Positions 1 to 37,858 of a stretch of 37,858 bases of DNA are shown here, piece after piece. Each line of letters begins with the position of its first letter. The stretch's first letter is position 1. The position numbers were made by a program, and so were the translations under genes. Source of the DNA: a virus; IMG/VR virus record IMGVR_UViG_3300044535_000098, positions 1-37,858 of that record. The stretch is one strand, 5' to 3'. Below the pieces are notes generated by a model. It saw only the letters and a list, made by a program, of their open reading frames with translations. It was not told the DNA's origin and ran no database searches.

Positions 1-127
1 TGTCGAGGGCCTCGTCGGCCAGCCTGTCGGCGTACTCGCTGCGGGCCTCTAGGATAACCGCCTTGTAATCCGGGTGGGCATTCAGGTGGCGGCTCAGGTA
101 GCTGCGGCTGCAGCCCAACTCAGTCGC
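1..127. repeat. Terminal redundancy, left copy (identical to 37732-37858)
   Basis: Bases 1-127 are identical to bases 37732-37858. A direct terminal repeat of exactly 127 bases is what a de Bruijn assembler with k=127 leaves on a circular or circularly permuted contig, so I read this as an assembly overlap rather than a biological terminal repeat. The unique genome is then about 37,731 bp, and base 128 follows base 37858. The open terS frame runs through the junction without a break, which supports this. Confidence 0.9.
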
Positions 128-235
128 CAGATCCGATATCTTGCCGCCCTCGGCGATGTAATCCTGCAGCCACTCCGGGCCGCCGCGCCCGTCAATCTCT
201 GCGAGCAGCTTCTTGCGTAAGGCTTTGCCTGCCAT
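1..235 (-). CDS. terS: Terminase small subunit, N-terminal part (gene continues at 37858)
   Basis: This is the 5' part of a gene split by the linearisation point. Joined through the overlap to 37484-37858 it encodes about 160 residues. The ATG at 235 is preceded by GGGAGAC with about 5 bases of spacing. The N-terminal part has a helix-turn-helix (ISDLATELGCSRSYLSRHL), followed by a helical segment EARSEYADRLADEALDIAD. This resembles Sf6-type small terminases, which recognise the packaging site and load DNA onto the large subunit. It is the first gene of the leftward late operon. The family call rests on the HTH, the size and the position directly before the large terminase. Confidence 0.8.
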   Translation of the reverse strand, partial: MAGKALRKKLLAEIDGRGGPEWLQDYIAEGGKISDLATELGCSRSYLSRHLNAHPDYKAVILEARSEYADRLADEALD

Positions 236-264
236 CGTGCGTCTCCCGATCTCTCTCTGAACCT

Positions 265-294
265 TTTTTAGCAGAATTTTCAAAAATTTTTCAA
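265..294 (-). promoter_or_regulatory. Candidate late promoter of the terS operon
   Basis: On the minus strand TTGAAA (294-289) is followed after 18 bases by TAAAAA (270-265), inside a very AT-rich stretch, about 30 bases before the terS start. This is a tolerable but imperfect sigma70-type match. It is the only promoter-like stretch before the late operon. The strength and the assignment are inferences. Confidence 0.35.
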
Positions 295-307
295 GGAGGT
301 TAACTTT

Positions 308-346
308 ATGCAGGGGGTGGGGGTGGGATTGGGTGAAATGGGGTGA
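308..346 (+). other. Possible 12-codon leader-like ORF with strong Shine-Dalgarno
   Basis: On the plus strand AAGGAGG (294-300) lies 7 bases before an ATG at 308 that opens a 12-codon frame (MQGVGVGLGEMG) ending at TGA 344-346. The Shine-Dalgarno match is among the best in the window, yet the frame is short, glycine-rich and lies in the G-run. It points away from terS. It may be chance, or the Shine-Dalgarno match may just come from the AT/GA-rich promoter region. I do not claim a gene. Confidence 0.2.
313..333 (+). other. G-quadruplex-type sequence upstream of terS
   Basis: The plus strand has four G-runs, GGGGG, GGGGG, GGG and GGG, separated by loops of T, T and ATT. This is a canonical short-loop G-quadruplex pattern. 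Further G-runs continue to about 362. The plus strand is the template strand for the leftward terS transcript, so a folded structure could affect late transcription, replication or packaging. Folding is predicted from the pattern only. Confidence 0.5.
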
Positions 347-375
347 GGATGTGTGTGGGGGTGCAACAGCAGCCA

Positions 376-402
376 CCCCCGGTTAACCCCCTAGACCGGG
401 GG
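376..402. other. GC hairpin between replication and late operons
   Basis: CCCCCGGT (376-383) pairs perfectly with ACCGGGGG (395-402) around an 11-base loop. No T-run follows on either strand, so it is not a standard intrinsic terminator. It could still be a transcript-ending or processing structure between the replication operon and terS. Confidence 0.3.
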
Positions 403-508
403 GGCCTCGGCGCAAAACCCGGCGAAACCGCGTCGCCGTAACGCGAAAGTCCGATAATCTCCATTATGTCATATGCAGTCTTATGCATAAGCGTGTGTTA
501 TCAATGGG

Positions 509-700
509 TTAGCAATGCGTCGTCTCGGCGATAACATTATGCGGGCCGATATCGGTCCGATAAGTCCAGATTGGTGCATCGTACGTTGCATCGATGAGGC
601 GTCTGGACACCCCACGCCGACCCCGGTCGCCCGCCCGCGCGCGAGGCGGCGTGTCTGCTGGGGCGCTTTCACCTCCATCCGACCAAAACCATACCATCAT
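509..700 (-). CDS. Tentative small protein, unknown function
   Basis: A frame of 63 residues (MMVWFWSDGGESAP...) starts 8 bases after the stop of the previous gene and ends at TAA 509. It would be the last gene of the leftward replication operon. The close spacing supports it. The weak Shine-Dalgarno and an arginine-rich middle that follows a very GC-rich stretch argue against it. The C-terminal part (DATYDAPIWTYRTDIG) looks more protein-like and carries one copy of the 11-mer TGCATCGTACG. No family is recognised. If it is not a gene, this stretch is non-coding DNA joined to the region before terS. Confidence 0.35.
   Translation of the reverse strand: MMVWFWSDGGESAPADTPPRARAGDRGRRGVSRRLIDATYDAPIWTYRTDIGPHNVIAETTHC
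575..590. repeat. TGCATCGTACG word, copy 1, with mirrored arm
   Basis: TGCATCGTACG lies at 575-585. It is followed at once by a second near-copy reading the other way (to TGCA at 590) and a partial direct copy TGCATCG at 587-593. Exact copies of the 11-mer also lie at 3254-3264, 12573-12583, 22118-22128 and 23776-23786. A one-mismatch copy lies at 33098-33108. The function is unknown. This is the most symmetric copy. Confidence 0.5.
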
Positions 701-708
701 AATACCAA

Positions 709-933
709 TCACCCGCGCTTCATCGCCATGTACTCGAACACCCCGTCGCCCACCTTCTTGCAGAACAGCAGGCACATGCCCCGCTGGCTCGCGGAGAGGG
801 CCGAGAAACGGTGAACTCCTCCGCAGTGTGGTCCGACATGGTAAACCACCAAGTCGCCTCTCTGGCACCCCTCCAGCGCGCGGAAAACGGCATCCGACTT
901 CGTCTCGCCCGTGATGTACACCTTCTCGCGCAT
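709..933 (-). CDS. Small protein, unknown function
   Basis: This frame has 74 residues and begins MREKVYITGETKSDAVFRAL. The ATG at 933 overlaps the stop of the upstream gene as TGATG, which suggests translational coupling. It has a mix of short strand-like segments (KVYITGE, GDLVVYHVG), one His/Cys stretch (HVGPHCGGVHRF), and no signal peptide or membrane segment. It is one of the last genes of the replication operon. I recognise no family. The coding call rests on coupling, position and ordinary composition. Confidence 0.7.
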   Translation of the reverse strand: MREKVYITGETKSDAVFRALEGCQRGDLVVYHVGPHCGGVHRFSALSASQRGMCLLFCKKVGDGVFEYMAMKRG

Positions 934-1508
934 CAGAAGTCCTCCAGAAAGTCGAAGTCGTCCTCAATATCCTGCGGCCTGCGTCGTACCGCCTTCACTT
1001 CCGCTCCGGGGAACGCCAGCTTCACCGCGTTGACCAATCCGTTCCGATGCTCATGCAGCGCCACGGCAACCTCACGCATCGTATGGATCGCGATGCCGGG
1101 CCGCTTGGCGTAAGCCGCAGGCCACTCGCGGCCATCCTCAATGATGCCGTACACCACGCCCTCGTACTCATGCTCCCAGATCATCGGATCGGACACAGGC
1201 ACGCCAGCCGCTGTCGCCTCGGCGTCCATCGCCTGCATGCCACGCAGACAGACCTCCACCCAGAACTTCACCTTGTCGGCATCCTTGGCATCGATGGCAC
1301 CATTCAGGCCAGCCAGCGCCTTGCCCCACTTCGCCGCGCTGTCGACCGACACCAACTCGGGCAAACGGTCCACGCCCCACTTCTTGTCCATCTCCCTCGC
1401 CGCGTGATCGAAGGGTGCCAGCGATAGGTCCGCCCGTATCTCTTCAGCCGTCGCGCCTTTGGTCAGGATGCGGTCATCCTTTTTTTTACGCATGGGTCTC
1501 TGTGCCAT
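933..1508 (-). CDS. Hypothetical protein of the replication operon
   Basis: The ATG at 1508 is chosen over an upstream in-frame start at 1547 because GGGAGAC lies at proper distance before it. The same GGGAGACnCACGATGGCA pattern precedes terS. The product has about 191 residues: a basic N-terminus (MAQRPMRKKKDD), a helical middle (AAKWGKALAGLNGAIDAKD, FWVEVCLRGMQAMDAEA) and an acidic tail rich in Asp, Glu and Phe (IEDDFDFLEDF). Acidic tails of this sort occur in proteins that meet ssDNA-binding proteins or polymerase clamps, but this is not proof of function here. No catalytic motif was found. A large hairpin lies in its leader. Confidence 0.75.
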   Translation of the reverse strand: MAQRPMRKKKDDRILTKGATAEEIRADLSLAPFDHAAREMDKKWGVDRLPELVSVDSAAKWGKALAGLNGAIDAKDADKVKFWVEVCLRGMQAMDAEATAAGVPVSDPMIWEHEYEGVVYGIIEDGREWPAAYAKRPGIAIHTMREVAVALHEHRNGLVNAVKLAFPGAEVKAVRRRPQDIEDDFDFLEDF

Positions 1509-1575
1509 CGTGTGTCTCCCTGCATGGCCATCTTTATGTTTACTCACCTCACCCTCAAGTTAGGGTCAGCAAAAC

Positions 1576-1627
1576 CCTTCCTCAGGCCCCTAAACCCCCC
1601 TTTAGGGGGGTAGGGGCTTGAGGAAGG
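1576..1627 (-). terminator. Large hairpin, terminator or attenuator before gene 933-1508
   Basis: Two arms of about 22 bp pair around a TTTA loop, with one G-T wobble and a two-base AA bulge. On the minus strand the stem is followed by GTTTTGC, a short T-run, so it can act as an intrinsic terminator or attenuator between the winged-helix gene and the gene at 933-1508. The outer arms are copies of the CTTGAGGAAGG repeat, so it may double as a protein-binding site. Confidence 0.6.
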
Positions 1628-1697
1628 TGTTTGACCTAACTTTTATACTCACCTTTCCTCAAGTTTTCCTCAGGTTGAAACGCAGCTTGAGGAAGGT
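1576..1697. repeat. Cluster of CTTGAGGAAGG inverted repeats
   Basis: Five copies of a roughly 11-base unit lie within about 120 bases, in both orientations. CCTTCCTCAGG is at 1576-1586, CTTGAGGAAGG at 1617-1627, CCTTTCCTCAAG at 1652-1663, TTTTCCTCAGG at 1664-1674 and CTTGAGGAAGGT at 1686-1697. The last three lie inside the 3' end of the winged-helix gene, the first two in the following leader. The layout resembles iterons or operators placed at the end of a DNA-binding protein's own gene. The binder is inferred, not shown. Confidence 0.6.
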
Positions 1698-2124
1698 TTG
1701 GGGTGGCGTAGATCGGCACCTGCCTACCCTGCCTGATGTCGGTGGCGTGTGCCTTCTGTATCACCCCGGCGGCCAGCATAATCTCAATGGCACGCTCGGC
1801 TGCATCGCGCCGCTCTGACGCTGGCAGGATCTCCCACTGCATTGCCCTGATGACCGCGATGCCCGCCCAGTAGGGTGACTGCGCTGAGGCCCTGATTAAG
1901 CCCTCAGAGGCCATCAGGTCGGTGATGCTCTGCATGTCCTCATCTGACAGCATGATGACGCTCTTCTCGGCCCGCTCCTGCTCTGCGCGCTGGTCTGCCA
2001 GCATCCACTGCTCAATCTGCGCCTCTACGGCCCGCAGGGCGACGATCTGCAGCCTGACGGCCTCAAGCTTTGACTTGTGTGATTTGTTGCCAATCAAGGC
2101 GTGCGTGATTACGCTGTCGATCAT
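1636..2124 (-). CDS. Stand-alone winged-helix protein sharing the C-terminal domain of the phage primase-helicase
   Basis: The product has about 162 residues. The ATG at 2124 is preceded by GGAGGT and is preferred to the upstream ATG at 2163, which lacks a Shine-Dalgarno. The N-terminal half is helical (KLEAVRLQIVALRAVEAQIEQW). The C-terminal half (about 90-150) aligns with the last 70 residues of the primase-helicase at 3298-5613: SxQSxxWxGxAV, then about 22 residues, then GV, then TDxRQGRxV. That domain type is a winged helix found at the C-end of RepA-like phage helicases. A role in origin recognition, helicase loading or autoregulation is likely but inferred. Its 3' end carries the CTTGAGGAAGG repeats. 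Confidence 0.75.
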   Translation of the reverse strand: MIDSVITHALIGNKSHKSKLEAVRLQIVALRAVEAQIEQWMLADQRAEQERAEKSVIMLSDEDMQSITDLMASEGLIRASAQSPYWAGIAVIRAMQWEILPASERRDAAERAIEIMLAAGVIQKAHATDIRQGRQVPIYATPNLPQAAFQPEENLRKGEYKS

Positions 2125-2255
2125 TGCGACCTCCGTCCGGGTTGTGATCTGGAGGGCGGCCATTGCAGTGGCGCGTCCTCCACCTCAGTAAGCCACACGG
2201 GCGGCGGCAGGTCAACCCACCACCACCCGCATGTTAGGCATCTTGTGTGGTGAGG
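2121..2255 (-). pseudogene. Protein-like frame without a start codon, after the SprT-like gene
   Basis: A 44-codon frame (RCLTCGWWWVDLPPP..., then WLTEVEDAPLQWPP) ends in a TGA that overlaps the ATG of the winged-helix gene as ATGA, as real coupled genes do here. It has no ATG. The only in-frame alternative starts (GTG at 2198 or 2183) would cut off the protein-like part. It is in frame with the SprT-like gene just beyond its TAA, so readthrough would add it to that protein. A second reading is a small gene starting at ATG 2241 (MPNMRVV) with a frame change in the GTGGTGGTGGG tract, either programmed or a sequence error. Confidence 0.45.
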
Positions 2256-2885
2256 TTAGACCTCACCCTGCATCTCCTCATTGCACTCGCCGCAGACGAG
2301 CCGCATGCTGGCCTTGGCCCACGCCTTGTCGCCGCAGCACGGACAGGTGAACTTGACCTTGCTCAAGTCTTTCTTCTTCTCGGCGGCGGCTCTCGGCTGC
2401 GTGAAGTACGGGAGCGTGAAGCCGCTGGCCAGCAGGTTCTGCAGGGACACCTCGAAGGCTCCACCCTCTTCGACGTAGTGCGTCATCTGGCGTCCCGTCT
2501 GCTTGCCGCCCGGCTCGCCCGTGTTCGACGGGATGAGGCCCACGCGCTCCATGAGGGTAACCCACTCCTTGTTGTGGTTGCCCTTGGAGCCGGGCGTGCC
2601 GTACTCCTGCTGCTCCAGATGCGTCATCTCGTGGACGAGGGTCGACAGGACGGCGGCCAGCGTGCGGTCCATGCTGTCGGGGTTGAGGGCGATCTCATGC
2701 GTGTTGTCGCCGTCCTCGCGGTGCTTGAACTGCTCGGCCCAGAAGTAGCCGTGAGCCTTGCGCTTGCGGGTCAGCGTAAAGAGAACCGACGGCAGGCGGT
2801 GGCCGAACAGCTCCTTGTTGAAGTGGTTGAAGGCGGCGTCGAGGTTAGCGTAGGTCTCGGCGGTCGGTGTCTGGTAGTTGGTCAT
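2256..2885 (-). CDS. SprT-like zinc metalloprotease
   Basis: The product has 209 residues. The N-terminal region (TYANLDAAFNHFNKELFG) and the motif HEMTHLEQ near residue 86 match the SprT/Spartan family, in which HExxH binds the catalytic zinc. Other expected signs are HGYFWAEQF upstream and a C-terminal zinc ribbon: CPCCG near residue 180 and CGEC near 198. Cellular Spartan proteins cut DNA-protein crosslinks. The substrate of phage SprT-like proteins is not known to me. The ATG at 2885 follows the leader ACTAGCAAACAAGGGAGACCACC, which is shared with two other genes. It lies in the replication operon, which fits a DNA-linked role. Confidence 0.85.
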   Translation of the reverse strand: MTNYQTPTAETYANLDAAFNHFNKELFGHRLPSVLFTLTRKRKAHGYFWAEQFKHREDGDNTHEIALNPDSMDRTLAAVLSTLVHEMTHLEQQEYGTPGSKGNHNKEWVTLMERVGLIPSNTGEPGGKQTGRQMTHYVEEGGAFEVSLQNLLASGFTLPYFTQPRAAAEKKKDLSKVKFTCPCCGDKAWAKASMRLVCGECNEEMQGEV

Positions 2886-2908
2886 GGTGGTCTCCCTTGT
2901 TTGCTAGT
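2886..2908 (-). promoter_or_regulatory. Shared translation leader (ACTAGCAAACAAGG), copy before the SprT-like gene
   Basis: ACTAGCAAACAAGG (2908-2895) followed by GAGACCACC leads to the ATG at 2885. The same leader occurs before genes 2916-3203 and 8242-8469. Here the upstream promoter half is absent, because the DNA above encodes the end of the previous gene. This copy acts as a ribosome-binding leader only. Confidence 0.7.
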
Positions 2909-2915
2909 GGTTGGA

Positions 2916-3203
2916 TTAGGCTGCGGCAGGCTGGGGACGCCACAGGTAGATGTCCTTTGCAAACTCAACCTGTCTTTTGTAGCCGCGCTCCAGCATCTGC
3001 TCCTCGGTGTAGATGCTGTCGGCGTTGATGCCGCTGAAGCACAGGTTCGGGCGGCGCTTCTTTGCCAAGTTCATGGCGCGGCGCACGGTGTCAGCCTCGA
3101 CGGCGACCGAGACGAAGTAAACGGTCTTAGGTGCGTCGCCGAAGCCGTACTCGGCGGTGTTTGCGTTCATCGTTTTCGAGGACATAACGTAGTAGGCGGT
3201 CAT
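2916..3203 (-). CDS. Small protein under its own early-type promoter
   Basis: The product has about 95 residues and starts MTAYYVMSSKTMNANTAEYG. There are two in-frame ATGs (3212 and 3203). I choose 3203 because it sits at the same distance from AAGG as in the two sister leaders, and the SprT-like gene has no ATG at the position matching 3212. The body has strand-like KTVYFVSVAVEA and a basic stretch AKKRRPN. No family is recognised. A clear promoter plus leader precedes it, so it may be expressed earlier or more strongly than its neighbours. Confidence 0.7.
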   Translation of the reverse strand: MTAYYVMSSKTMNANTAEYGFGDAPKTVYFVSVAVEADTVRRAMNLAKKRRPNLCFSGINADSIYTEEQMLERGYKRQVEFAKDIYLWRPQPAAA

Positions 3204-3206
3204 GGT

Positions 3207-3267
3207 GGTCATCCTTGTTTGCTAGTTCGTAGGAGCAGGTATAAAGCATGCTCCGTACGATGCAACA
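3207..3267 (-). promoter_or_regulatory. Promoter and leader cassette, leftward copy
   Basis: Read on the minus strand: TGTTGCAT (3267-3260), 14 bases, TTTATA (3245-3240), 12 bases, then the 21-base leader at 3227-3207 that starts AACTAGCAAACAAGG. TTGTTG and TTTATA are 17 bases apart, a reasonable sigma70 promoter. The copy at 8179-8238 on the other strand has the same words and spacing. The 11-mer TGCATCGTACG (3264-3254) lies between the -35 and -10 boxes, where a bound protein would block or aid RNA polymerase. Confidence 0.65.
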
Positions 3268-3297
3268 ACAAAATTGACGGATGAGCAAATAAAATAT

Positions 3298-5613
3298 TCA
3301 CACCTCATCGTGGCTGATCCAATCCCCCTGCACCACGACGGCCACCTCGCGCCCCTGCCTCGGGTCGGTCACCCGTTCGATGGCCAGCACGCCCGTCTTG
3401 ATCCACGTCTTGACGATGGACGATACCTTGGTCTTGCCAGCCTTCTCCGTGATGTCGATGTCCAGCAGATCGGCCACGGCGAGGCCAACCCAGCGCTTCG
3501 ACTGCACGCTCTCCCGGTACGGGTCGCCGTCCTCCAGAGCGTTGGCCACGATCCGCTGGATGGTGCGCGCGTCCTTGCCGCTGACACCGTCGAATGCGTC
3601 CGGCAGCTTGTAGGGCGTACAGACGCCGACCCACTCGCCGTTGGCGATCTGTACGCCCACCATCTTGCGATACACGGCGGCGCTGGCCGGAGGCGCGAGG
3701 TTCGCTTTCGCGTCGTCGATCCGCATGATCGACTTGGCCTCCGACGGGTCGATCCCGAGGCGCACAGCCTCGTCCTCGGTCATGCGGTTGATGACACGCG
3801 CCGACCGCACGGCACCGATCAGCGAACTGGCACCGCGCACGCTGTCCACGTCCACGCTCTCGCCGTTGGCCTTGCGTGTGTGATGCACCAAGCAGATCGC
3901 GCAGTCGGTCTCGTCGGCCACCTTCCTGATCTCGGCCACGATGGCGTTCATGGCCACGTTGTCGCTCTCGTTGGCGTTATGGCAGCCCACGAACGGATCG
4001 ATGTAGACCATGCCGATGTTCTTCTCGCGGATCTTGTCGATCATGTACTTGACGAGGGCCGCGTTCGGGATGAGGCCGTCCTTGGTCTGCGTGCCGAACT
4101 TCATGCTGAACTCGCGGCCAGCGTTCAGGAACAATTTCCCGCGCACTTCGTCGGGCGTGACGCCGTAATACTTCATTGTGGCCAAAATGCGGCGCTGCAT
4201 TTCCTCCATCGGGTCTTCGAGGTTTATGAACCAGACATTGCACTGCTCATGCACAGGCTCGCCCAAGAGCGGCTTGCCCGTGGCGATGGCGATACCCTCT
4301 GCCGTCTGCTCCGACGTCTTCCCGCTGCTCCCGGCGGCGGCCAGCATGCTGGTGAACTTACGCAGGTAGGACGTGCCGTAGATCCAGCGGCGCACGGGGA
4401 TGCTGGCCTCGTCGAAGGCATCGAACAGCGTCGGCCAATCCGGGGCCGCTGTGGGGGCATCCGGCGTGTCGAAGGCGTCTAGGTCTAGGAACTCGTTGTC
4501 GTCGCTGGCAGTGGCCTCCTGCGTCGCCTGCGGTGCGATGTACTCGAAATCGTCCATGCCGTTCTCTGGCACGTCGTTGGCGGCGGCTGTCACGGGGTTG
4601 ATCTCGGCACCGTAGGCACGCACAGCCTTGTCGAAGTCTCCGTCGTGTTCGTAATGCACAAACAGATCGAAGGCGTCGCCCCAACAGTAGGCGCTCTCGC
4701 CCAGCGACTTCGGCCTGCCTACGCCAGCGGCTGCGTCTGAGCCTGACATGCTGACCCAGTGGTCGCCGAAGTCCTGCGTCGCGTAGCTGGGGCTGGTCTG
4801 GTAGCGTGAGCGGTAATGCTTTGAGGCTCCCTGCCGCTCGTACTGGTAACGCAGGAGCAGGTCGCCGATGTCGTGGTCAGCGTTGAAGGCGTCCACCGGG
4901 CTGACTTGATCTGGAAACTTCTGCCGACGCTCGGCACGCTGGCGCTCACGCTCTCGGCTGGCGATCTGCGCCTGCTCGGCGGCGAGGCGATACTGCTCCA
5001 GCCTGCGGTCGATCTCCTGCCGGATCGGGCTGTCGTCGATGCGGAGCGTCTTGGCCCGGATGATGCGCTGCTCGTAGAAGATCGGGCTGAGATCCGGGTT
5101 GCGTTTATCCAAGGGCACGTTGGGCAGGTAGATCGGTTGCCCGCAGCGTGCCAGCGCGCCGTCGGGGTGTACGCCGTTCAGGTGCATCAGATCGAAGAGG
5201 GCAGTCTGGGCCAACTCATACTCGGACCCCGTCAGCACGCCCATGACGGGGATCAGCACGCGCCACTTGCGGTTCTCCGGGCTTGCACCCGAGGACGAGT
5301 AGGCGAGCAGGCTCACAGGCCCGCAAATAGCCTCCACGGCGGCCAGCACGTCGTCGAGGCTGGGGTTGCCCCGGTCGATGTCGAGGGCCAGCATGCGGTA
5401 CGCCCCACGCTCGCGCTGTGCGTCGTGTGCCCGCCCGTCATGCTCACGGTAAGTTGATGGGATGAAGAAGTCGGCGTCCTGCTTCTCCTTGGCCTGCGGG
5501 TTGGCGACCAAGCGGGCAATGTCGGCCCAAGAGATGCCGGGGTATGTCTGGCCGGGCCTGTCGATGAGCGTGAAGCGGGAGCCGGGAGCCGCCAAGAAGC
5601 GCACGTCAGACAT
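3298..5613 (-). CDS. Primase-helicase: N-terminal primase-like domain, RepA-like hexameric helicase, C-terminal winged helix
   Basis: The product has 771 residues. The N-terminal third has a DxD motif (LALDIDRGNPS, near residue 78) followed by YSSSGAS...KWRVLIPV, the pattern of archaeo-eukaryotic-type primases. The middle has Walker A GSSGKT (near 428), then FINLEDP, Walker B GMVYIDPFVG (near 538) and LVHHTRK, typical of RepA/AAA_25 hexameric helicases. The last 70 residues are a winged helix repeated in the stand-alone protein at 1636-2124. It should unwind and prime phage DNA. No phage DNA polymerase is visible, so host polymerase III is presumably used. AAGGA lies 8-9 bases before the ATG at 5613. 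Confidence 0.85.
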   Translation of the reverse strand: MSDVRFLAAPGSRFTLIDRPGQTYPGISWADIARLVANPQAKEKQDADFFIPSTYREHDGRAHDAQRERGAYRMLALDIDRGNPSLDDVLAAVEAICGPVSLLAYSSSGASPENRKWRVLIPVMGVLTGSEYELAQTALFDLMHLNGVHPDGALARCGQPIYLPNVPLDKRNPDLSPIFYEQRIIRAKTLRIDDSPIRQEIDRRLEQYRLAAEQAQIASRERERQRAERRQKFPDQVSPVDAFNADHDIGDLLLRYQYERQGASKHYRSRYQTSPSYATQDFGDHWVSMSGSDAAAGVGRPKSLGESAYCWGDAFDLFVHYEHDGDFDKAVRAYGAEINPVTAAANDVPENGMDDFEYIAPQATQEATASDDNEFLDLDAFDTPDAPTAAPDWPTLFDAFDEASIPVRRWIYGTSYLRKFTSMLAAAGSSGKTSEQTAEGIAIATGKPLLGEPVHEQCNVWFINLEDPMEEMQRRILATMKYYGVTPDEVRGKLFLNAGREFSMKFGTQTKDGLIPNAALVKYMIDKIREKNIGMVYIDPFVGCHNANESDNVAMNAIVAEIRKVADETDCAICLVHHTRKANGESVDVDSVRGASSLIGAVRSARVINRMTEDEAVRLGIDPSEAKSIMRIDDAKANLAPPASAAVYRKMVGVQIANGEWVGVCTPYKLPDAFDGVSGKDARTIQRIVANALEDGDPYRESVQSKRWVGLAVADLLDIDITEKAGKTKVSSIVKTWIKTGVLAIERVTDPRQGREVAVVVQGDWISHDEV

Positions 5614-5691
5614 ATGCGCGATCCTTGATATTCGTTGATTTGGACTGTATGGTTTTCATGGAACTTGCTCCTCTCGGTTCCGTTTTGATTA

Positions 5692-5723
5692 GGCCCCGGC
5701 GTGTTTCTCCCCACGCCGGGGCC
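5692..5723. terminator. Perfect hairpin between ssb-like and primase-helicase genes
   Basis: GGCCCCGGCGTG (5692-5703) pairs perfectly with 5712-5723 around an 8-base loop. No long T-run follows on the minus strand (TAATCAAAA), so it is probably a partial terminator or an RNA-stabilising structure. It would let the SSB gene be expressed more than the downstream helicase gene. Confidence 0.5.
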
Positions 5724-5732
5724 GTTCTATTC

Positions 5733-6377
5733 TCAGAACGGGATATCGTCGCCCAGATCGTCGGCAATCGATTGACGCTTCTGCTCGGAGAGACCCTTCT
5801 TCTCAAACGGGTCGTCCTTGGGCGTGACGGTCTCGAAGTCGTCCAGCCCGTTGCCGCCGTAGACAGCCTCGGTCACCTGCACGGCGTCCAAGAGCAGGCT
5901 GATGCCGCCCATGCCCTCGGGGTCCACCACGGCCACCGCCCAAGCGCGCACGGTGCCCTTGGAGCCGCCCCAGAGCGCGAGATCCGCCAGCGGCTGCTTC
6001 TGCCCGTCGATCACGGTCGGTGCCGCGTTGGCCGATCCATCCTTCTTGGTGCCGTTGCGCTTGGCCGCGAAGCGAACCATGCCCGTCTCGTTTCCGCTGG
6101 CGTCCTTCACCTTCTTCATGCCGAAGACCTTCGCGAACTGCGGCATCTTCGGGCTGCGTGCGCGGGAAGCCTCGTAGTGTGCCTTCAGCGCGTCGTAGAT
6201 CGGCTTGGCATCCTCCTTCGGCATTTCGACCTCAACCGACCACGCGGCGTTGGATGCCGTCGGGGCGCACGGCTCGCTGGCCTGCTTCTGGGTGTTGAAC
6301 CGATAGGTCTGGTTCAGCTTGGGGTACTGCAGGGTGCCCTTCATCAGCACCTTCAGGAAGTCATCATTGTTCGCCAT
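5733..6377 (-). CDS. Single-stranded DNA-binding protein (DUF2815-like)
   Basis: The product has 214 residues. It begins MANNDDFLKVLMKGTLQYPKLNQ, a pattern of DUF2815-type phage ssDNA-binding proteins with an OB fold. It ends in an acidic tail closing with DDIPF, the docking peptide of bacterial SSBs that recruits host DNA-metabolism proteins. It lies between the RecE-like nuclease and the primase-helicase, as expected for a replication and recombination SSB. The tail is seen directly. The DUF2815 assignment is from memory of the N-terminal pattern and overall size. Confidence 0.8.
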   Translation of the reverse strand: MANNDDFLKVLMKGTLQYPKLNQTYRFNTQKQASEPCAPTASNAAWSVEVEMPKEDAKPIYDALKAHYEASRARSPKMPQFAKVFGMKKVKDASGNETGMVRFAAKRNGTKKDGSANAAPTVIDGQKQPLADLALWGGSKGTVRAWAVAVVDPEGMGGISLLLDAVQVTEAVYGGNGLDDFETVTPKDDPFEKKGLSEQKRQSIADDLGDDIPF

Positions 6378-6400
6378 TGGTATCTCCTCTCGGCGTGGGG

Positions 6401-7213
6401 TTAGAAGTCGATCTGTTCATCGAACACATCGTCCTCGGCTCGGTCCACCTGCCACCGGGGCAGGTCAACATGGTTAATCAAAGGCCAGCCCGTTTGGAAG
6501 GTGTCAAATGCCTCCGCGCGGCTGATCTCTTCGAGGGTCGCCGTGACGCGCATGTCGGCGACGGCGAGGTATTCTTCGGTCAGTTCGTGCAGGCCGACGG
6601 CGAAGGGTGCCTCCTTCTCAACGGCCACAAAGATGAACGATCTGGCCTCATAGCCAGCCGCACGCAGGCAGCGCAGGTAGAAGGCCGCCTGCAGGTCGTA
6701 ATTGTAGCCACGGATCTCGCGCGGGAAGCCGCTCGGGCTGGCGTCACGCGTCGTCTTGATGTCGAACACGACGCCATGCTCCTGCAGGTAGCCGTCCGGG
6801 CGGCACTTGATGTTCACGCCAGTGATCGGGTCGGTGGCGAAGAAGTTGGCCTCGGCGACAAAGGTCTTGTCGATGAGGTAGCGGGCCACCACGGGGTGTG
6901 CGCGCGTCTCCTCGGCGATCTTCTCGGCCAGATCGAAGTCGGCCTCGGTCAGGAGGATCTTGCCGTCCAGATCGGCGGCGAGTTGCGCCTCCTTCCACTT
7001 GTTGCCCCGGCGATCCTCGGGTCCACGCAGGACGAGGCTCTTCTCAGGCTCCAGCACCAGAGCATGCACGGCGCTGCCCAAGGCGAAGGCCGGGCTGGCC
7101 TTGTAGACCTTCGCCTTCCAGTGGGCCAGCGACTTGGCTGCCACCGCCTTCACGTCGCTGGACGAGATGTTCGGGTGGGCGTGGTATTCTTCGTTGGTCA
7201 TGTCGCGGATCAT
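6401..7213 (-). CDS. RecE-like PD-(D/E)XK exonuclease (DUF3799-like)
   Basis: The product has about 270 residues from the ATG at 7213, which overlaps the stop of the RuvC-like gene as ATGA and follows AAAGGGGAA. The N-terminal NEEYHAHPNISSSDVKAV is typical of RecE/DUF3799 nucleases. The catalytic core shows RPDGY (near 136) and VFDIKTTRDAS (near 152), giving the D...DxK metal site, then a conserved YDLQAAFYLRC helix. Such enzymes resect double-stranded ends for single-strand annealing. No RecT or Red-beta-like annealing protein is visible, so the SSB or a host protein may be the partner. Confidence 0.8.
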   Translation of the reverse strand: MIRDMTNEEYHAHPNISSSDVKAVAAKSLAHWKAKVYKASPAFALGSAVHALVLEPEKSLVLRGPEDRRGNKWKEAQLAADLDGKILLTEADFDLAEKIAEETRAHPVVARYLIDKTFVAEANFFATDPITGVNIKCRPDGYLQEHGVVFDIKTTRDASPSGFPREIRGYNYDLQAAFYLRCLRAAGYEARSFIFVAVEKEAPFAVGLHELTEEYLAVADMRVTATLEEISRAEAFDTFQTGWPLINHVDLPRWQVDRAEDDVFDEQIDF

Positions 7214-7647
7214 TGCTTCCCCTTTCCGTAGAGTGCGATCAATGCAGCCTCGGCCCTGCCGTCGTCCTTCACCCGCGCCCACTGGTCGGCGCTGTCGGGG
7301 AAGAATTGGCTGGCCAGCGCGCGGCTGGCGTTCTTGTCCGTGGACAGCCGCATGTACTTCTTCCACGCGGACGGATCGACCTCAAACGTCGGCACGCCCG
7401 CGAAGAACAGGCACGCCTTCAGTTCACCGTACGCGACAGCGATGGTGACTGCATTTTTGATCCCTATCATTCTTGGAAAATAGGGTCGCTCCAGCCAAGC
7501 GCATTTGACCTTTCCGATATCCGCGATCAGCGCCAGCTTCTCGTCCAGCGTGCCGGGCATGTCATATGTAGCGACCCCCATCTCGTCGCAGTCCAGCAGC
7601 GCGAATGCTCCGCTCTTGCCGGGGTCGATGCCGAGGATCAGGGTCAT
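7210..7647 (-). CDS. RuvC-like Holliday junction resolvase
   Basis: The product has 145 residues. Motifs are ILGIDPGKSGAFALL near the start (first Asp), WLERPYF near residue 51 (Glu) and KDDGRAEAALIALYG near 128 (last acidic residues), which form the RNase H-fold active site. Phage RuvC-like enzymes resolve branched DNA before packaging. Its stop overlaps the next ATG as ATGA and its own start overlaps the upstream stop, so it is translationally coupled to both neighbours. Confidence 0.85.
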   Translation of the reverse strand: MTLILGIDPGKSGAFALLDCDEMGVATYDMPGTLDEKLALIADIGKVKCAWLERPYFPRMIGIKNAVTIAVAYGELKACLFFAGVPTFEVDPSAWKKYMRLSTDKNASRALASQFFPDSADQWARVKDDGRAEAALIALYGKGKQ

Positions 7648-7913
7648 GCTTCACCCGTCGCAATCTCGCCGCCGCAGGCCAGATAGCCGCAGCCGTCGAT
7701 CCAGTTGTCCGCGTGGGCCGGGTTCGACTTGGCGCGGGCCAGCTTCAACAACGTCATCATCACGGCCACGTCGTGCGCGGTCACGATGGTGTCGAGGTGC
7801 GCGGTCCAGTACAGGGCGATGAGGTTGAAATTGCTCTCCGCGTCGCCGTGCGTGGCGTCCCGATCCTTGGTGACGTACGCCTTCGCCGTGTCCAAGATCT
7901 CGGCGCGGTTCAT
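7644..7913 (-). CDS. DUF6378-like protein
   Basis: The product has 89 residues from the ATG at 7913, chosen over GTG at 7919 because AAGGGGA is 8 bases upstream and the ATG overlaps the regulator's stop as ATGA. The sequence RDATHGDAESNFNLIALYW, then VAVMMTLLKLARAKSNP and DNWIDGCGYLACG, matches the DUF6378 pattern seen in many phage genomes. The HGD...N and D..ID..GY arrangement resembles MazG-like all-alpha pyrophosphatases, but no activity is known to me. Confidence 0.75.
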   Translation of the reverse strand: MNRAEILDTAKAYVTKDRDATHGDAESNFNLIALYWTAHLDTIVTAHDVAVMMTLLKLARAKSNPAHADNWIDGCGYLACGGEIATGEA

Positions 7914-8110
7914 TTCCACGTCCCCTTGTCGCGCAGGCTGTCAATCCCGGTGATCTCAGCCAGCCTGTTGCGGTATATCGCGCCGGGCGTGATGTTGTTC
8001 TGCATCCATCTCGACATGCTGGATTTGGCGACTGGAACTTGGTCTGCGATCCAGCCAAGCTTGCGCCCGCCGTCCGCCGCCCACTGTCTGATTTGGTCTT
8101 GAGCCTTCAC
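7910..8110 (-). CDS. Small HTH regulator, Cro or repressor-like
   Basis: The product has 66 residues from a GTG at 8110 preceded by AGGAGG. It is mostly one helix-turn-helix: KLGWIADQVPVAKSSMSRWMQNN with a following basic segment. It is the first gene of the leftward replication operon and is divergent from the rightward early operon, the place of a switch regulator. Two small dyads overlap its own promoter. No integrase is present, so it may set early/late timing rather than lysogeny. The HTH is a pattern call. The role is inferred. Confidence 0.75.
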   Translation of the reverse strand: MKAQDQIRQWAADGGRKLGWIADQVPVAKSSMSRWMQNNITPGAIYRNRLAEITGIDSLRDKGTWK

Positions 8111-8137
8111 GGCGTCCTCCTGTGCTTCGGTTCGATC

Positions 8138-8171
8138 TGTCTATTTGTGAAATAATTTTGCGTCAAGCGCA
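8138..8171 (-). promoter_or_regulatory. Promoter of the leftward replication operon with candidate operators
   Basis: On the minus strand TTGACG (8166-8161), 17 bases and TAGACA (8143-8138) form a sigma70-type promoter before the HTH gene. Two dyads overlap it: TATTT-GTG-AAATA (8142-8154) over the spacer and -10, and TGCG-TCAAG-CGCA (8159-8171) over the -35. These are natural sites for autoregulation by the small HTH protein. No binding data exist. Confidence 0.5.
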
Positions 8172-8178
8172 TTTTTTC

Positions 8179-8238
8179 TGTTGCATGCGGTGCTGCAGGC
8201 TGTATGGTGGTCACACTAACTAGCAAACAAGGATGACC
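8179..8238 (+). promoter_or_regulatory. Promoter and leader cassette, rightward copy (early operon)
   Basis: TGTTGCAT (8179-8186), 14 bases, TGTATG (8201-8206), 11 bases, then the 21-base leader at 8218-8238, identical to the one before gene 2916-3203. The order and spacing match the leftward cassette at 3207-3267 almost exactly. The -10 is weaker (TGTATG) and the 11-mer is not preserved (TTGCATGCGG instead of TTGCATCGTACGG). It should drive the rightward early operon. Confidence 0.65.
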
Positions 8239-8241
8239 CAG

Positions 8242-8469
8242 ATGACCCTCCGCCAGATCAAGATGGACCTCGACGGCCTCTACATCAAAACCTACAAAAC
8301 CGAAGAGAACCTCATGAAGCGCATTGACGCGGACCGGGACATGTACCCGGAATACAACGACCGCTTTATGGTGGTTCGTACGCCGAATGGCCGCTGGACT
8401 GCCATCGTGCAACTCGACAAATCGACGGGCGGCTACGTTGGCCGCTACGACGGCTTCATGACGATCTGA
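8242..8469 (+). CDS. Early operon protein 1, unknown function
   Basis: The product has 75 residues from the ATG at 8242. An in-frame ATG at 8233 lies too close to AAGG, and the sister leaders favour the later start. The sequence runs MTLRQIKMDLDGLYIKTYKTEENLM and ends in strand-like segments (MVVRTPNGRWTAIVQLD, GGYVGRYDGFMTI) that suggest a small alpha/beta fold. No family is recognised. As the first gene after the early promoter it may act on the host. Confidence 0.7.
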   Translation: MTLRQIKMDLDGLYIKTYKTEENLMKRIDADRDMYPEYNDRFMVVRTPNGRWTAIVQLDKSTGGYVGRYDGFMTI

Positions 8470-8473
8470 CCGC

Positions 8474-8602
8474 ATGACCGACCTCGAACTCGAACTCAAC
8501 AGGCTTGGCATTATTGCCAAGCCAGCACCCCGCCCCCAGCCAGCGGCCTACGCGCCGCCCCAGTGGAAACCAACTTACCCCGGCGAAGAGCCGCCGTTTT
8601 GA
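8474..8602 (+). CDS. Micro-protein, Pro-rich, 42 residues
   Basis: ATG at 8474 starts 4 bases after the previous stop and ends at TGA 8602. The protein begins MTDLELELNRLGIIAKPAP and then turns proline- and tyrosine-rich (PPQWKPTYPGEEPPF). The acidic and leucine-rich start and Pro-rich tail look like a short helical plug plus an unstructured tail. There is no strong Shine-Dalgarno, so translation would rely on coupling. No family is recognised. Confidence 0.5.
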   Translation: MTDLELELNRLGIIAKPAPRPQPAAYAPPQWKPTYPGEEPPF

Positions 8603-8614
8603 TAGGAGACTAGC

Positions 8615-8800
8615 ATGACCAAGACCGTAACCCTCACGCTGGAGCAGGCGCGGCTTGCACTTCAGTGCGTCGAGGCCAGCATTGCCGCAAGCGAAGATAG
8701 CTATTTCTCCGACATGCTTGAAATTAGCTTCACACTGCGCCGCGCCGAGTTGGCCCAGCGCCTGAACACCGCCATCAACAACGCCATAAAGGATAACTGA
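8615..8800 (+). CDS. Small helical protein, unknown function
   Basis: The product has 61 residues, starting MTKTVTLTLEQARLALQCVEA and ending ELAQRLNTAINNAIKDN. It is almost wholly helical. ATAGGAGAC precedes the ATG with good spacing. No family is recognised. It follows the micro-protein at 8474-8602 by 12 bases and lies 1 base before the next gene, inside the early operon. Confidence 0.65.
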   Translation: MTKTVTLTLEQARLALQCVEASIAASEDSYFSDMLEISFTLRRAELAQRLNTAINNAIKDN

Positions 8801-8801
8801 C

Positions 8802-8900
8802 ATGCGTATCCGAGACGCCGCCGCCGACCTGATCGGGGCCATCGCAATCTTCGGCCTGCTCTGGGCTGGCTTCGTCTTCGCTCACGGCATGGGGTGGTGA
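8802..8900 (+). CDS. Single-pass membrane micro-protein, 32 residues
   Basis: ATG at 8802 follows AAAGGA with about 8 bases between. The product MRIRDAAADLIGAIAIFGLL and then WAGFVFAHGMGW has a charged N-terminus and one strongly hydrophobic helix of about 18 residues. It stops 1 base before the next ATG. Early single-span phage peptides often act on the host membrane, but no role can be assigned here. Confidence 0.55.
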   Translation: MRIRDAAADLIGAIAIFGLLWAGFVFAHGMGW

Positions 8901-8901
8901 G

Positions 8902-9093
8902 ATGGCTGTCAGACTTGGAGCAATGGACACCCACATCGTGCTGACCGCGCTGTGGGATTACCGCGAGACGCTGACGATCTACAACGACACTAGGCCCACG
9001 CCGGAACTCAAAGACAAGATCGACAGCGTTGATCGTCTCATCGAAAGCTACAAGAAATCATACTTCGCCTTGGACAGATTGGGGATCATGTGA
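8902..9093 (+). CDS. Small protein, unknown function
   Basis: The product has 63 residues, starting MAVRLGAMDTHIVLTALWDY and ending SYKKSYFALDRLGIM. It is predicted mostly helical. The start at 8902 lies right after the TGA of the membrane micro-protein. Its stop overlaps the next ATG as TGATG. No domain is recognised. Coding status rests on the tight packing and Shine-Dalgarno GGTGAG. Confidence 0.65.
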   Translation: MAVRLGAMDTHIVLTALWDYRETLTIYNDTRPTPELKDKIDSVDRLIESYKKSYFALDRLGIM

Positions 9094-9314
9094 TGGCCAA
9101 GTGGAAAGTGACAGACCAAGTGCCCTTTGATAACGCGATCCGCATCATCAACTACGTCTCCGGGACGCAGCGGGCAAAGGACATCTTCGGCAACGAAGGC
9201 CCAGAGACGCCCGTCATCAACTGGCGGATGGAGCAGTTTTGTCCGTGGGGCTGGCAACCTGTGCCTGTCTACCACGAAGAGGCTGACGGGACGCTGACGG
9301 AGGTAAAGCAATGA
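9093..9314 (+). CDS. Small protein, unknown function
   Basis: The product has 73 residues from the ATG at 9093, which shares its A with the previous TGA. The sequence runs MAKWKVTDQVPFDNAIRIIN and later NWRMEQFCPWGWQPVPVYHE, rich in Trp and Pro in its second half. No family is recognised. It ends in ATGA with the next gene. Confidence 0.65.
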   Translation: MAKWKVTDQVPFDNAIRIINYVSGTQRAKDIFGNEGPETPVINWRMEQFCPWGWQPVPVYHEEADGTLTEVKQ

Positions 9315-9508
9315 CCATCCAATCCCTCCGCGACTACATCGCCCACAAGCAGGCGCAGATCGACGACCTCATGAAAAAGCACGGGCAAGGCGTTAGGCCG
9401 GGGTGGGTCGGTGAGGAGATCACCATGCTGACCTTTTACAAGCAAGACGCCGAAGACCAACTCAAGCAACTGGAACAGAACAATGCAACAGACCATTCTT
9501 CTAACTAA
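9311..9508 (+). CDS. Small coiled-coil-like protein, unknown function
   Basis: The product has 65 residues, starting MTIQSLRDYIAHKQAQIDDL. Two helical stretches (about 2-22 and 37-57, YKQDAEDQLKQLEQNN) have heptad-like spacing, with a glycine-rich turn between (GQGVRPGWVGEE). The ATG overlaps the previous stop as ATGA. Its 3' end overlaps the next gene by 26 bases. No family is recognised. Confidence 0.65.
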   Translation: MTIQSLRDYIAHKQAQIDDLMKKHGQGVRPGWVGEEITMLTFYKQDAEDQLKQLEQNNATDHSSN

Positions 9509-9881
9509 CCAACTCGCCACGGGCAGTGCCTTTGCCCTGACCGCAGACAACGAGAACGTGTTCATCCCCAGCAAGGTCATGCTCGACAAGGGCGTGCGCC
9601 CCGGCCAGAAGGTGCAGGCCATCGTCGTGCCGAACATGACCCGGCCCGACCGCACGCCTTGGTTGGCGGTGAGCATTTTGGACGCCGAGCCTGTATCGCA
9701 AGACGATACGTTGGACGCTTTCATCTTGCAAAGCCTAGAGCAAGGGCGAGGCACGGTTCAGGAGATCGCGGAAGACCTAAACCTGAGTGACGCCGTGGTT
9801 GCCTCCAATCTGGCCAGGATGGTGGCGTCAGGAGAGGTTGTGCGGGTTGTCTGCTACGATCTGCCGGAGGAGGACGAATGA
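9483..9881 (+). CDS. OB-fold plus winged-helix regulator-like protein
   Basis: The product has 132 residues. Residues about 8-65 (GSAFALTADNENVFIPSKVM, then KGVRPGQKVQAIVVPN) read like a cold-shock or S1-type OB fold: F-x-L...VFIP...GQKVQA. Residues about 88-125 (TVQEIAEDLNLSDAVVASNL, then ASGEVVRVVCYDL) read like a winged helix with wing strand. An OB plus wHTH pair suggests nucleic-acid binding and transcriptional control within the early operon. Both folds are judged from pattern only, and no homologue is named. Confidence 0.6.
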   Translation: MQQTILLTNQLATGSAFALTADNENVFIPSKVMLDKGVRPGQKVQAIVVPNMTRPDRTPWLAVSILDAEPVSQDDTLDAFILQSLEQGRGTVQEIAEDLNLSDAVVASNLARMVASGEVVRVVCYDLPEEDE

Positions 9882-10096
9882 TGTTCTGGCGCAAGGAACC
9901 GAAGACCATGCCCGTGCGTGACGTGCAGTCGGAAGCGGTGGCGGCGATCATTCAGGGGTCGGCTGTGCTGCCCTCGAAGCGGCTGACCAACGCGATCTAC
10001 ACCGCGTTGCTGGACAACCGCGACATGTCGGTGGCTGAGTTGGACGATCTGGCAAACAGGATTTCGCGGCTGGCTTGGAGCAGGGGGCGGAAATGA
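9878..10096 (+). CDS. Small protein, unknown function
   Basis: The product has 72 residues if the ATG at 9878 (overlapping the previous stop as ATGA) is used, or 71 from 9881. The sequence runs MMFWRKEPKTMPVRDVQSEA and then KRLTNAIYTALLDNRDMSVA, helical with a basic C-terminus (SRLAWSRGRK). A conserved-looking LDNRDMSVAELDDLANRI stretch resembles short helix-turn-helix segments, but this is weak. No family is recognised. Confidence 0.65.
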   Translation: MMFWRKEPKTMPVRDVQSEAVAAIIQGSAVLPSKRLTNAIYTALLDNRDMSVAELDDLANRISRLAWSRGRK

Positions 10097-10272
10097 TCAG
10101 AGACTACGTCCTTACAAAGACGGCCTCTCGGTTCGAGGCCCTTGGCATCAGCGTTGCTGTTGGGGTTTTAACCCCCGGCGCGTTTACTGCGTGGAACCTT
10201 GGGGTGGCGGTGACCATACTGGTCGTTATGGCCCTCGTCGTGGTGGGAATGGAAACATGGGGGCGGAAATGA
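10093..10272 (+). CDS. Small membrane protein, two hydrophobic segments
   Basis: The product has 59 residues from the ATG at 10093 (ATGA overlap with the previous stop). The sequence has an N-terminal charged part (MIRDYVLTKTASRFEALG), then two hydrophobic stretches (ISVAVGVLTPGAFTAW and VAVTILVVMALVVVGM). It could span the inner membrane twice. It resembles small holin-like or host-envelope early proteins. The exact role is unknown, and it lies far from the lysis block. Confidence 0.6.
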   Translation: MIRDYVLTKTASRFEALGISVAVGVLTPGAFTAWNLGVAVTILVVMALVVVGMETWGRK

Positions 10273-10439
10273 CTGACTTCTGGGACAACATCGTGCCGCT
10301 GGCGGGCATCGCTTGCCTTGCGTTCTTTATCTACGGCATCGGTCATCTGATCCTTGCTGACTTGGAGCGCGGTCAGGTGCGCTACGAGCAGTGCATCGCC
10401 GCCGACAAGCAGTGGGTGCAGGGGAGTTGTGTGAAATGA
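10269..10439 (+). CDS. Small membrane protein, one hydrophobic segment
   Basis: The product has 56 residues from ATG 10269 (ATGA overlap). One hydrophobic helix (IVPLAGIACLAFFIYGIGHL) is followed by a hydrophilic tail with two cysteines (EQCIAADKQWVQGSCVK). An N-in or N-out topology cannot be decided. It is paired with the membrane gene just upstream, so the two may work together. No family is recognised. Confidence 0.6.
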   Translation: MTDFWDNIVPLAGIACLAFFIYGIGHLILADLERGQVRYEQCIAADKQWVQGSCVK

Positions 10440-10915
10440 CTGACGAAAAACTGATCGCACGGCTGCGGTATGCTTGTTACTTGGCCTTTGATGACGGGAC
10501 CAATGACTTCGGAACAGCACCCGAAGCCGCCGACCGCATCGAGGCTCTGACCAAGGAGCGGGATGAGGCTGATGACCTTACCAAGGCTGCATTTGCGGAC
10601 GGGGCTTCGAACAACATCAGGCTGGCTGAGACATCATACCGCGTTAAGTGGCTTGAAGCCAAGCTGGCGGAGTGCGAGGCACGACTTAGTAAGGCGGTGG
10701 AGTTGCTTGAGGCGTGGGGCGATGTGGCTGTGCATTGCAGCATTGAAGAGGGCGTCTGCTGCTGCGGAGATAACATGGAGAACCATACTAATCCGATGGA
10801 CTGCGGACATACGCCGCTCGATCACGGCACTTACATTGCGGGGCATTTGGAAGAGACTACCCGCTCCACCCTCGCAGAGATCAAAGGAGGCAATGATGCC
10901 AAGAGCGATTTGTGA
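10436..10915 (+). CDS. Hypothetical protein with coiled coil and Cys/His cluster (repeat-family member 1)
   Basis: The product has 159 residues from ATG 10436 (ATGA overlap). It has AADRIEALTKERDEA near residue 36, a coiled coil through WLEAKLAECEARLSKAVELL, then a Cys/His-rich stretch (HCSIEEGVCCCGDN...HTNPMDCGHTPLDHGTY) that could bind zinc, and ends STLAEIKGGNDAKSDL. The modules AADRIEAL, LEAKLA and LAEIKG recur in the next two genes, suggesting duplication. The last codons also hold the Shine-Dalgarno of the next gene. Confidence 0.65.
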   Translation: MTDEKLIARLRYACYLAFDDGTNDFGTAPEAADRIEALTKERDEADDLTKAAFADGASNNIRLAETSYRVKWLEAKLAECEARLSKAVELLEAWGDVAVHCSIEEGVCCCGDNMENHTNPMDCGHTPLDHGTYIAGHLEETTRSTLAEIKGGNDAKSDL

Positions 10916-11231
10916 AGACTGCGGGTCTCTGGTTGAAGCGGAGTTGACGCACAATGGTATCTGCGCCGTTGGCCATTACGTTCACTGCGGCTGGGGGCAT
11001 CAACTGTCGCCAGATGACCTAATCTCAGATGACGTAGCCGAAATCATCTCAAAGCTCGAAGCCAAACTGGCGAAGACGGTGGAGGCGTTGGAGAAGATCG
11101 CAGGCGTCAAAGGCCCCTACAGTCACCCGTTTCCTGAGGCCAGTGAAGGTTATGGTGCGTTTGCCATTGTGACCTCCCGCGAAGCCCTCGCAGAGATCAA
11201 AGGAGAGATCAAAGGAGAGAGCCATGAGTGA
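10896..11231 (+). CDS. Hypothetical protein with N-terminal Cys pairs (repeat-family member 2)
   Basis: The product has about 111 residues from the ATG at 10896, 5 bases after AAAGGAGG. The ATG at 10893 is too close. The start PRAICEDCGSLVEAELTHNG and later VGHYVHCGWGHQLSPDD carry a CxxC and a His/Cys set, so a small zinc-binding fold is possible. The middle has KLEAKLAKTVEALEKIAG and the end REALAEIKGE, modules shared with its neighbours. It overlaps the previous gene by 20 bases in another frame. No family is recognised. Confidence 0.65.
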   Translation: MPRAICEDCGSLVEAELTHNGICAVGHYVHCGWGHQLSPDDLISDDVAEIISKLEAKLAKTVEALEKIAGVKGPYSHPFPEASEGYGAFAIVTSREALAEIKGEIKGESHE

Positions 11232-11526
11232 CGCGTTCACGCCTCGAGCACTGGCATCAGTTACGCCGAAGAAAAAGCCCATCACCGTGTGGGAAGCCGC
11301 CGACCGCATCGAAGCCCTCGAAGCCAAGCTGGCAGGCGGTGTTATCGCAGAATACGATGATGGCTCAACCGTATTTCTGAGCGGCTACGCAGGCGGCGCG
11401 GCTGATGGTGGTGCATGGTCTACCCTCACCTTAATGGAAAGAGCGCCAGACGGCACACTTCGAGAGCGCAAATACAAAGCGCAAGGAGATTGGTGCGCCA
11501 CCCTCGCGGAGATCAAAGCCACATGA
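11224..11526 (+). CDS. Hypothetical protein (repeat-family member 3)
   Basis: The product has 100 residues. After a variable start (MSDAFTPRALASVTPKKKPI) it has EAADRIEALEAKLAGG, then a strand-rich part (AEYDDGSTVFLSGYAGG, STLTLMERAPDGTL) and ends CATLAEIKAT. The coiled-coil and LAEIK modules match those in the two preceding genes, so these three genes share ancestry or have exchanged ends. The ATG at 11224 overlaps the previous stop by 8 bases and is preceded by GGAGAG. Confidence 0.65.
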   Translation: MSDAFTPRALASVTPKKKPITVWEAADRIEALEAKLAGGVIAEYDDGSTVFLSGYAGGAADGGAWSTLTLMERAPDGTLRERKYKAQGDWCATLAEIKAT

Positions 11527-11717
11527 CCCGCACCCGGCACGACACATCGCCCCAAGCACAGGCCATCCGCGCCGCTGGCTTCGTGCGCGTGCCGGGTGGG
11601 CTTTGGGCAACGCCCGAGCAGCTTGAGCTTATTTTGTATATGCTCCAGCAAAACTTAGACGAAATAAACGCAATAAAGGACCGATACGATGGCACCACCA
11701 CGTCGTCACATTACTAA
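11523..11717 (+). CDS. Small helical protein, unknown function
   Basis: The product has 64 residues from the ATG at 11523 (ATGA overlap). The sequence runs MTRTRHDTSPQAQAIRAAGF and later TPEQLELILYMLQQNLDEIN. It has a small GGLWAT turn and a long helix. Its 3' end overlaps the next gene by 29 bases. No family is recognised. Confidence 0.65.
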   Translation: MTRTRHDTSPQAQAIRAAGFVRVPGGLWATPEQLELILYMLQQNLDEINAIKDRYDGTTTSSHY

Positions 11718-12000
11718 AGACATGCTCATAGCCTGCCGAGAAAAAGGGTGGCATTTAACGTTAGCGGCTGCTCACCTAGAAATGCACCGATCCAGCGTTG
11801 CCGCCGCCTGTGAGCGTTTTGGCATCGTGCTGCCCATGCACAACTTCTCGCCGCAACGTGTCAGCAAGAAAAGCAAGGTGTGGGTTGACGTGATCGACGG
11901 CGAGACAAAGCCCAAGGTCAAGCTGTCGGCCAGCAAGGCGTCCATTCAACGCGCCATTGACGACATCGAGCGTCAAAAGCGGTTGCGGGCCGCAGGCTGA
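11689..12000 (+). CDS. HTH DNA-binding protein at the end of the early operon
   Basis: The product has 103 residues. It starts with a helix-turn-helix (ITKDMLIACREKGWHLTLAA and AHLEMHRSSVAAACERFGI) of the recombinase or terminase-small type. A basic linker and a C-terminal helix rich in Lys and Arg (KASIQRAIDDIERQKRLRAA) follow. AAAGGA precedes the ATG at 11689. It is the last gene before the convergent late operon. It could be a timing regulator. The HTH is a pattern call, the role is inferred. Confidence 0.65.
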   Translation: MAPPRRHITKDMLIACREKGWHLTLAAAHLEMHRSSVAAACERFGIVLPMHNFSPQRVSKKSKVWVDVIDGETKPKVKLSASKASIQRAIDDIERQKRLRAAG

Positions 12001-12016
12001 CCCGATAACTTGAATT

Positions 12017-12114
12017 GCGAGGGGCGCACACAATCAAGAAACCGTCACGGGTTGCTTTGTGTTGGTCGACGATCAGACTGCGCTACGGCTTATCCAAACC
12101 ATCGCGCCCCTCGC
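12017..12114. other. Converging-operon region with long-range inverted repeat and hairpin
   Basis: GCGAGGGGCGC (12017-12027) and its perfect reverse complement GCGCCCCTCGC (12104-12114) flank 76 bases. Inside is a second inverted repeat: ACACAA (12028-12033) with TTGTGT (12057-12062), enclosing AACC (12040-12043) and GGTT (12050-12053). Lying between the stop of the rightward operon (12000) and the leftward one (12083), this may be a bidirectional terminator or an operator. There is no strong T-run. Confidence 0.4.
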
Positions 12115-12268
12115 GATCCTTCATCCTGCTGACCAGAGCCAGCACAAGGCCGCCGAATTGGCTAAAAGGCACGACGGCCTGCGTATCACCACATGATACA
12201 ATCAGGCCGTCGCGTGTGACCTTCCAAGAGGACGGGCTATTCGCCGCGTGAGGCTGCGAGGGCCGCAA
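12083..12268 (-). CDS. Small protein at the end of the late operon, start uncertain
   Basis: A frame reading ...SSWKVTRDGLIVSCGD, then QAVVPFSQFGGLVLALVSRM and ending DREGRDGLDKP looks like a real small alpha/beta protein. It has no ATG or GTG near its start. TTG at 12268 would give 61 residues and overlap the previous gene's 3' end. The Shine-Dalgarno is weak. It would be the last gene of the leftward late operon. The coding call is moderate, the start poor. Confidence 0.5.
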   Translation of the reverse strand: MRPSQPHAANSPSSWKVTRDGLIVSCGDTQAVVPFSQFGGLVLALVSRMKDREGRDGLDKP

Positions 12269-12395
12269 TGTGCGCGTCGATCTTTGTGATGGCCGACGCT
12301 TTGATGATCGTCTTGGTGATCTCGTTCGGCTGCAGGAGGATGTTGTTCTCCGGCTTGTAGTAGCGGTGCGTCGGGACGTTTGCCTCGTCTGCCAT
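12237..12395 (-). CDS. Small late protein, 52 residues
   Basis: ATG at 12395 lies one base after the stop of the previous gene and has AAAGGG 8 bases upstream. The product starts MADEANVPTHRYYKPENNIL and continues LQPNEITKTIIKASAITKID, with a C-terminal helix ending ASRGE. It is polar, with no membrane segment. It belongs to the small genes after the capsid gene and might be a head-completion or decoration factor, but no family is recognised. Confidence 0.6.
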   Translation of the reverse strand: MADEANVPTHRYYKPENNILLQPNEITKTIIKASAITKIDAHIAALAASRGE

Positions 12396-12396
12396 G

Positions 12397-12687
12397 TCAG
12401 AACCCTTTCACGCGGAATTTGGCGAAGTCGCCGTCGGCCAGTTTCTTGCGGACGTATTGAGCGAAGCCCTGCGTGCCGACGGCCTCGCCGCACTCCATCG
12501 CCCACTGTTCCGCGATGACCAGAGGTATGCGACCCGCCAGCCGGAATTTAGCGTCACCGTGCGCGCTTGGAGCGTACGATGCAATTTCGTGGTTGTCGTC
12601 CAGCAGGGCCTGCACGTTCTGGTGCCGCCGGATGATGAGTTTGCCATCCTCTTCAATCATCTGCTCTTTGACGTCGTACAGGTTCAC
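12397..12687 (-). CDS. Small late protein of the head region
   Basis: The product has 96 residues from GTG 12687, which overlaps the previous stop as GTGA and follows GGGGAGA. The sequence runs VNLYDVKEQMIEEDGKLIIR, then NVQALLDDNHEIASYAP and later RIPLVIAEQWAMECGEAVG, ending QYVRKKLADGDFAKFRVKGF. It is mostly helical. The stretch IASY carries one copy of the 11-mer TGCATCGTACG. No family is recognised. The position behind the capsid gene suggests a head or connector accessory role. Confidence 0.65.
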   Translation of the reverse strand: MNLYDVKEQMIEEDGKLIIRRHQNVQALLDDNHEIASYAPSAHGDAKFRLAGRIPLVIAEQWAMECGEAVGTQGFAQYVRKKLADGDFAKFRVKGF

Positions 12688-12854
12688 AGCGCGGTCTCCC
12701 CACGGCGGCGGCGGGTGGGCGCGGGTGCAGCCTCGACGGCCTCCGCGAAGCCCTGCGCGATCATGGATGCGGCCTTCTCGTCCGAGACGTCGATCTCGGC
12801 ACCCTTGTGGCGCTCCGGCTGCGGCAGGCGGTCTGTGGTGATGCGAATTTTCAT
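12684..12854 (-). CDS. Small basic-tailed late protein
   Basis: The product has 56 residues from ATG 12854 after GAGGGGACAAC. The sequence starts MKIRITTDRLPQPERHKGAE, then DVSDEKAASMIAQGFAEAV, and ends with an arginine-rich tail (TRRRRGETAL). This is the pattern of small phage proteins with a KIRxxxD...G..xxVxxxxAxxLIxxGxA core found near capsid genes (head-tail region). I cannot name the family surely. Confidence 0.65.
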   Translation of the reverse strand: MKIRITTDRLPQPERHKGAEIDVSDEKAASMIAQGFAEAVEAAPAPTRRRRGETAL

Positions 12855-12873
12855 GTTGTCCCCTCGGTGTGGT

Positions 12874-12895
12874 GGGCACCCCCGAAGGGATGCCC
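12874..12895 (-). other. TTCG-loop hairpin after the major capsid gene
   Basis: On the minus strand GGGCATCCC, TTCG and GGGTGCCC fold to a short hairpin with a stable TTCG tetraloop, 18 bases after the capsid stop. No T-run follows, so it may protect the capsid mRNA end or lower readthrough into the small genes that follow. Confidence 0.4.
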
Positions 12896-12912
12896 GGATC
12901 TTACAGCGGCGA

Positions 12913-13923
12913 TCAGAGAGCGCCGTTGATGTCGGCGATGATGCCGTGGGCCTTCTCGCTGTCCACCTGCAGGCCGTATTCAACGGCGATCAGGCGGCGA
13001 TCCGAGTGGCCAGTCTTGGCCAGCGGGGTCTGCGAGACGTTGTTCAGGAAAGCCACGCGAGCGTAGTTCGGGTCCAGAACAAAGACGTCACGGCCAGCGA
13101 CGGTTTCCTCGTTTGCCGTACGAGTTTCAAGGAATCTCGTCGGGACGATCTGCAACGTGCCGAAGTCCGAGACATAGATGTCGATGGCAGCAACCAGCGA
13201 CTTCTTGTTGGTCATGTCTTGGTACTTGGTGGCCGAGCCAGTGAAGGTCGAAGAGATCTTCTGTTTCACAGCCGAGCCGCACAGGACGATCGACGGCTCT
13301 GCGCCCGAGTTCCAGCACTTGGCGATGACCGACTTCAGCATGTCCTCGGTCAGCGCACGCACCGAACCGTCGGTGGCTGCTGCGTTGGGGTAGCCAGCGG
13401 TGGTGCCGGACAGGGTCGGGTTCGCGCCGTCAACGGTGCCCGTCGAGCGGTCCACGTTGGTGCGGAGGAATGCGGGCAGGCCAGCGGTGATGCGGGCCTC
13501 GTCAGCGCCGCCAGCGTCGGCAGCGATGTTCGAGAGCAGCATGACTTCCATGTCGCGCTTCAGTTCCTTCAGCTTGAAGGCGACCTGCTTTGCGATGGTC
13601 TGGATGTCGCCAGCGCCGTTCACTGCGTTGGCAGTGGTCGAAACCTCCACGACTTTGTCCGAGATTTGGGTGTAGTTGCCCAGACGCTTGCCGTTGGTCG
13701 GTGCGTCGTTGCCGGGGGCAGCTTCGCCTTCCTTCACACGGTTTGCAGCCGGGGAGGCCAGATCGACTTCGGTCCACTCAAAATAGGTGTTCGAGGCGGT
13801 CTTGCGACCGATGGCCGACTGGAACGGGACTTCCATCGGGGAGATGGAGATAAAGGCGTCCTGCAGATCCTCGCGGATCGTGGTGACGTCGTAGGTCTTT
13901 TCAGTGTTTGCGTTCACGCCCAT
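12913..13923 (-). CDS. Major capsid protein (DUF5309 or SU10-like, HK97 fold)
   Basis: The product has 336 residues. It begins MGVNANTEKTYDVTTIREDL and continues ISPMEVPFQSAIGRKTASNT, YFEWTEVDLASPAANRVKEG and AFKLKELKRDMEVMLLSN. This is the pattern of DUF5309, the major capsid protein family that includes phage SU10 and adopts an HK97-like fold. The C-terminal YGLQVDSEKAHGIIADINGAL fits the usual end. AAGGA lies 8 bases before the ATG. It lies directly after the scaffold gene, as expected. Confidence 0.85.
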   Translation of the reverse strand: MGVNANTEKTYDVTTIREDLQDAFISISPMEVPFQSAIGRKTASNTYFEWTEVDLASPAANRVKEGEAAPGNDAPTNGKRLGNYTQISDKVVEVSTTANAVNGAGDIQTIAKQVAFKLKELKRDMEVMLLSNIAADAGGADEARITAGLPAFLRTNVDRSTGTVDGANPTLSGTTAGYPNAAATDGSVRALTEDMLKSVIAKCWNSGAEPSIVLCGSAVKQKISSTFTGSATKYQDMTNKKSLVAAIDIYVSDFGTLQIVPTRFLETRTANEETVAGRDVFVLDPNYARVAFLNNVSQTPLAKTGHSDRRLIAVEYGLQVDSEKAHGIIADINGAL

Positions 13924-13945
13924 GGCTGTGATCCTTCATTTGGGG

Positions 13946-14926
13946 TTACATCAGGAGGAAACGTGCGACATCGTCTACGCTTCCGCTGCGCTTCATCTGA
14001 GCCTTAGCCTGCTCGCTCTTAACCCGCTTGCTCGCCTGCGGTGCAGCCTTGACGCCCGGCTTGATGACTGGCGTCTTGGGTGCCTGCGAGGGCTGCTTCT
14101 CAGTGGCCTTGCCCGCCATTAGCCGCCTGTACTGGGCGGCATCGTGCAGGACGCGAAGCATGCGGTGGTCAGCGACCGAGCGCAGTTCGTCGAGTTCAAA
14201 GCCGTAGACCTCTTGGCCTGCTTTCAGAAGATCCTGCTTCACCTTCGCCGCCGTTTCGGGCTTTGCGAAGGCTGGGATCGCCTGAGCCAGCCGCTGTTGC
14301 TCTTCCGCGAGAGAGGCTAGGTGTGCCTGCTCCTGCGCCTTAGCTTGGCGGGCCGACATCTCCTGCATGGCGTATTGGCCCTGCTGGTATGCGGCGGCTT
14401 CCTTGTCGTACTTCACGCGTGCTTCAAGGTAGCCAATGGGGTCTCTGGATAGCAGTTCCTCGCTCGGAGGTTCTGGCGGTCGCATGGGCACTTGTCCCGT
14501 CTGCACCGCCTGCGCGAATTGTGCGATCTGCTGTCGCTCATTTATCAGGGCCTCTTGAGCCGCCGCGAACTGTTGCCGGATCGTTGCGACTTCTTTCATG
14601 CCCTTCTGGATGTAGGCTTGTCCCGCATAGCCCCGGAGTAGTTCGTTGAGGGGAACCTGCTGGTCGCGGCCATCCACCTTCACGGTGTATAGTTGCTCGG
14701 CTGGCTCGTCCTCTTCGACGTCCGTGTCGCTTTCGTCTGCGCCTTCGTCCTCGTCTGCAGAAGCCTCATCGGCCTCCGCCTCGTCGCCGTCGGGATGGGT
14801 TTGCGCGTCGTCCTGATCGGACTGCCCCAGTTCCTCTGGCTGCTCATCTTCTTGCGTCGGCCCGTCAATCAGGCTGGCCGCCACGGCATCGATGCTTCCG
14901 CTCTCAAGTGCAGTCGTGTCATCCAC
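13946..14926 (-). CDS. Scaffolding protein
   Basis: The product has about 326 residues from GTG 14926, preceded by GAGGAAG and overlapping the previous stop by 8 bases. The first 85 residues are very acidic (for example DGDEAEADEASADEDEG). A coiled-coil middle rich in Gln and Ala (QGQYAMQEMSARQAKAQEQA) and a basic C-terminus ending KRSGSVDDVARFLLM follow. This acid-coil-basic plan, the closing motif and the place between portal and capsid are typical of phage scaffolds. A TTG start at 14959 is possible but lacks support. Confidence 0.8.
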   Translation of the reverse strand: MDDTTALESGSIDAVAASLIDGPTQEDEQPEELGQSDQDDAQTHPDGDEAEADEASADEDEGADESDTDVEEDEPAEQLYTVKVDGRDQQVPLNELLRGYAGQAYIQKGMKEVATIRQQFAAAQEALINERQQIAQFAQAVQTGQVPMRPPEPPSEELLSRDPIGYLEARVKYDKEAAAYQQGQYAMQEMSARQAKAQEQAHLASLAEEQQRLAQAIPAFAKPETAAKVKQDLLKAGQEVYGFELDELRSVADHRMLRVLHDAAQYRRLMAGKATEKQPSQAPKTPVIKPGVKAAPQASKRVKSEQAKAQMKRSGSVDDVARFLLM

Positions 14927-15170
14927 GGTGCTGCTTCCTCTTCTCTTCGCGCCGCTCAAGCATCTTCCCGTCCACTATGAACGAGGTCAGTTGGTCCTTG
15001 AGCATCCGCAGCGACCGAACCATTCGGTGCGCCTCCATGAGTTGTTCGGCATCGCACACCTGAGTGGTGAACAAGCCGATCTGTGCATTTTCTAACACAT
15101 CAAAGGCCTCTTTGAGAAGAGGGTCTTCCAAGAGTGCCTTTGCTCTGGCGGCGCGCTGCACGGTGTCCAT
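14919..15170 (-). CDS. Small protein between portal and scaffold
   Basis: The product has 83 residues, starting MDTVQRAARAKALLEDPLLK. It is all-helical with a basic C-terminus (LERREEKRKQHRG). Its start overlaps the portal stop. Proteins of this kind (small, helical, AKxLLxDPLLxEAF) are common between portal and scaffold genes in podoviruses, with unknown role. One or more may assist portal or scaffold assembly. Confidence 0.7.
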   Translation of the reverse strand: MDTVQRAARAKALLEDPLLKEAFDVLENAQIGLFTTQVCDAEQLMEAHRMVRSLRMLKDQLTSFIVDGKMLERREEKRKQHRG

Positions 15171-17470
15171 TAAATCGGGCCTCCGCTAGGCATGCCTTGC
15201 TGTGGTTGCATTGCTGGTTGCTGCGGCTGCATCATAGCCTGCGTGGTGGCCTGCTGCGCCTTGATGGCAGCCGTGTCGATGGCCATGCCGTACTTGGCCG
15301 AGATCTGGGCCATTGCGATTTCCAGATCCTGCAGCATGCGGTCGCGCTCGCGGTCGTCCTGCATCTGAGCCTTCATGAACTCAAGCTGCATGCGCTGCGC
15401 GTCGGACTGCAGCTTGGCCTGAGCCTTGATGGTCTCGGCGGCCACCATAGCCTGCGCCGGGTCACCCTGCGGCTGCTGTTGCTGCTCGCCGGGCATGCCT
15501 TGCTGCGGCTGCGCTGGCTGGATGGGCAGGAAGTATCGGTCCACGTTGTGGATGCCGTTGGTGGTCAGCATGTCGGCCAGCGTGTTGCGGAACTGCGCGA
15601 TGCCAGCCAGCGGGTTGGCCGGGCCGTAGGTGCCGATTGCCTGAAGCTGGATCTGCATGACCTGACCCAGCATGGCCGTCTTCTGCTCTTCCTTGCCCGT
15701 GCCGAGGCCGACGTTGACGGTCGCGTCCAACTCGGTGTCCCACACGCGCGGGTCCATCGGGACGTAGGTGCCGTTGATCCGCAGCATCTCGGCCTTGGTG
15801 CTGTGCTTGGCCATCAGCTTCAGGATCTGCTGGAAGAGGCGGCGCATGCCCGTGTAGGCGAGGTTGGACACCATCACCTCGACTTGGCCCGCAGCGGCGC
15901 TCACAGTGGCCGTCACGGCGGCTCTGGTGGTCGATTGCAGGGCGTCGGGGTCGAGACCCATGCTGGCGCGGGTGACGCCCGTCTTCATCTCGACCATCTG
16001 GTCGATGTACTGCAGCGCGGGCAGGGTCTGGCCAGCGACAAATGGGACGGCCAGATCGCGCAGCATGCCCGGCTGGTTGACGCGTACGACGGCACCGATC
16101 TCGTTGTTCAGGAGGTCGTCCATCTCGACTTGGCCCTTGACGGCCTCGACGCGCGGATTGTTGGTCATCATCACGTTGTCGAGGATGCCACGCGTCACAG
16201 CCGTCGCTGCGTCTTGGTCAGGCTCAATGATCTCGACGAGGCTACGACCAAAGTAGGTGTGCGGCTCGGGGTCGATGTGCCAGCCAGCGAAGGGGTGGTC
16301 ATCCACAGGCTCATAGGACAGCAGGCGGTTCGCGGTGCCGCCCATGAGGAACTTGTGCAGCACAGGCATGCCCGTGCCGTCCACGTCCACGCGCATGTAG
16401 GCCTCCGAGACCATGACCTTCTTCATGGACGGGTCTTCGGCGTTCTCGTCCTCATCGCGCTGGATGGGGTAACGGCGGCGCTCTTCGTCTTCCTGATCGC
16501 GCAGGTCAACGGTCGAGCCGTTGTCCAGTTCCATGACCTTGTCTTCGTCGATGCCCATCGCGATGACGTCGGCTGCGCGCATCTCGGTGCGGTGGCCGAT
16601 GACGTAGAAATCGTCGTCGCCGCGAGCGTTGCGGTCAACGAAGAAGTCTTCCGGCGGGATCGTGTCGATGCACAGCTTGCCCGCCGGGTTGCGTCGGATG
16701 ACGCGCACGTCGTAAAGCTGGGGCAGTTCGGCTGGCATCTGCGGAAGCTGCGACGGATCGATCTGCTGACCCATAGCGGCGGCCTGCTGTGCCATCGCCT
16801 GAGCCGCGTCAACCTGCTCCTGCATCATGCGGATGGTCTCTTCGTCTGGCCGCTGCTCGACGCTCACGATCTGGGCACCCGGCGACGCTTCGATGGCCTG
16901 ATACTGCGCCTCGTCCAGATCGGTGAAGTCGTAGACCTTCGGGTTGTCGTACTCGGCCCAGTATGCCTTGGTGAAGCCCGTGATGCTTACCAGCGCGTCG
17001 TGGGTGACGTCGCGCAGGATCTGGTAGCCGTTGTTCTGGCGGAACTTGGCGGCGGCGTAGATGCTCGCCTGCTCCATGCTGGCCACGTCTTCCGGGCCGC
17101 TCGGGATGAACTCCACCGGGCGCTCGGACGTCATGAACACGCGCTGGATCGACGGCTTCACGGCACGCACGGTGTCGCGGCACTTGGTCGAGACGATGGT
17201 GCTGCGGCCCTCTTCCTCGCCGATGTCGACCTCGCCGTTGAAGTACCGCTGCGACTTGATGCGGCGGTCGGCGATCTCGTCGGCGATGAACATCACGGCC
17301 TCGTCGATGGCGGTGCCGACGATGCTTTCGATCTGGTCTTCGTCCAGAGGCTTGAATGTGCCGTCGTCATCTTCAGGCTCGTCTTCAGCCTCGAAGCCTT
17401 CGAGGATCATTTCCATCTCGTCATCTGTCGCCAGTTCGACGTCGGGGCCGTATTTTTCGCGCTTTGCCAT
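15170..17470 (-). CDS. Portal protein (P22-like, large)
   Basis: The product has 766 residues, long for a portal and close to the P22 type. The body shows portal patterns: DTVRAVKPSIQRVFMTSERP, FRQNNGYQILRDVTHDALVS, GWHIDPEPHTYFGRSLVEII and RGILDNVMMTNNPRVEAVKG. The last 120 residues are Gln-, Ala- and Met-rich (QAMMQPQQPAMQPQQGMPSG), matching the helical barrel seen in P22-like portals. It forms the ring through which DNA enters the head. Neighbours downstream are scaffold and capsid. Confidence 0.85.
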   Translation of the reverse strand: MAKREKYGPDVELATDDEMEMILEGFEAEDEPEDDDGTFKPLDEDQIESIVGTAIDEAVMFIADEIADRRIKSQRYFNGEVDIGEEEGRSTIVSTKCRDTVRAVKPSIQRVFMTSERPVEFIPSGPEDVASMEQASIYAAAKFRQNNGYQILRDVTHDALVSITGFTKAYWAEYDNPKVYDFTDLDEAQYQAIEASPGAQIVSVEQRPDEETIRMMQEQVDAAQAMAQQAAAMGQQIDPSQLPQMPAELPQLYDVRVIRRNPAGKLCIDTIPPEDFFVDRNARGDDDFYVIGHRTEMRAADVIAMGIDEDKVMELDNGSTVDLRDQEDEERRRYPIQRDEDENAEDPSMKKVMVSEAYMRVDVDGTGMPVLHKFLMGGTANRLLSYEPVDDHPFAGWHIDPEPHTYFGRSLVEIIEPDQDAATAVTRGILDNVMMTNNPRVEAVKGQVEMDDLLNNEIGAVVRVNQPGMLRDLAVPFVAGQTLPALQYIDQMVEMKTGVTRASMGLDPDALQSTTRAAVTATVSAAAGQVEVMVSNLAYTGMRRLFQQILKLMAKHSTKAEMLRINGTYVPMDPRVWDTELDATVNVGLGTGKEEQKTAMLGQVMQIQLQAIGTYGPANPLAGIAQFRNTLADMLTTNGIHNVDRYFLPIQPAQPQQGMPGEQQQQPQGDPAQAMVAAETIKAQAKLQSDAQRMQLEFMKAQMQDDRERDRMLQDLEIAMAQISAKYGMAIDTAAIKAQQATTQAMMQPQQPAMQPQQGMPSGGPI

Positions 17471-17481
17471 GTTCGTGTCCC

Positions 17482-19722
17482 TTACTCGCCGAGGAGGCCC
17501 ATCAGTCTATTGTACATGCCACCGACGGCAGACGGAATTGCATTAATCTGCCCGCGCCCTTCTTCAGTGTTAGCCGCCGCCGCGCCAGCACCAGCCGCGC
17601 CAGTCGTCAGCGGGGTTGCTCCGGGCGGAACTCTGCCGCTGGCGGCCATAGCTGCGCGCGAGCCGCCGTAAGCTTGCGTCAATGCCTTTGCCACCGGGAC
17701 GCGAAGCAGGAACTGCGCGACACCAGTGCCGCCGAGGCTTGACGCAATATTCTGGATCAAGCCAGCCGCCGCCACCGCCGTGTTCGACGTATTGGCCAGT
17801 GTGTTTGTTGCCCTCGCCGAGACGTCCGCGAACTGCTGGATCAGGTTCTGCTCTTCCTTAGTGAACAAACCGTTGACCACGCCGGGGTTTTTCTCGCGCA
17901 GATTTTCCCACTGCTTTTTGAAGTTGACGCCGGAGACCTGCGTCTCGCCGCCTCTCATGGCTCCGCGAGAGGTGTCCATGAGACGGATAAACGCCTCCTG
18001 ACGCATGGCGTTCCACTCGTTTGCAGGCAGGTTGCGCTTCAGCGTAATCAGGTCACGCGGCAGGCCAGTCTTGGCCGCAAGCCCGCTGGCGGTGGCGCTA
18101 AAAACAACATCTGCGGCTTGCGTCGGCGCGACCTTAAACACGCGCTCACCGTCACGGCCCACTTGCGTGGTGAGCATGTTAAGGATGCCGCCTTGGCTCT
18201 TCCACTTGGATGCGAAATCGGCGTAATTGCTGATCGCGCTGCCCCACTTTGAGACCGCGTCCGCGTCACCAGACAGCATCGCAGTATCGATGGCCTCTTT
18301 GATTTTTGCGTCGAACTGTTCGATGACCTGTCCTGCTGCAACGGCATCAACAGTGGGCGCGCCCTTCCGCAAGTTGGAGACCTGTTCTCTCCACTGCATC
18401 ATGCTCTTGATGTCGCCAGTGGATGCGACTGCGTCAAAGTCATCAAGCAGAGCCGCCACTGTTGGCGCGGTCCTTGCGCCAAAACCTTGGCGATATGTGC
18501 TTCGCATTGCGTCAGCTATTGAAAGTGCGGCATCTGGATCAACAACGGCAGATGTTGCGCGTGCCTGCGAATAAAGAACGTCAGCCTTCGCCTTTTCTGC
18601 CGCACGGGTAGATGCGAGACTTGTTTGCGCCAACTCCCCTCCCTCGCCTCTAGCAATCGGGGCCGATCCGGGCCGCAGACCTTCAAGGATCTGATCCAAG
18701 TTCTGCGTTAGTGCTGCCTGCTGGCGCTGACGCTGTGCAGTCATGGGTGCTGCAGCCAAGTCGCCATATGCGCCCTTGGACACCACATCCTCAAAGAGTT
18801 GCTGACGACCGCTGCCAGTAAGCTGACCCTGTGTCATTGGCACTGGCGTTGGCAGGCCACGGGACATTGCTGAAATCGCTGCCTGTGATGGCTCCGCTCC
18901 GGCTCTTGATAGGTTCATGATGTCAGCAGCGACGGCGGCAGAAACTTGGTTCGGGTCAAGACCCGCCCTGCGAACAAGGCGCGCATATTGGGGCAGGAGA
19001 TTGCCGGACGAGTCGATCACGGACTGCGGGCCGACGCTGCGAGCAGCCGCGACCAAGCCCTGCACCGTACGGGACAGAACATCACCAGCCGCACCGCCGA
19101 CCGCGCCGTAGGGGATGTCAGAGTATTGGTATGGCGCGCCAGAAAGCTGCGAACTAGCGCCTTCAATTAGTGCTGCCTCTGTCGCGCCAACGGTGGCACC
19201 ACCAAGCGCACCAGCCGTCGGCAGGCCAACAGCGCGCACAGCCCTGCCGACGGGCGTGGCAGCAGCCACCGCGCCAGACACCCGCATAACGTCGGATGTA
19301 TCAAGGCCAGCCGGGTTCGGATAGAATTGCTGATATCCGGTGACCTTGCCGCGCTCGTCTTTGCGCGGCCAAAGGGCGACAAGGTTGCCAAGGCTGTCTT
19401 CGCGGAACTGGGCGTCAGGCTCGATTTTCAGAATGCCCGACTTGAGACGGTCAGGCGACATCGTTGTCGCCAAGAGCGCAGTCATCTGAGCAGATTGGCC
19501 GGACGTCATGGGCAGTTCAAGGGAAAGCGGGCCGCCGATGTTCTCATCACGATTGGCACCCGTCAGCCAGTTGCCTGCGCGCTCCAGCATGCCGGGCTTT
19601 TCTTCCGCTGCAGGCATTGCGCCGCCAAGCATTTTCTGCAGTGCAGAATAAGCTTGCTGTTCTGTCTCGGCGGTTACCTTGTAGCGCACCCCATCCGGCG
19701 TGGTCAGTACAAATTCAGCCAT
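17482..19722 (-). CDS. Internal virion or DNA-ejection protein
   Basis: The product has 746 residues, starting MAEFVLTTPDGVRYKVTAET. A short beta-rich N-terminal domain (residues 1-40), a Gly/Ala-rich hydrophobic stretch (AGALGGATVGATEAALIEGA) and a long helical region rich in Gln and Ala follow. Large Ala/Gly-rich helical proteins next to a transglycosylase are ejected with the DNA in podoviruses to build a channel through the cell envelope. Its ATG overlaps the previous stop as TAATG. Assignment is by position and composition, not by a clear domain. Confidence 0.7.
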   Translation of the reverse strand: MAEFVLTTPDGVRYKVTAETEQQAYSALQKMLGGAMPAAEEKPGMLERAGNWLTGANRDENIGGPLSLELPMTSGQSAQMTALLATTMSPDRLKSGILKIEPDAQFREDSLGNLVALWPRKDERGKVTGYQQFYPNPAGLDTSDVMRVSGAVAAATPVGRAVRAVGLPTAGALGGATVGATEAALIEGASSQLSGAPYQYSDIPYGAVGGAAGDVLSRTVQGLVAAARSVGPQSVIDSSGNLLPQYARLVRRAGLDPNQVSAAVAADIMNLSRAGAEPSQAAISAMSRGLPTPVPMTQGQLTGSGRQQLFEDVVSKGAYGDLAAAPMTAQRQRQQAALTQNLDQILEGLRPGSAPIARGEGGELAQTSLASTRAAEKAKADVLYSQARATSAVVDPDAALSIADAMRSTYRQGFGARTAPTVAALLDDFDAVASTGDIKSMMQWREQVSNLRKGAPTVDAVAAGQVIEQFDAKIKEAIDTAMLSGDADAVSKWGSAISNYADFASKWKSQGGILNMLTTQVGRDGERVFKVAPTQAADVVFSATASGLAAKTGLPRDLITLKRNLPANEWNAMRQEAFIRLMDTSRGAMRGGETQVSGVNFKKQWENLREKNPGVVNGLFTKEEQNLIQQFADVSARATNTLANTSNTAVAAAGLIQNIASSLGGTGVAQFLLRVPVAKALTQAYGGSRAAMAASGRVPPGATPLTTGAAGAGAAAANTEEGRGQINAIPSAVGGMYNRLMGLLGE

Positions 19723-21146
19723 TAGTCCAGCCTTTCAATCGTGGTCCCGTCGATGGTAACAGGCCCGCCCGCCGCTGGCGCGCCAGAAAGAGTATCAATG
19801 ACCCGGCGCATCTCTGGCGTCATGATGCTGCGAGATTCGATCTCGGACAGTCGATATCTCATTGCCCTCGCATCCTCGGTGGTCTGCGCTGAGTTTGCGT
19901 AATCCCTAACAATCTGAGCGCGCTCAATGTCGATGGCGGCTTTTGCCTTCATCATCGCCACGATGGCACTGTTTGCTTCCGGGTAGTTTTGAAGCGCGGG
20001 CAGGCTGTTAAGCATGCCAGCATATTCAATGTCGGACGTAGAGCCAGAGCCTTCCGCGCGCAGTGTCGGCGCGACCCGCTTGATGATTGATTGTGCCGCC
20101 GCGCCAGCCGAAGATACGCCGGGGAACATTTCCACCAAGCGGCCCGTGATAGGATCTTGCGGGGCGTATTGCAGAACTTCGTCAAGAAGGGTGAGATCCT
20201 GCATTGAGCCAGCAGCAATCGGACCCTGCTTGAGATACGTCGCAATGGTCGCGCCTTCGGCCTTCGCCAGTTCCTTGTTGAGGTTGGTCTGGCTCTCGTC
20301 GGCCATGTTCACGTTGGTCACTGAACCGCCAGCGCCAGCGCGAGCCAAAGCCTGAGCCTCTTCCTCGGTCTTGCCCTGAGACAGCCAGTATTCGTAGTTC
20401 TGGATCATGGCCGTGCGCGTGTCTGCTGCAGGCGTCAGAGCCGTCGCCACAGCCGTCTTCGCGTCCAGCGCGCCCGTCATCAGAGCCTGCGCCAGATCAT
20501 CACGGCCCTGTGACATCAGCCACTGTGCCGTGCGGTTGGCCGTCGCCTTTTCGCCGCGCTGCTCCTGACGGATCTGGATCATCTGCGCGAGGTTCTGGTC
20601 AGGCTCCATCCGCAGCGTGTTGGCGGCCAGCGCGATGCGATCCATCAACTCGCCGCTTTGGAAGTCACGCTTCAGCCGCTGCCCGAAGGTCTGCGGCTCT
20701 TCCTGCATGTCGAACAATCCCATTGGCATCGCGCCATCCTTCCCTGAACTTGCGGAGCCGCTACCGCCGCCACCGCCGCCCCATGCTTCCCAAGCGCCGG
20801 GGCCTTGGTTCTGATAAATCCACATCCCGATCTGGTCTTGCAATTCGGGCGTCATGCGTTCGTTGCCCGTCAGGCCCATGCCATTCATGGCCGCGCGCAG
20901 TGTCTTGCCGACGACCTGATACGCGCCCATCGGGGTCGCCACACGGCCGATCTGACCTCTGACGCTCTGCGCGTATGGTCCAATCGGGTCCGAAAACTGC
21001 AGCGCCTGATTGACCGTCATGTCGGTCAGCCTGACGCCCTCAAATTGTCCGCCGGGGCGGTTGGCATAGCCGAAGAGGGCATTGTAATCCCCGCCGCTTT
21101 CGCCGGGAAAAACCATTCTCTTCAGTTGCTCGGGCGTCATGACCAT
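19722..21146 (-). CDS. Virion-associated lytic transglycosylase, ejection protein
   Basis: The product has about 474 residues from ATG 21146. ATG 21140 is an alternative. Longer frames begin in the previous gene. The N-terminal 130 residues have KRMVFPGESGGDYNALFGY, with a likely catalytic Glu in GESGGDY, then VNQALQFSD, PMGAYQVVGKTLRAAM and QIGMWIYQNQGPGAWEAW: a lysozyme-like transglycosylase. A Gly/Ser linker and a long helical region follow. Such proteins cut peptidoglycan during DNA entry. It lies between two other internal virion genes. The catalytic residue is from pattern only. Confidence 0.75.
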   Translation of the reverse strand: MVMTPEQLKRMVFPGESGGDYNALFGYANRPGGQFEGVRLTDMTVNQALQFSDPIGPYAQSVRGQIGRVATPMGAYQVVGKTLRAAMNGMGLTGNERMTPELQDQIGMWIYQNQGPGAWEAWGGGGGGSGSASSGKDGAMPMGLFDMQEEPQTFGQRLKRDFQSGELMDRIALAANTLRMEPDQNLAQMIQIRQEQRGEKATANRTAQWLMSQGRDDLAQALMTGALDAKTAVATALTPAADTRTAMIQNYEYWLSQGKTEEEAQALARAGAGGSVTNVNMADESQTNLNKELAKAEGATIATYLKQGPIAAGSMQDLTLLDEVLQYAPQDPITGRLVEMFPGVSSAGAAAQSIIKRVAPTLRAEGSGSTSDIEYAGMLNSLPALQNYPEANSAIVAMMKAKAAIDIERAQIVRDYANSAQTTEDARAMRYRLSEIESRSIMTPEMRRVIDTLSGAPAAGGPVTIDGTTIERLD

Positions 21147-21153
21147 CTGGATC

Positions 21154-21786
21154 TTAGCTCGGCATGATGCCAGCGAGGGCGGTGATGTAGTCGAACAGGC
21201 CGCGCTTCTGCGTGGTCGTCTGCGTCTGCTGGCCCATGTTGGACGCGCCGACACCGCCGAGGTAGGTGTTCAGGCTGGCCGTCGGAGACCCGGTGAAACC
21301 GCCGTACTGCGCTTTGGATGCGTCGATCAGAGCCTGATTGAGGGCCTGCTGGATCGCACCCTGCTGTGCCTGACGGTCGGCGATGTTCTGCGCGAAACCG
21401 AAGCCCTGCCCGGCGAGGCCAGACTGGATGTTCTGCTGGTTCTGAGCCGCGTTCAGCGCCGTGTTGAAGCCTTGCTGCTGCATGTTGGCGAACATGCCAG
21501 CGCCCTGCTGTGCGAAGCCAGTGTTGGTCAGGGCTTCTGCTACGCCGTGGCGAGAGCCGCCGAATGCACCAGCCCGCGTTGCGGCGGCCCCGGTGTCGTT
21601 GATCGCCATCTGGCGCTGGCGGTTGAGATCCTGCACCGCCTGACCCGTCGCCATGCTGGTGTACGGGTTCATAAACTGGCCGATGTTCGGGCCTGTCGCA
21701 GCCTGATTGAACAGGTTGGCCGACGTCTGCGAGACGTTGCCCGCGACGGGCGTCTGGACGTTCTGTGGGTTCGATCCGCCTGCCAT
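21154..21786 (-). CDS. Internal virion protein, Gln/Asn/Gly-rich
   Basis: The product has 210 residues, starting MAGGSNPQNVQTPVAGNVSQ. It is rich in Gln, Asn, Gly and Ala (AQQGAGMFANMQQQGFNTAL) with short repeated helical segments, and ends TTTQKRGLFDYITALAGIMPS. It resembles DNA-transfer or internal core proteins of podoviruses (gp14- or gp7-like in role). No fixed domain name can be given. It is one of three adjacent ejection-type genes. Confidence 0.65.
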   Translation of the reverse strand: MAGGSNPQNVQTPVAGNVSQTSANLFNQAATGPNIGQFMNPYTSMATGQAVQDLNRQRQMAINDTGAAATRAGAFGGSRHGVAEALTNTGFAQQGAGMFANMQQQGFNTALNAAQNQQNIQSGLAGQGFGFAQNIADRQAQQGAIQQALNQALIDASKAQYGGFTGSPTASLNTYLGGVGASNMGQQTQTTTQKRGLFDYITALAGIMPS

Positions 21787-21787
21787 G

Positions 21788-22447
21788 TTATTTCCTCCCG
21801 CCCATCCCGGCGCTGCCCGCGTCAGCAGGACGCGCGACTGGTCGGTTGGCTTGTGTTGGTGCCCCTTGCGGTGGCGATGCTGCCGCAGCCATGCGGTTCA
21901 ACGTGCTGTCCGGGTTTGCCGTATAAATGCCACCGGGGAGGTATGCGCCGACGGTCGCCATAGATGTCGTGCTGCGTGCGCCGCCCTGCGATGGCATGGC
22001 GTCACGACCATCACGCATGGGCATGCGCGGCTCCATCGTGGGAACGTAACCCGTCGCGGATGCCGAAGACCCAACGCCGCCGCCTGCCCCTGCAGTCCCG
22101 CCGAACTGCGCCATGATTGCATCGTACGTCCCCGGCTGGCGACGCTGCAACTCGGCCAGAGCCGCGTCGTACATCGGCCCGGCAGAGTATGCGCTCATGC
22201 CGCCGTAATCTTGCGCGGGCGGCATGCCTGCCGTTACGTCTGCCGTCGGAGAGCCAAAGGCCTCTGCCATCTGATTGGTGCCCCGCATGGCCGCCACCTG
22301 CATCGGCGTCATCGCAGCGACGTCAGGCCCGTAATAAGCCGCGTAGGGGATGCGCGACACATCCCGGCTGCGGGCTAAAGCCTCTTTCCCGGCATCTTCC
22401 AGCCACTCCGGGATTTTGACTTCGGTTGATTTGCTTCCGCCGCCCAT
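21788..22447 (-). CDS. Virion protein of the ejection/tail block
   Basis: The product has about 219 residues from ATG 22447, which overlaps the previous stop as TAATG and follows AAGGAA. The sequence begins MGGGSKSTEVKIPEWLEDAG and then SRIPYAAYYGPDVAAMTPMQ, a pattern common in podoviral structural proteins just before the internal protein genes. The remainder is Gly/Ala/Pro-rich and low in order. One copy of the 11-mer TGCATCGTACG lies within it (22118-22128). Function is structural by context. Confidence 0.65.
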   Translation of the reverse strand: MGGGSKSTEVKIPEWLEDAGKEALARSRDVSRIPYAAYYGPDVAAMTPMQVAAMRGTNQMAEAFGSPTADVTAGMPPAQDYGGMSAYSAGPMYDAALAELQRRQPGTYDAIMAQFGGTAGAGGGVGSSASATGYVPTMEPRMPMRDGRDAMPSQGGARSTTSMATVGAYLPGGIYTANPDSTLNRMAAAASPPQGAPTQANRPVARPADAGSAGMGGRK

Positions 22448-22803
22448 TACAGTTCCTTCTCCATCACGACCATGACGGGGCGAAACCCGCTCTTGTCCAA
22501 GATCCGCTCCCAGCCCTTGCGGCCAGAAATTGTCATGCTTTGGCAGCCCTGCTGTCGGCCCCACTCGGCCACGCTTTCGATGCCGCCAACCACCTCGTCC
22601 ATCTGCCCACCAGCAAGAAAAACGTGGATCACCTTCTTTCTAGCATACTCCACGATCTCTGTCACGGCACAGCTATTGCCGTACGGCCAGAGTTGCATTC
22701 GACCATCTAGGATAGCTTTTTCGACATCTTCGAAGAGATGCGTGCCGCCGCTGTACTCCAGCGCGGCCTCAATGTGCGGTCGGTTGGCTTCTATGATGTT
22801 CAA
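22447..22803 (-). CDS. GNAT-like small protein (acyltransferase-like)
   Basis: The product has about 118 residues from TTG 22803, which overlaps the previous stop as TTGA and follows AAGGA by 8 bases. No ATG is near. The sequence MNIIEANRPHIEAALEYSGG, then LDGRMQLWPYGNSCAVTEIV, KVIHVFLAGGQMDEVV and SMTISGRKGWERILDKSGFR resembles the GNAT-like proteins seen near tail genes of many podoviruses. The loop GRKGWER corresponds to the cofactor-binding part of GNAT folds, but activity is not proven. Confidence 0.65.
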   Translation of the reverse strand: MNIIEANRPHIEAALEYSGGTHLFEDVEKAILDGRMQLWPYGNSCAVTEIVEYARKKVIHVFLAGGQMDEVVGGIESVAEWGRQQGCQSMTISGRKGWERILDKSGFRPVMVVMEKEL

Positions 22804-23459
22804 GAGTTGATCCTTGATATTGCCAGCGTCACCGACGGCGCGGCTGGCGCGTAGGCCGTTGCCGTGTGAGCGTGCAGGTAGCCGTTGGTGCTGTCGGTCG
22901 CCCACATCACATTCAGCACGTCGCCAGCAGTAATGTTAAAGATTGCGGTCCGAGAGACTACGGTTGTTGCGCCGTTGTTGTGCAGGCTGGCGACCATTGT
23001 GCTGCTGGAGATGTCCGTGCCGTTGATGCGTGGCCAGAACCGAAAGTTTACCGCGCTGGCCGACGAACTGCTGATCTGCGCCGTGAATGCCAGCGTGTAC
23101 AGGCCGCCCTCGGCGAAGGTGATCTCGGTCAGCGGAGACCCGGTCAGCGTGATGTCGTCCAGCAGGAAGGCGTCCAGCGCAATCTTGTAGGCCGTGTTGG
23201 CCGCAGCCGCCGTGACGTCGGCGTCCTGCCCGAGGATCGCGTGCCCGTCGGCGAGAATGATCTGCCGCCACTCGCCGTTCTTGGAGACCACAGGGTAGCC
23301 CTCGGCTGGATCCCACAGCAAAATGCCGTCATCAGACGCCGACGCGCTGGCTGGCTTGAACTGGAGCCGAGACGCCACGCGCTGCAGGTAGTTCACAAGG
23401 TTCTGCGCCCAGACCTGCAGGTTGGCCGTGACTGGGGGTGGTGTCGATCCGTAACTCAT
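22800..23459 (-). CDS. Virion protein with TNF/C1q-like jelly roll
   Basis: The product has 219 residues. The N-terminal half has a helical attachment part (VWAQNLVNYLQRVASRLQF). The second half (GLYTLAFTAQISSSSASAVN, RFWPRINGTDISSSTMVASL, VVSRTAIFNITAGDVLNVMW) matches the beta-rich TNF-like/C1q-like pattern used in phage fibres and receptor-binding tips. ATGA overlap couples it to the tail hub gene upstream. Fold assignment is by pattern. Confidence 0.65.
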   Translation of the reverse strand: MSYGSTPPPVTANLQVWAQNLVNYLQRVASRLQFKPASASASDDGILLWDPAEGYPVVSKNGEWRQIILADGHAILGQDADVTAAAANTAYKIALDAFLLDDITLTGSPLTEITFAEGGLYTLAFTAQISSSSASAVNFRFWPRINGTDISSSTMVASLHNNGATTVVSRTAIFNITAGDVLNVMWATDSTNGYLHAHTATAYAPAAPSVTLAISRINS

Positions 23460-24931
23460 CTGCGGCCACCCGGCTGCGCGTCGATCCGCATGATGCCGAC
23501 GCGCCAGTCAGCCAAGCGTGCGCCGTCAACGCGCATATTGATCTGCCTTCCAGTGAAGCGCACGCTGACCGGGTTGGCCATGCTGTAAGGGCCGTAGGAT
23601 CTCTGCGTGTCGTTCGGGTGGAAGCGCGTCTTGAAGGTGGCCGTCACGTCGCCTTGGGTCTTCTCGTCGGGGATGAGCATGGTGGCCGCCATGACATTGT
23701 CGCCAGCGCCGAGGCTGATCGGGCCGCTCTCGGCGAAGACGTCGGCACCGTCATGCGCCAAGCCAGTTTCGTGATCGTACGATGCACCATCAGTGCCAAA
23801 CCAAATCGGGTTGCGGAACACGCCGCCGTCCACGCCAGCCGTGCGGGAAATGGAACCGACAGACCAGTGGCGCTCGGCGTAATTGAAGACAACGTAGCTG
23901 TCGTTTTCGTTTGATGCCGACGACGGGTAAAACCACCAGATCTCGTTGAATGCCTGATTGCTGACAGCATAAATCTTGGACGATTGCGCCGAATTGATGT
24001 CGGAGAAGACAAGGTCAGCGACATCGCATGGGATGTCTTGAACGGCACCACCAGAGTAGATGTGAAACCCGCGCTTGCCCTTCCAAAATACGCCCTCGTC
24101 AACGGCGACGGCGGCCTTTCTGGAGATAATGCCGCAAGCCGATCCAACTCGCTCAAAACCATACACGAAGGGCGGCCCCTGATAAGTCGCCGTGTGAGCA
24201 TCCTGATCTGTCAGGATGAGCGTCTGCCCGCGCGTCTTGATGCCTAGCATGATCTGGCCGCTAGTTTGCAGTTCGATGTCGCCAGCCTCGTTCGTGGCCA
24301 GAGGCGTCCACTCGGTATTGTCCTCGCGGTCCGACCACTGCACCTTGCGCGGGTTGCCCCCGGCCCCGAGGGCGAACAGGAACCGCTCGGCTGTGACGAC
24401 AAGAGACAGGTTGTCGGTTGGAGCGCCTGAGATGGCCGCCGCGTTGTTGGCGACGTTCAGATCCCACTCAAGCAGGCGACCGTCCGCCGTCGAGCAGGCC
24501 ACAAGATTTTCGCCCCAGTTGTCCAGCGCCCAAGTGGTCGCCTCGCCATAGTTGCCTTGGTCCGTGCGAGGGACGCCGTATGCTTGCAGGCCATAGAAGC
24601 CGCCGCCGTAGCCAGTGTTGACTTGCGCGTCCAAGTCGCCATCGACCAGATCCGCCGGGGTGATGTCCGTCACTGTGCCAGATGCCAGCACGGACTTGAG
24701 GGCGTCGTGGAAGCCGACGGCGTAGCGTCGATCCCCGCTCAGATCCTGCCACGCCAAGGCCGCCCGTGGTGCGGTCGTGCCGACCTCATCCCGCTCCCGC
24801 CAGCCGCCGACCGGGCGCATGGTGCCCTCAATCCAGCGGACGAGGTTGGCATCATACCAGCGGTTGCTGGACTGATACTCTGTCCCGTTGCGGTAAACGC
24901 CGGGCGGGATTTGGAGCGGGATGAGCGGCAT
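23456..24931 (-). CDS. Tail hub protein, gp10-like
   Basis: The product has 491 residues, starting MPLIPLQIPPGVYRNGTEYQ and then NRWYDANLVRWIEGTMRPVG. This start and the repeated short beta motifs (WALDNWGENLVACSTADGRL, TRGQTLILTDQDAHTATYQ, FWKGKRGFHIYSGGAVQDIP) are typical of P22 gp10-like tail hub proteins with propeller-like repeats. It should close the head-tail channel and hold fibres or needle. AGGAG precedes the ATG. The family name is a pattern call. Confidence 0.7.
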   Translation of the reverse strand: MPLIPLQIPPGVYRNGTEYQSSNRWYDANLVRWIEGTMRPVGGWRERDEVGTTAPRAALAWQDLSGDRRYAVGFHDALKSVLASGTVTDITPADLVDGDLDAQVNTGYGGGFYGLQAYGVPRTDQGNYGEATTWALDNWGENLVACSTADGRLLEWDLNVANNAAAISGAPTDNLSLVVTAERFLFALGAGGNPRKVQWSDREDNTEWTPLATNEAGDIELQTSGQIMLGIKTRGQTLILTDQDAHTATYQGPPFVYGFERVGSACGIISRKAAVAVDEGVFWKGKRGFHIYSGGAVQDIPCDVADLVFSDINSAQSSKIYAVSNQAFNEIWWFYPSSASNENDSYVVFNYAERHWSVGSISRTAGVDGGVFRNPIWFGTDGASYDHETGLAHDGADVFAESGPISLGAGDNVMAATMLIPDEKTQGDVTATFKTRFHPNDTQRSYGPYSMANPVSVRFTGRQINMRVDGARLADWRVGIMRIDAQPGGRR

Positions 24932-24959
24932 GGCAATCTCCTGATGCGCGGATACTACA

Positions 24960-25814
24960 TCAACCGAGCAGCTTCGCCAATGTCTTCGGGCCAGCCACGC
25001 CGTCGGCTGTCAGACCGTTGGCCGACTGCCACTTCTTCAGGGCCGCCTCGGTGCCGGGGCCGAAGTCGCCGTCGGCTGCCAGACCCAGCTTGGCCTGCAT
25101 CTTCTTGACGTCGTCACCCTTGGAGCCACGGCGCAGAGTGCCGCCAGAGGCCGCAGGAGCGGCGGCAGGAGCAACGGCGTCGATCTTGCCACCCAATGCC
25201 GCCATAGCCTTAGCATAGCGCGCCTGACGGTCCGCGAGGCCGATGTCACCGCCATTGATCTTCTTGGTCAGCGCGGCCACGTTGCCAGTGTCGGCGACGG
25301 CGTTCAGCTTGTTGGTGTTCCAGAACCACAAAGCCGACGCCAGCGCACCCTCCTTGGTCTCGACCCACACGGCTGCTTCCTCGGCGGTCATGTCGTAGTC
25401 CTTGGCAAAGCGGGTGTAGTTGTCCCGCCCGGTCAACTGCTTCAGCCCACGGCCACGGAAGCGCCAGCCATCGCCCGGCTGGGTGTTGCCCAGCTTGGAT
25501 GTGCGGAACTCGTCCATGTAGACGTAGTTGGCGATCTTCTCGGGGTTCTTTGCATACTCGGCGGCGTTGCGCTTGCCGGGGCCGAAGTAGCGCGGGAACA
25601 CCTTGTTCAGGGTCTCCTCGCGGTAGTTCAGGTTCTCGGACATGGCGTTGAAGTCCATGCTCTCATGCGCGCACTGCGAGATGAACCCGGCGATGCGTTG
25701 GTCAGTCGTGATGTCGTATTTGGGCAGGGCCTTATTGAGTTCATCGCACCAAGCCTCGACCTCCTTATTGGAGGGGATCATCGCGCGCAGTTGGTCTACG
25801 GTAATCAGGCTCAT
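24960..25814 (-). CDS. Endolysin: GH19 chitinase-like lysozyme with C-terminal peptidoglycan-binding domain
   Basis: The product has 284 residues. Residues about 1-200 are a GH19-type lysozyme: ISQCAHESMDFNAMSENLNY, with a catalytic Glu in AHES near residue 50, then YFGPGKRNAAEYAKNPEKIA and WRFRGRGLKQLTGRDNY. A linker of Ala and Pro leads to a PG_binding_1 domain (LRRGSKGDDVKKMQAKLGLA, DGDFGPGTEAALKKWQSANG) at about 225-284. No signal peptide is seen, so release would need the holin. AGGAG precedes the ATG. Confidence 0.9.
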   Translation of the reverse strand: MSLITVDQLRAMIPSNKEVEAWCDELNKALPKYDITTDQRIAGFISQCAHESMDFNAMSENLNYREETLNKVFPRYFGPGKRNAAEYAKNPEKIANYVYMDEFRTSKLGNTQPGDGWRFRGRGLKQLTGRDNYTRFAKDYDMTAEEAAVWVETKEGALASALWFWNTNKLNAVADTGNVAALTKKINGGDIGLADRQARYAKAMAALGGKIDAVAPAAAPAASGGTLRRGSKGDDVKKMQAKLGLAADGDFGPGTEAALKKWQSANGLTADGVAGPKTLAKLLG

Positions 25815-25824
25815 TCACATTCTC

Positions 25825-26226
25825 CTATTCGCACCAAGACTGCTTGGCATCACCTTTGTATGGACGGGCTAGGCCTGCCGAGATCAGGCTTTCAGCTAGG
25901 CTCTGGTGGTCTAGAAAGATGGTCCCCAGCACCCTGCCGCCGTATTTGTCCCACTTGAGGATTTTGATATCGACCTCGAGGGCGTTGGCAACCGCGTCTT
26001 TTGTAAAGGCGCTGGCTTTCTTAGCCAAAGCTGCTTCCGCATCGCATTGAGCGCGAGGTGCTTTCTCGGGCGTATCGATGCCGATGACCCTGATTGACAG
26101 TTTGGGCGGCAGGGGCGACGGAAGAAAATCCACCGCAATCTCCACGGTATCGCCGTCAATGACGCGGGTAATTTCATAAGCATGAGCAGGCGCCGCCGTC
26201 AGCAGGAGCAGGGCCAGCCATTTCAT
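25825..26226 (-). CDS. Exported thermonuclease-like (SNase) protein
   Basis: The product has 133 residues. MKWLALLLLTAAPAHA is a signal peptide cut after AHA. The rest matches staphylococcal nuclease: ITRVIDGDTVEI, RVIGIDTPE and YGGRVLGTI, which carry the metal-binding Asp and the active-site Arg, Glu and Arg of the family. It should cut nucleic acid in the periplasm or outside the cell. In the lysis block it could degrade host or rival DNA at lysis or prevent superinfection; both are inference. ATGA overlaps couple it to the gene upstream. Confidence 0.85.
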   Translation of the reverse strand: MKWLALLLLTAAPAHAYEITRVIDGDTVEIAVDFLPSPLPPKLSIRVIGIDTPEKAPRAQCDAEAALAKKASAFTKDAVANALEVDIKILKWDKYGGRVLGTIFLDHQSLAESLISAGLARPYKGDAKQSWCE

Positions 26227-26438
26227 TTCTTCGGCTTCTTCTTCAGGACCGCGCCAAGCACAGCTTCCTGCGCCATGTCCTTGCCCATGCCGCCGAGCAG
26301 GTCACCGACGTTGCCAGTGGCGGCAACTTTGATCGCGTTCTCTACTGGGTCAGGCAGGTTCACCTTGTCCAGCACAGCATCGACCACCTTCTCTTTAGCC
26401 TTTCGGCCAATGAGCATTCCAACCATGCGTCCGATCAT
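26223..26438 (-). CDS. Small basic lysis-block protein, possibly membrane-linked
   Basis: The product has 71 residues, starting MIGRMVGMLIGRKAKEKVVD. It has a weakly hydrophobic N-terminus, a helical middle (ENAIKVAATGNVGDLLGGMG) and a lysine-rich end (AVLKKKPKK). ATGA overlaps link it to the genes on both sides. It is typical of unassigned small proteins in phage lysis blocks. A role with the holin is possible, not shown. Confidence 0.6.
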   Translation of the reverse strand: MIGRMVGMLIGRKAKEKVVDAVLDKVNLPDPVENAIKVAATGNVGDLLGGMGKDMAQEAVLGAVLKKKPKK

Positions 26439-26716
26439 TCTTGATACTCCTGTGTCGGCGGCTCATCGTTGCCACCCTTTTGCTTTCCATTGCCAGCAGC
26501 CATTACACCGCCCAGCGCACCCACAATGAACGAGGCAATCGGGGCCAGCAGTTCAAAGAAGCGGCGGTCGTTTTCAGAACTCTCACCCATAGGCTGCGTC
26601 ACGAAGACCAAGCTGTAGAGGATGGCAAAGATGATGCCGCCCAAAATAACCACCAAGGCAAGGCCGATAGTGTAGCGCAGCTTGGCTTCCATCACGTCAG
26701 GATCATTCCGAGACAT
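26435..26716 (-). CDS. Holin-like membrane protein, two transmembrane segments
   Basis: The product has 93 residues. Two hydrophobic segments (YTIGLALVVILGGIIFAILY, residues about 15-34, and LLAPIASFIVGALGGVMAAG, about 51-70) are separated by an acidic loop, and a hydrophilic tail follows. Size and topology fit a class II-like holin that would let the endolysin reach the wall. It overlaps the upstream gene by 14 bases. No sequence family is named. Confidence 0.65.
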   Translation of the reverse strand: MSRNDPDVMEAKLRYTIGLALVVILGGIIFAILYSLVFVTQPMGESSENDRRFFELLAPIASFIVGALGGVMAAGNGKQKGGNDEPPTQEYQE

Positions 26717-26900
26717 TCACGCCTCCTGTTAGGTCGGACGGACAGGTCCGAGTTGCGGTGCAGATCGGCGGCTGGCATTCAGCCGAAGACCAGTTGCGAT
26801 AATCCTGACAGGGATAGCGGTATCTGCCATCGCCGGAGAGGACAAAGATTGCGACAATTGCACAGACAAAGGCCGCCCAGACAAAATGTTCTGTCTTCAT
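26703..26900 (-). CDS. Small membrane-anchored Cys-rich protein
   Basis: The product has 65 residues. One N-terminal transmembrane segment (FVWAAFVCAIVAIFVLSGDG) is followed by an exposed Cys-rich part (YRYPCQDYRNWSSAECQPPI then CTATRTCPSDL). The YPCQD...CxPPxC...TCP pattern is common among small phage membrane proteins near lysis genes; I know no proven function. Cysteines may form disulphides in the periplasm. It is a possible lysis accessory or outer-envelope linker. Confidence 0.6.
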   Translation of the reverse strand: MKTEHFVWAAFVCAIVAIFVLSGDGRYRYPCQDYRNWSSAECQPPICTATRTCPSDLTGGVNVSE

Positions 26901-27328
26901 TGCATCGGGTTCCTTATCAGGTCATCCATTGCTTTCCACAGGTCTTCGATCTCAGCGTCGTATTTCTCCAGCTTGCCTGCGAGGCCGCTGCTGACGCTGT
27001 CAGACTTCTCTACCATGGAACGTAGGTCCATCAACTCTTTCTGCTGCTCAAGGATCGTCCCCATCTGGGTCGAGATTGCCGACAGCTTCGGTGCAAGGCC
27101 GCGCACATCGTTGTCTTGGATCGCTTGCTCAAGAGTTTGCACCCGGCTGACCACATCCAAAACTTCGGCAACGCTTTCCTCCACGCCCCAGAACCGATTG
27201 ACCGTGTCGTAACCCACATAGATCGTGCCGCTGATTGCCGACAAGACAGGCACAGCGGCGGCGAACCACCAGCCCTTTACGTCAAAGCCAGCGATCCGCA
27301 GGCCGTTGGTTTCAGCCTCCTCACTCAC
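26897..27328 (-). CDS. Membrane protein with long coiled coil (spanin-like candidate)
   Basis: The product has 143 residues. One membrane segment (WWFAAAVPVLSAISGTIYVG, about 20-39) is followed by a long coiled coil (VVSRVQTLEQAIQDNDVRGL and MGTILEQQKELMDLRSMVEK) and a C-terminal helix. This resembles an inner-membrane spanin or an anchored tether. The next gene downstream (26703-26900) starts with ATGA overlap. A clear o-spanin partner is not assigned with certainty. Confidence 0.55.
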   Translation of the reverse strand: MSEEAETNGLRIAGFDVKGWWFAAAVPVLSAISGTIYVGYDTVNRFWGVEESVAEVLDVVSRVQTLEQAIQDNDVRGLAPKLSAISTQMGTILEQQKELMDLRSMVEKSDSVSSGLAGKLEKYDAEIEDLWKAMDDLIRNPMQ

Positions 27329-28074
27329 GAACCGTAGCCCGCAGCGTACACGTCGGCCAGCGTCACAGTGTCAGCACCAAGCAGCCCTTGCAGGCCGATG
27401 CCGAAGACGTTGGTCGCGGAGATGTTCATAATGTCAGCCGTGGCAGAGTAGGCCACCGTCGCGCCGTACAGGCTGGTGCCGCTGTTGGCCGCGTAGGCGT
27501 CCACCGTCCCGGTCATGGTTGCGTTGCGGGATGCAGCCAAGAAGGCACCAGCATCGCGGGCGTAGGACTGCACAGCGCCGAGAGCGTTGTTGTAGTTGCT
27601 CACGTCGGCGGCGGTGATGGTCATGTCGTTGTTGGTCAGTACAGCCTGCACGGCCATCTGTTCCTGCACCGTGTCGGCGCTGGCGGCCATGTTGGCCACC
27701 GCCTGCACCTCCATCAGAACCGCAGTCGCGGCAACGAGGTTATCGACAGCCGTATCGAGATTTGCCATCGTTGCGACGTAGTTATCCTGAAACAACAATT
27801 CGGCGTTGTAGTACGTCGCGTCGATCACCCCCTGCACATCGGCGTTGTAATCAACCCGCATCTGCTCAGTGACGGTCGCCGTCTGCATGATGCCCGGCGC
27901 GAGGATGTCGCCTTGGCCAGCACTGTAGACCGCGCCAGCCGTCAGGCTCTGAGACGCTGACAACTGGTTAAGGATTGTCTGGGCCGACCCCTGTAGATCC
28001 GTCATCGTCGGATCGGCGTGAGCGGCGGAAACGCTCAGACAGAGTAGGGCCGCTGCTTTCTTGAGGTACGACAT
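27325..28074 (-). CDS. Exported protein, unknown function
   Basis: The product has 249 residues. The signal peptide MSYLKKAAALLCLSVSAAHA is followed by a helical, Ala/Val/Asp/Thr-rich mature part (ILNQLSASQSLTAGAVYSAG, ADVSNYNNALGAVQSYARDA). It starts 107 bases before the end of the upstream gene in another frame, with GGAGAGG before the ATG. It is in the export/lysis block. It may be an exported virion or envelope protein. No family is known to me. Confidence 0.65.
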   Translation of the reverse strand: MSYLKKAAALLCLSVSAAHADPTMTDLQGSAQTILNQLSASQSLTAGAVYSAGQGDILAPGIMQTATVTEQMRVDYNADVQGVIDATYYNAELLFQDNYVATMANLDTAVDNLVAATAVLMEVQAVANMAASADTVQEQMAVQAVLTNNDMTITAADVSNYNNALGAVQSYARDAGAFLAASRNATMTGTVDAYAANSGTSLYGATVAYSATADIMNISATNVFGIGLQGLLGADTVTLADVYAAGYGS

Positions 28075-28681
28075 CGGGCAGTTCCTCTCCGATCATCAGG
28101 AAGGTGTCCCAAAAGGACCGATCTTGCGCGTACCCTACCACATAAATGTAGGGATTGTCACGCATGGCCAGATAGCCCTCTCGGCCCACCAGCAGCTTGC
28201 CCGTCTCAATGCTGTAGATCGGGCAGGGTGTGCTGGCCAGCGCCATAGCTTTGTAGACCTTGGCGTTGTCGCACATCACCGAGATGCCGCTGACCTGTAG
28301 GCCCAGCCCGCCAGCCTCCTGCGGTGTGCCAAGCAGGCGGGCGTCCTTGCGGCGGTTGCACTCGGCGTCTTGCTCCATGCTCCCCTCGGCCCTGCCGAAG
28401 ATGCTGATCTGGAAAGCCTGCTGCTTCGGGATCAGGCAGCTATCATTGCCGCCGCCACCCATGACTGTCGGCGCTGCGGCTGTCGGCACGGGCGTTGAGA
28501 ACGGAGACGAGCCTGCGCCGTTATAGTTCTTGGTCTCACTGGTGGAGACGTTGCCGCTGTCAATTGTAGAGTTGGTGTTGCCTGAATTGGTATTCAGGTC
28601 GCCCGTGACTTGGGCGTTGGCGGCTGTCGTCAGTAGACAGAGCAGAGCGCACCCATAACGTCCCGCGTGTCGCCGGAGCAT
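27968..28681 (-). CDS. Exported protein with Cys pattern, phage family of unknown function
   Basis: The product has about 237 residues from ATG 28681. The signal peptide MLRRHAGRYGCALLCLLTTA ends at ANA-Q. The mature start is Asn/Thr/Ser-rich (LNTNSGNTNSTIDSGN), then PVPTAAAPTVMGGGGNDSCL, ISIFGRAEGSMEQDAECNRR and MCDNAKVYKAMALASTPCPI. This cysteine and PTAAAP pattern recurs in many podoviruses (from memory), with unknown function. Its 5' end overlaps the upstream lipoprotein gene by 52 bases and its 3' end the next gene by 107 bases. Upstream in-frame starts lack support. Confidence 0.65.
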   Translation of the reverse strand: MLRRHAGRYGCALLCLLTTAANAQVTGDLNTNSGNTNSTIDSGNVSTSETKNYNGAGSSPFSTPVPTAAAPTVMGGGGNDSCLIPKQQAFQISIFGRAEGSMEQDAECNRRKDARLLGTPQEAGGLGLQVSGISVMCDNAKVYKAMALASTPCPIYSIETGKLLVGREGYLAMRDNPYIYVVGYAQDRSFWDTFLMIGEELPDVVPQESSGPTLSERFRRSRRSDDDGSTGVGPDNP

Positions 28682-28845
28682 AGCAGCTCGTTGGCCGCGT
28701 CGCCGTGCGCCATGTAGTAAAGCGTTTCCGCGTTCTGTCTGATCTCGCACTGGCGGTCACCTTTCGGGCAGGCCGTCGTGTAGGCCACGGACGATACAGT
28801 AACAGGGCCGCAGCCAGCGACCAAGAGGACGAGTGCCAGTCTCAT
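28630..28845 (-). CDS. Small lipoprotein, possible outer-membrane spanin
   Basis: The product has 71 residues. MRLALVLLVAGCGPVTVSSV has a short signal peptide and lipobox LVAG-Cys, so it is a lipoprotein. Four or more other Cys (CPKGDRQC, LLCSGD, ALCSVY) follow. The ATG overlaps the stop of the upstream membrane and coiled-coil gene (28842-29084) as ATGA. This is the layout of an inner/outer spanin pair, but it lacks the usual Pro-rich region, so the role is only possible. Confidence 0.6.
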   Translation of the reverse strand: MRLALVLLVAGCGPVTVSSVAYTTACPKGDRQCEIRQNAETLYYMAHGDAANELLCSGDTRDVMGALCSVY

Positions 28846-29084
28846 TTGGCAAGGCTCCGCATCAGTTCGTCGATCTTTTTGTCGAGATTGTCCAACCGCG
28901 AGATCACCCTGTTCATGTCGGTGTGCATGTCGGCCCGCGTAACGTAGTCACGGGCTACTTCTTCGCGTGTGCGGTTCAGCAGGATTTGCAGCCGCTTGAC
29001 CTCTTCGACGTGGTTCTTCAGCACCCAGCCGATCAGGCCGAGTGCTGCCGACATGAGGGCGCTCCAGAGTGTTTCGGGGGTCAT
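28842..29084 (-). CDS. Small membrane protein with coiled coil (possible inner-membrane spanin)
   Basis: The product has 80 residues. One hydrophobic helix (TLWSALMSAALGLIGWVLKN, about 5-24) is followed by a coiled coil (EEVKRLQILLNRTREEVARD, then NRVISRLDNLDKKIDELMRS). It is N-terminally anchored and followed at once by a lipoprotein gene. This is the plan of an i-spanin/o-spanin pair, though 80 residues is short for an i-spanin. Confidence 0.6.
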   Translation of the reverse strand: MTPETLWSALMSAALGLIGWVLKNHVEEVKRLQILLNRTREEVARDYVTRADMHTDMNRVISRLDNLDKKIDELMRSLAK

Positions 29085-29087
29085 GTT

Positions 29088-29489
29088 TTACTCCGGCTTT
29101 GCGGGCCAGACCACGCTATGTGGGAAGCCCGACTGCGCCGTAATGTCGAGCAAGGCGCGACGATAAGATGCCCACTCGGCCTGCTTCTCTGCGGTCAAGT
29201 CGGCCCAGCGGAGCGGGTTGCTGACGATGGGATCAACATCTGCCACAAGCAGGGTGCCTCGCTGCGCCCGCACGTCTTCGGCTGCGGCTGCGTCCAACTC
29301 TGCCTGCGTCGGGGGGACGTAGGCGGCAGTCTCTGGATCGGCATCCATCGTGGCGTGAAGTGCCGCCGTGTCGAACAAAGCGCCCGTGTCGTTTGGGTCG
29401 CAGGTGAACGGGATCCACCCGTAGATCTCATGCTCAATCTCGCAGTCGATGCGGCCACCCGAGATGCGTTTTGCGTTGCGGTAGTTCAT
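29088..29489 (-). CDS. Tail fibre assembly chaperone-like protein
   Basis: The product has 133 residues from ATG 29489, which shares its A with the previous TGA. The N-terminus [20 protein letters not shown] and a C-terminal ASYRRALLDITAQSGFPHSV followed by VWPAKPE match the phage tail fibre assembly pattern (YRxALxDIxxQxGFPxxVxWP). It follows a tail fibre gene, as such chaperones do. Longer frames starting at 29567 read into the fibre gene and are rejected. Confidence 0.75.
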   Translation of the reverse strand: MNYRNAKRISGGRIDCEIEHEIYGWIPFTCDPNDTGALFDTAALHATMDADPETAAYVPPTQAELDAAAAEDVRAQRGTLLVADVDPIVSNPLRWADLTAEKQAEWASYRRALLDITAQSGFPHSVVWPAKPE

Positions 29490-30223
29490 CAGGAAATCCT
29501 CAGGAATACGGTTGTGTTGTAGCGACTTGCGCCCCCGTTGATGGCAGCGTAGCCCATAGCCCTCCATGTGCCGGATGGCTGGGCACCCCAGCCAGCACTA
29601 ACAACTTCCGCAGCAGTGCTGGCAGTGCTGGTGATACCAACACCAGCATAATAAAGGTTTGCGCCTGATCTGGTGTCGCCAGCGTTTACTGTCGCGTTTG
29701 TGTTTTCAGACAGAAACGCATACGTCCCAACAGCGCCCACCCCCAGCCCTGCCGTCGCCGTGCCGACCTGCCCACTGGTGATGGTGGTGACCGTCGATGC
29801 GTTTGTGGCGCTTGTGGCACTTGTGGCCGTTGCAGCGTTTCCAGAAATGCTAATGCCCCAAGTGCCAGAGGCCCCAGTACCCGTGAGCGGTGCCTTGGCA
29901 TCCAATTGCGTCTGAATGGCAGACGTGACGCCGTCAACAAAATTCAATTCGGCAGCCGTAGCAGTCACGCCGTCCAGAATGTTCAATTCAGCCGTGGTGG
30001 CAGTCACGCCGTCCAGAATGTTCAACTCGGCAGCCGTCGAAGTGACAGCCGTGCCGCCGACCTTCCACTGGCCCGCCGTCAGGTTCGGCTTGATCGCTGT
30101 CGTGCCGTCGAGCAGGTCATCGATCTTGTCCATGTCCTCATTCAGCTTGGTGCCCCAAGTGCTTTCGGATGCGCCAACCTCGGGCTTCACAAGGCCGTAG
30201 GTGGTGGTTGTCGTGTCAGCCAT
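29489..30223 (-). CDS. Tail fibre protein 2
   Basis: The product has 244 residues. The N-terminus ([20 protein letters not shown]) is followed by a repeated segment [16 protein letters not shown] (residues 61-101), typical of phage tail fibres. The C-terminal 75 residues (AVGTYAF...TWRAMGYAA...LRIS) share pattern with the C-terminus of the second fibre at 31186-32100, so they are likely the same domain. The gene upstream is the repeat protein at 30232-31122, the gene downstream the assembly chaperone. Confidence 0.75.
29920..30043 (-). repeat. Repeat inside tail fibre 2
   Basis: Three in-frame units encode about 14-residue repeats reading AELN(I/F)(L/V)DGVT, residues about 61-101 of the fibre. 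The DNA copies are close to identical for parts of each unit. Such units are common in fibre shafts and may vary in number by recombination. Confidence 0.7.
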
Positions 30224-30231
30224 CTCTTACC

Positions 30232-31122
30232 TCACGCTGCCCGCGTCCACGTCGCGCTTGACGACGATGCGGGTGTCCAAGTCTCATTCTGTGCCGCCTG
30301 CGGGGTCCACACCGAGCCGTCAGCCGATACCGGGGTCCAATCGTCGCCCGTGACTGACTGCGCTGTCCAAACCTCGGCCTGCGGCGTGTTGCCCTCCCAC
30401 TTGAGGACGGCCCTCGCGGTGAAGATAGCATAAACAGCCGACGTCGCGCTACCCAGCAAAATACGCTCCACGGAGGCCACAAATGTGGACTGGGCGGACG
30501 CGCTGGCGCTGTCCTGATACACTGCTGCGGCGACGGCCGTCGTCGTGCTGGTCGCGGTAATCGTGATGCTAGGTTGCTGGATGCGCGTTGCCGAAGCAGA
30601 CGCCGCAGATGTCGCAGATGGAGCGGCACTCGGCTGCTGGATCCGCTGCGCTGCTGCGGCGGAGGCTGACTGAGAGGATAGAGACGCGCTGGCAAATCTG
30701 ATGGCCCCGGCTGACGCGGTGGTTCCACTGATGACGGAGACGCTTGACGCTCCCAGAAATATTCTTTCGACCGACGCGGTGACGACGGATGACGCTGTCG
30801 GCGCGGCCGACGCTTGGGCAATCCGGGTTGCCGAGGCCTGAGTGGCAGCAACAGCCGCAGCGGCCGCGCTGGCCTGCATAATCAATTCTGCGCTGGCCGT
30901 GGCCGTGGCCACAGCAGTCGCCGTGGCGGCTGGCTGCTTGATGACCTGCGCGGCACCAGATGCGGCTGATGCTACAGCAACCTGCGCTGCTACGCTTAGA
31001 AGGATGATTGAAGACGCGCTGACCGAGGCTAGTGCCGATGCGGCCGCGCTGGCCAGCTTGGCGTCGCCCTCGGCGTAGCCCTCAACCCAGTATTCAGGCT
31101 CGACGTAATACGGGAACGACAT
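30232..31122 (-). CDS. Fibre-like protein with ten 20-residue Ala/Ser repeats and C-terminal Trp-Thr repeats
   Basis: The product has 296 residues. After MSFPYYVEPEYWVEGYAEGD, residues 41-240 form ten repeats with an exact 20-residue period: Ile, Leu or Val at position 1 (residues 41, 61, 81, ... 221), often Ser or Ala at 5 and Arg, Gln or Ala at 20. The C-terminal 46 residues carry a 10-residue unit with WT (VWTAQSVTGD, DWTPVSADGS, VWTPQAAQNE, TWTPASSSSA). The first part resembles a beta-solenoid or stacked fibre shaft, the second a tip. AAGGA precedes the ATG. The fold is inferred. Confidence 0.7.
   Translation of the reverse strand: MSFPYYVEPEYWVEGYAEGDAKLASAAASALASVSASSIILLSVAAQVAVASAASGAAQVIKQPAATATAVATATASAELIMQASAAAAAVAATQASATRIAQASAAPTASSVVTASVERIFLGASSVSVISGTTASAGAIRFASASLSSQSASAAAAQRIQQPSAAPSATSAASASATRIQQPSITITATSTTTAVAAAVYQDSASASAQSTFVASVERILLGSATSAVYAIFTARAVLKWEGNTPQAEVWTAQSVTGDDWTPVSADGSVWTPQAAQNETWTPASSSSATWTRAA
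30403..31002 (-). repeat. Ten tandem 60-bp coding repeats, diverged in DNA
   Basis: Each unit is 60 bases and 20 codons in frame, with no base inserted or lost across ten units. Their protein sequences vary except for the key positions. This suggests old duplication held in register by structure. Confidence 0.75.
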
Positions 31123-31186
31123 GTTCGCATCCTTGTGCGAGTGCTACGGACCATACGATGTCGTGCGTGGCACGGCGGCAGTTCAT
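31094..31186 (-). pseudogene. Relic of a fibre-chaperone start after fibre 1
   Basis: After the fibre 1 stop, a TGATG opens a 30-codon frame (MNCRRATHDIVWSVALAQGC, ending VPVLRRA). The stop-start junction and first codons (MNxRxA) match those after fibre 2, where MNYRNAKRI opens the real assembly chaperone. It then has no relation and stops inside the next gene. It reads as a remnant of a duplicated chaperone, or as a coupling leader for the repeat protein, whose ATG lies inside it. Confidence 0.5.
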
Positions 31187-32100
31187 CACGAAATCCTCAA
31201 CCACAGCGTTGTCGTGTTGACCGAGTTGGGTGTTCCGGCTGCGTAGCCCATACACCGCCATGTGCCGCCGGGTGTCCCGCTGTTTAAGCCGTTTGCGTTG
31301 GAGTAACGCAAATCGCCCCCGCCGATAGTTGACCCAATGGTGTAGGTCGAGCTGTTTCCTGCTCTGGTGCAGTATGCGTATGTCCCTACAGCACCTGCGG
31401 AAGCCCCGGCCTCCGCCGCGAGAACCTGCGCCGTTGAAACTGAGCCAACACTATCAGCCACCCGTGCACTATCAACACGGACACCATAAGTGTTTGCCCC
31501 GTTCCACCCCATGAGGGTGGGGTATGTCCCAGTCCACGCGATCTGAGCGTTGGTGTTGTTTACACCGCCACCGTTTGGCGAAGTGCTGTTTGAGGCGTCG
31601 AAGATCGTGTGATTGTTGCCGTAGTTTTTCCATGCCAACTGCCCGACAACGTCGTCAATGGTGCCATTGCTGGACCAATTTGTCCTGTCAGTGCTTAGGC
31701 TGGTCGCCGTCGCAGCGTTTCCACTGATCGCGATACTCCACGTCCCCGAAGCACCGCCGCCCGTCTTTGTCGGAGCATCATTGGCGATCTCAGCGTTTAC
31801 AAAAGCCGTGGTCGCCAACTGGGTCGTGTTTGTCCCGACCGAGGCTGTCGGAGCGGTCGGTGTGCCCGTAAATGCGGGAGAATTTAGCGACCCGGCATTG
31901 GCGATGACAAAGGCCGTCGTGGCGATTTGCGTGGTGTTGGTGCCAACCGTAGCCGTCGGAGCCGTAGGAGTGCCCGTCAGCGCGGGTGAAGCCAGAGGGG
32001 CCTTGGTGGCCGCCTCATCGTTCAGGTTGGTGAAGTTGGCGTCCACCTCGGTGTGCGTGAGAGGCGAACCCTTCCCGGCCCGCGTTACGATGGTCGCCAT
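31186..32100 (-). CDS. Tail fibre protein 1
   Basis: The product has 304 residues. The N-terminus (TRAGKGSPLTHTEVDANFTN) leads to two 30-residue repeats with pattern SPALTGTPTAPTATVGTN (residues 38-67 and 74-103). A beta-rich middle (TDRTNWSSNGTIDDVVGQLA) and a C-terminal domain follow with AVGTYAY...TWRCMGYAA...LRIS, shared with fibre 2. It is a trimeric fibre or its tip, by family style. The shared domain may bind receptor or chaperone. Confidence 0.75.
   Translation of the reverse strand: MATIVTRAGKGSPLTHTEVDANFTNLNDEAATKAPLASPALTGTPTAPTATVGTNTTQIATTAFVIANAGSLNSPAFTGTPTAPTASVGTNTTQLATTAFVNAEIANDAPTKTGGGASGTWSIAISGNAATATSLSTDRTNWSSNGTIDDVVGQLAWKNYGNNHTIFDASNSTSPNGGGVNNTNAQIAWTGTYPTLMGWNGANTYGVRVDSARVADSVGSVSTAQVLAAEAGASAGAVGTYAYCTRAGNSSTYTIGSTIGGGDLRYSNANGLNSGTPGGTWRCMGYAAGTPNSVNTTTLWLRIS
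31791..31989 (-). repeat. Two tandem repeats in tail fibre 1
   Basis: Two in-frame units of 30 residues, 36 residues apart, share most residues (SPA(L/F)TGTPTAPTA(T/S)VGTN and TTAFV). The DNA copies are also similar, so duplication is fairly recent. Such units are common in fibre shafts. Confidence 0.7.
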
Positions 32101-32112
32101 TTATTCCACCTA

Positions 32113-32493
32113 TTAGTCCAGAGTGATGTCGAGGTCGCCAGCCGGGATGCGGAGGACGTCGCCTGTCGAGATGGTCTTCGACGCGGTTAGCGTGGCGTAG
32201 ACCAGCATGTTGCCGCCCGTGGATGCGTCGAAGACGGCCACGTCGGTGATCGTACCCCACGTCCCCGTCGCCGTCGGCCATTCGATGGCCGCGTCGTTGG
32301 TCGCCAAGTTGCCGCTGACCGTGAACGTCACGGCCTCGCGGGTGTAGGCGTTGCCCGAGATCTCAGTGCCGCCGCCAGTCTCGCCGGGGGCAGCCGTGAA
32401 CAGGCCGACGTACCACGCCGTCGGGCGGGTCGGCGAGCCGTTGGTCAGCGCCCACTGGAGGACGCGGGTTTCGAGATCGTTGGTAAAGCTCAT
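32113..32493 (-). CDS. Virion structural protein of a common phage family
   Basis: The product has 126 residues, MSFTNDLETRVLQWALTNGS, then TAWYVGLFTAAPGETGGGTE, YTREAVTFTVSGNLATNDAA and YATLTASKTISTGDVLRIPA. This is a widespread phage structural pattern (YVGLxTAAP...YxRxAVT...W...GDxLxxPAGDLDITLD), often annotated as a minor structural protein near the fibres. ATGA overlap couples it to the adaptor gene upstream. Exact place in the virion is not known to me. Confidence 0.7.
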   Translation of the reverse strand: MSFTNDLETRVLQWALTNGSPTRPTAWYVGLFTAAPGETGGGTEISGNAYTREAVTFTVSGNLATNDAAIEWPTATGTWGTITDVAVFDASTGGNMLVYATLTASKTISTGDVLRIPAGDLDITLD

Positions 32494-33116
32494 GGCGCAC
32501 CTCTCTTGGGTTTGATGACGAGACCAGATCCGCCGTACTTGGCTTCGGCGGAACTGGTTCTCAGATTTTCGATGCCTTGGGCGAACAGCGCCTCCCAGAC
32601 CTGAATGCGCGCGTCGTCCTTCAGGTATGGCGCGGTGTGAACCAGCGCGCCGTACAGGTAAACGTCGGGGGCCTCGGTCAGGAGCCAGTTCGTCGCGTTG
32701 GCGACAGACAGCGCGGGCACGCGTCCGTAATACACCAGCGAGGCGTTGTAGGTGATGTCGGGCGTCGGGTAGAGTTCGATGCCTCCAGCCGTCAGGGCGT
32801 AATTCGTCGGGCGGCCCACGCGGTCGTTGCGGTCACCGCGCAGTTGCAGCATTTGCGCCGTGCTGATCGGTGCCACCTCGCTCGTCGGCCCGTCGGTGAT
32901 CTGCAGGCGGATGGGCTGCAGGAAGTCAGCCGGGATCGCGCTGTACTGCGTGTCCAATTCAGCCGTGCTGCGTTTTTCCATGCGCCAGTGACGCAGATCT
33001 CGGTCGATCCGGCTCTCGGCCAGACGGATGAAGGTGGGGATGACCGACGTCAAATCATCGCGGTTCAGAAAGTCCGCGACGGATGACTTCAGTTCATCGT
33101 ACGTTGCAATGGACAT
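32490..33116 (-). CDS. Head-tail adaptor (SU10-adaptor-like)
   Basis: The product has 208 residues, MSIATYDELKSSVADFLNRD, then IPTFIRLAESRIDRDLRHWR, QYSAIPADFLQPIRLQITDG and APDVYLYGALVHTAPYLKDD. This is the pattern of the SU10_adaptor family, which joins portal and tail. It matches the SU10-like capsid found elsewhere in the window. Its ATG overlaps the previous stop as TAATG. A one-mismatch copy of the 11-mer lies at the fourth to sixth codons (33098-33108). Confidence 0.8.
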   Translation of the reverse strand: MSIATYDELKSSVADFLNRDDLTSVIPTFIRLAESRIDRDLRHWRMEKRSTAELDTQYSAIPADFLQPIRLQITDGPTSEVAPISTAQMLQLRGDRNDRVGRPTNYALTAGGIELYPTPDITYNASLVYYGRVPALSVANATNWLLTEAPDVYLYGALVHTAPYLKDDARIQVWEALFAQGIENLRTSSAEAKYGGSGLVIKPKRGAP

Positions 33117-33265
33117 TACTTGCCCTTCTTCGCTGTTTTGGCGGACGCCTTAAACGCAGCCGCCGTGGGCGCGCCCTTGTCGCCCGGCTTCCGCATTTTC
33201 TCGCCAGATCCGGCCTTAATGCGGGCCTTCTTGGCTGCGATGTTGGCGTACAGGCCCTTGCTCAT
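33116..33265 (-). CDS. Small basic protein (MSKGLYANI type)
   Basis: The product has 49 residues from ATG 33265 after [25 protein letters not shown] and then GEKMRKPGDKGAPTAAAFKA match a very common small phage protein (from memory), lysine-rich and probably disordered. Its function is not known to me. An upstream in-frame start at 33304 is rejected because it reads into the previous gene's region and lacks a Shine-Dalgarno. Confidence 0.75.
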   Translation of the reverse strand: MSKGLYANIAAKKARIKAGSGEKMRKPGDKGAPTAAAFKASAKTAKKGK

Positions 33266-33360
33266 TTCTTGCCTTTCATCAGGCACTTGCCAGCGGCTTT
33301 GCACTTAGCTGGCGTCGGGCAGCCCTTGCAGGGCATGAACTTCATGGTCGGCTTTTTCAT
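33262..33360 (-). CDS. Cys-rich micro-protein, 32 residues
   Basis: ATG at 33360 to TGA at 33262 encodes [20 protein letters not shown] followed by [12 protein letters not shown]. Four cysteines (CxxCx5Cx5C) and many lysines suggest a tiny zinc- or nucleic-acid-binding fold. ATGA overlaps couple it to genes on both sides. Similar MPCKGC micro-proteins occur beside the neighbouring small genes in other phages (from memory). Confidence 0.7.
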
Positions 33361-33488
33361 TTCTTCTTCGCCTTTCCTGCTTTCGACAGCGCGATGGCCA
33401 CCGCCTGCTTCTGCGGCTTCCCGGCCTTCATCTCGGTGCGGATGTTAGCAGAAATTGTTTTGGCGGACGATCCCTTTTTCAGTGGCAT
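33357..33488 (-). CDS. Small basic protein (DUF6496-like), 43 residues
   Basis: ATG at 33488 after GAGGAG encodes [20 protein letters not shown] and then [20 protein letters not shown] and KKK. This matches the DUF6496 pattern ([31 protein letters not shown]). It is found in many phage genomes, role unknown to me. It forms with the two next micro-proteins a coupled trio. Confidence 0.8.
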
Positions 33489-35137
33489 CAGTATTGCTCC
33501 TCGTTGGGCTGCATGGCGAGTAGGCCGAGCGGCACGCCTGCGCCCGCGCCCAGCGAAAACATCAAGTTTGGAAAGCGCCGAATGAGGTCGGCTCGGTCAA
33601 CATCGGAGCCGTAAGTCAAAACATCCCGCACACCTGCTTTTCGCAAAAGATCTGCCGTATCGGTGGCGTTAGATGGGACAAGCGCCGCCGGGAAATCTCC
33701 GAGCGCGTAAGCCACGCTTGGTTTTGCCTCAAAGTACTCAGTCGGCATCTTTCTCGCCGTGCTGGCCAGTTGCTCGACATACCCGCGCACTTCTGCAGGC
33801 ACGTTTCCGAACCAATTCGCGCTTCCACCCCTCGCGATCTCATCCATTGCTTCTGGGGAACTATACACAGCCCGAGGGTCTTTGGCGTATTGCTCTAGGT
33901 CGCCGCGAACCGTGTCGTAGGCGTCGGTAAATGCGTTTTTCACGCCTTCAAACTGATCGGTCGGAACAATGAGGTCGCGCGCTGCTTTCACTTCATCAGC
34001 CGTCCTGAACTTAGGCGTTGCTGCCGCGCGGAACGAGCCGGGTCCGTAATGCCACCCCTCAGATCCAGCCGTATAGGCCTTGTCGGCGGCCATGCGGTTC
34101 ATCACCGCGTCAAGCGTGTACGGAACCGGCTTTCTTCGATTGCCCGATGCGGTAAATGGCTCCTTTGGGTACAACACACGCTCAACGCCTGCGAATGCCT
34201 CAAACCCCGGCATCATCGGAACATCTTCATAAGCCTGATATCCCAGCTTGGCCCTAACGTCTCTGACGTAGTCCAACATGCTATTGTATTTCGACGGATC
34301 AATCCCCTCACGGACGCCAAGCTGGGCGGTCCTCATCATGTTGTCGGCGTCTTCAAAACTGTTTGCCGCGTCCATCCAGTACGTCGCATCACGCATATGA
34401 CCGAAATTTGGGTCTGCCTTCATAGCCTTTGCGGCTGCGGCTTGGCTGACGAACTGCTGGTCTCCGCGCGGTTGACGCCCGGTGTAGGCATCAATCGGCC
34501 ACACATTTGTTGTGCGAGACGGTTGCACCATGCGAGGATCAGCAAGTAGCGTGATGTCTCCGAAACGGGTGAGGGGATCTTCAGCTTTGGCGATTGCCAT
34601 AGAAGGCATGGGAATTCCGCCAATGTCACTGGCCACCTTTACCCCCATAGGCGACAGATTGTGCTGACCGACCAACAAGCCCGGGATCGGGTTGCTATAC
34701 ATCACTGGCGCGGGGCCGGGCTGGTTGAGACGGTCAACGATATCCCGGCCAGCCGCACGCATAGTGTCGCCCGCAGCCTGCGTGGTTGGAGATCCGCCCA
34801 GCAGCCCCTCCATCACGGCTGCGGCGGCAGGCACTCCAGCACGCCCAGCAACAACGGCAGGCCCGGCCACGCCAGCCGCACCCGACAGCATGTCGCCCAA
34901 GGCGGCCAAGCGGTCGTATCCAGCCACATCCGGCGACATCATGCGCTCGCCAGCCCGCATGGACTGGCCGATGGCCTCGACCGGGTTCAGAAACTGGTTC
35001 AGGAGCGCAAGACGCTCGCCGATCCCGCCCGGCAAATCCATGATGCCCGGCTTACGCGGGGCGACGCCACGGCTGCGAGGCTCGGCCATAAGAGACAGAT
35101 TAAACTCTCGTATTGAGCGTGCCAGTTCGTCCGCCAT
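33488..35137 (-). CDS. Polyvalent-type protein, possible injected effector
   Basis: The product has 549 residues. Early residues are helical with an Ala/Gly-rich stretch ([20 protein letters not shown]). Near residues 158-200 is a segment ([40 protein letters not shown]) that matches, from memory, a domain in large polyvalent proteins of phages and conjugative elements: HNLS...GGIxxPSxAI...FGDITLL. Those domains are thought to act inside the host after transfer. It lies beside a transglycosylase and so may be carried in the virion. Its function is unknown. Confidence 0.6.
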
Positions 35138-35146
35138 GCCAGCCTC

Positions 35147-35671
35147 TTATCGCATAGCCAGCAAGCCCGTGGGCCGCCGCTGGGGTCTCGGTGACGTCAC
35201 GACTTGCGTGCCGTAGGTTCCAATCGCCGGGAGAGCCGACCCGGTCAACTCTTCGTATTTCGCGCGGATCTTGGGGATGTAATCCCGCGACTGCTCGGGC
35301 AGATCCTCGAACTTGCCGTTCCAGCGCATGGCGTTCGTCGGACCCCAGTTGTAGGCCGCCAGCGCGCGGTCCATGTCGCCGCCCGTCAAATCCAGCATGG
35401 CGCGCAGATAATCGTCGCCCATCAGGTAACTCAAGTCAGGCTCGAACAGCAGACCCTGAGCCGCCGCTGGCGTGCGCTCGGTGACGGGGTAGCCGCGCTC
35501 CTCGGCCCGGTCGAAGACGTTCCTGACGTCATCACGCGGGTTCATGGCCGTCTCCGGCATAAGCTGCGTCAGGCCAGCCGCGCCCTTCTTCGAGACGGCC
35601 ATCGGATCGCCGCCGCTCTCGGCGTAGATCAGGGCGTCCAGAAGAGCCTTGAGGTCGAACTGTTCAGCCAT
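35147..35671 (-). CDS. Lytic transglycosylase (SLT)
   Basis: The product has 174 residues. LLDALIYAESGGDPMAVSKK holds the likely catalytic Glu (YAESGGDP), followed by GAAGLTQLMPETAMNP and LAAYNWGPTNAMRWNGKFED. These are the SLT motif I (ES), II (GLTQLMP) and III (AYNWGP). It is thought to cut peptidoglycan, probably as a virion protein because it lies next to terL and structural genes. The ATG overlaps the previous stop as TGATG. Confidence 0.85.
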   Translation of the reverse strand: MAEQFDLKALLDALIYAESGGDPMAVSKKGAAGLTQLMPETAMNPRDDVRNVFDRAEERGYPVTERTPAAAQGLLFEPDLSYLMGDDYLRAMLDLTGGDMDRALAAYNWGPTNAMRWNGKFEDLPEQSRDYIPKIRAKYEELTGSALPAIGTYGTQVVTSPRPQRRPTGLLAMR

Positions 35672-36027
35672 CAGCGACGCTGCCCGCTCTGCGCGCGTTG
35701 CAAAGCGTCGTAAATCATCTTCATCAGCGCCTCGTCCGACATCTGGCCCATAGGCGGCAGGGTCGTGGTCGTGATGGCACCCGGCGCGTACGGGTTGGGC
35801 GGCACAGACGGCGGCCCGGCGGAATACATCGGCGTCGGGCGTGACGGCGGGCCCGCCAAGTACATCGGCTCGCGCTCCTGCTCCATCCGCTCCTGATACC
35901 CCTGCGGACGTACGCCCAGAGCGTTCAGGAAGCCCGACAGCGGGCCGCCCTCGAAGGTTTCACCCGAGCGTCCAGCGCCGCCGCCGTCCAGCATGTCGAG
36001 CAAGCCGAGAAATTTTTGCTGATCCAT
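35671..36027 (-). CDS. Pro/Gly-rich small structural-region protein
   Basis: The product has about 118 residues from ATG 36027 after GGAGG. MDQQKFLGLLDMLDGGGAGR is followed by a Pro-rich stretch (MYLAGPPSRPTPMYSAGPPS) and a C-terminal helix (MSDEALMKMIYDALQRAQSG). It may be a flexible linker or accessory to the following transglycosylase. An upstream start at 36048 lacks a Shine-Dalgarno. No family is recognised. Confidence 0.65.
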   Translation of the reverse strand: MDQQKFLGLLDMLDGGGAGRSGETFEGGPLSGFLNALGVRPQGYQERMEQEREPMYLAGPPSRPTPMYSAGPPSVPPNPYAPGAITTTTLPPMGQMSDEALMKMIYDALQRAQSGQRR

Positions 36028-36077
36028 GCGATCCTCCGTTTGCGGCACCTTACCAGATCGGCGCGCCCTTGGCTATA

Positions 36078-37487
36078 TCACGCCACACCCTTCAGCCCGC
36101 GCCGTATCGGCTTCGACCAGTTGGCCGTCGGCGTGCCCAAGGCCGTCGCGGCGTCCCCGGCGAAACTGAGGAAGACGGCGTCGGCCAAGTCTGGAGACCG
36201 TAGCCCACGGCGACGCATGTCGTCCTTGCTCTCGGCCTTCACCTTGCCCGTGGAGCCGAAGCTGTAGCGGATGGATGTCAATTCCGATAAAAGAGCCGAA
36301 TTTTTCGGCAGTCGGGCCGTCCGCTGCTCCAGCCATCCGCGCACGCGGAAGATCAACTCCGTCCGCAAATTGGAATAGGTGTTGCCGAAGGCGGGAGCCT
36401 CCGAGACGTTGATGCCGCGCACGGGCATGCCCAATTCGCGCATGCGGTCCACGACACCAGACCCGAGGCCGATGCTGTCCACCAAAATCTCCACGGGCCG
36501 CTGGTTGGGCATGAGGGCATCATAATACGCCTTCACGCGGCCCGTGGTGGCCATGAGGTCCAGACCCTGCCAAGCCTCTATGTCCGTGATGACGTTGCCC
36601 GTACGACGCACAAGCACGGTGCGGTCGCTGCCGAAGCGGGCGACGTCCAGCGACCAGACGGGGCGGATGTTCTGCGATACGACCACATCCCGCTCAACAG
36701 CCGCCTCGGCCAGATGCAGTGGGATGATGGTATCGTCGTCGCCGAGGGGGAACTCACCCAAAACGCGGATGCGGTAGGCGTTGCTGTCCTCGCCGTAGCG
36801 CGTCTTCATCTCCTCGACGAACTCTTTGGACACGCGCTTACTCTCGACGCACGACCAGTGCAGCGTGTGCCAGTGATCCGCCAAGCGTGTGTGCGTCTCG
36901 AAGAACGTGCCGCTCGTCCGCGTCGGGTTCCCGGCCAAAATCGTCACCGCGCTGTGGCCCGACATCGAACCCGAGGCGGCCTCGAAGACTTGCTCGGGCA
37001 CGCCGCTGGCCTCGTCCACCACCAGCATGACGTTGTCGCTGTGAACACCCGCCAGCGCCTCGGGCTGCTCGGCCCGCGACGTACGGGCAGATATGAAAGC
37101 CTCGCTGGCAGCCGCGATCAACTCGACGCGGTCCGTCTTCACCTCCAGCAGCACCCTCAGAGCCTCGGGCAGTTCGTTGATCCACCTCTTCAACTCGGCG
37201 AACAGCGCGTCGTACAACTGAGCCGTCGTGGGGGCCGTCACCACGACCTTATTCGGGAAGCGGAACAGCACGAACCACAGCATGCTCCAACTCAAGCTGG
37301 TGGACTTGCCCGTGCCGTGGCCGGATCTGACCGAGATCTTGCGCTCGCCCCTGCCGACGGCCCTCAGCAGATCATCCTGATACGGCTCCGGCTCGGCACC
37401 GAGGATCTCGCGTACAAACAGACCCGGCCCGTCTTCCGTCGTACCGTATCGTACGATCATCTCCTCGAAGGGGTTCTGCGCGCTCAT
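36078..37487 (-). CDS. terL: Terminase large subunit
   Basis: The product has 469 residues. The ATPase domain has Walker A SGHGTGKSTS (near residue 58) and Walker B NVMLVVDEASG (near 156). The nuclease domain has acidic residues at SLDVARFGSD (near 281), VDSIGLGSG (near 333) and SPDLADAVFLS (near 433). It packages DNA into the head and cuts it. The ATG at 37487 overlaps the terS stop as ATGA. Length is usual for the family. Confidence 0.9.
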   Translation of the reverse strand: MSAQNPFEEMIVRYGTTEDGPGLFVREILGAEPEPYQDDLLRAVGRGERKISVRSGHGTGKSTSLSWSMLWFVLFRFPNKVVVTAPTTAQLYDALFAELKRWINELPEALRVLLEVKTDRVELIAAASEAFISARTSRAEQPEALAGVHSDNVMLVVDEASGVPEQVFEAASGSMSGHSAVTILAGNPTRTSGTFFETHTRLADHWHTLHWSCVESKRVSKEFVEEMKTRYGEDSNAYRIRVLGEFPLGDDDTIIPLHLAEAAVERDVVVSQNIRPVWSLDVARFGSDRTVLVRRTGNVITDIEAWQGLDLMATTGRVKAYYDALMPNQRPVEILVDSIGLGSGVVDRMRELGMPVRGINVSEAPAFGNTYSNLRTELIFRVRGWLEQRTARLPKNSALLSELTSIRYSFGSTGKVKAESKDDMRRRGLRSPDLADAVFLSFAGDAATALGTPTANWSKPIRRGLKGVA

Positions 37488-37858
37488 GCGTCGTCACCCT
37501 CGGCCTGCGGTGTGGCCGTCGCGTCGATGACTATGCCGCCGTCGCGGTGCTTCTTCAGCGCCTCCAGATGCAACTGGTTCACGTTGATGGTCACCGTCGG
37601 GCCGCCGTTGTTCTGACGGAAGCGTGAGGGGTCGTTGACCGACGACAGCCACTTGCGAACGTCGATGCGCTCCTTGGCCACCGCGACCTGCTCGCGGGTG
37701 ATGTTGGCCACGCTCGCCATGCCGTCGGCGATGTCGAGGGCCTCGTCGGCCAGCCTGTCGGCGTACTCGCTGCGGGCCTCTAGGATAACCGCCTTGTAAT
37801 CCGGGTGGGCATTCAGGTGGCGGCTCAGGTAGCTGCGGCTGCAGCCCAACTCAGTCGC
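37484..37858 (-). CDS. terS: Terminase small subunit, C-terminal part (5' part at 235-1)
   Basis: This is the 3' part of the gene split at the junction. It reads from the HTH (GCSRSYLSRHLNAHPDYKAV) through EARSEYADRLADEALDIADG to VRKWLSSVNDPSRFRQNNGG, and ends with a strand (PTVTINVNQLHL) and an acidic tail (TPQAEGDDA). The last part may bind terL. Bases 37732-37858 repeat 1-127, so the gene is complete only on the circle. Confidence 0.85.
   Translation of the reverse strand, partial: ATELGCSRSYLSRHLNAHPDYKAVILEARSEYADRLADEALDIADGMASVANITREQVAVAKERIDVRKWLSSVNDPSRFRQNNGGPTVTINVNQLHLEALKKHRDGGIVIDATATPQAEGDDA
37732..37858. repeat. Terminal redundancy, right copy (identical to 1-127)
   Basis: It is identical to bases 1-127. 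It marks the circle closure and should be removed before counting genes or repeats. Confidence 0.9.

Follow-up and report, generated by a model that had tools for sequence, protein, structure and literature searches.

Phage genomes are mosaics, and the question of what sets the positions of their joints is still open. The locus examined here poses this question in a compact form. In the window, which is the entire 37,858-nt stretch of IMG/VR record IMGVR_UViG_3300044535_000098, and in its relatives, one near-identical 18-letter stretch has a variable promoter before it and a variable gene after it, and thus looks like a fixed socket for small genes. The phage group is uncultured and podovirus-like (the window is a 37.9-kb genome with a podovirus-like portal and two slots), and its host probably belongs to the Rhodobacterales. 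What does this stretch do, and what keeps it uniform?

Three copies of a short leader in the window

An earlier, sequence-only reading of this DNA had reported two copies of a promoter plus leader, with an identical 21-base leader, and a third copy of the leader alone, and all of these observations are exact. The arrangement TGTTGCAT-N14-T[TG]TAT[AG]-N11/12-AACTAGCAAACAAGG has exactly two matches in the window, at 8179–8232 (plus) and 3213–3267 (minus). The promoter and leader copies span 8179–8238 (plus) and 3207–3267 (minus), and the 21-mer AACTAGCAAACAAGGATGACC is identical at 8218–8238 (plus) and 3207–3227 (minus). The 14-mer ACTAGCAAACAAGG recurs alone ahead of an SprT-like gene, and no further window copy exists at up to 3 mismatches. 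The elements are as follows.

2895–2908, minus: third leader copy, without a promoter, then GAGACCACC-ATG
3213–3230, minus: leader A, equal to ACGAACTAGCAAACAAGG; predicted +1 at 3230, Shine–Dalgarno AAGG at 3216–3213
3238–3265, minus: predicted promoter A; −35 TTGCAT at 3265–3260, 16-nt spacer, −10 TATACC at 3243–3238
8159–8171, plus: dyad TGCGTCAAGCGCA, then a T run to 8177; B-specific box that is operator-like or terminator-like
8179–8208, plus: predicted promoter B; −35 TTGCAT at 8181–8186, 16-nt spacer, −10 TATGGT at 8203–8208
8215–8232, plus: leader B, ACTAACTAGCAAACAAGG, which differs at one position from the group consensus ACGAACTAGCAAACAAGG; predicted +1 at 8215, Shine–Dalgarno AAGG at 8229–8232

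That the arrangement reflects chance or an assembly artefact might be argued from the fact that the window has just three copies and that the record is metagenomic. However, in 40 first-order Markov sequences with the length and composition of the window, the longest direct or inverted repeat was 14–19 bp and never reached 21. The identical arrangement was also found in more than 100 related viral contigs, which confirms its significance and already refutes an artefact, and a scan of 84,980 bacterial species genomes gave only two matches, both coding and attributable to chance. We give this explanation next to no credence. The significance rests on the leader and the fixed spacing rather than on TGTTGCAT, which by itself has 16 matches at up to 1 mismatch vs 29 expected. 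The genome scan likewise speaks against host genes or plasmids as the source of the leader, for which neither PLSDB nor INPHARED holds a real match, and no known RNA family matched it. Inheritance from the Roseobacter CRP-8xx phage lineage was also rejected: CRP-831 has the same gap without promoter or leader, although its gene order matches.

The promoters at the two sites belong to different allele families

The arrangement of promoter hexamers proposed earlier holds, but sigma70 spacing favors other hexamers, namely TTGCAT-N16-TATGGT at B and TTGCAT-N16-TATACC at A. Across the group, the promoter reads TTGCAY-N16-TATGGT with a 6-nt discriminator and a conserved A as the predicted +1 in nearly all 93 sites; this fits a host sigma70-type promoter, for which two hexamers, a spacer of 16–18 nt, and a +1 purine 6–8 nt further on are expected. 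For a simple scan, the promoters are too distant from the E. coli consensus. Promoter B keeps the T at −7, whereas promoter A lacks it; among non-redundant B sites the −10 element is TATGGT in 46/82 and TATTGT in 17/82, and T occupies −7 in 96%.

Most B promoters are preceded by the dyad TGCG-N5-YGYA, with 3–4 of 4 pairable positions in 65/82, but the dyad is complete at none of the 15 A promoters. Mean identity over the −35 and −10 elements is 0.44 between A and B promoters and 0.67 among B promoters, the two being different allele families. Nor do A and B promoters from the same genome have a consistently higher core identity (window 0.25, ungapped; relative L067 0.72; others 0.44). The gapped identity background of A–B upstream regions (0.71) was judged uninformative and left out.

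The leader is conserved between a variable promoter and a variable gene

The leader ACGAACTAGCAAACAAGG appears to run from the predicted +1 of a sigma70-like promoter through the Shine–Dalgarno AAGG. An ATG follows AAGG by 8–11 nt in all 138 group sites with up to 1 leader mismatch, whereas the in-frame upstream position abutting AAGG is ATG in 62/97 sites and is replaced in about a third. These two facts place the starts at 8242, 3203, and 2885, the three start codons that the leader had been said to fix.

The earlier proposal to look for the cassette in relatives was borne out, in that the promoter and leader module is shared. Among relatives selected solely for a similar exonuclease, with the leader not used, site B (before 8242) carries the leader in about 61/65: 56 have at most 3/18 mismatches, 5 more at 4 mismatches represent a one-base-deletion form, and the slots without the leader score 7–8 mismatches. 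When sites were sought by the upstream promoter half only, the leader stood at the identical offset in 33/33 sites, with at most 1 mismatch in 28. Mean pairwise identity at B is 0.978 for the leader, a value that the search biases upwards, compared with 0.67 for the −35/−10 elements, 0.55 for the discriminator, 0.53 for the spacer to ATG, and 0.30 for the gene. The leader is predicted to be largely unpaired (P(unpaired) 0.77 vs 0.51 in random windows).

Judged by its contexts, the leader is not just a part of the promoter cassette. It occurs without a promoter in the third window copy and in relatives L144 and L196, and behind other promoter types in L003, L010, and L130. Neither is it indispensable, because in L064, L219, and L220 the promoter precedes an altered leader and a different 5′ region that brings a ribosome-binding site of its own. 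In 17 records, there are 1–3 leader copies each.

Leader-bounded genes vary between relatives at two outward-facing slots

The genes surrounding the modules are listed below.

2256–2885, minus: SprT-like protein (209 aa; Pfam PF10263, E 4e-10), behind the third leader
2909–3226, minus: leader and gene unit of 318 bp, present in the window and missing in relative L006
2916–3203, minus: gA (95 aa, PHROG 25600, function unassigned), occupant of slot A, with a leader on both sides
3298–7919, minus: replication/recombination operon, flanked by the two outward-facing modules and comprising the next five genes
3298–5613, minus: primase-helicase
5733–6377, minus: Gp2.5-like ssDNA-binding/annealing protein
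6401–7213, minus: exonuclease
7210–7647, minus: Holliday-junction resolvase
7644–7919, minus: DUF6378 protein
7910–8110, minus: small HTH-like protein of 66 aa; first gene of the replication operon, which anchors slot B on the left in divergent orientation
8242–8469, plus: first gene of the plus-strand operon (75 aa, function unassigned), occupant of slot B
8474–8602, plus: second gene, which is conserved and anchors slot B on the right

Slot B lies between constant neighbors. In most relatives, the HTH-like gene, whose product has no PHROG or Pfam match, lies on the other strand some 305 nt ahead of the leader, and the second gene is present in 47/62 relatives (median 90% identity), where its start often overlaps the stop of the first gene (ATGA). 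The first gene, by contrast with this second gene, has a homologue at the same position in only 4/62.

At site A (before 2916–3203), the leader is found in 6/30 of the relatives chosen without it, and the gap between the helicase and the 933–1547 gene is 65–184 nt in 28/60 loci and 541–1824 nt in 32/60. Comparison of these loci indicates that site A is an accessory insertion. A hairpin is present before 1547. Close relatives differ in whether they carry whole leader and gene units: L006 lacks the 318-bp unit, its flanks matching the window at 91% over 80 nt upstream and at 96% over 300 nt downstream, and in L006 and L205 the SprT-like gene sits directly behind leader A. Another pair (L134 and L001) differs likewise by a leader-bounded unit, with 100% identity over 200 nt upstream and 97% over 300 nt downstream; a relative's unit measures 172 bp.

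The first genes behind the leader fall into 46 families, six of which occur at both slots. Mantel tests, in which relatedness is only partly corrected, link HTH and upstream box (0.39), box and core (0.59), and core and discriminator (0.42; all p 0.002), whereas each upstream segment is correlated with spacer or gene at about 0 (p>0.18); spacer and gene give 0.11 (p 0.002). Linkage thus appears to break at the leader, the promoter segments being linked to one another and not to the gene that follows. Consistent with this, 12/15 pairs whose promoters share at least 95% identity have different first genes, and 31/53 pairs with near-identical genes have promoter identity below 0.7.

A model for the leader and its alternatives

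We think it likely that the leader serves both as the 5′ untranslated region and ribosome site of presumably early operons and as a junction for single-gene exchange. As the 5′ untranslated region of mRNAs from host-sigma70-type promoters, the 18-nt leader would ensure that the following gene, whichever it is, gets translated. Being nearly invariant, it would also bound, on the left, a slot in which single genes are exchanged. Recombination across the leader, or the leader and the next few nucleotides, would join the resident promoter to incoming genes and would shift genes between slots A and B, and tandem leader repeats, as at 2909–3226, would allow whole leader and gene units to be gained or lost. 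The phage's own exonuclease and annealing protein are possibly the enzymes. The perfectly shared block is about 18–33 bp, and the minimal pairing segment is 31–34 bp for RecA and 23–27 bp for Red-beta (PMC3945230). Because the block lies around or below these minima, exchange may need wider similarity in the promoter or at ATGACC, or else may be illegitimate, with selection preserving the leader. Inverted leaders flank the 5-kb replication segment, whose inversion was considered as a route between A and B, but no sign of it was seen, and the SprT gene is always on the A side.

A duplicated early regulatory cassette, through which one phage or host regulator jointly controls distant genes, was the original interpretation. 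The −35, −10, and leader common to both sites at equal spacing are in its favor, as are the eight records (the window and seven more) that carry both modules outward-facing and about 5 kb apart. The module itself stands, but a single duplicated cassette is only partly right, because the A and B promoters differ in allele family and A is without the B dyad; moreover, B is near-universal whereas A is optional, and core identity within a genome is not raised in any consistent way. The missing dyad also speaks against joint control, and we regard this interpretation as rather unlikely. We are slightly more inclined, though still doubtfully, to a stronger form of the exchange model, wherein the identical 5′ untranslated region is a dedicated exchange adaptor whose uniformity is kept by exchange itself or by a recognizing factor, not by expression needs, so that the group would share a pool of single early genes for two outward-facing slots. 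Since one and the same leader opens every unit, and an ATGA overlap often closes it, pooled genes would be usable at either slot.

Selection on translation or transcript initiation alone, with illegitimate swaps anywhere and survivors retaining promoter, leader, and start codon, would suit an unstructured, A/C-rich leader with a Shine–Dalgarno sequence. Unrelated phages with TTGACA-N17-TATAAT promoters have similar A/C-rich leaders, sometimes with the identical 14-mer. However, the leaders of this TTGACA-N17-TATAATANACACNTAC group vary freely (8/156 identical), so function alone seems not to demand near-identity; the few identities look convergent, and one conserved element across unrelated phages was rejected. 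Tandem leaders and leader-bounded units present or absent also better fit copying through a repeat than selection only, which we consider unlikely. A specific RNA- or DNA-binding factor of the phage or its host, either a translational regulator or a site-specific recombinase, might instead target the leader and hold it invariant, given that its ACGAACTAGC part is conserved although no pairing with 16S rRNA is expected there; the same argument was made for the SAS of cluster K phages (PMC3203893). Yet no recombinase or RNA-binding gene was found among the window genes scanned with PHROGs, and the leader is asymmetric and lacks the dyad that a recombinase core usually has, which makes such a factor quite improbable.

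More than 100 natural examples of a single short joint, with a resident promoter on one side and dozens of genes on the other, together with close-relative pairs with and without a unit, make exchange borders directly measurable. The slot also points to about 46 families of small, mostly uncharacterized early genes, and such genes may often serve host takeover or counter-defense; PADLOC gave no match among six first-gene proteins scanned for a relation to defense.

Comparison with known systems

Morons are accessory genes that carry a promoter of their own and have become inserted between core genes. Site A resembles them, with a predicted promoter, leader, and accessory genes between the helicase and the 933–1547 gene in about half of relatives, but its leader is shared with a universal early promoter. 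Phage Rad52-like recombinases carry out relaxed homologous recombination and mosaic exchange at short or diverged homology (De Paepe 2014, PMC3945230). The window phage similarly encodes an exonuclease and a predicted ssDNA-annealing-type protein; the homology here, however, is a fixed regulatory leader and not diverged flanking genes.

The closest known systems are the PeSLs of T4-type phages and the SAS/ESAS of cluster K mycobacteriophages. As PMC4503421 describes them, PeSLs (Arbiol 2010, Comeau 2014) are mobile regulatory cassettes, promoter-terminator composites densely repeated in hyperplastic regions. As here, small exchangeable genes are bordered by an early promoter motif, for which a role in modular shuffling has been proposed. 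The B box, TGCGTCAAGCGCA-TTTTTT, looks like a small stem-loop ahead of a promoter; this dyad and T run are present at most B sites and absent from A. Unlike in PeSLs, the exchange border here is the 5′ untranslated region and ribosome-binding site downstream of the promoter, the A modules are without a dyad, and the 37.9-kb podovirus-like genome has one or two fixed slots, unlike a T4-type myovirus with dense repeats.

The SAS is a 13-bp sequence, GGGATAGGAGCCC, present in 11–19 copies per genome of actinobacterial phages, and its extension is a 17-bp inverted repeat (PMC12699233). Both it and the leader are short asymmetric repeats with a Shine–Dalgarno sequence, absent from the host and sometimes accompanied by an extra conserved upstream element, and both stand directly 5′ of the ATG of diverse non-structural gene families (46 here). 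The leader ACGAACTAGCAAACAAGG differs in being unrelated to GGGATAGGAGCCC (they do not match within 2 mismatches), in its few copies per record, and in being 18 nt long, starting where a sigma70-like promoter has its predicted +1, and preceding mostly first genes. For the leader, moreover, the linkage break and the exchange of gene families across slots have been measured.

Two promoter and leader modules flank the replication operon

An earlier sequence-only reading proposed a promoter-plus-leader cassette used twice on opposite strands, with a third copy of the leader alone. All three occurrences were recovered in the window.

8179-8232, plus: composite promoter and leader pattern, site B, before gene 8242
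3213-3267, minus: the same pattern, site A, before gA (2916-3203, minus; 95 aa)
8218-8238 and 3207-3227: perfect copies of the 21-bp block AACTAGCAAACAAGGATGACC
2895-2908, minus: third leader copy, a bare 14-mer, before the SprT gene (2256-2885, minus)
5-kb operon between A and B: helicase-primase, Gp2.5-like annealing protein, exonuclease, Holliday-junction resolvase, DUF6378 protein
1-127 and 37732-37858: perfect 127-bp terminal direct repeat

In 40 simulations matched to the window's length and composition, the longest repeat reached 19 bp and was usually 15-17 bp, versus 21 bp in the window; by its window count, the octamer TGTTGCAT by itself is not informative. Both modules face outward from the 5-kb operon, with A coming after the primase-helicase gene and B lying ~305 nt from a divergent gene for a 66-aa HTH-like protein, and they are ~5 kb apart in eight records, the window included.

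Given the terminal repeat, the record probably represents a whole genome, either closed into a circle or with terminal redundancy. The closest portal (Octadecabacter DB virus 2, 39%) and matches of the helicase N-half (Roseobacter CRP-8xx phages, 48%) suggest a Rhodobacterales host. CRP-831 has gene order in common, yet carries no promoter/leader module in the corresponding gap. Elsewhere in the window, CTCGCAGAGATCAAAGGAGA units are repeated at 10869-10888 and 11185-11220, positions 11064-11208 match a Manatee Spring phage contig (88%), and a 26-bp direct repeat, GCAGTCACGCCGTCCAGAATGTTCAA, occupies 29961-29986 and 30000-30025 in the structural region.

The leader is a predicted 5′ untranslated region

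Taking a conserved A (8215; 3230) as the predicted +1, the leader would span the transcription start to the Shine-Dalgarno AAGG. In the predicted message most of the leader stays unpaired (0.77 vs 0.51 for random windows), and an ATG follows 8-11 nt past AAGG in all 138 sites tested. The first ATG within AAGGATGACC is in frame but is substituted at about one third of sites, which, with this spacing, fixes the true starts at 8242, 3203 and, on the same reasoning, 2885, as originally claimed.

T at -7 is missing from most sigma70 promoters of Alphaproteobacteria, which may depend on CarD (PMC8407463). This T is retained in 96% of B promoters, a feature that would fit strong early promoters working independently of CarD; window promoter A, TATACC, is without it. 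The dyad TGCG-N5-YGYA lies upstream of most B promoters and is complete at 0 of 15 A promoters. Because A and B promoters also form separate allele families, the proposed joint control of the two sites is weakened. In the window the dyad, TGCGTCAAGCGCA plus a T run, occupies 8159-8177 immediately upstream of promoter B, and its changes in relatives often preserve pairing via G-T; it is a candidate for the operator that the 66-aa HTH protein would bind, or for a small terminator.

The module recurs in related viruses

When viral contigs were scanned for the exact 14-mer, most high-GC matches among those listed had the same promoter-like context. An 18-mer scan gave at least 119 stretches, and de-duplication left 93 sites among the matches listed, nearly all ordered TTGCAY, 16 nt, TATGGT-like, 6 nt, ACGAACTAGCAAACAAGG, ATG. 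Thus, the copies anticipated in relatives are present. Across 84,980 bacterial and archaeal species genomes the 18-mer had two matches, both coding and due to chance. Searched with a 94-nt consensus, INPHARED gave no match and plasmids no real one, and a literature search for the 14-mer found nothing.

Two tests were independent of leader selection. With the upstream promoter half alone as query, the leader stood at the same offset in every one of 33 distinct sites, 24 of them identical and 28 within one mismatch. In relatives gathered by exonuclease similarity only, slot B leaders at 65 loci had 0, 1, 2, 3 or 4 mismatches in 35, 9, 9, 3 and 5 cases, the last being one-base deletions, while the remaining four scored 6 or 7, which is chance level or close to it; slot A held the leader in 6 of 30, the other 24 scoring 7-8.

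In the distant relatives L003, L130, L110, L031 and L074 (helicase 47-48%), the leader lies behind other promoters, or within operons after TAATCCA like the third window copy. Its retention there without the usual promoter indicates that, in evolution, the leader persists longer than the promoter. In a separate phage set (L231, L238, L251, L275 and others; GC 0.31-0.50), TTGACA-N17-TATAATANACACNTAC promoters recur, with up to 4 in a stretch, and the A/C-rich leader behind each is variable; they probably form a promoter regulon of their own.

Linkage is lost at the leader

Among 82 non-redundant B sites, segments upstream of the leader are inter-correlated (0.39, 0.59, 0.42), as are the spacer and first gene with each other, and no upstream segment correlates with spacer or first gene. 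The linkage break is located at the leader. In 12 of 15 pairs whose promoters are at least 95% identical, the first genes differ, and near-identical genes have promoter identity below 0.7 in 31 of 53 pairs. First genes fall into 46 families among 141 ORFs; six families are found at both slots, in different contigs, with cross-slot nucleotide identity up to 97% (L183 vs L105). The gene right of slot B is conserved in 47 of 62 relatives (median 90%), the window's own slot B first gene in 4 of 62. The slot's right border is usually the first gene's stop overlapping the next start, most often ATGA.

In the related contig L006, the GAGACCACC-ATG of the SprT gene comes immediately after leader A. 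In the window this junction stands behind the third leader instead, with an extra 318-bp leader+gA unit between (flanks 91% and 96%). Contigs L134 and L001 differ by one 172-bp leader+gene unit (identity 100% over 200 nt upstream and 97% over 300 nt downstream). The presence or absence of such units explains the promoterless third copy, which forms the right end of a unit bounded by leaders. Site A is an insertion site, as two size classes show: of 60 loci (not de-duplicated), 28 have 65-184 nt separating helicase from the 933-1547 gene, and the others have 541-1824 nt.

A strong hairpin at ~1548-1635 (minus; CCCCCCTAAAGGGGGG core inside GCCCCTA...TAGGGGC), between the A insertion end and the 933-1547 gene, is a possible terminator of the accessory module. 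Behind promoter B in L064, L219, L220 and L399 (minus), an altered leader is followed by a 5′ region, AGCGCAGAGCGCGGCAATCCTGCC, that is rich in GC and probably structured, and then by gene MTVSLSSACLAIALADERG with its own RBS; L399 has a different 5′ region joined within the leader itself.

Discussion

The best reading of these sequence comparisons is that an early-operon 5′UTR doubles as an exchange junction. Candidate enzymes are the exonuclease and annealing protein encoded by the phage itself, but the shared block, at 18-33 bp, is close to or shorter than the minimal pairing segments quoted for RecA (31-34 bp) and Red-beta (23-27) (PMC3945230). In the main rival, the leader is maintained by translation alone and genes are swapped by illegitimate recombination. 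An accidental control speaks against this: widely varying A/C-rich leaders are tolerated in unrelated phages whose promoters are TTGACA-N17-TATAAT.

The leader works like SAS/ESAS and like PeSL, yet it is a member of neither, since sequence, copy number and element order differ.
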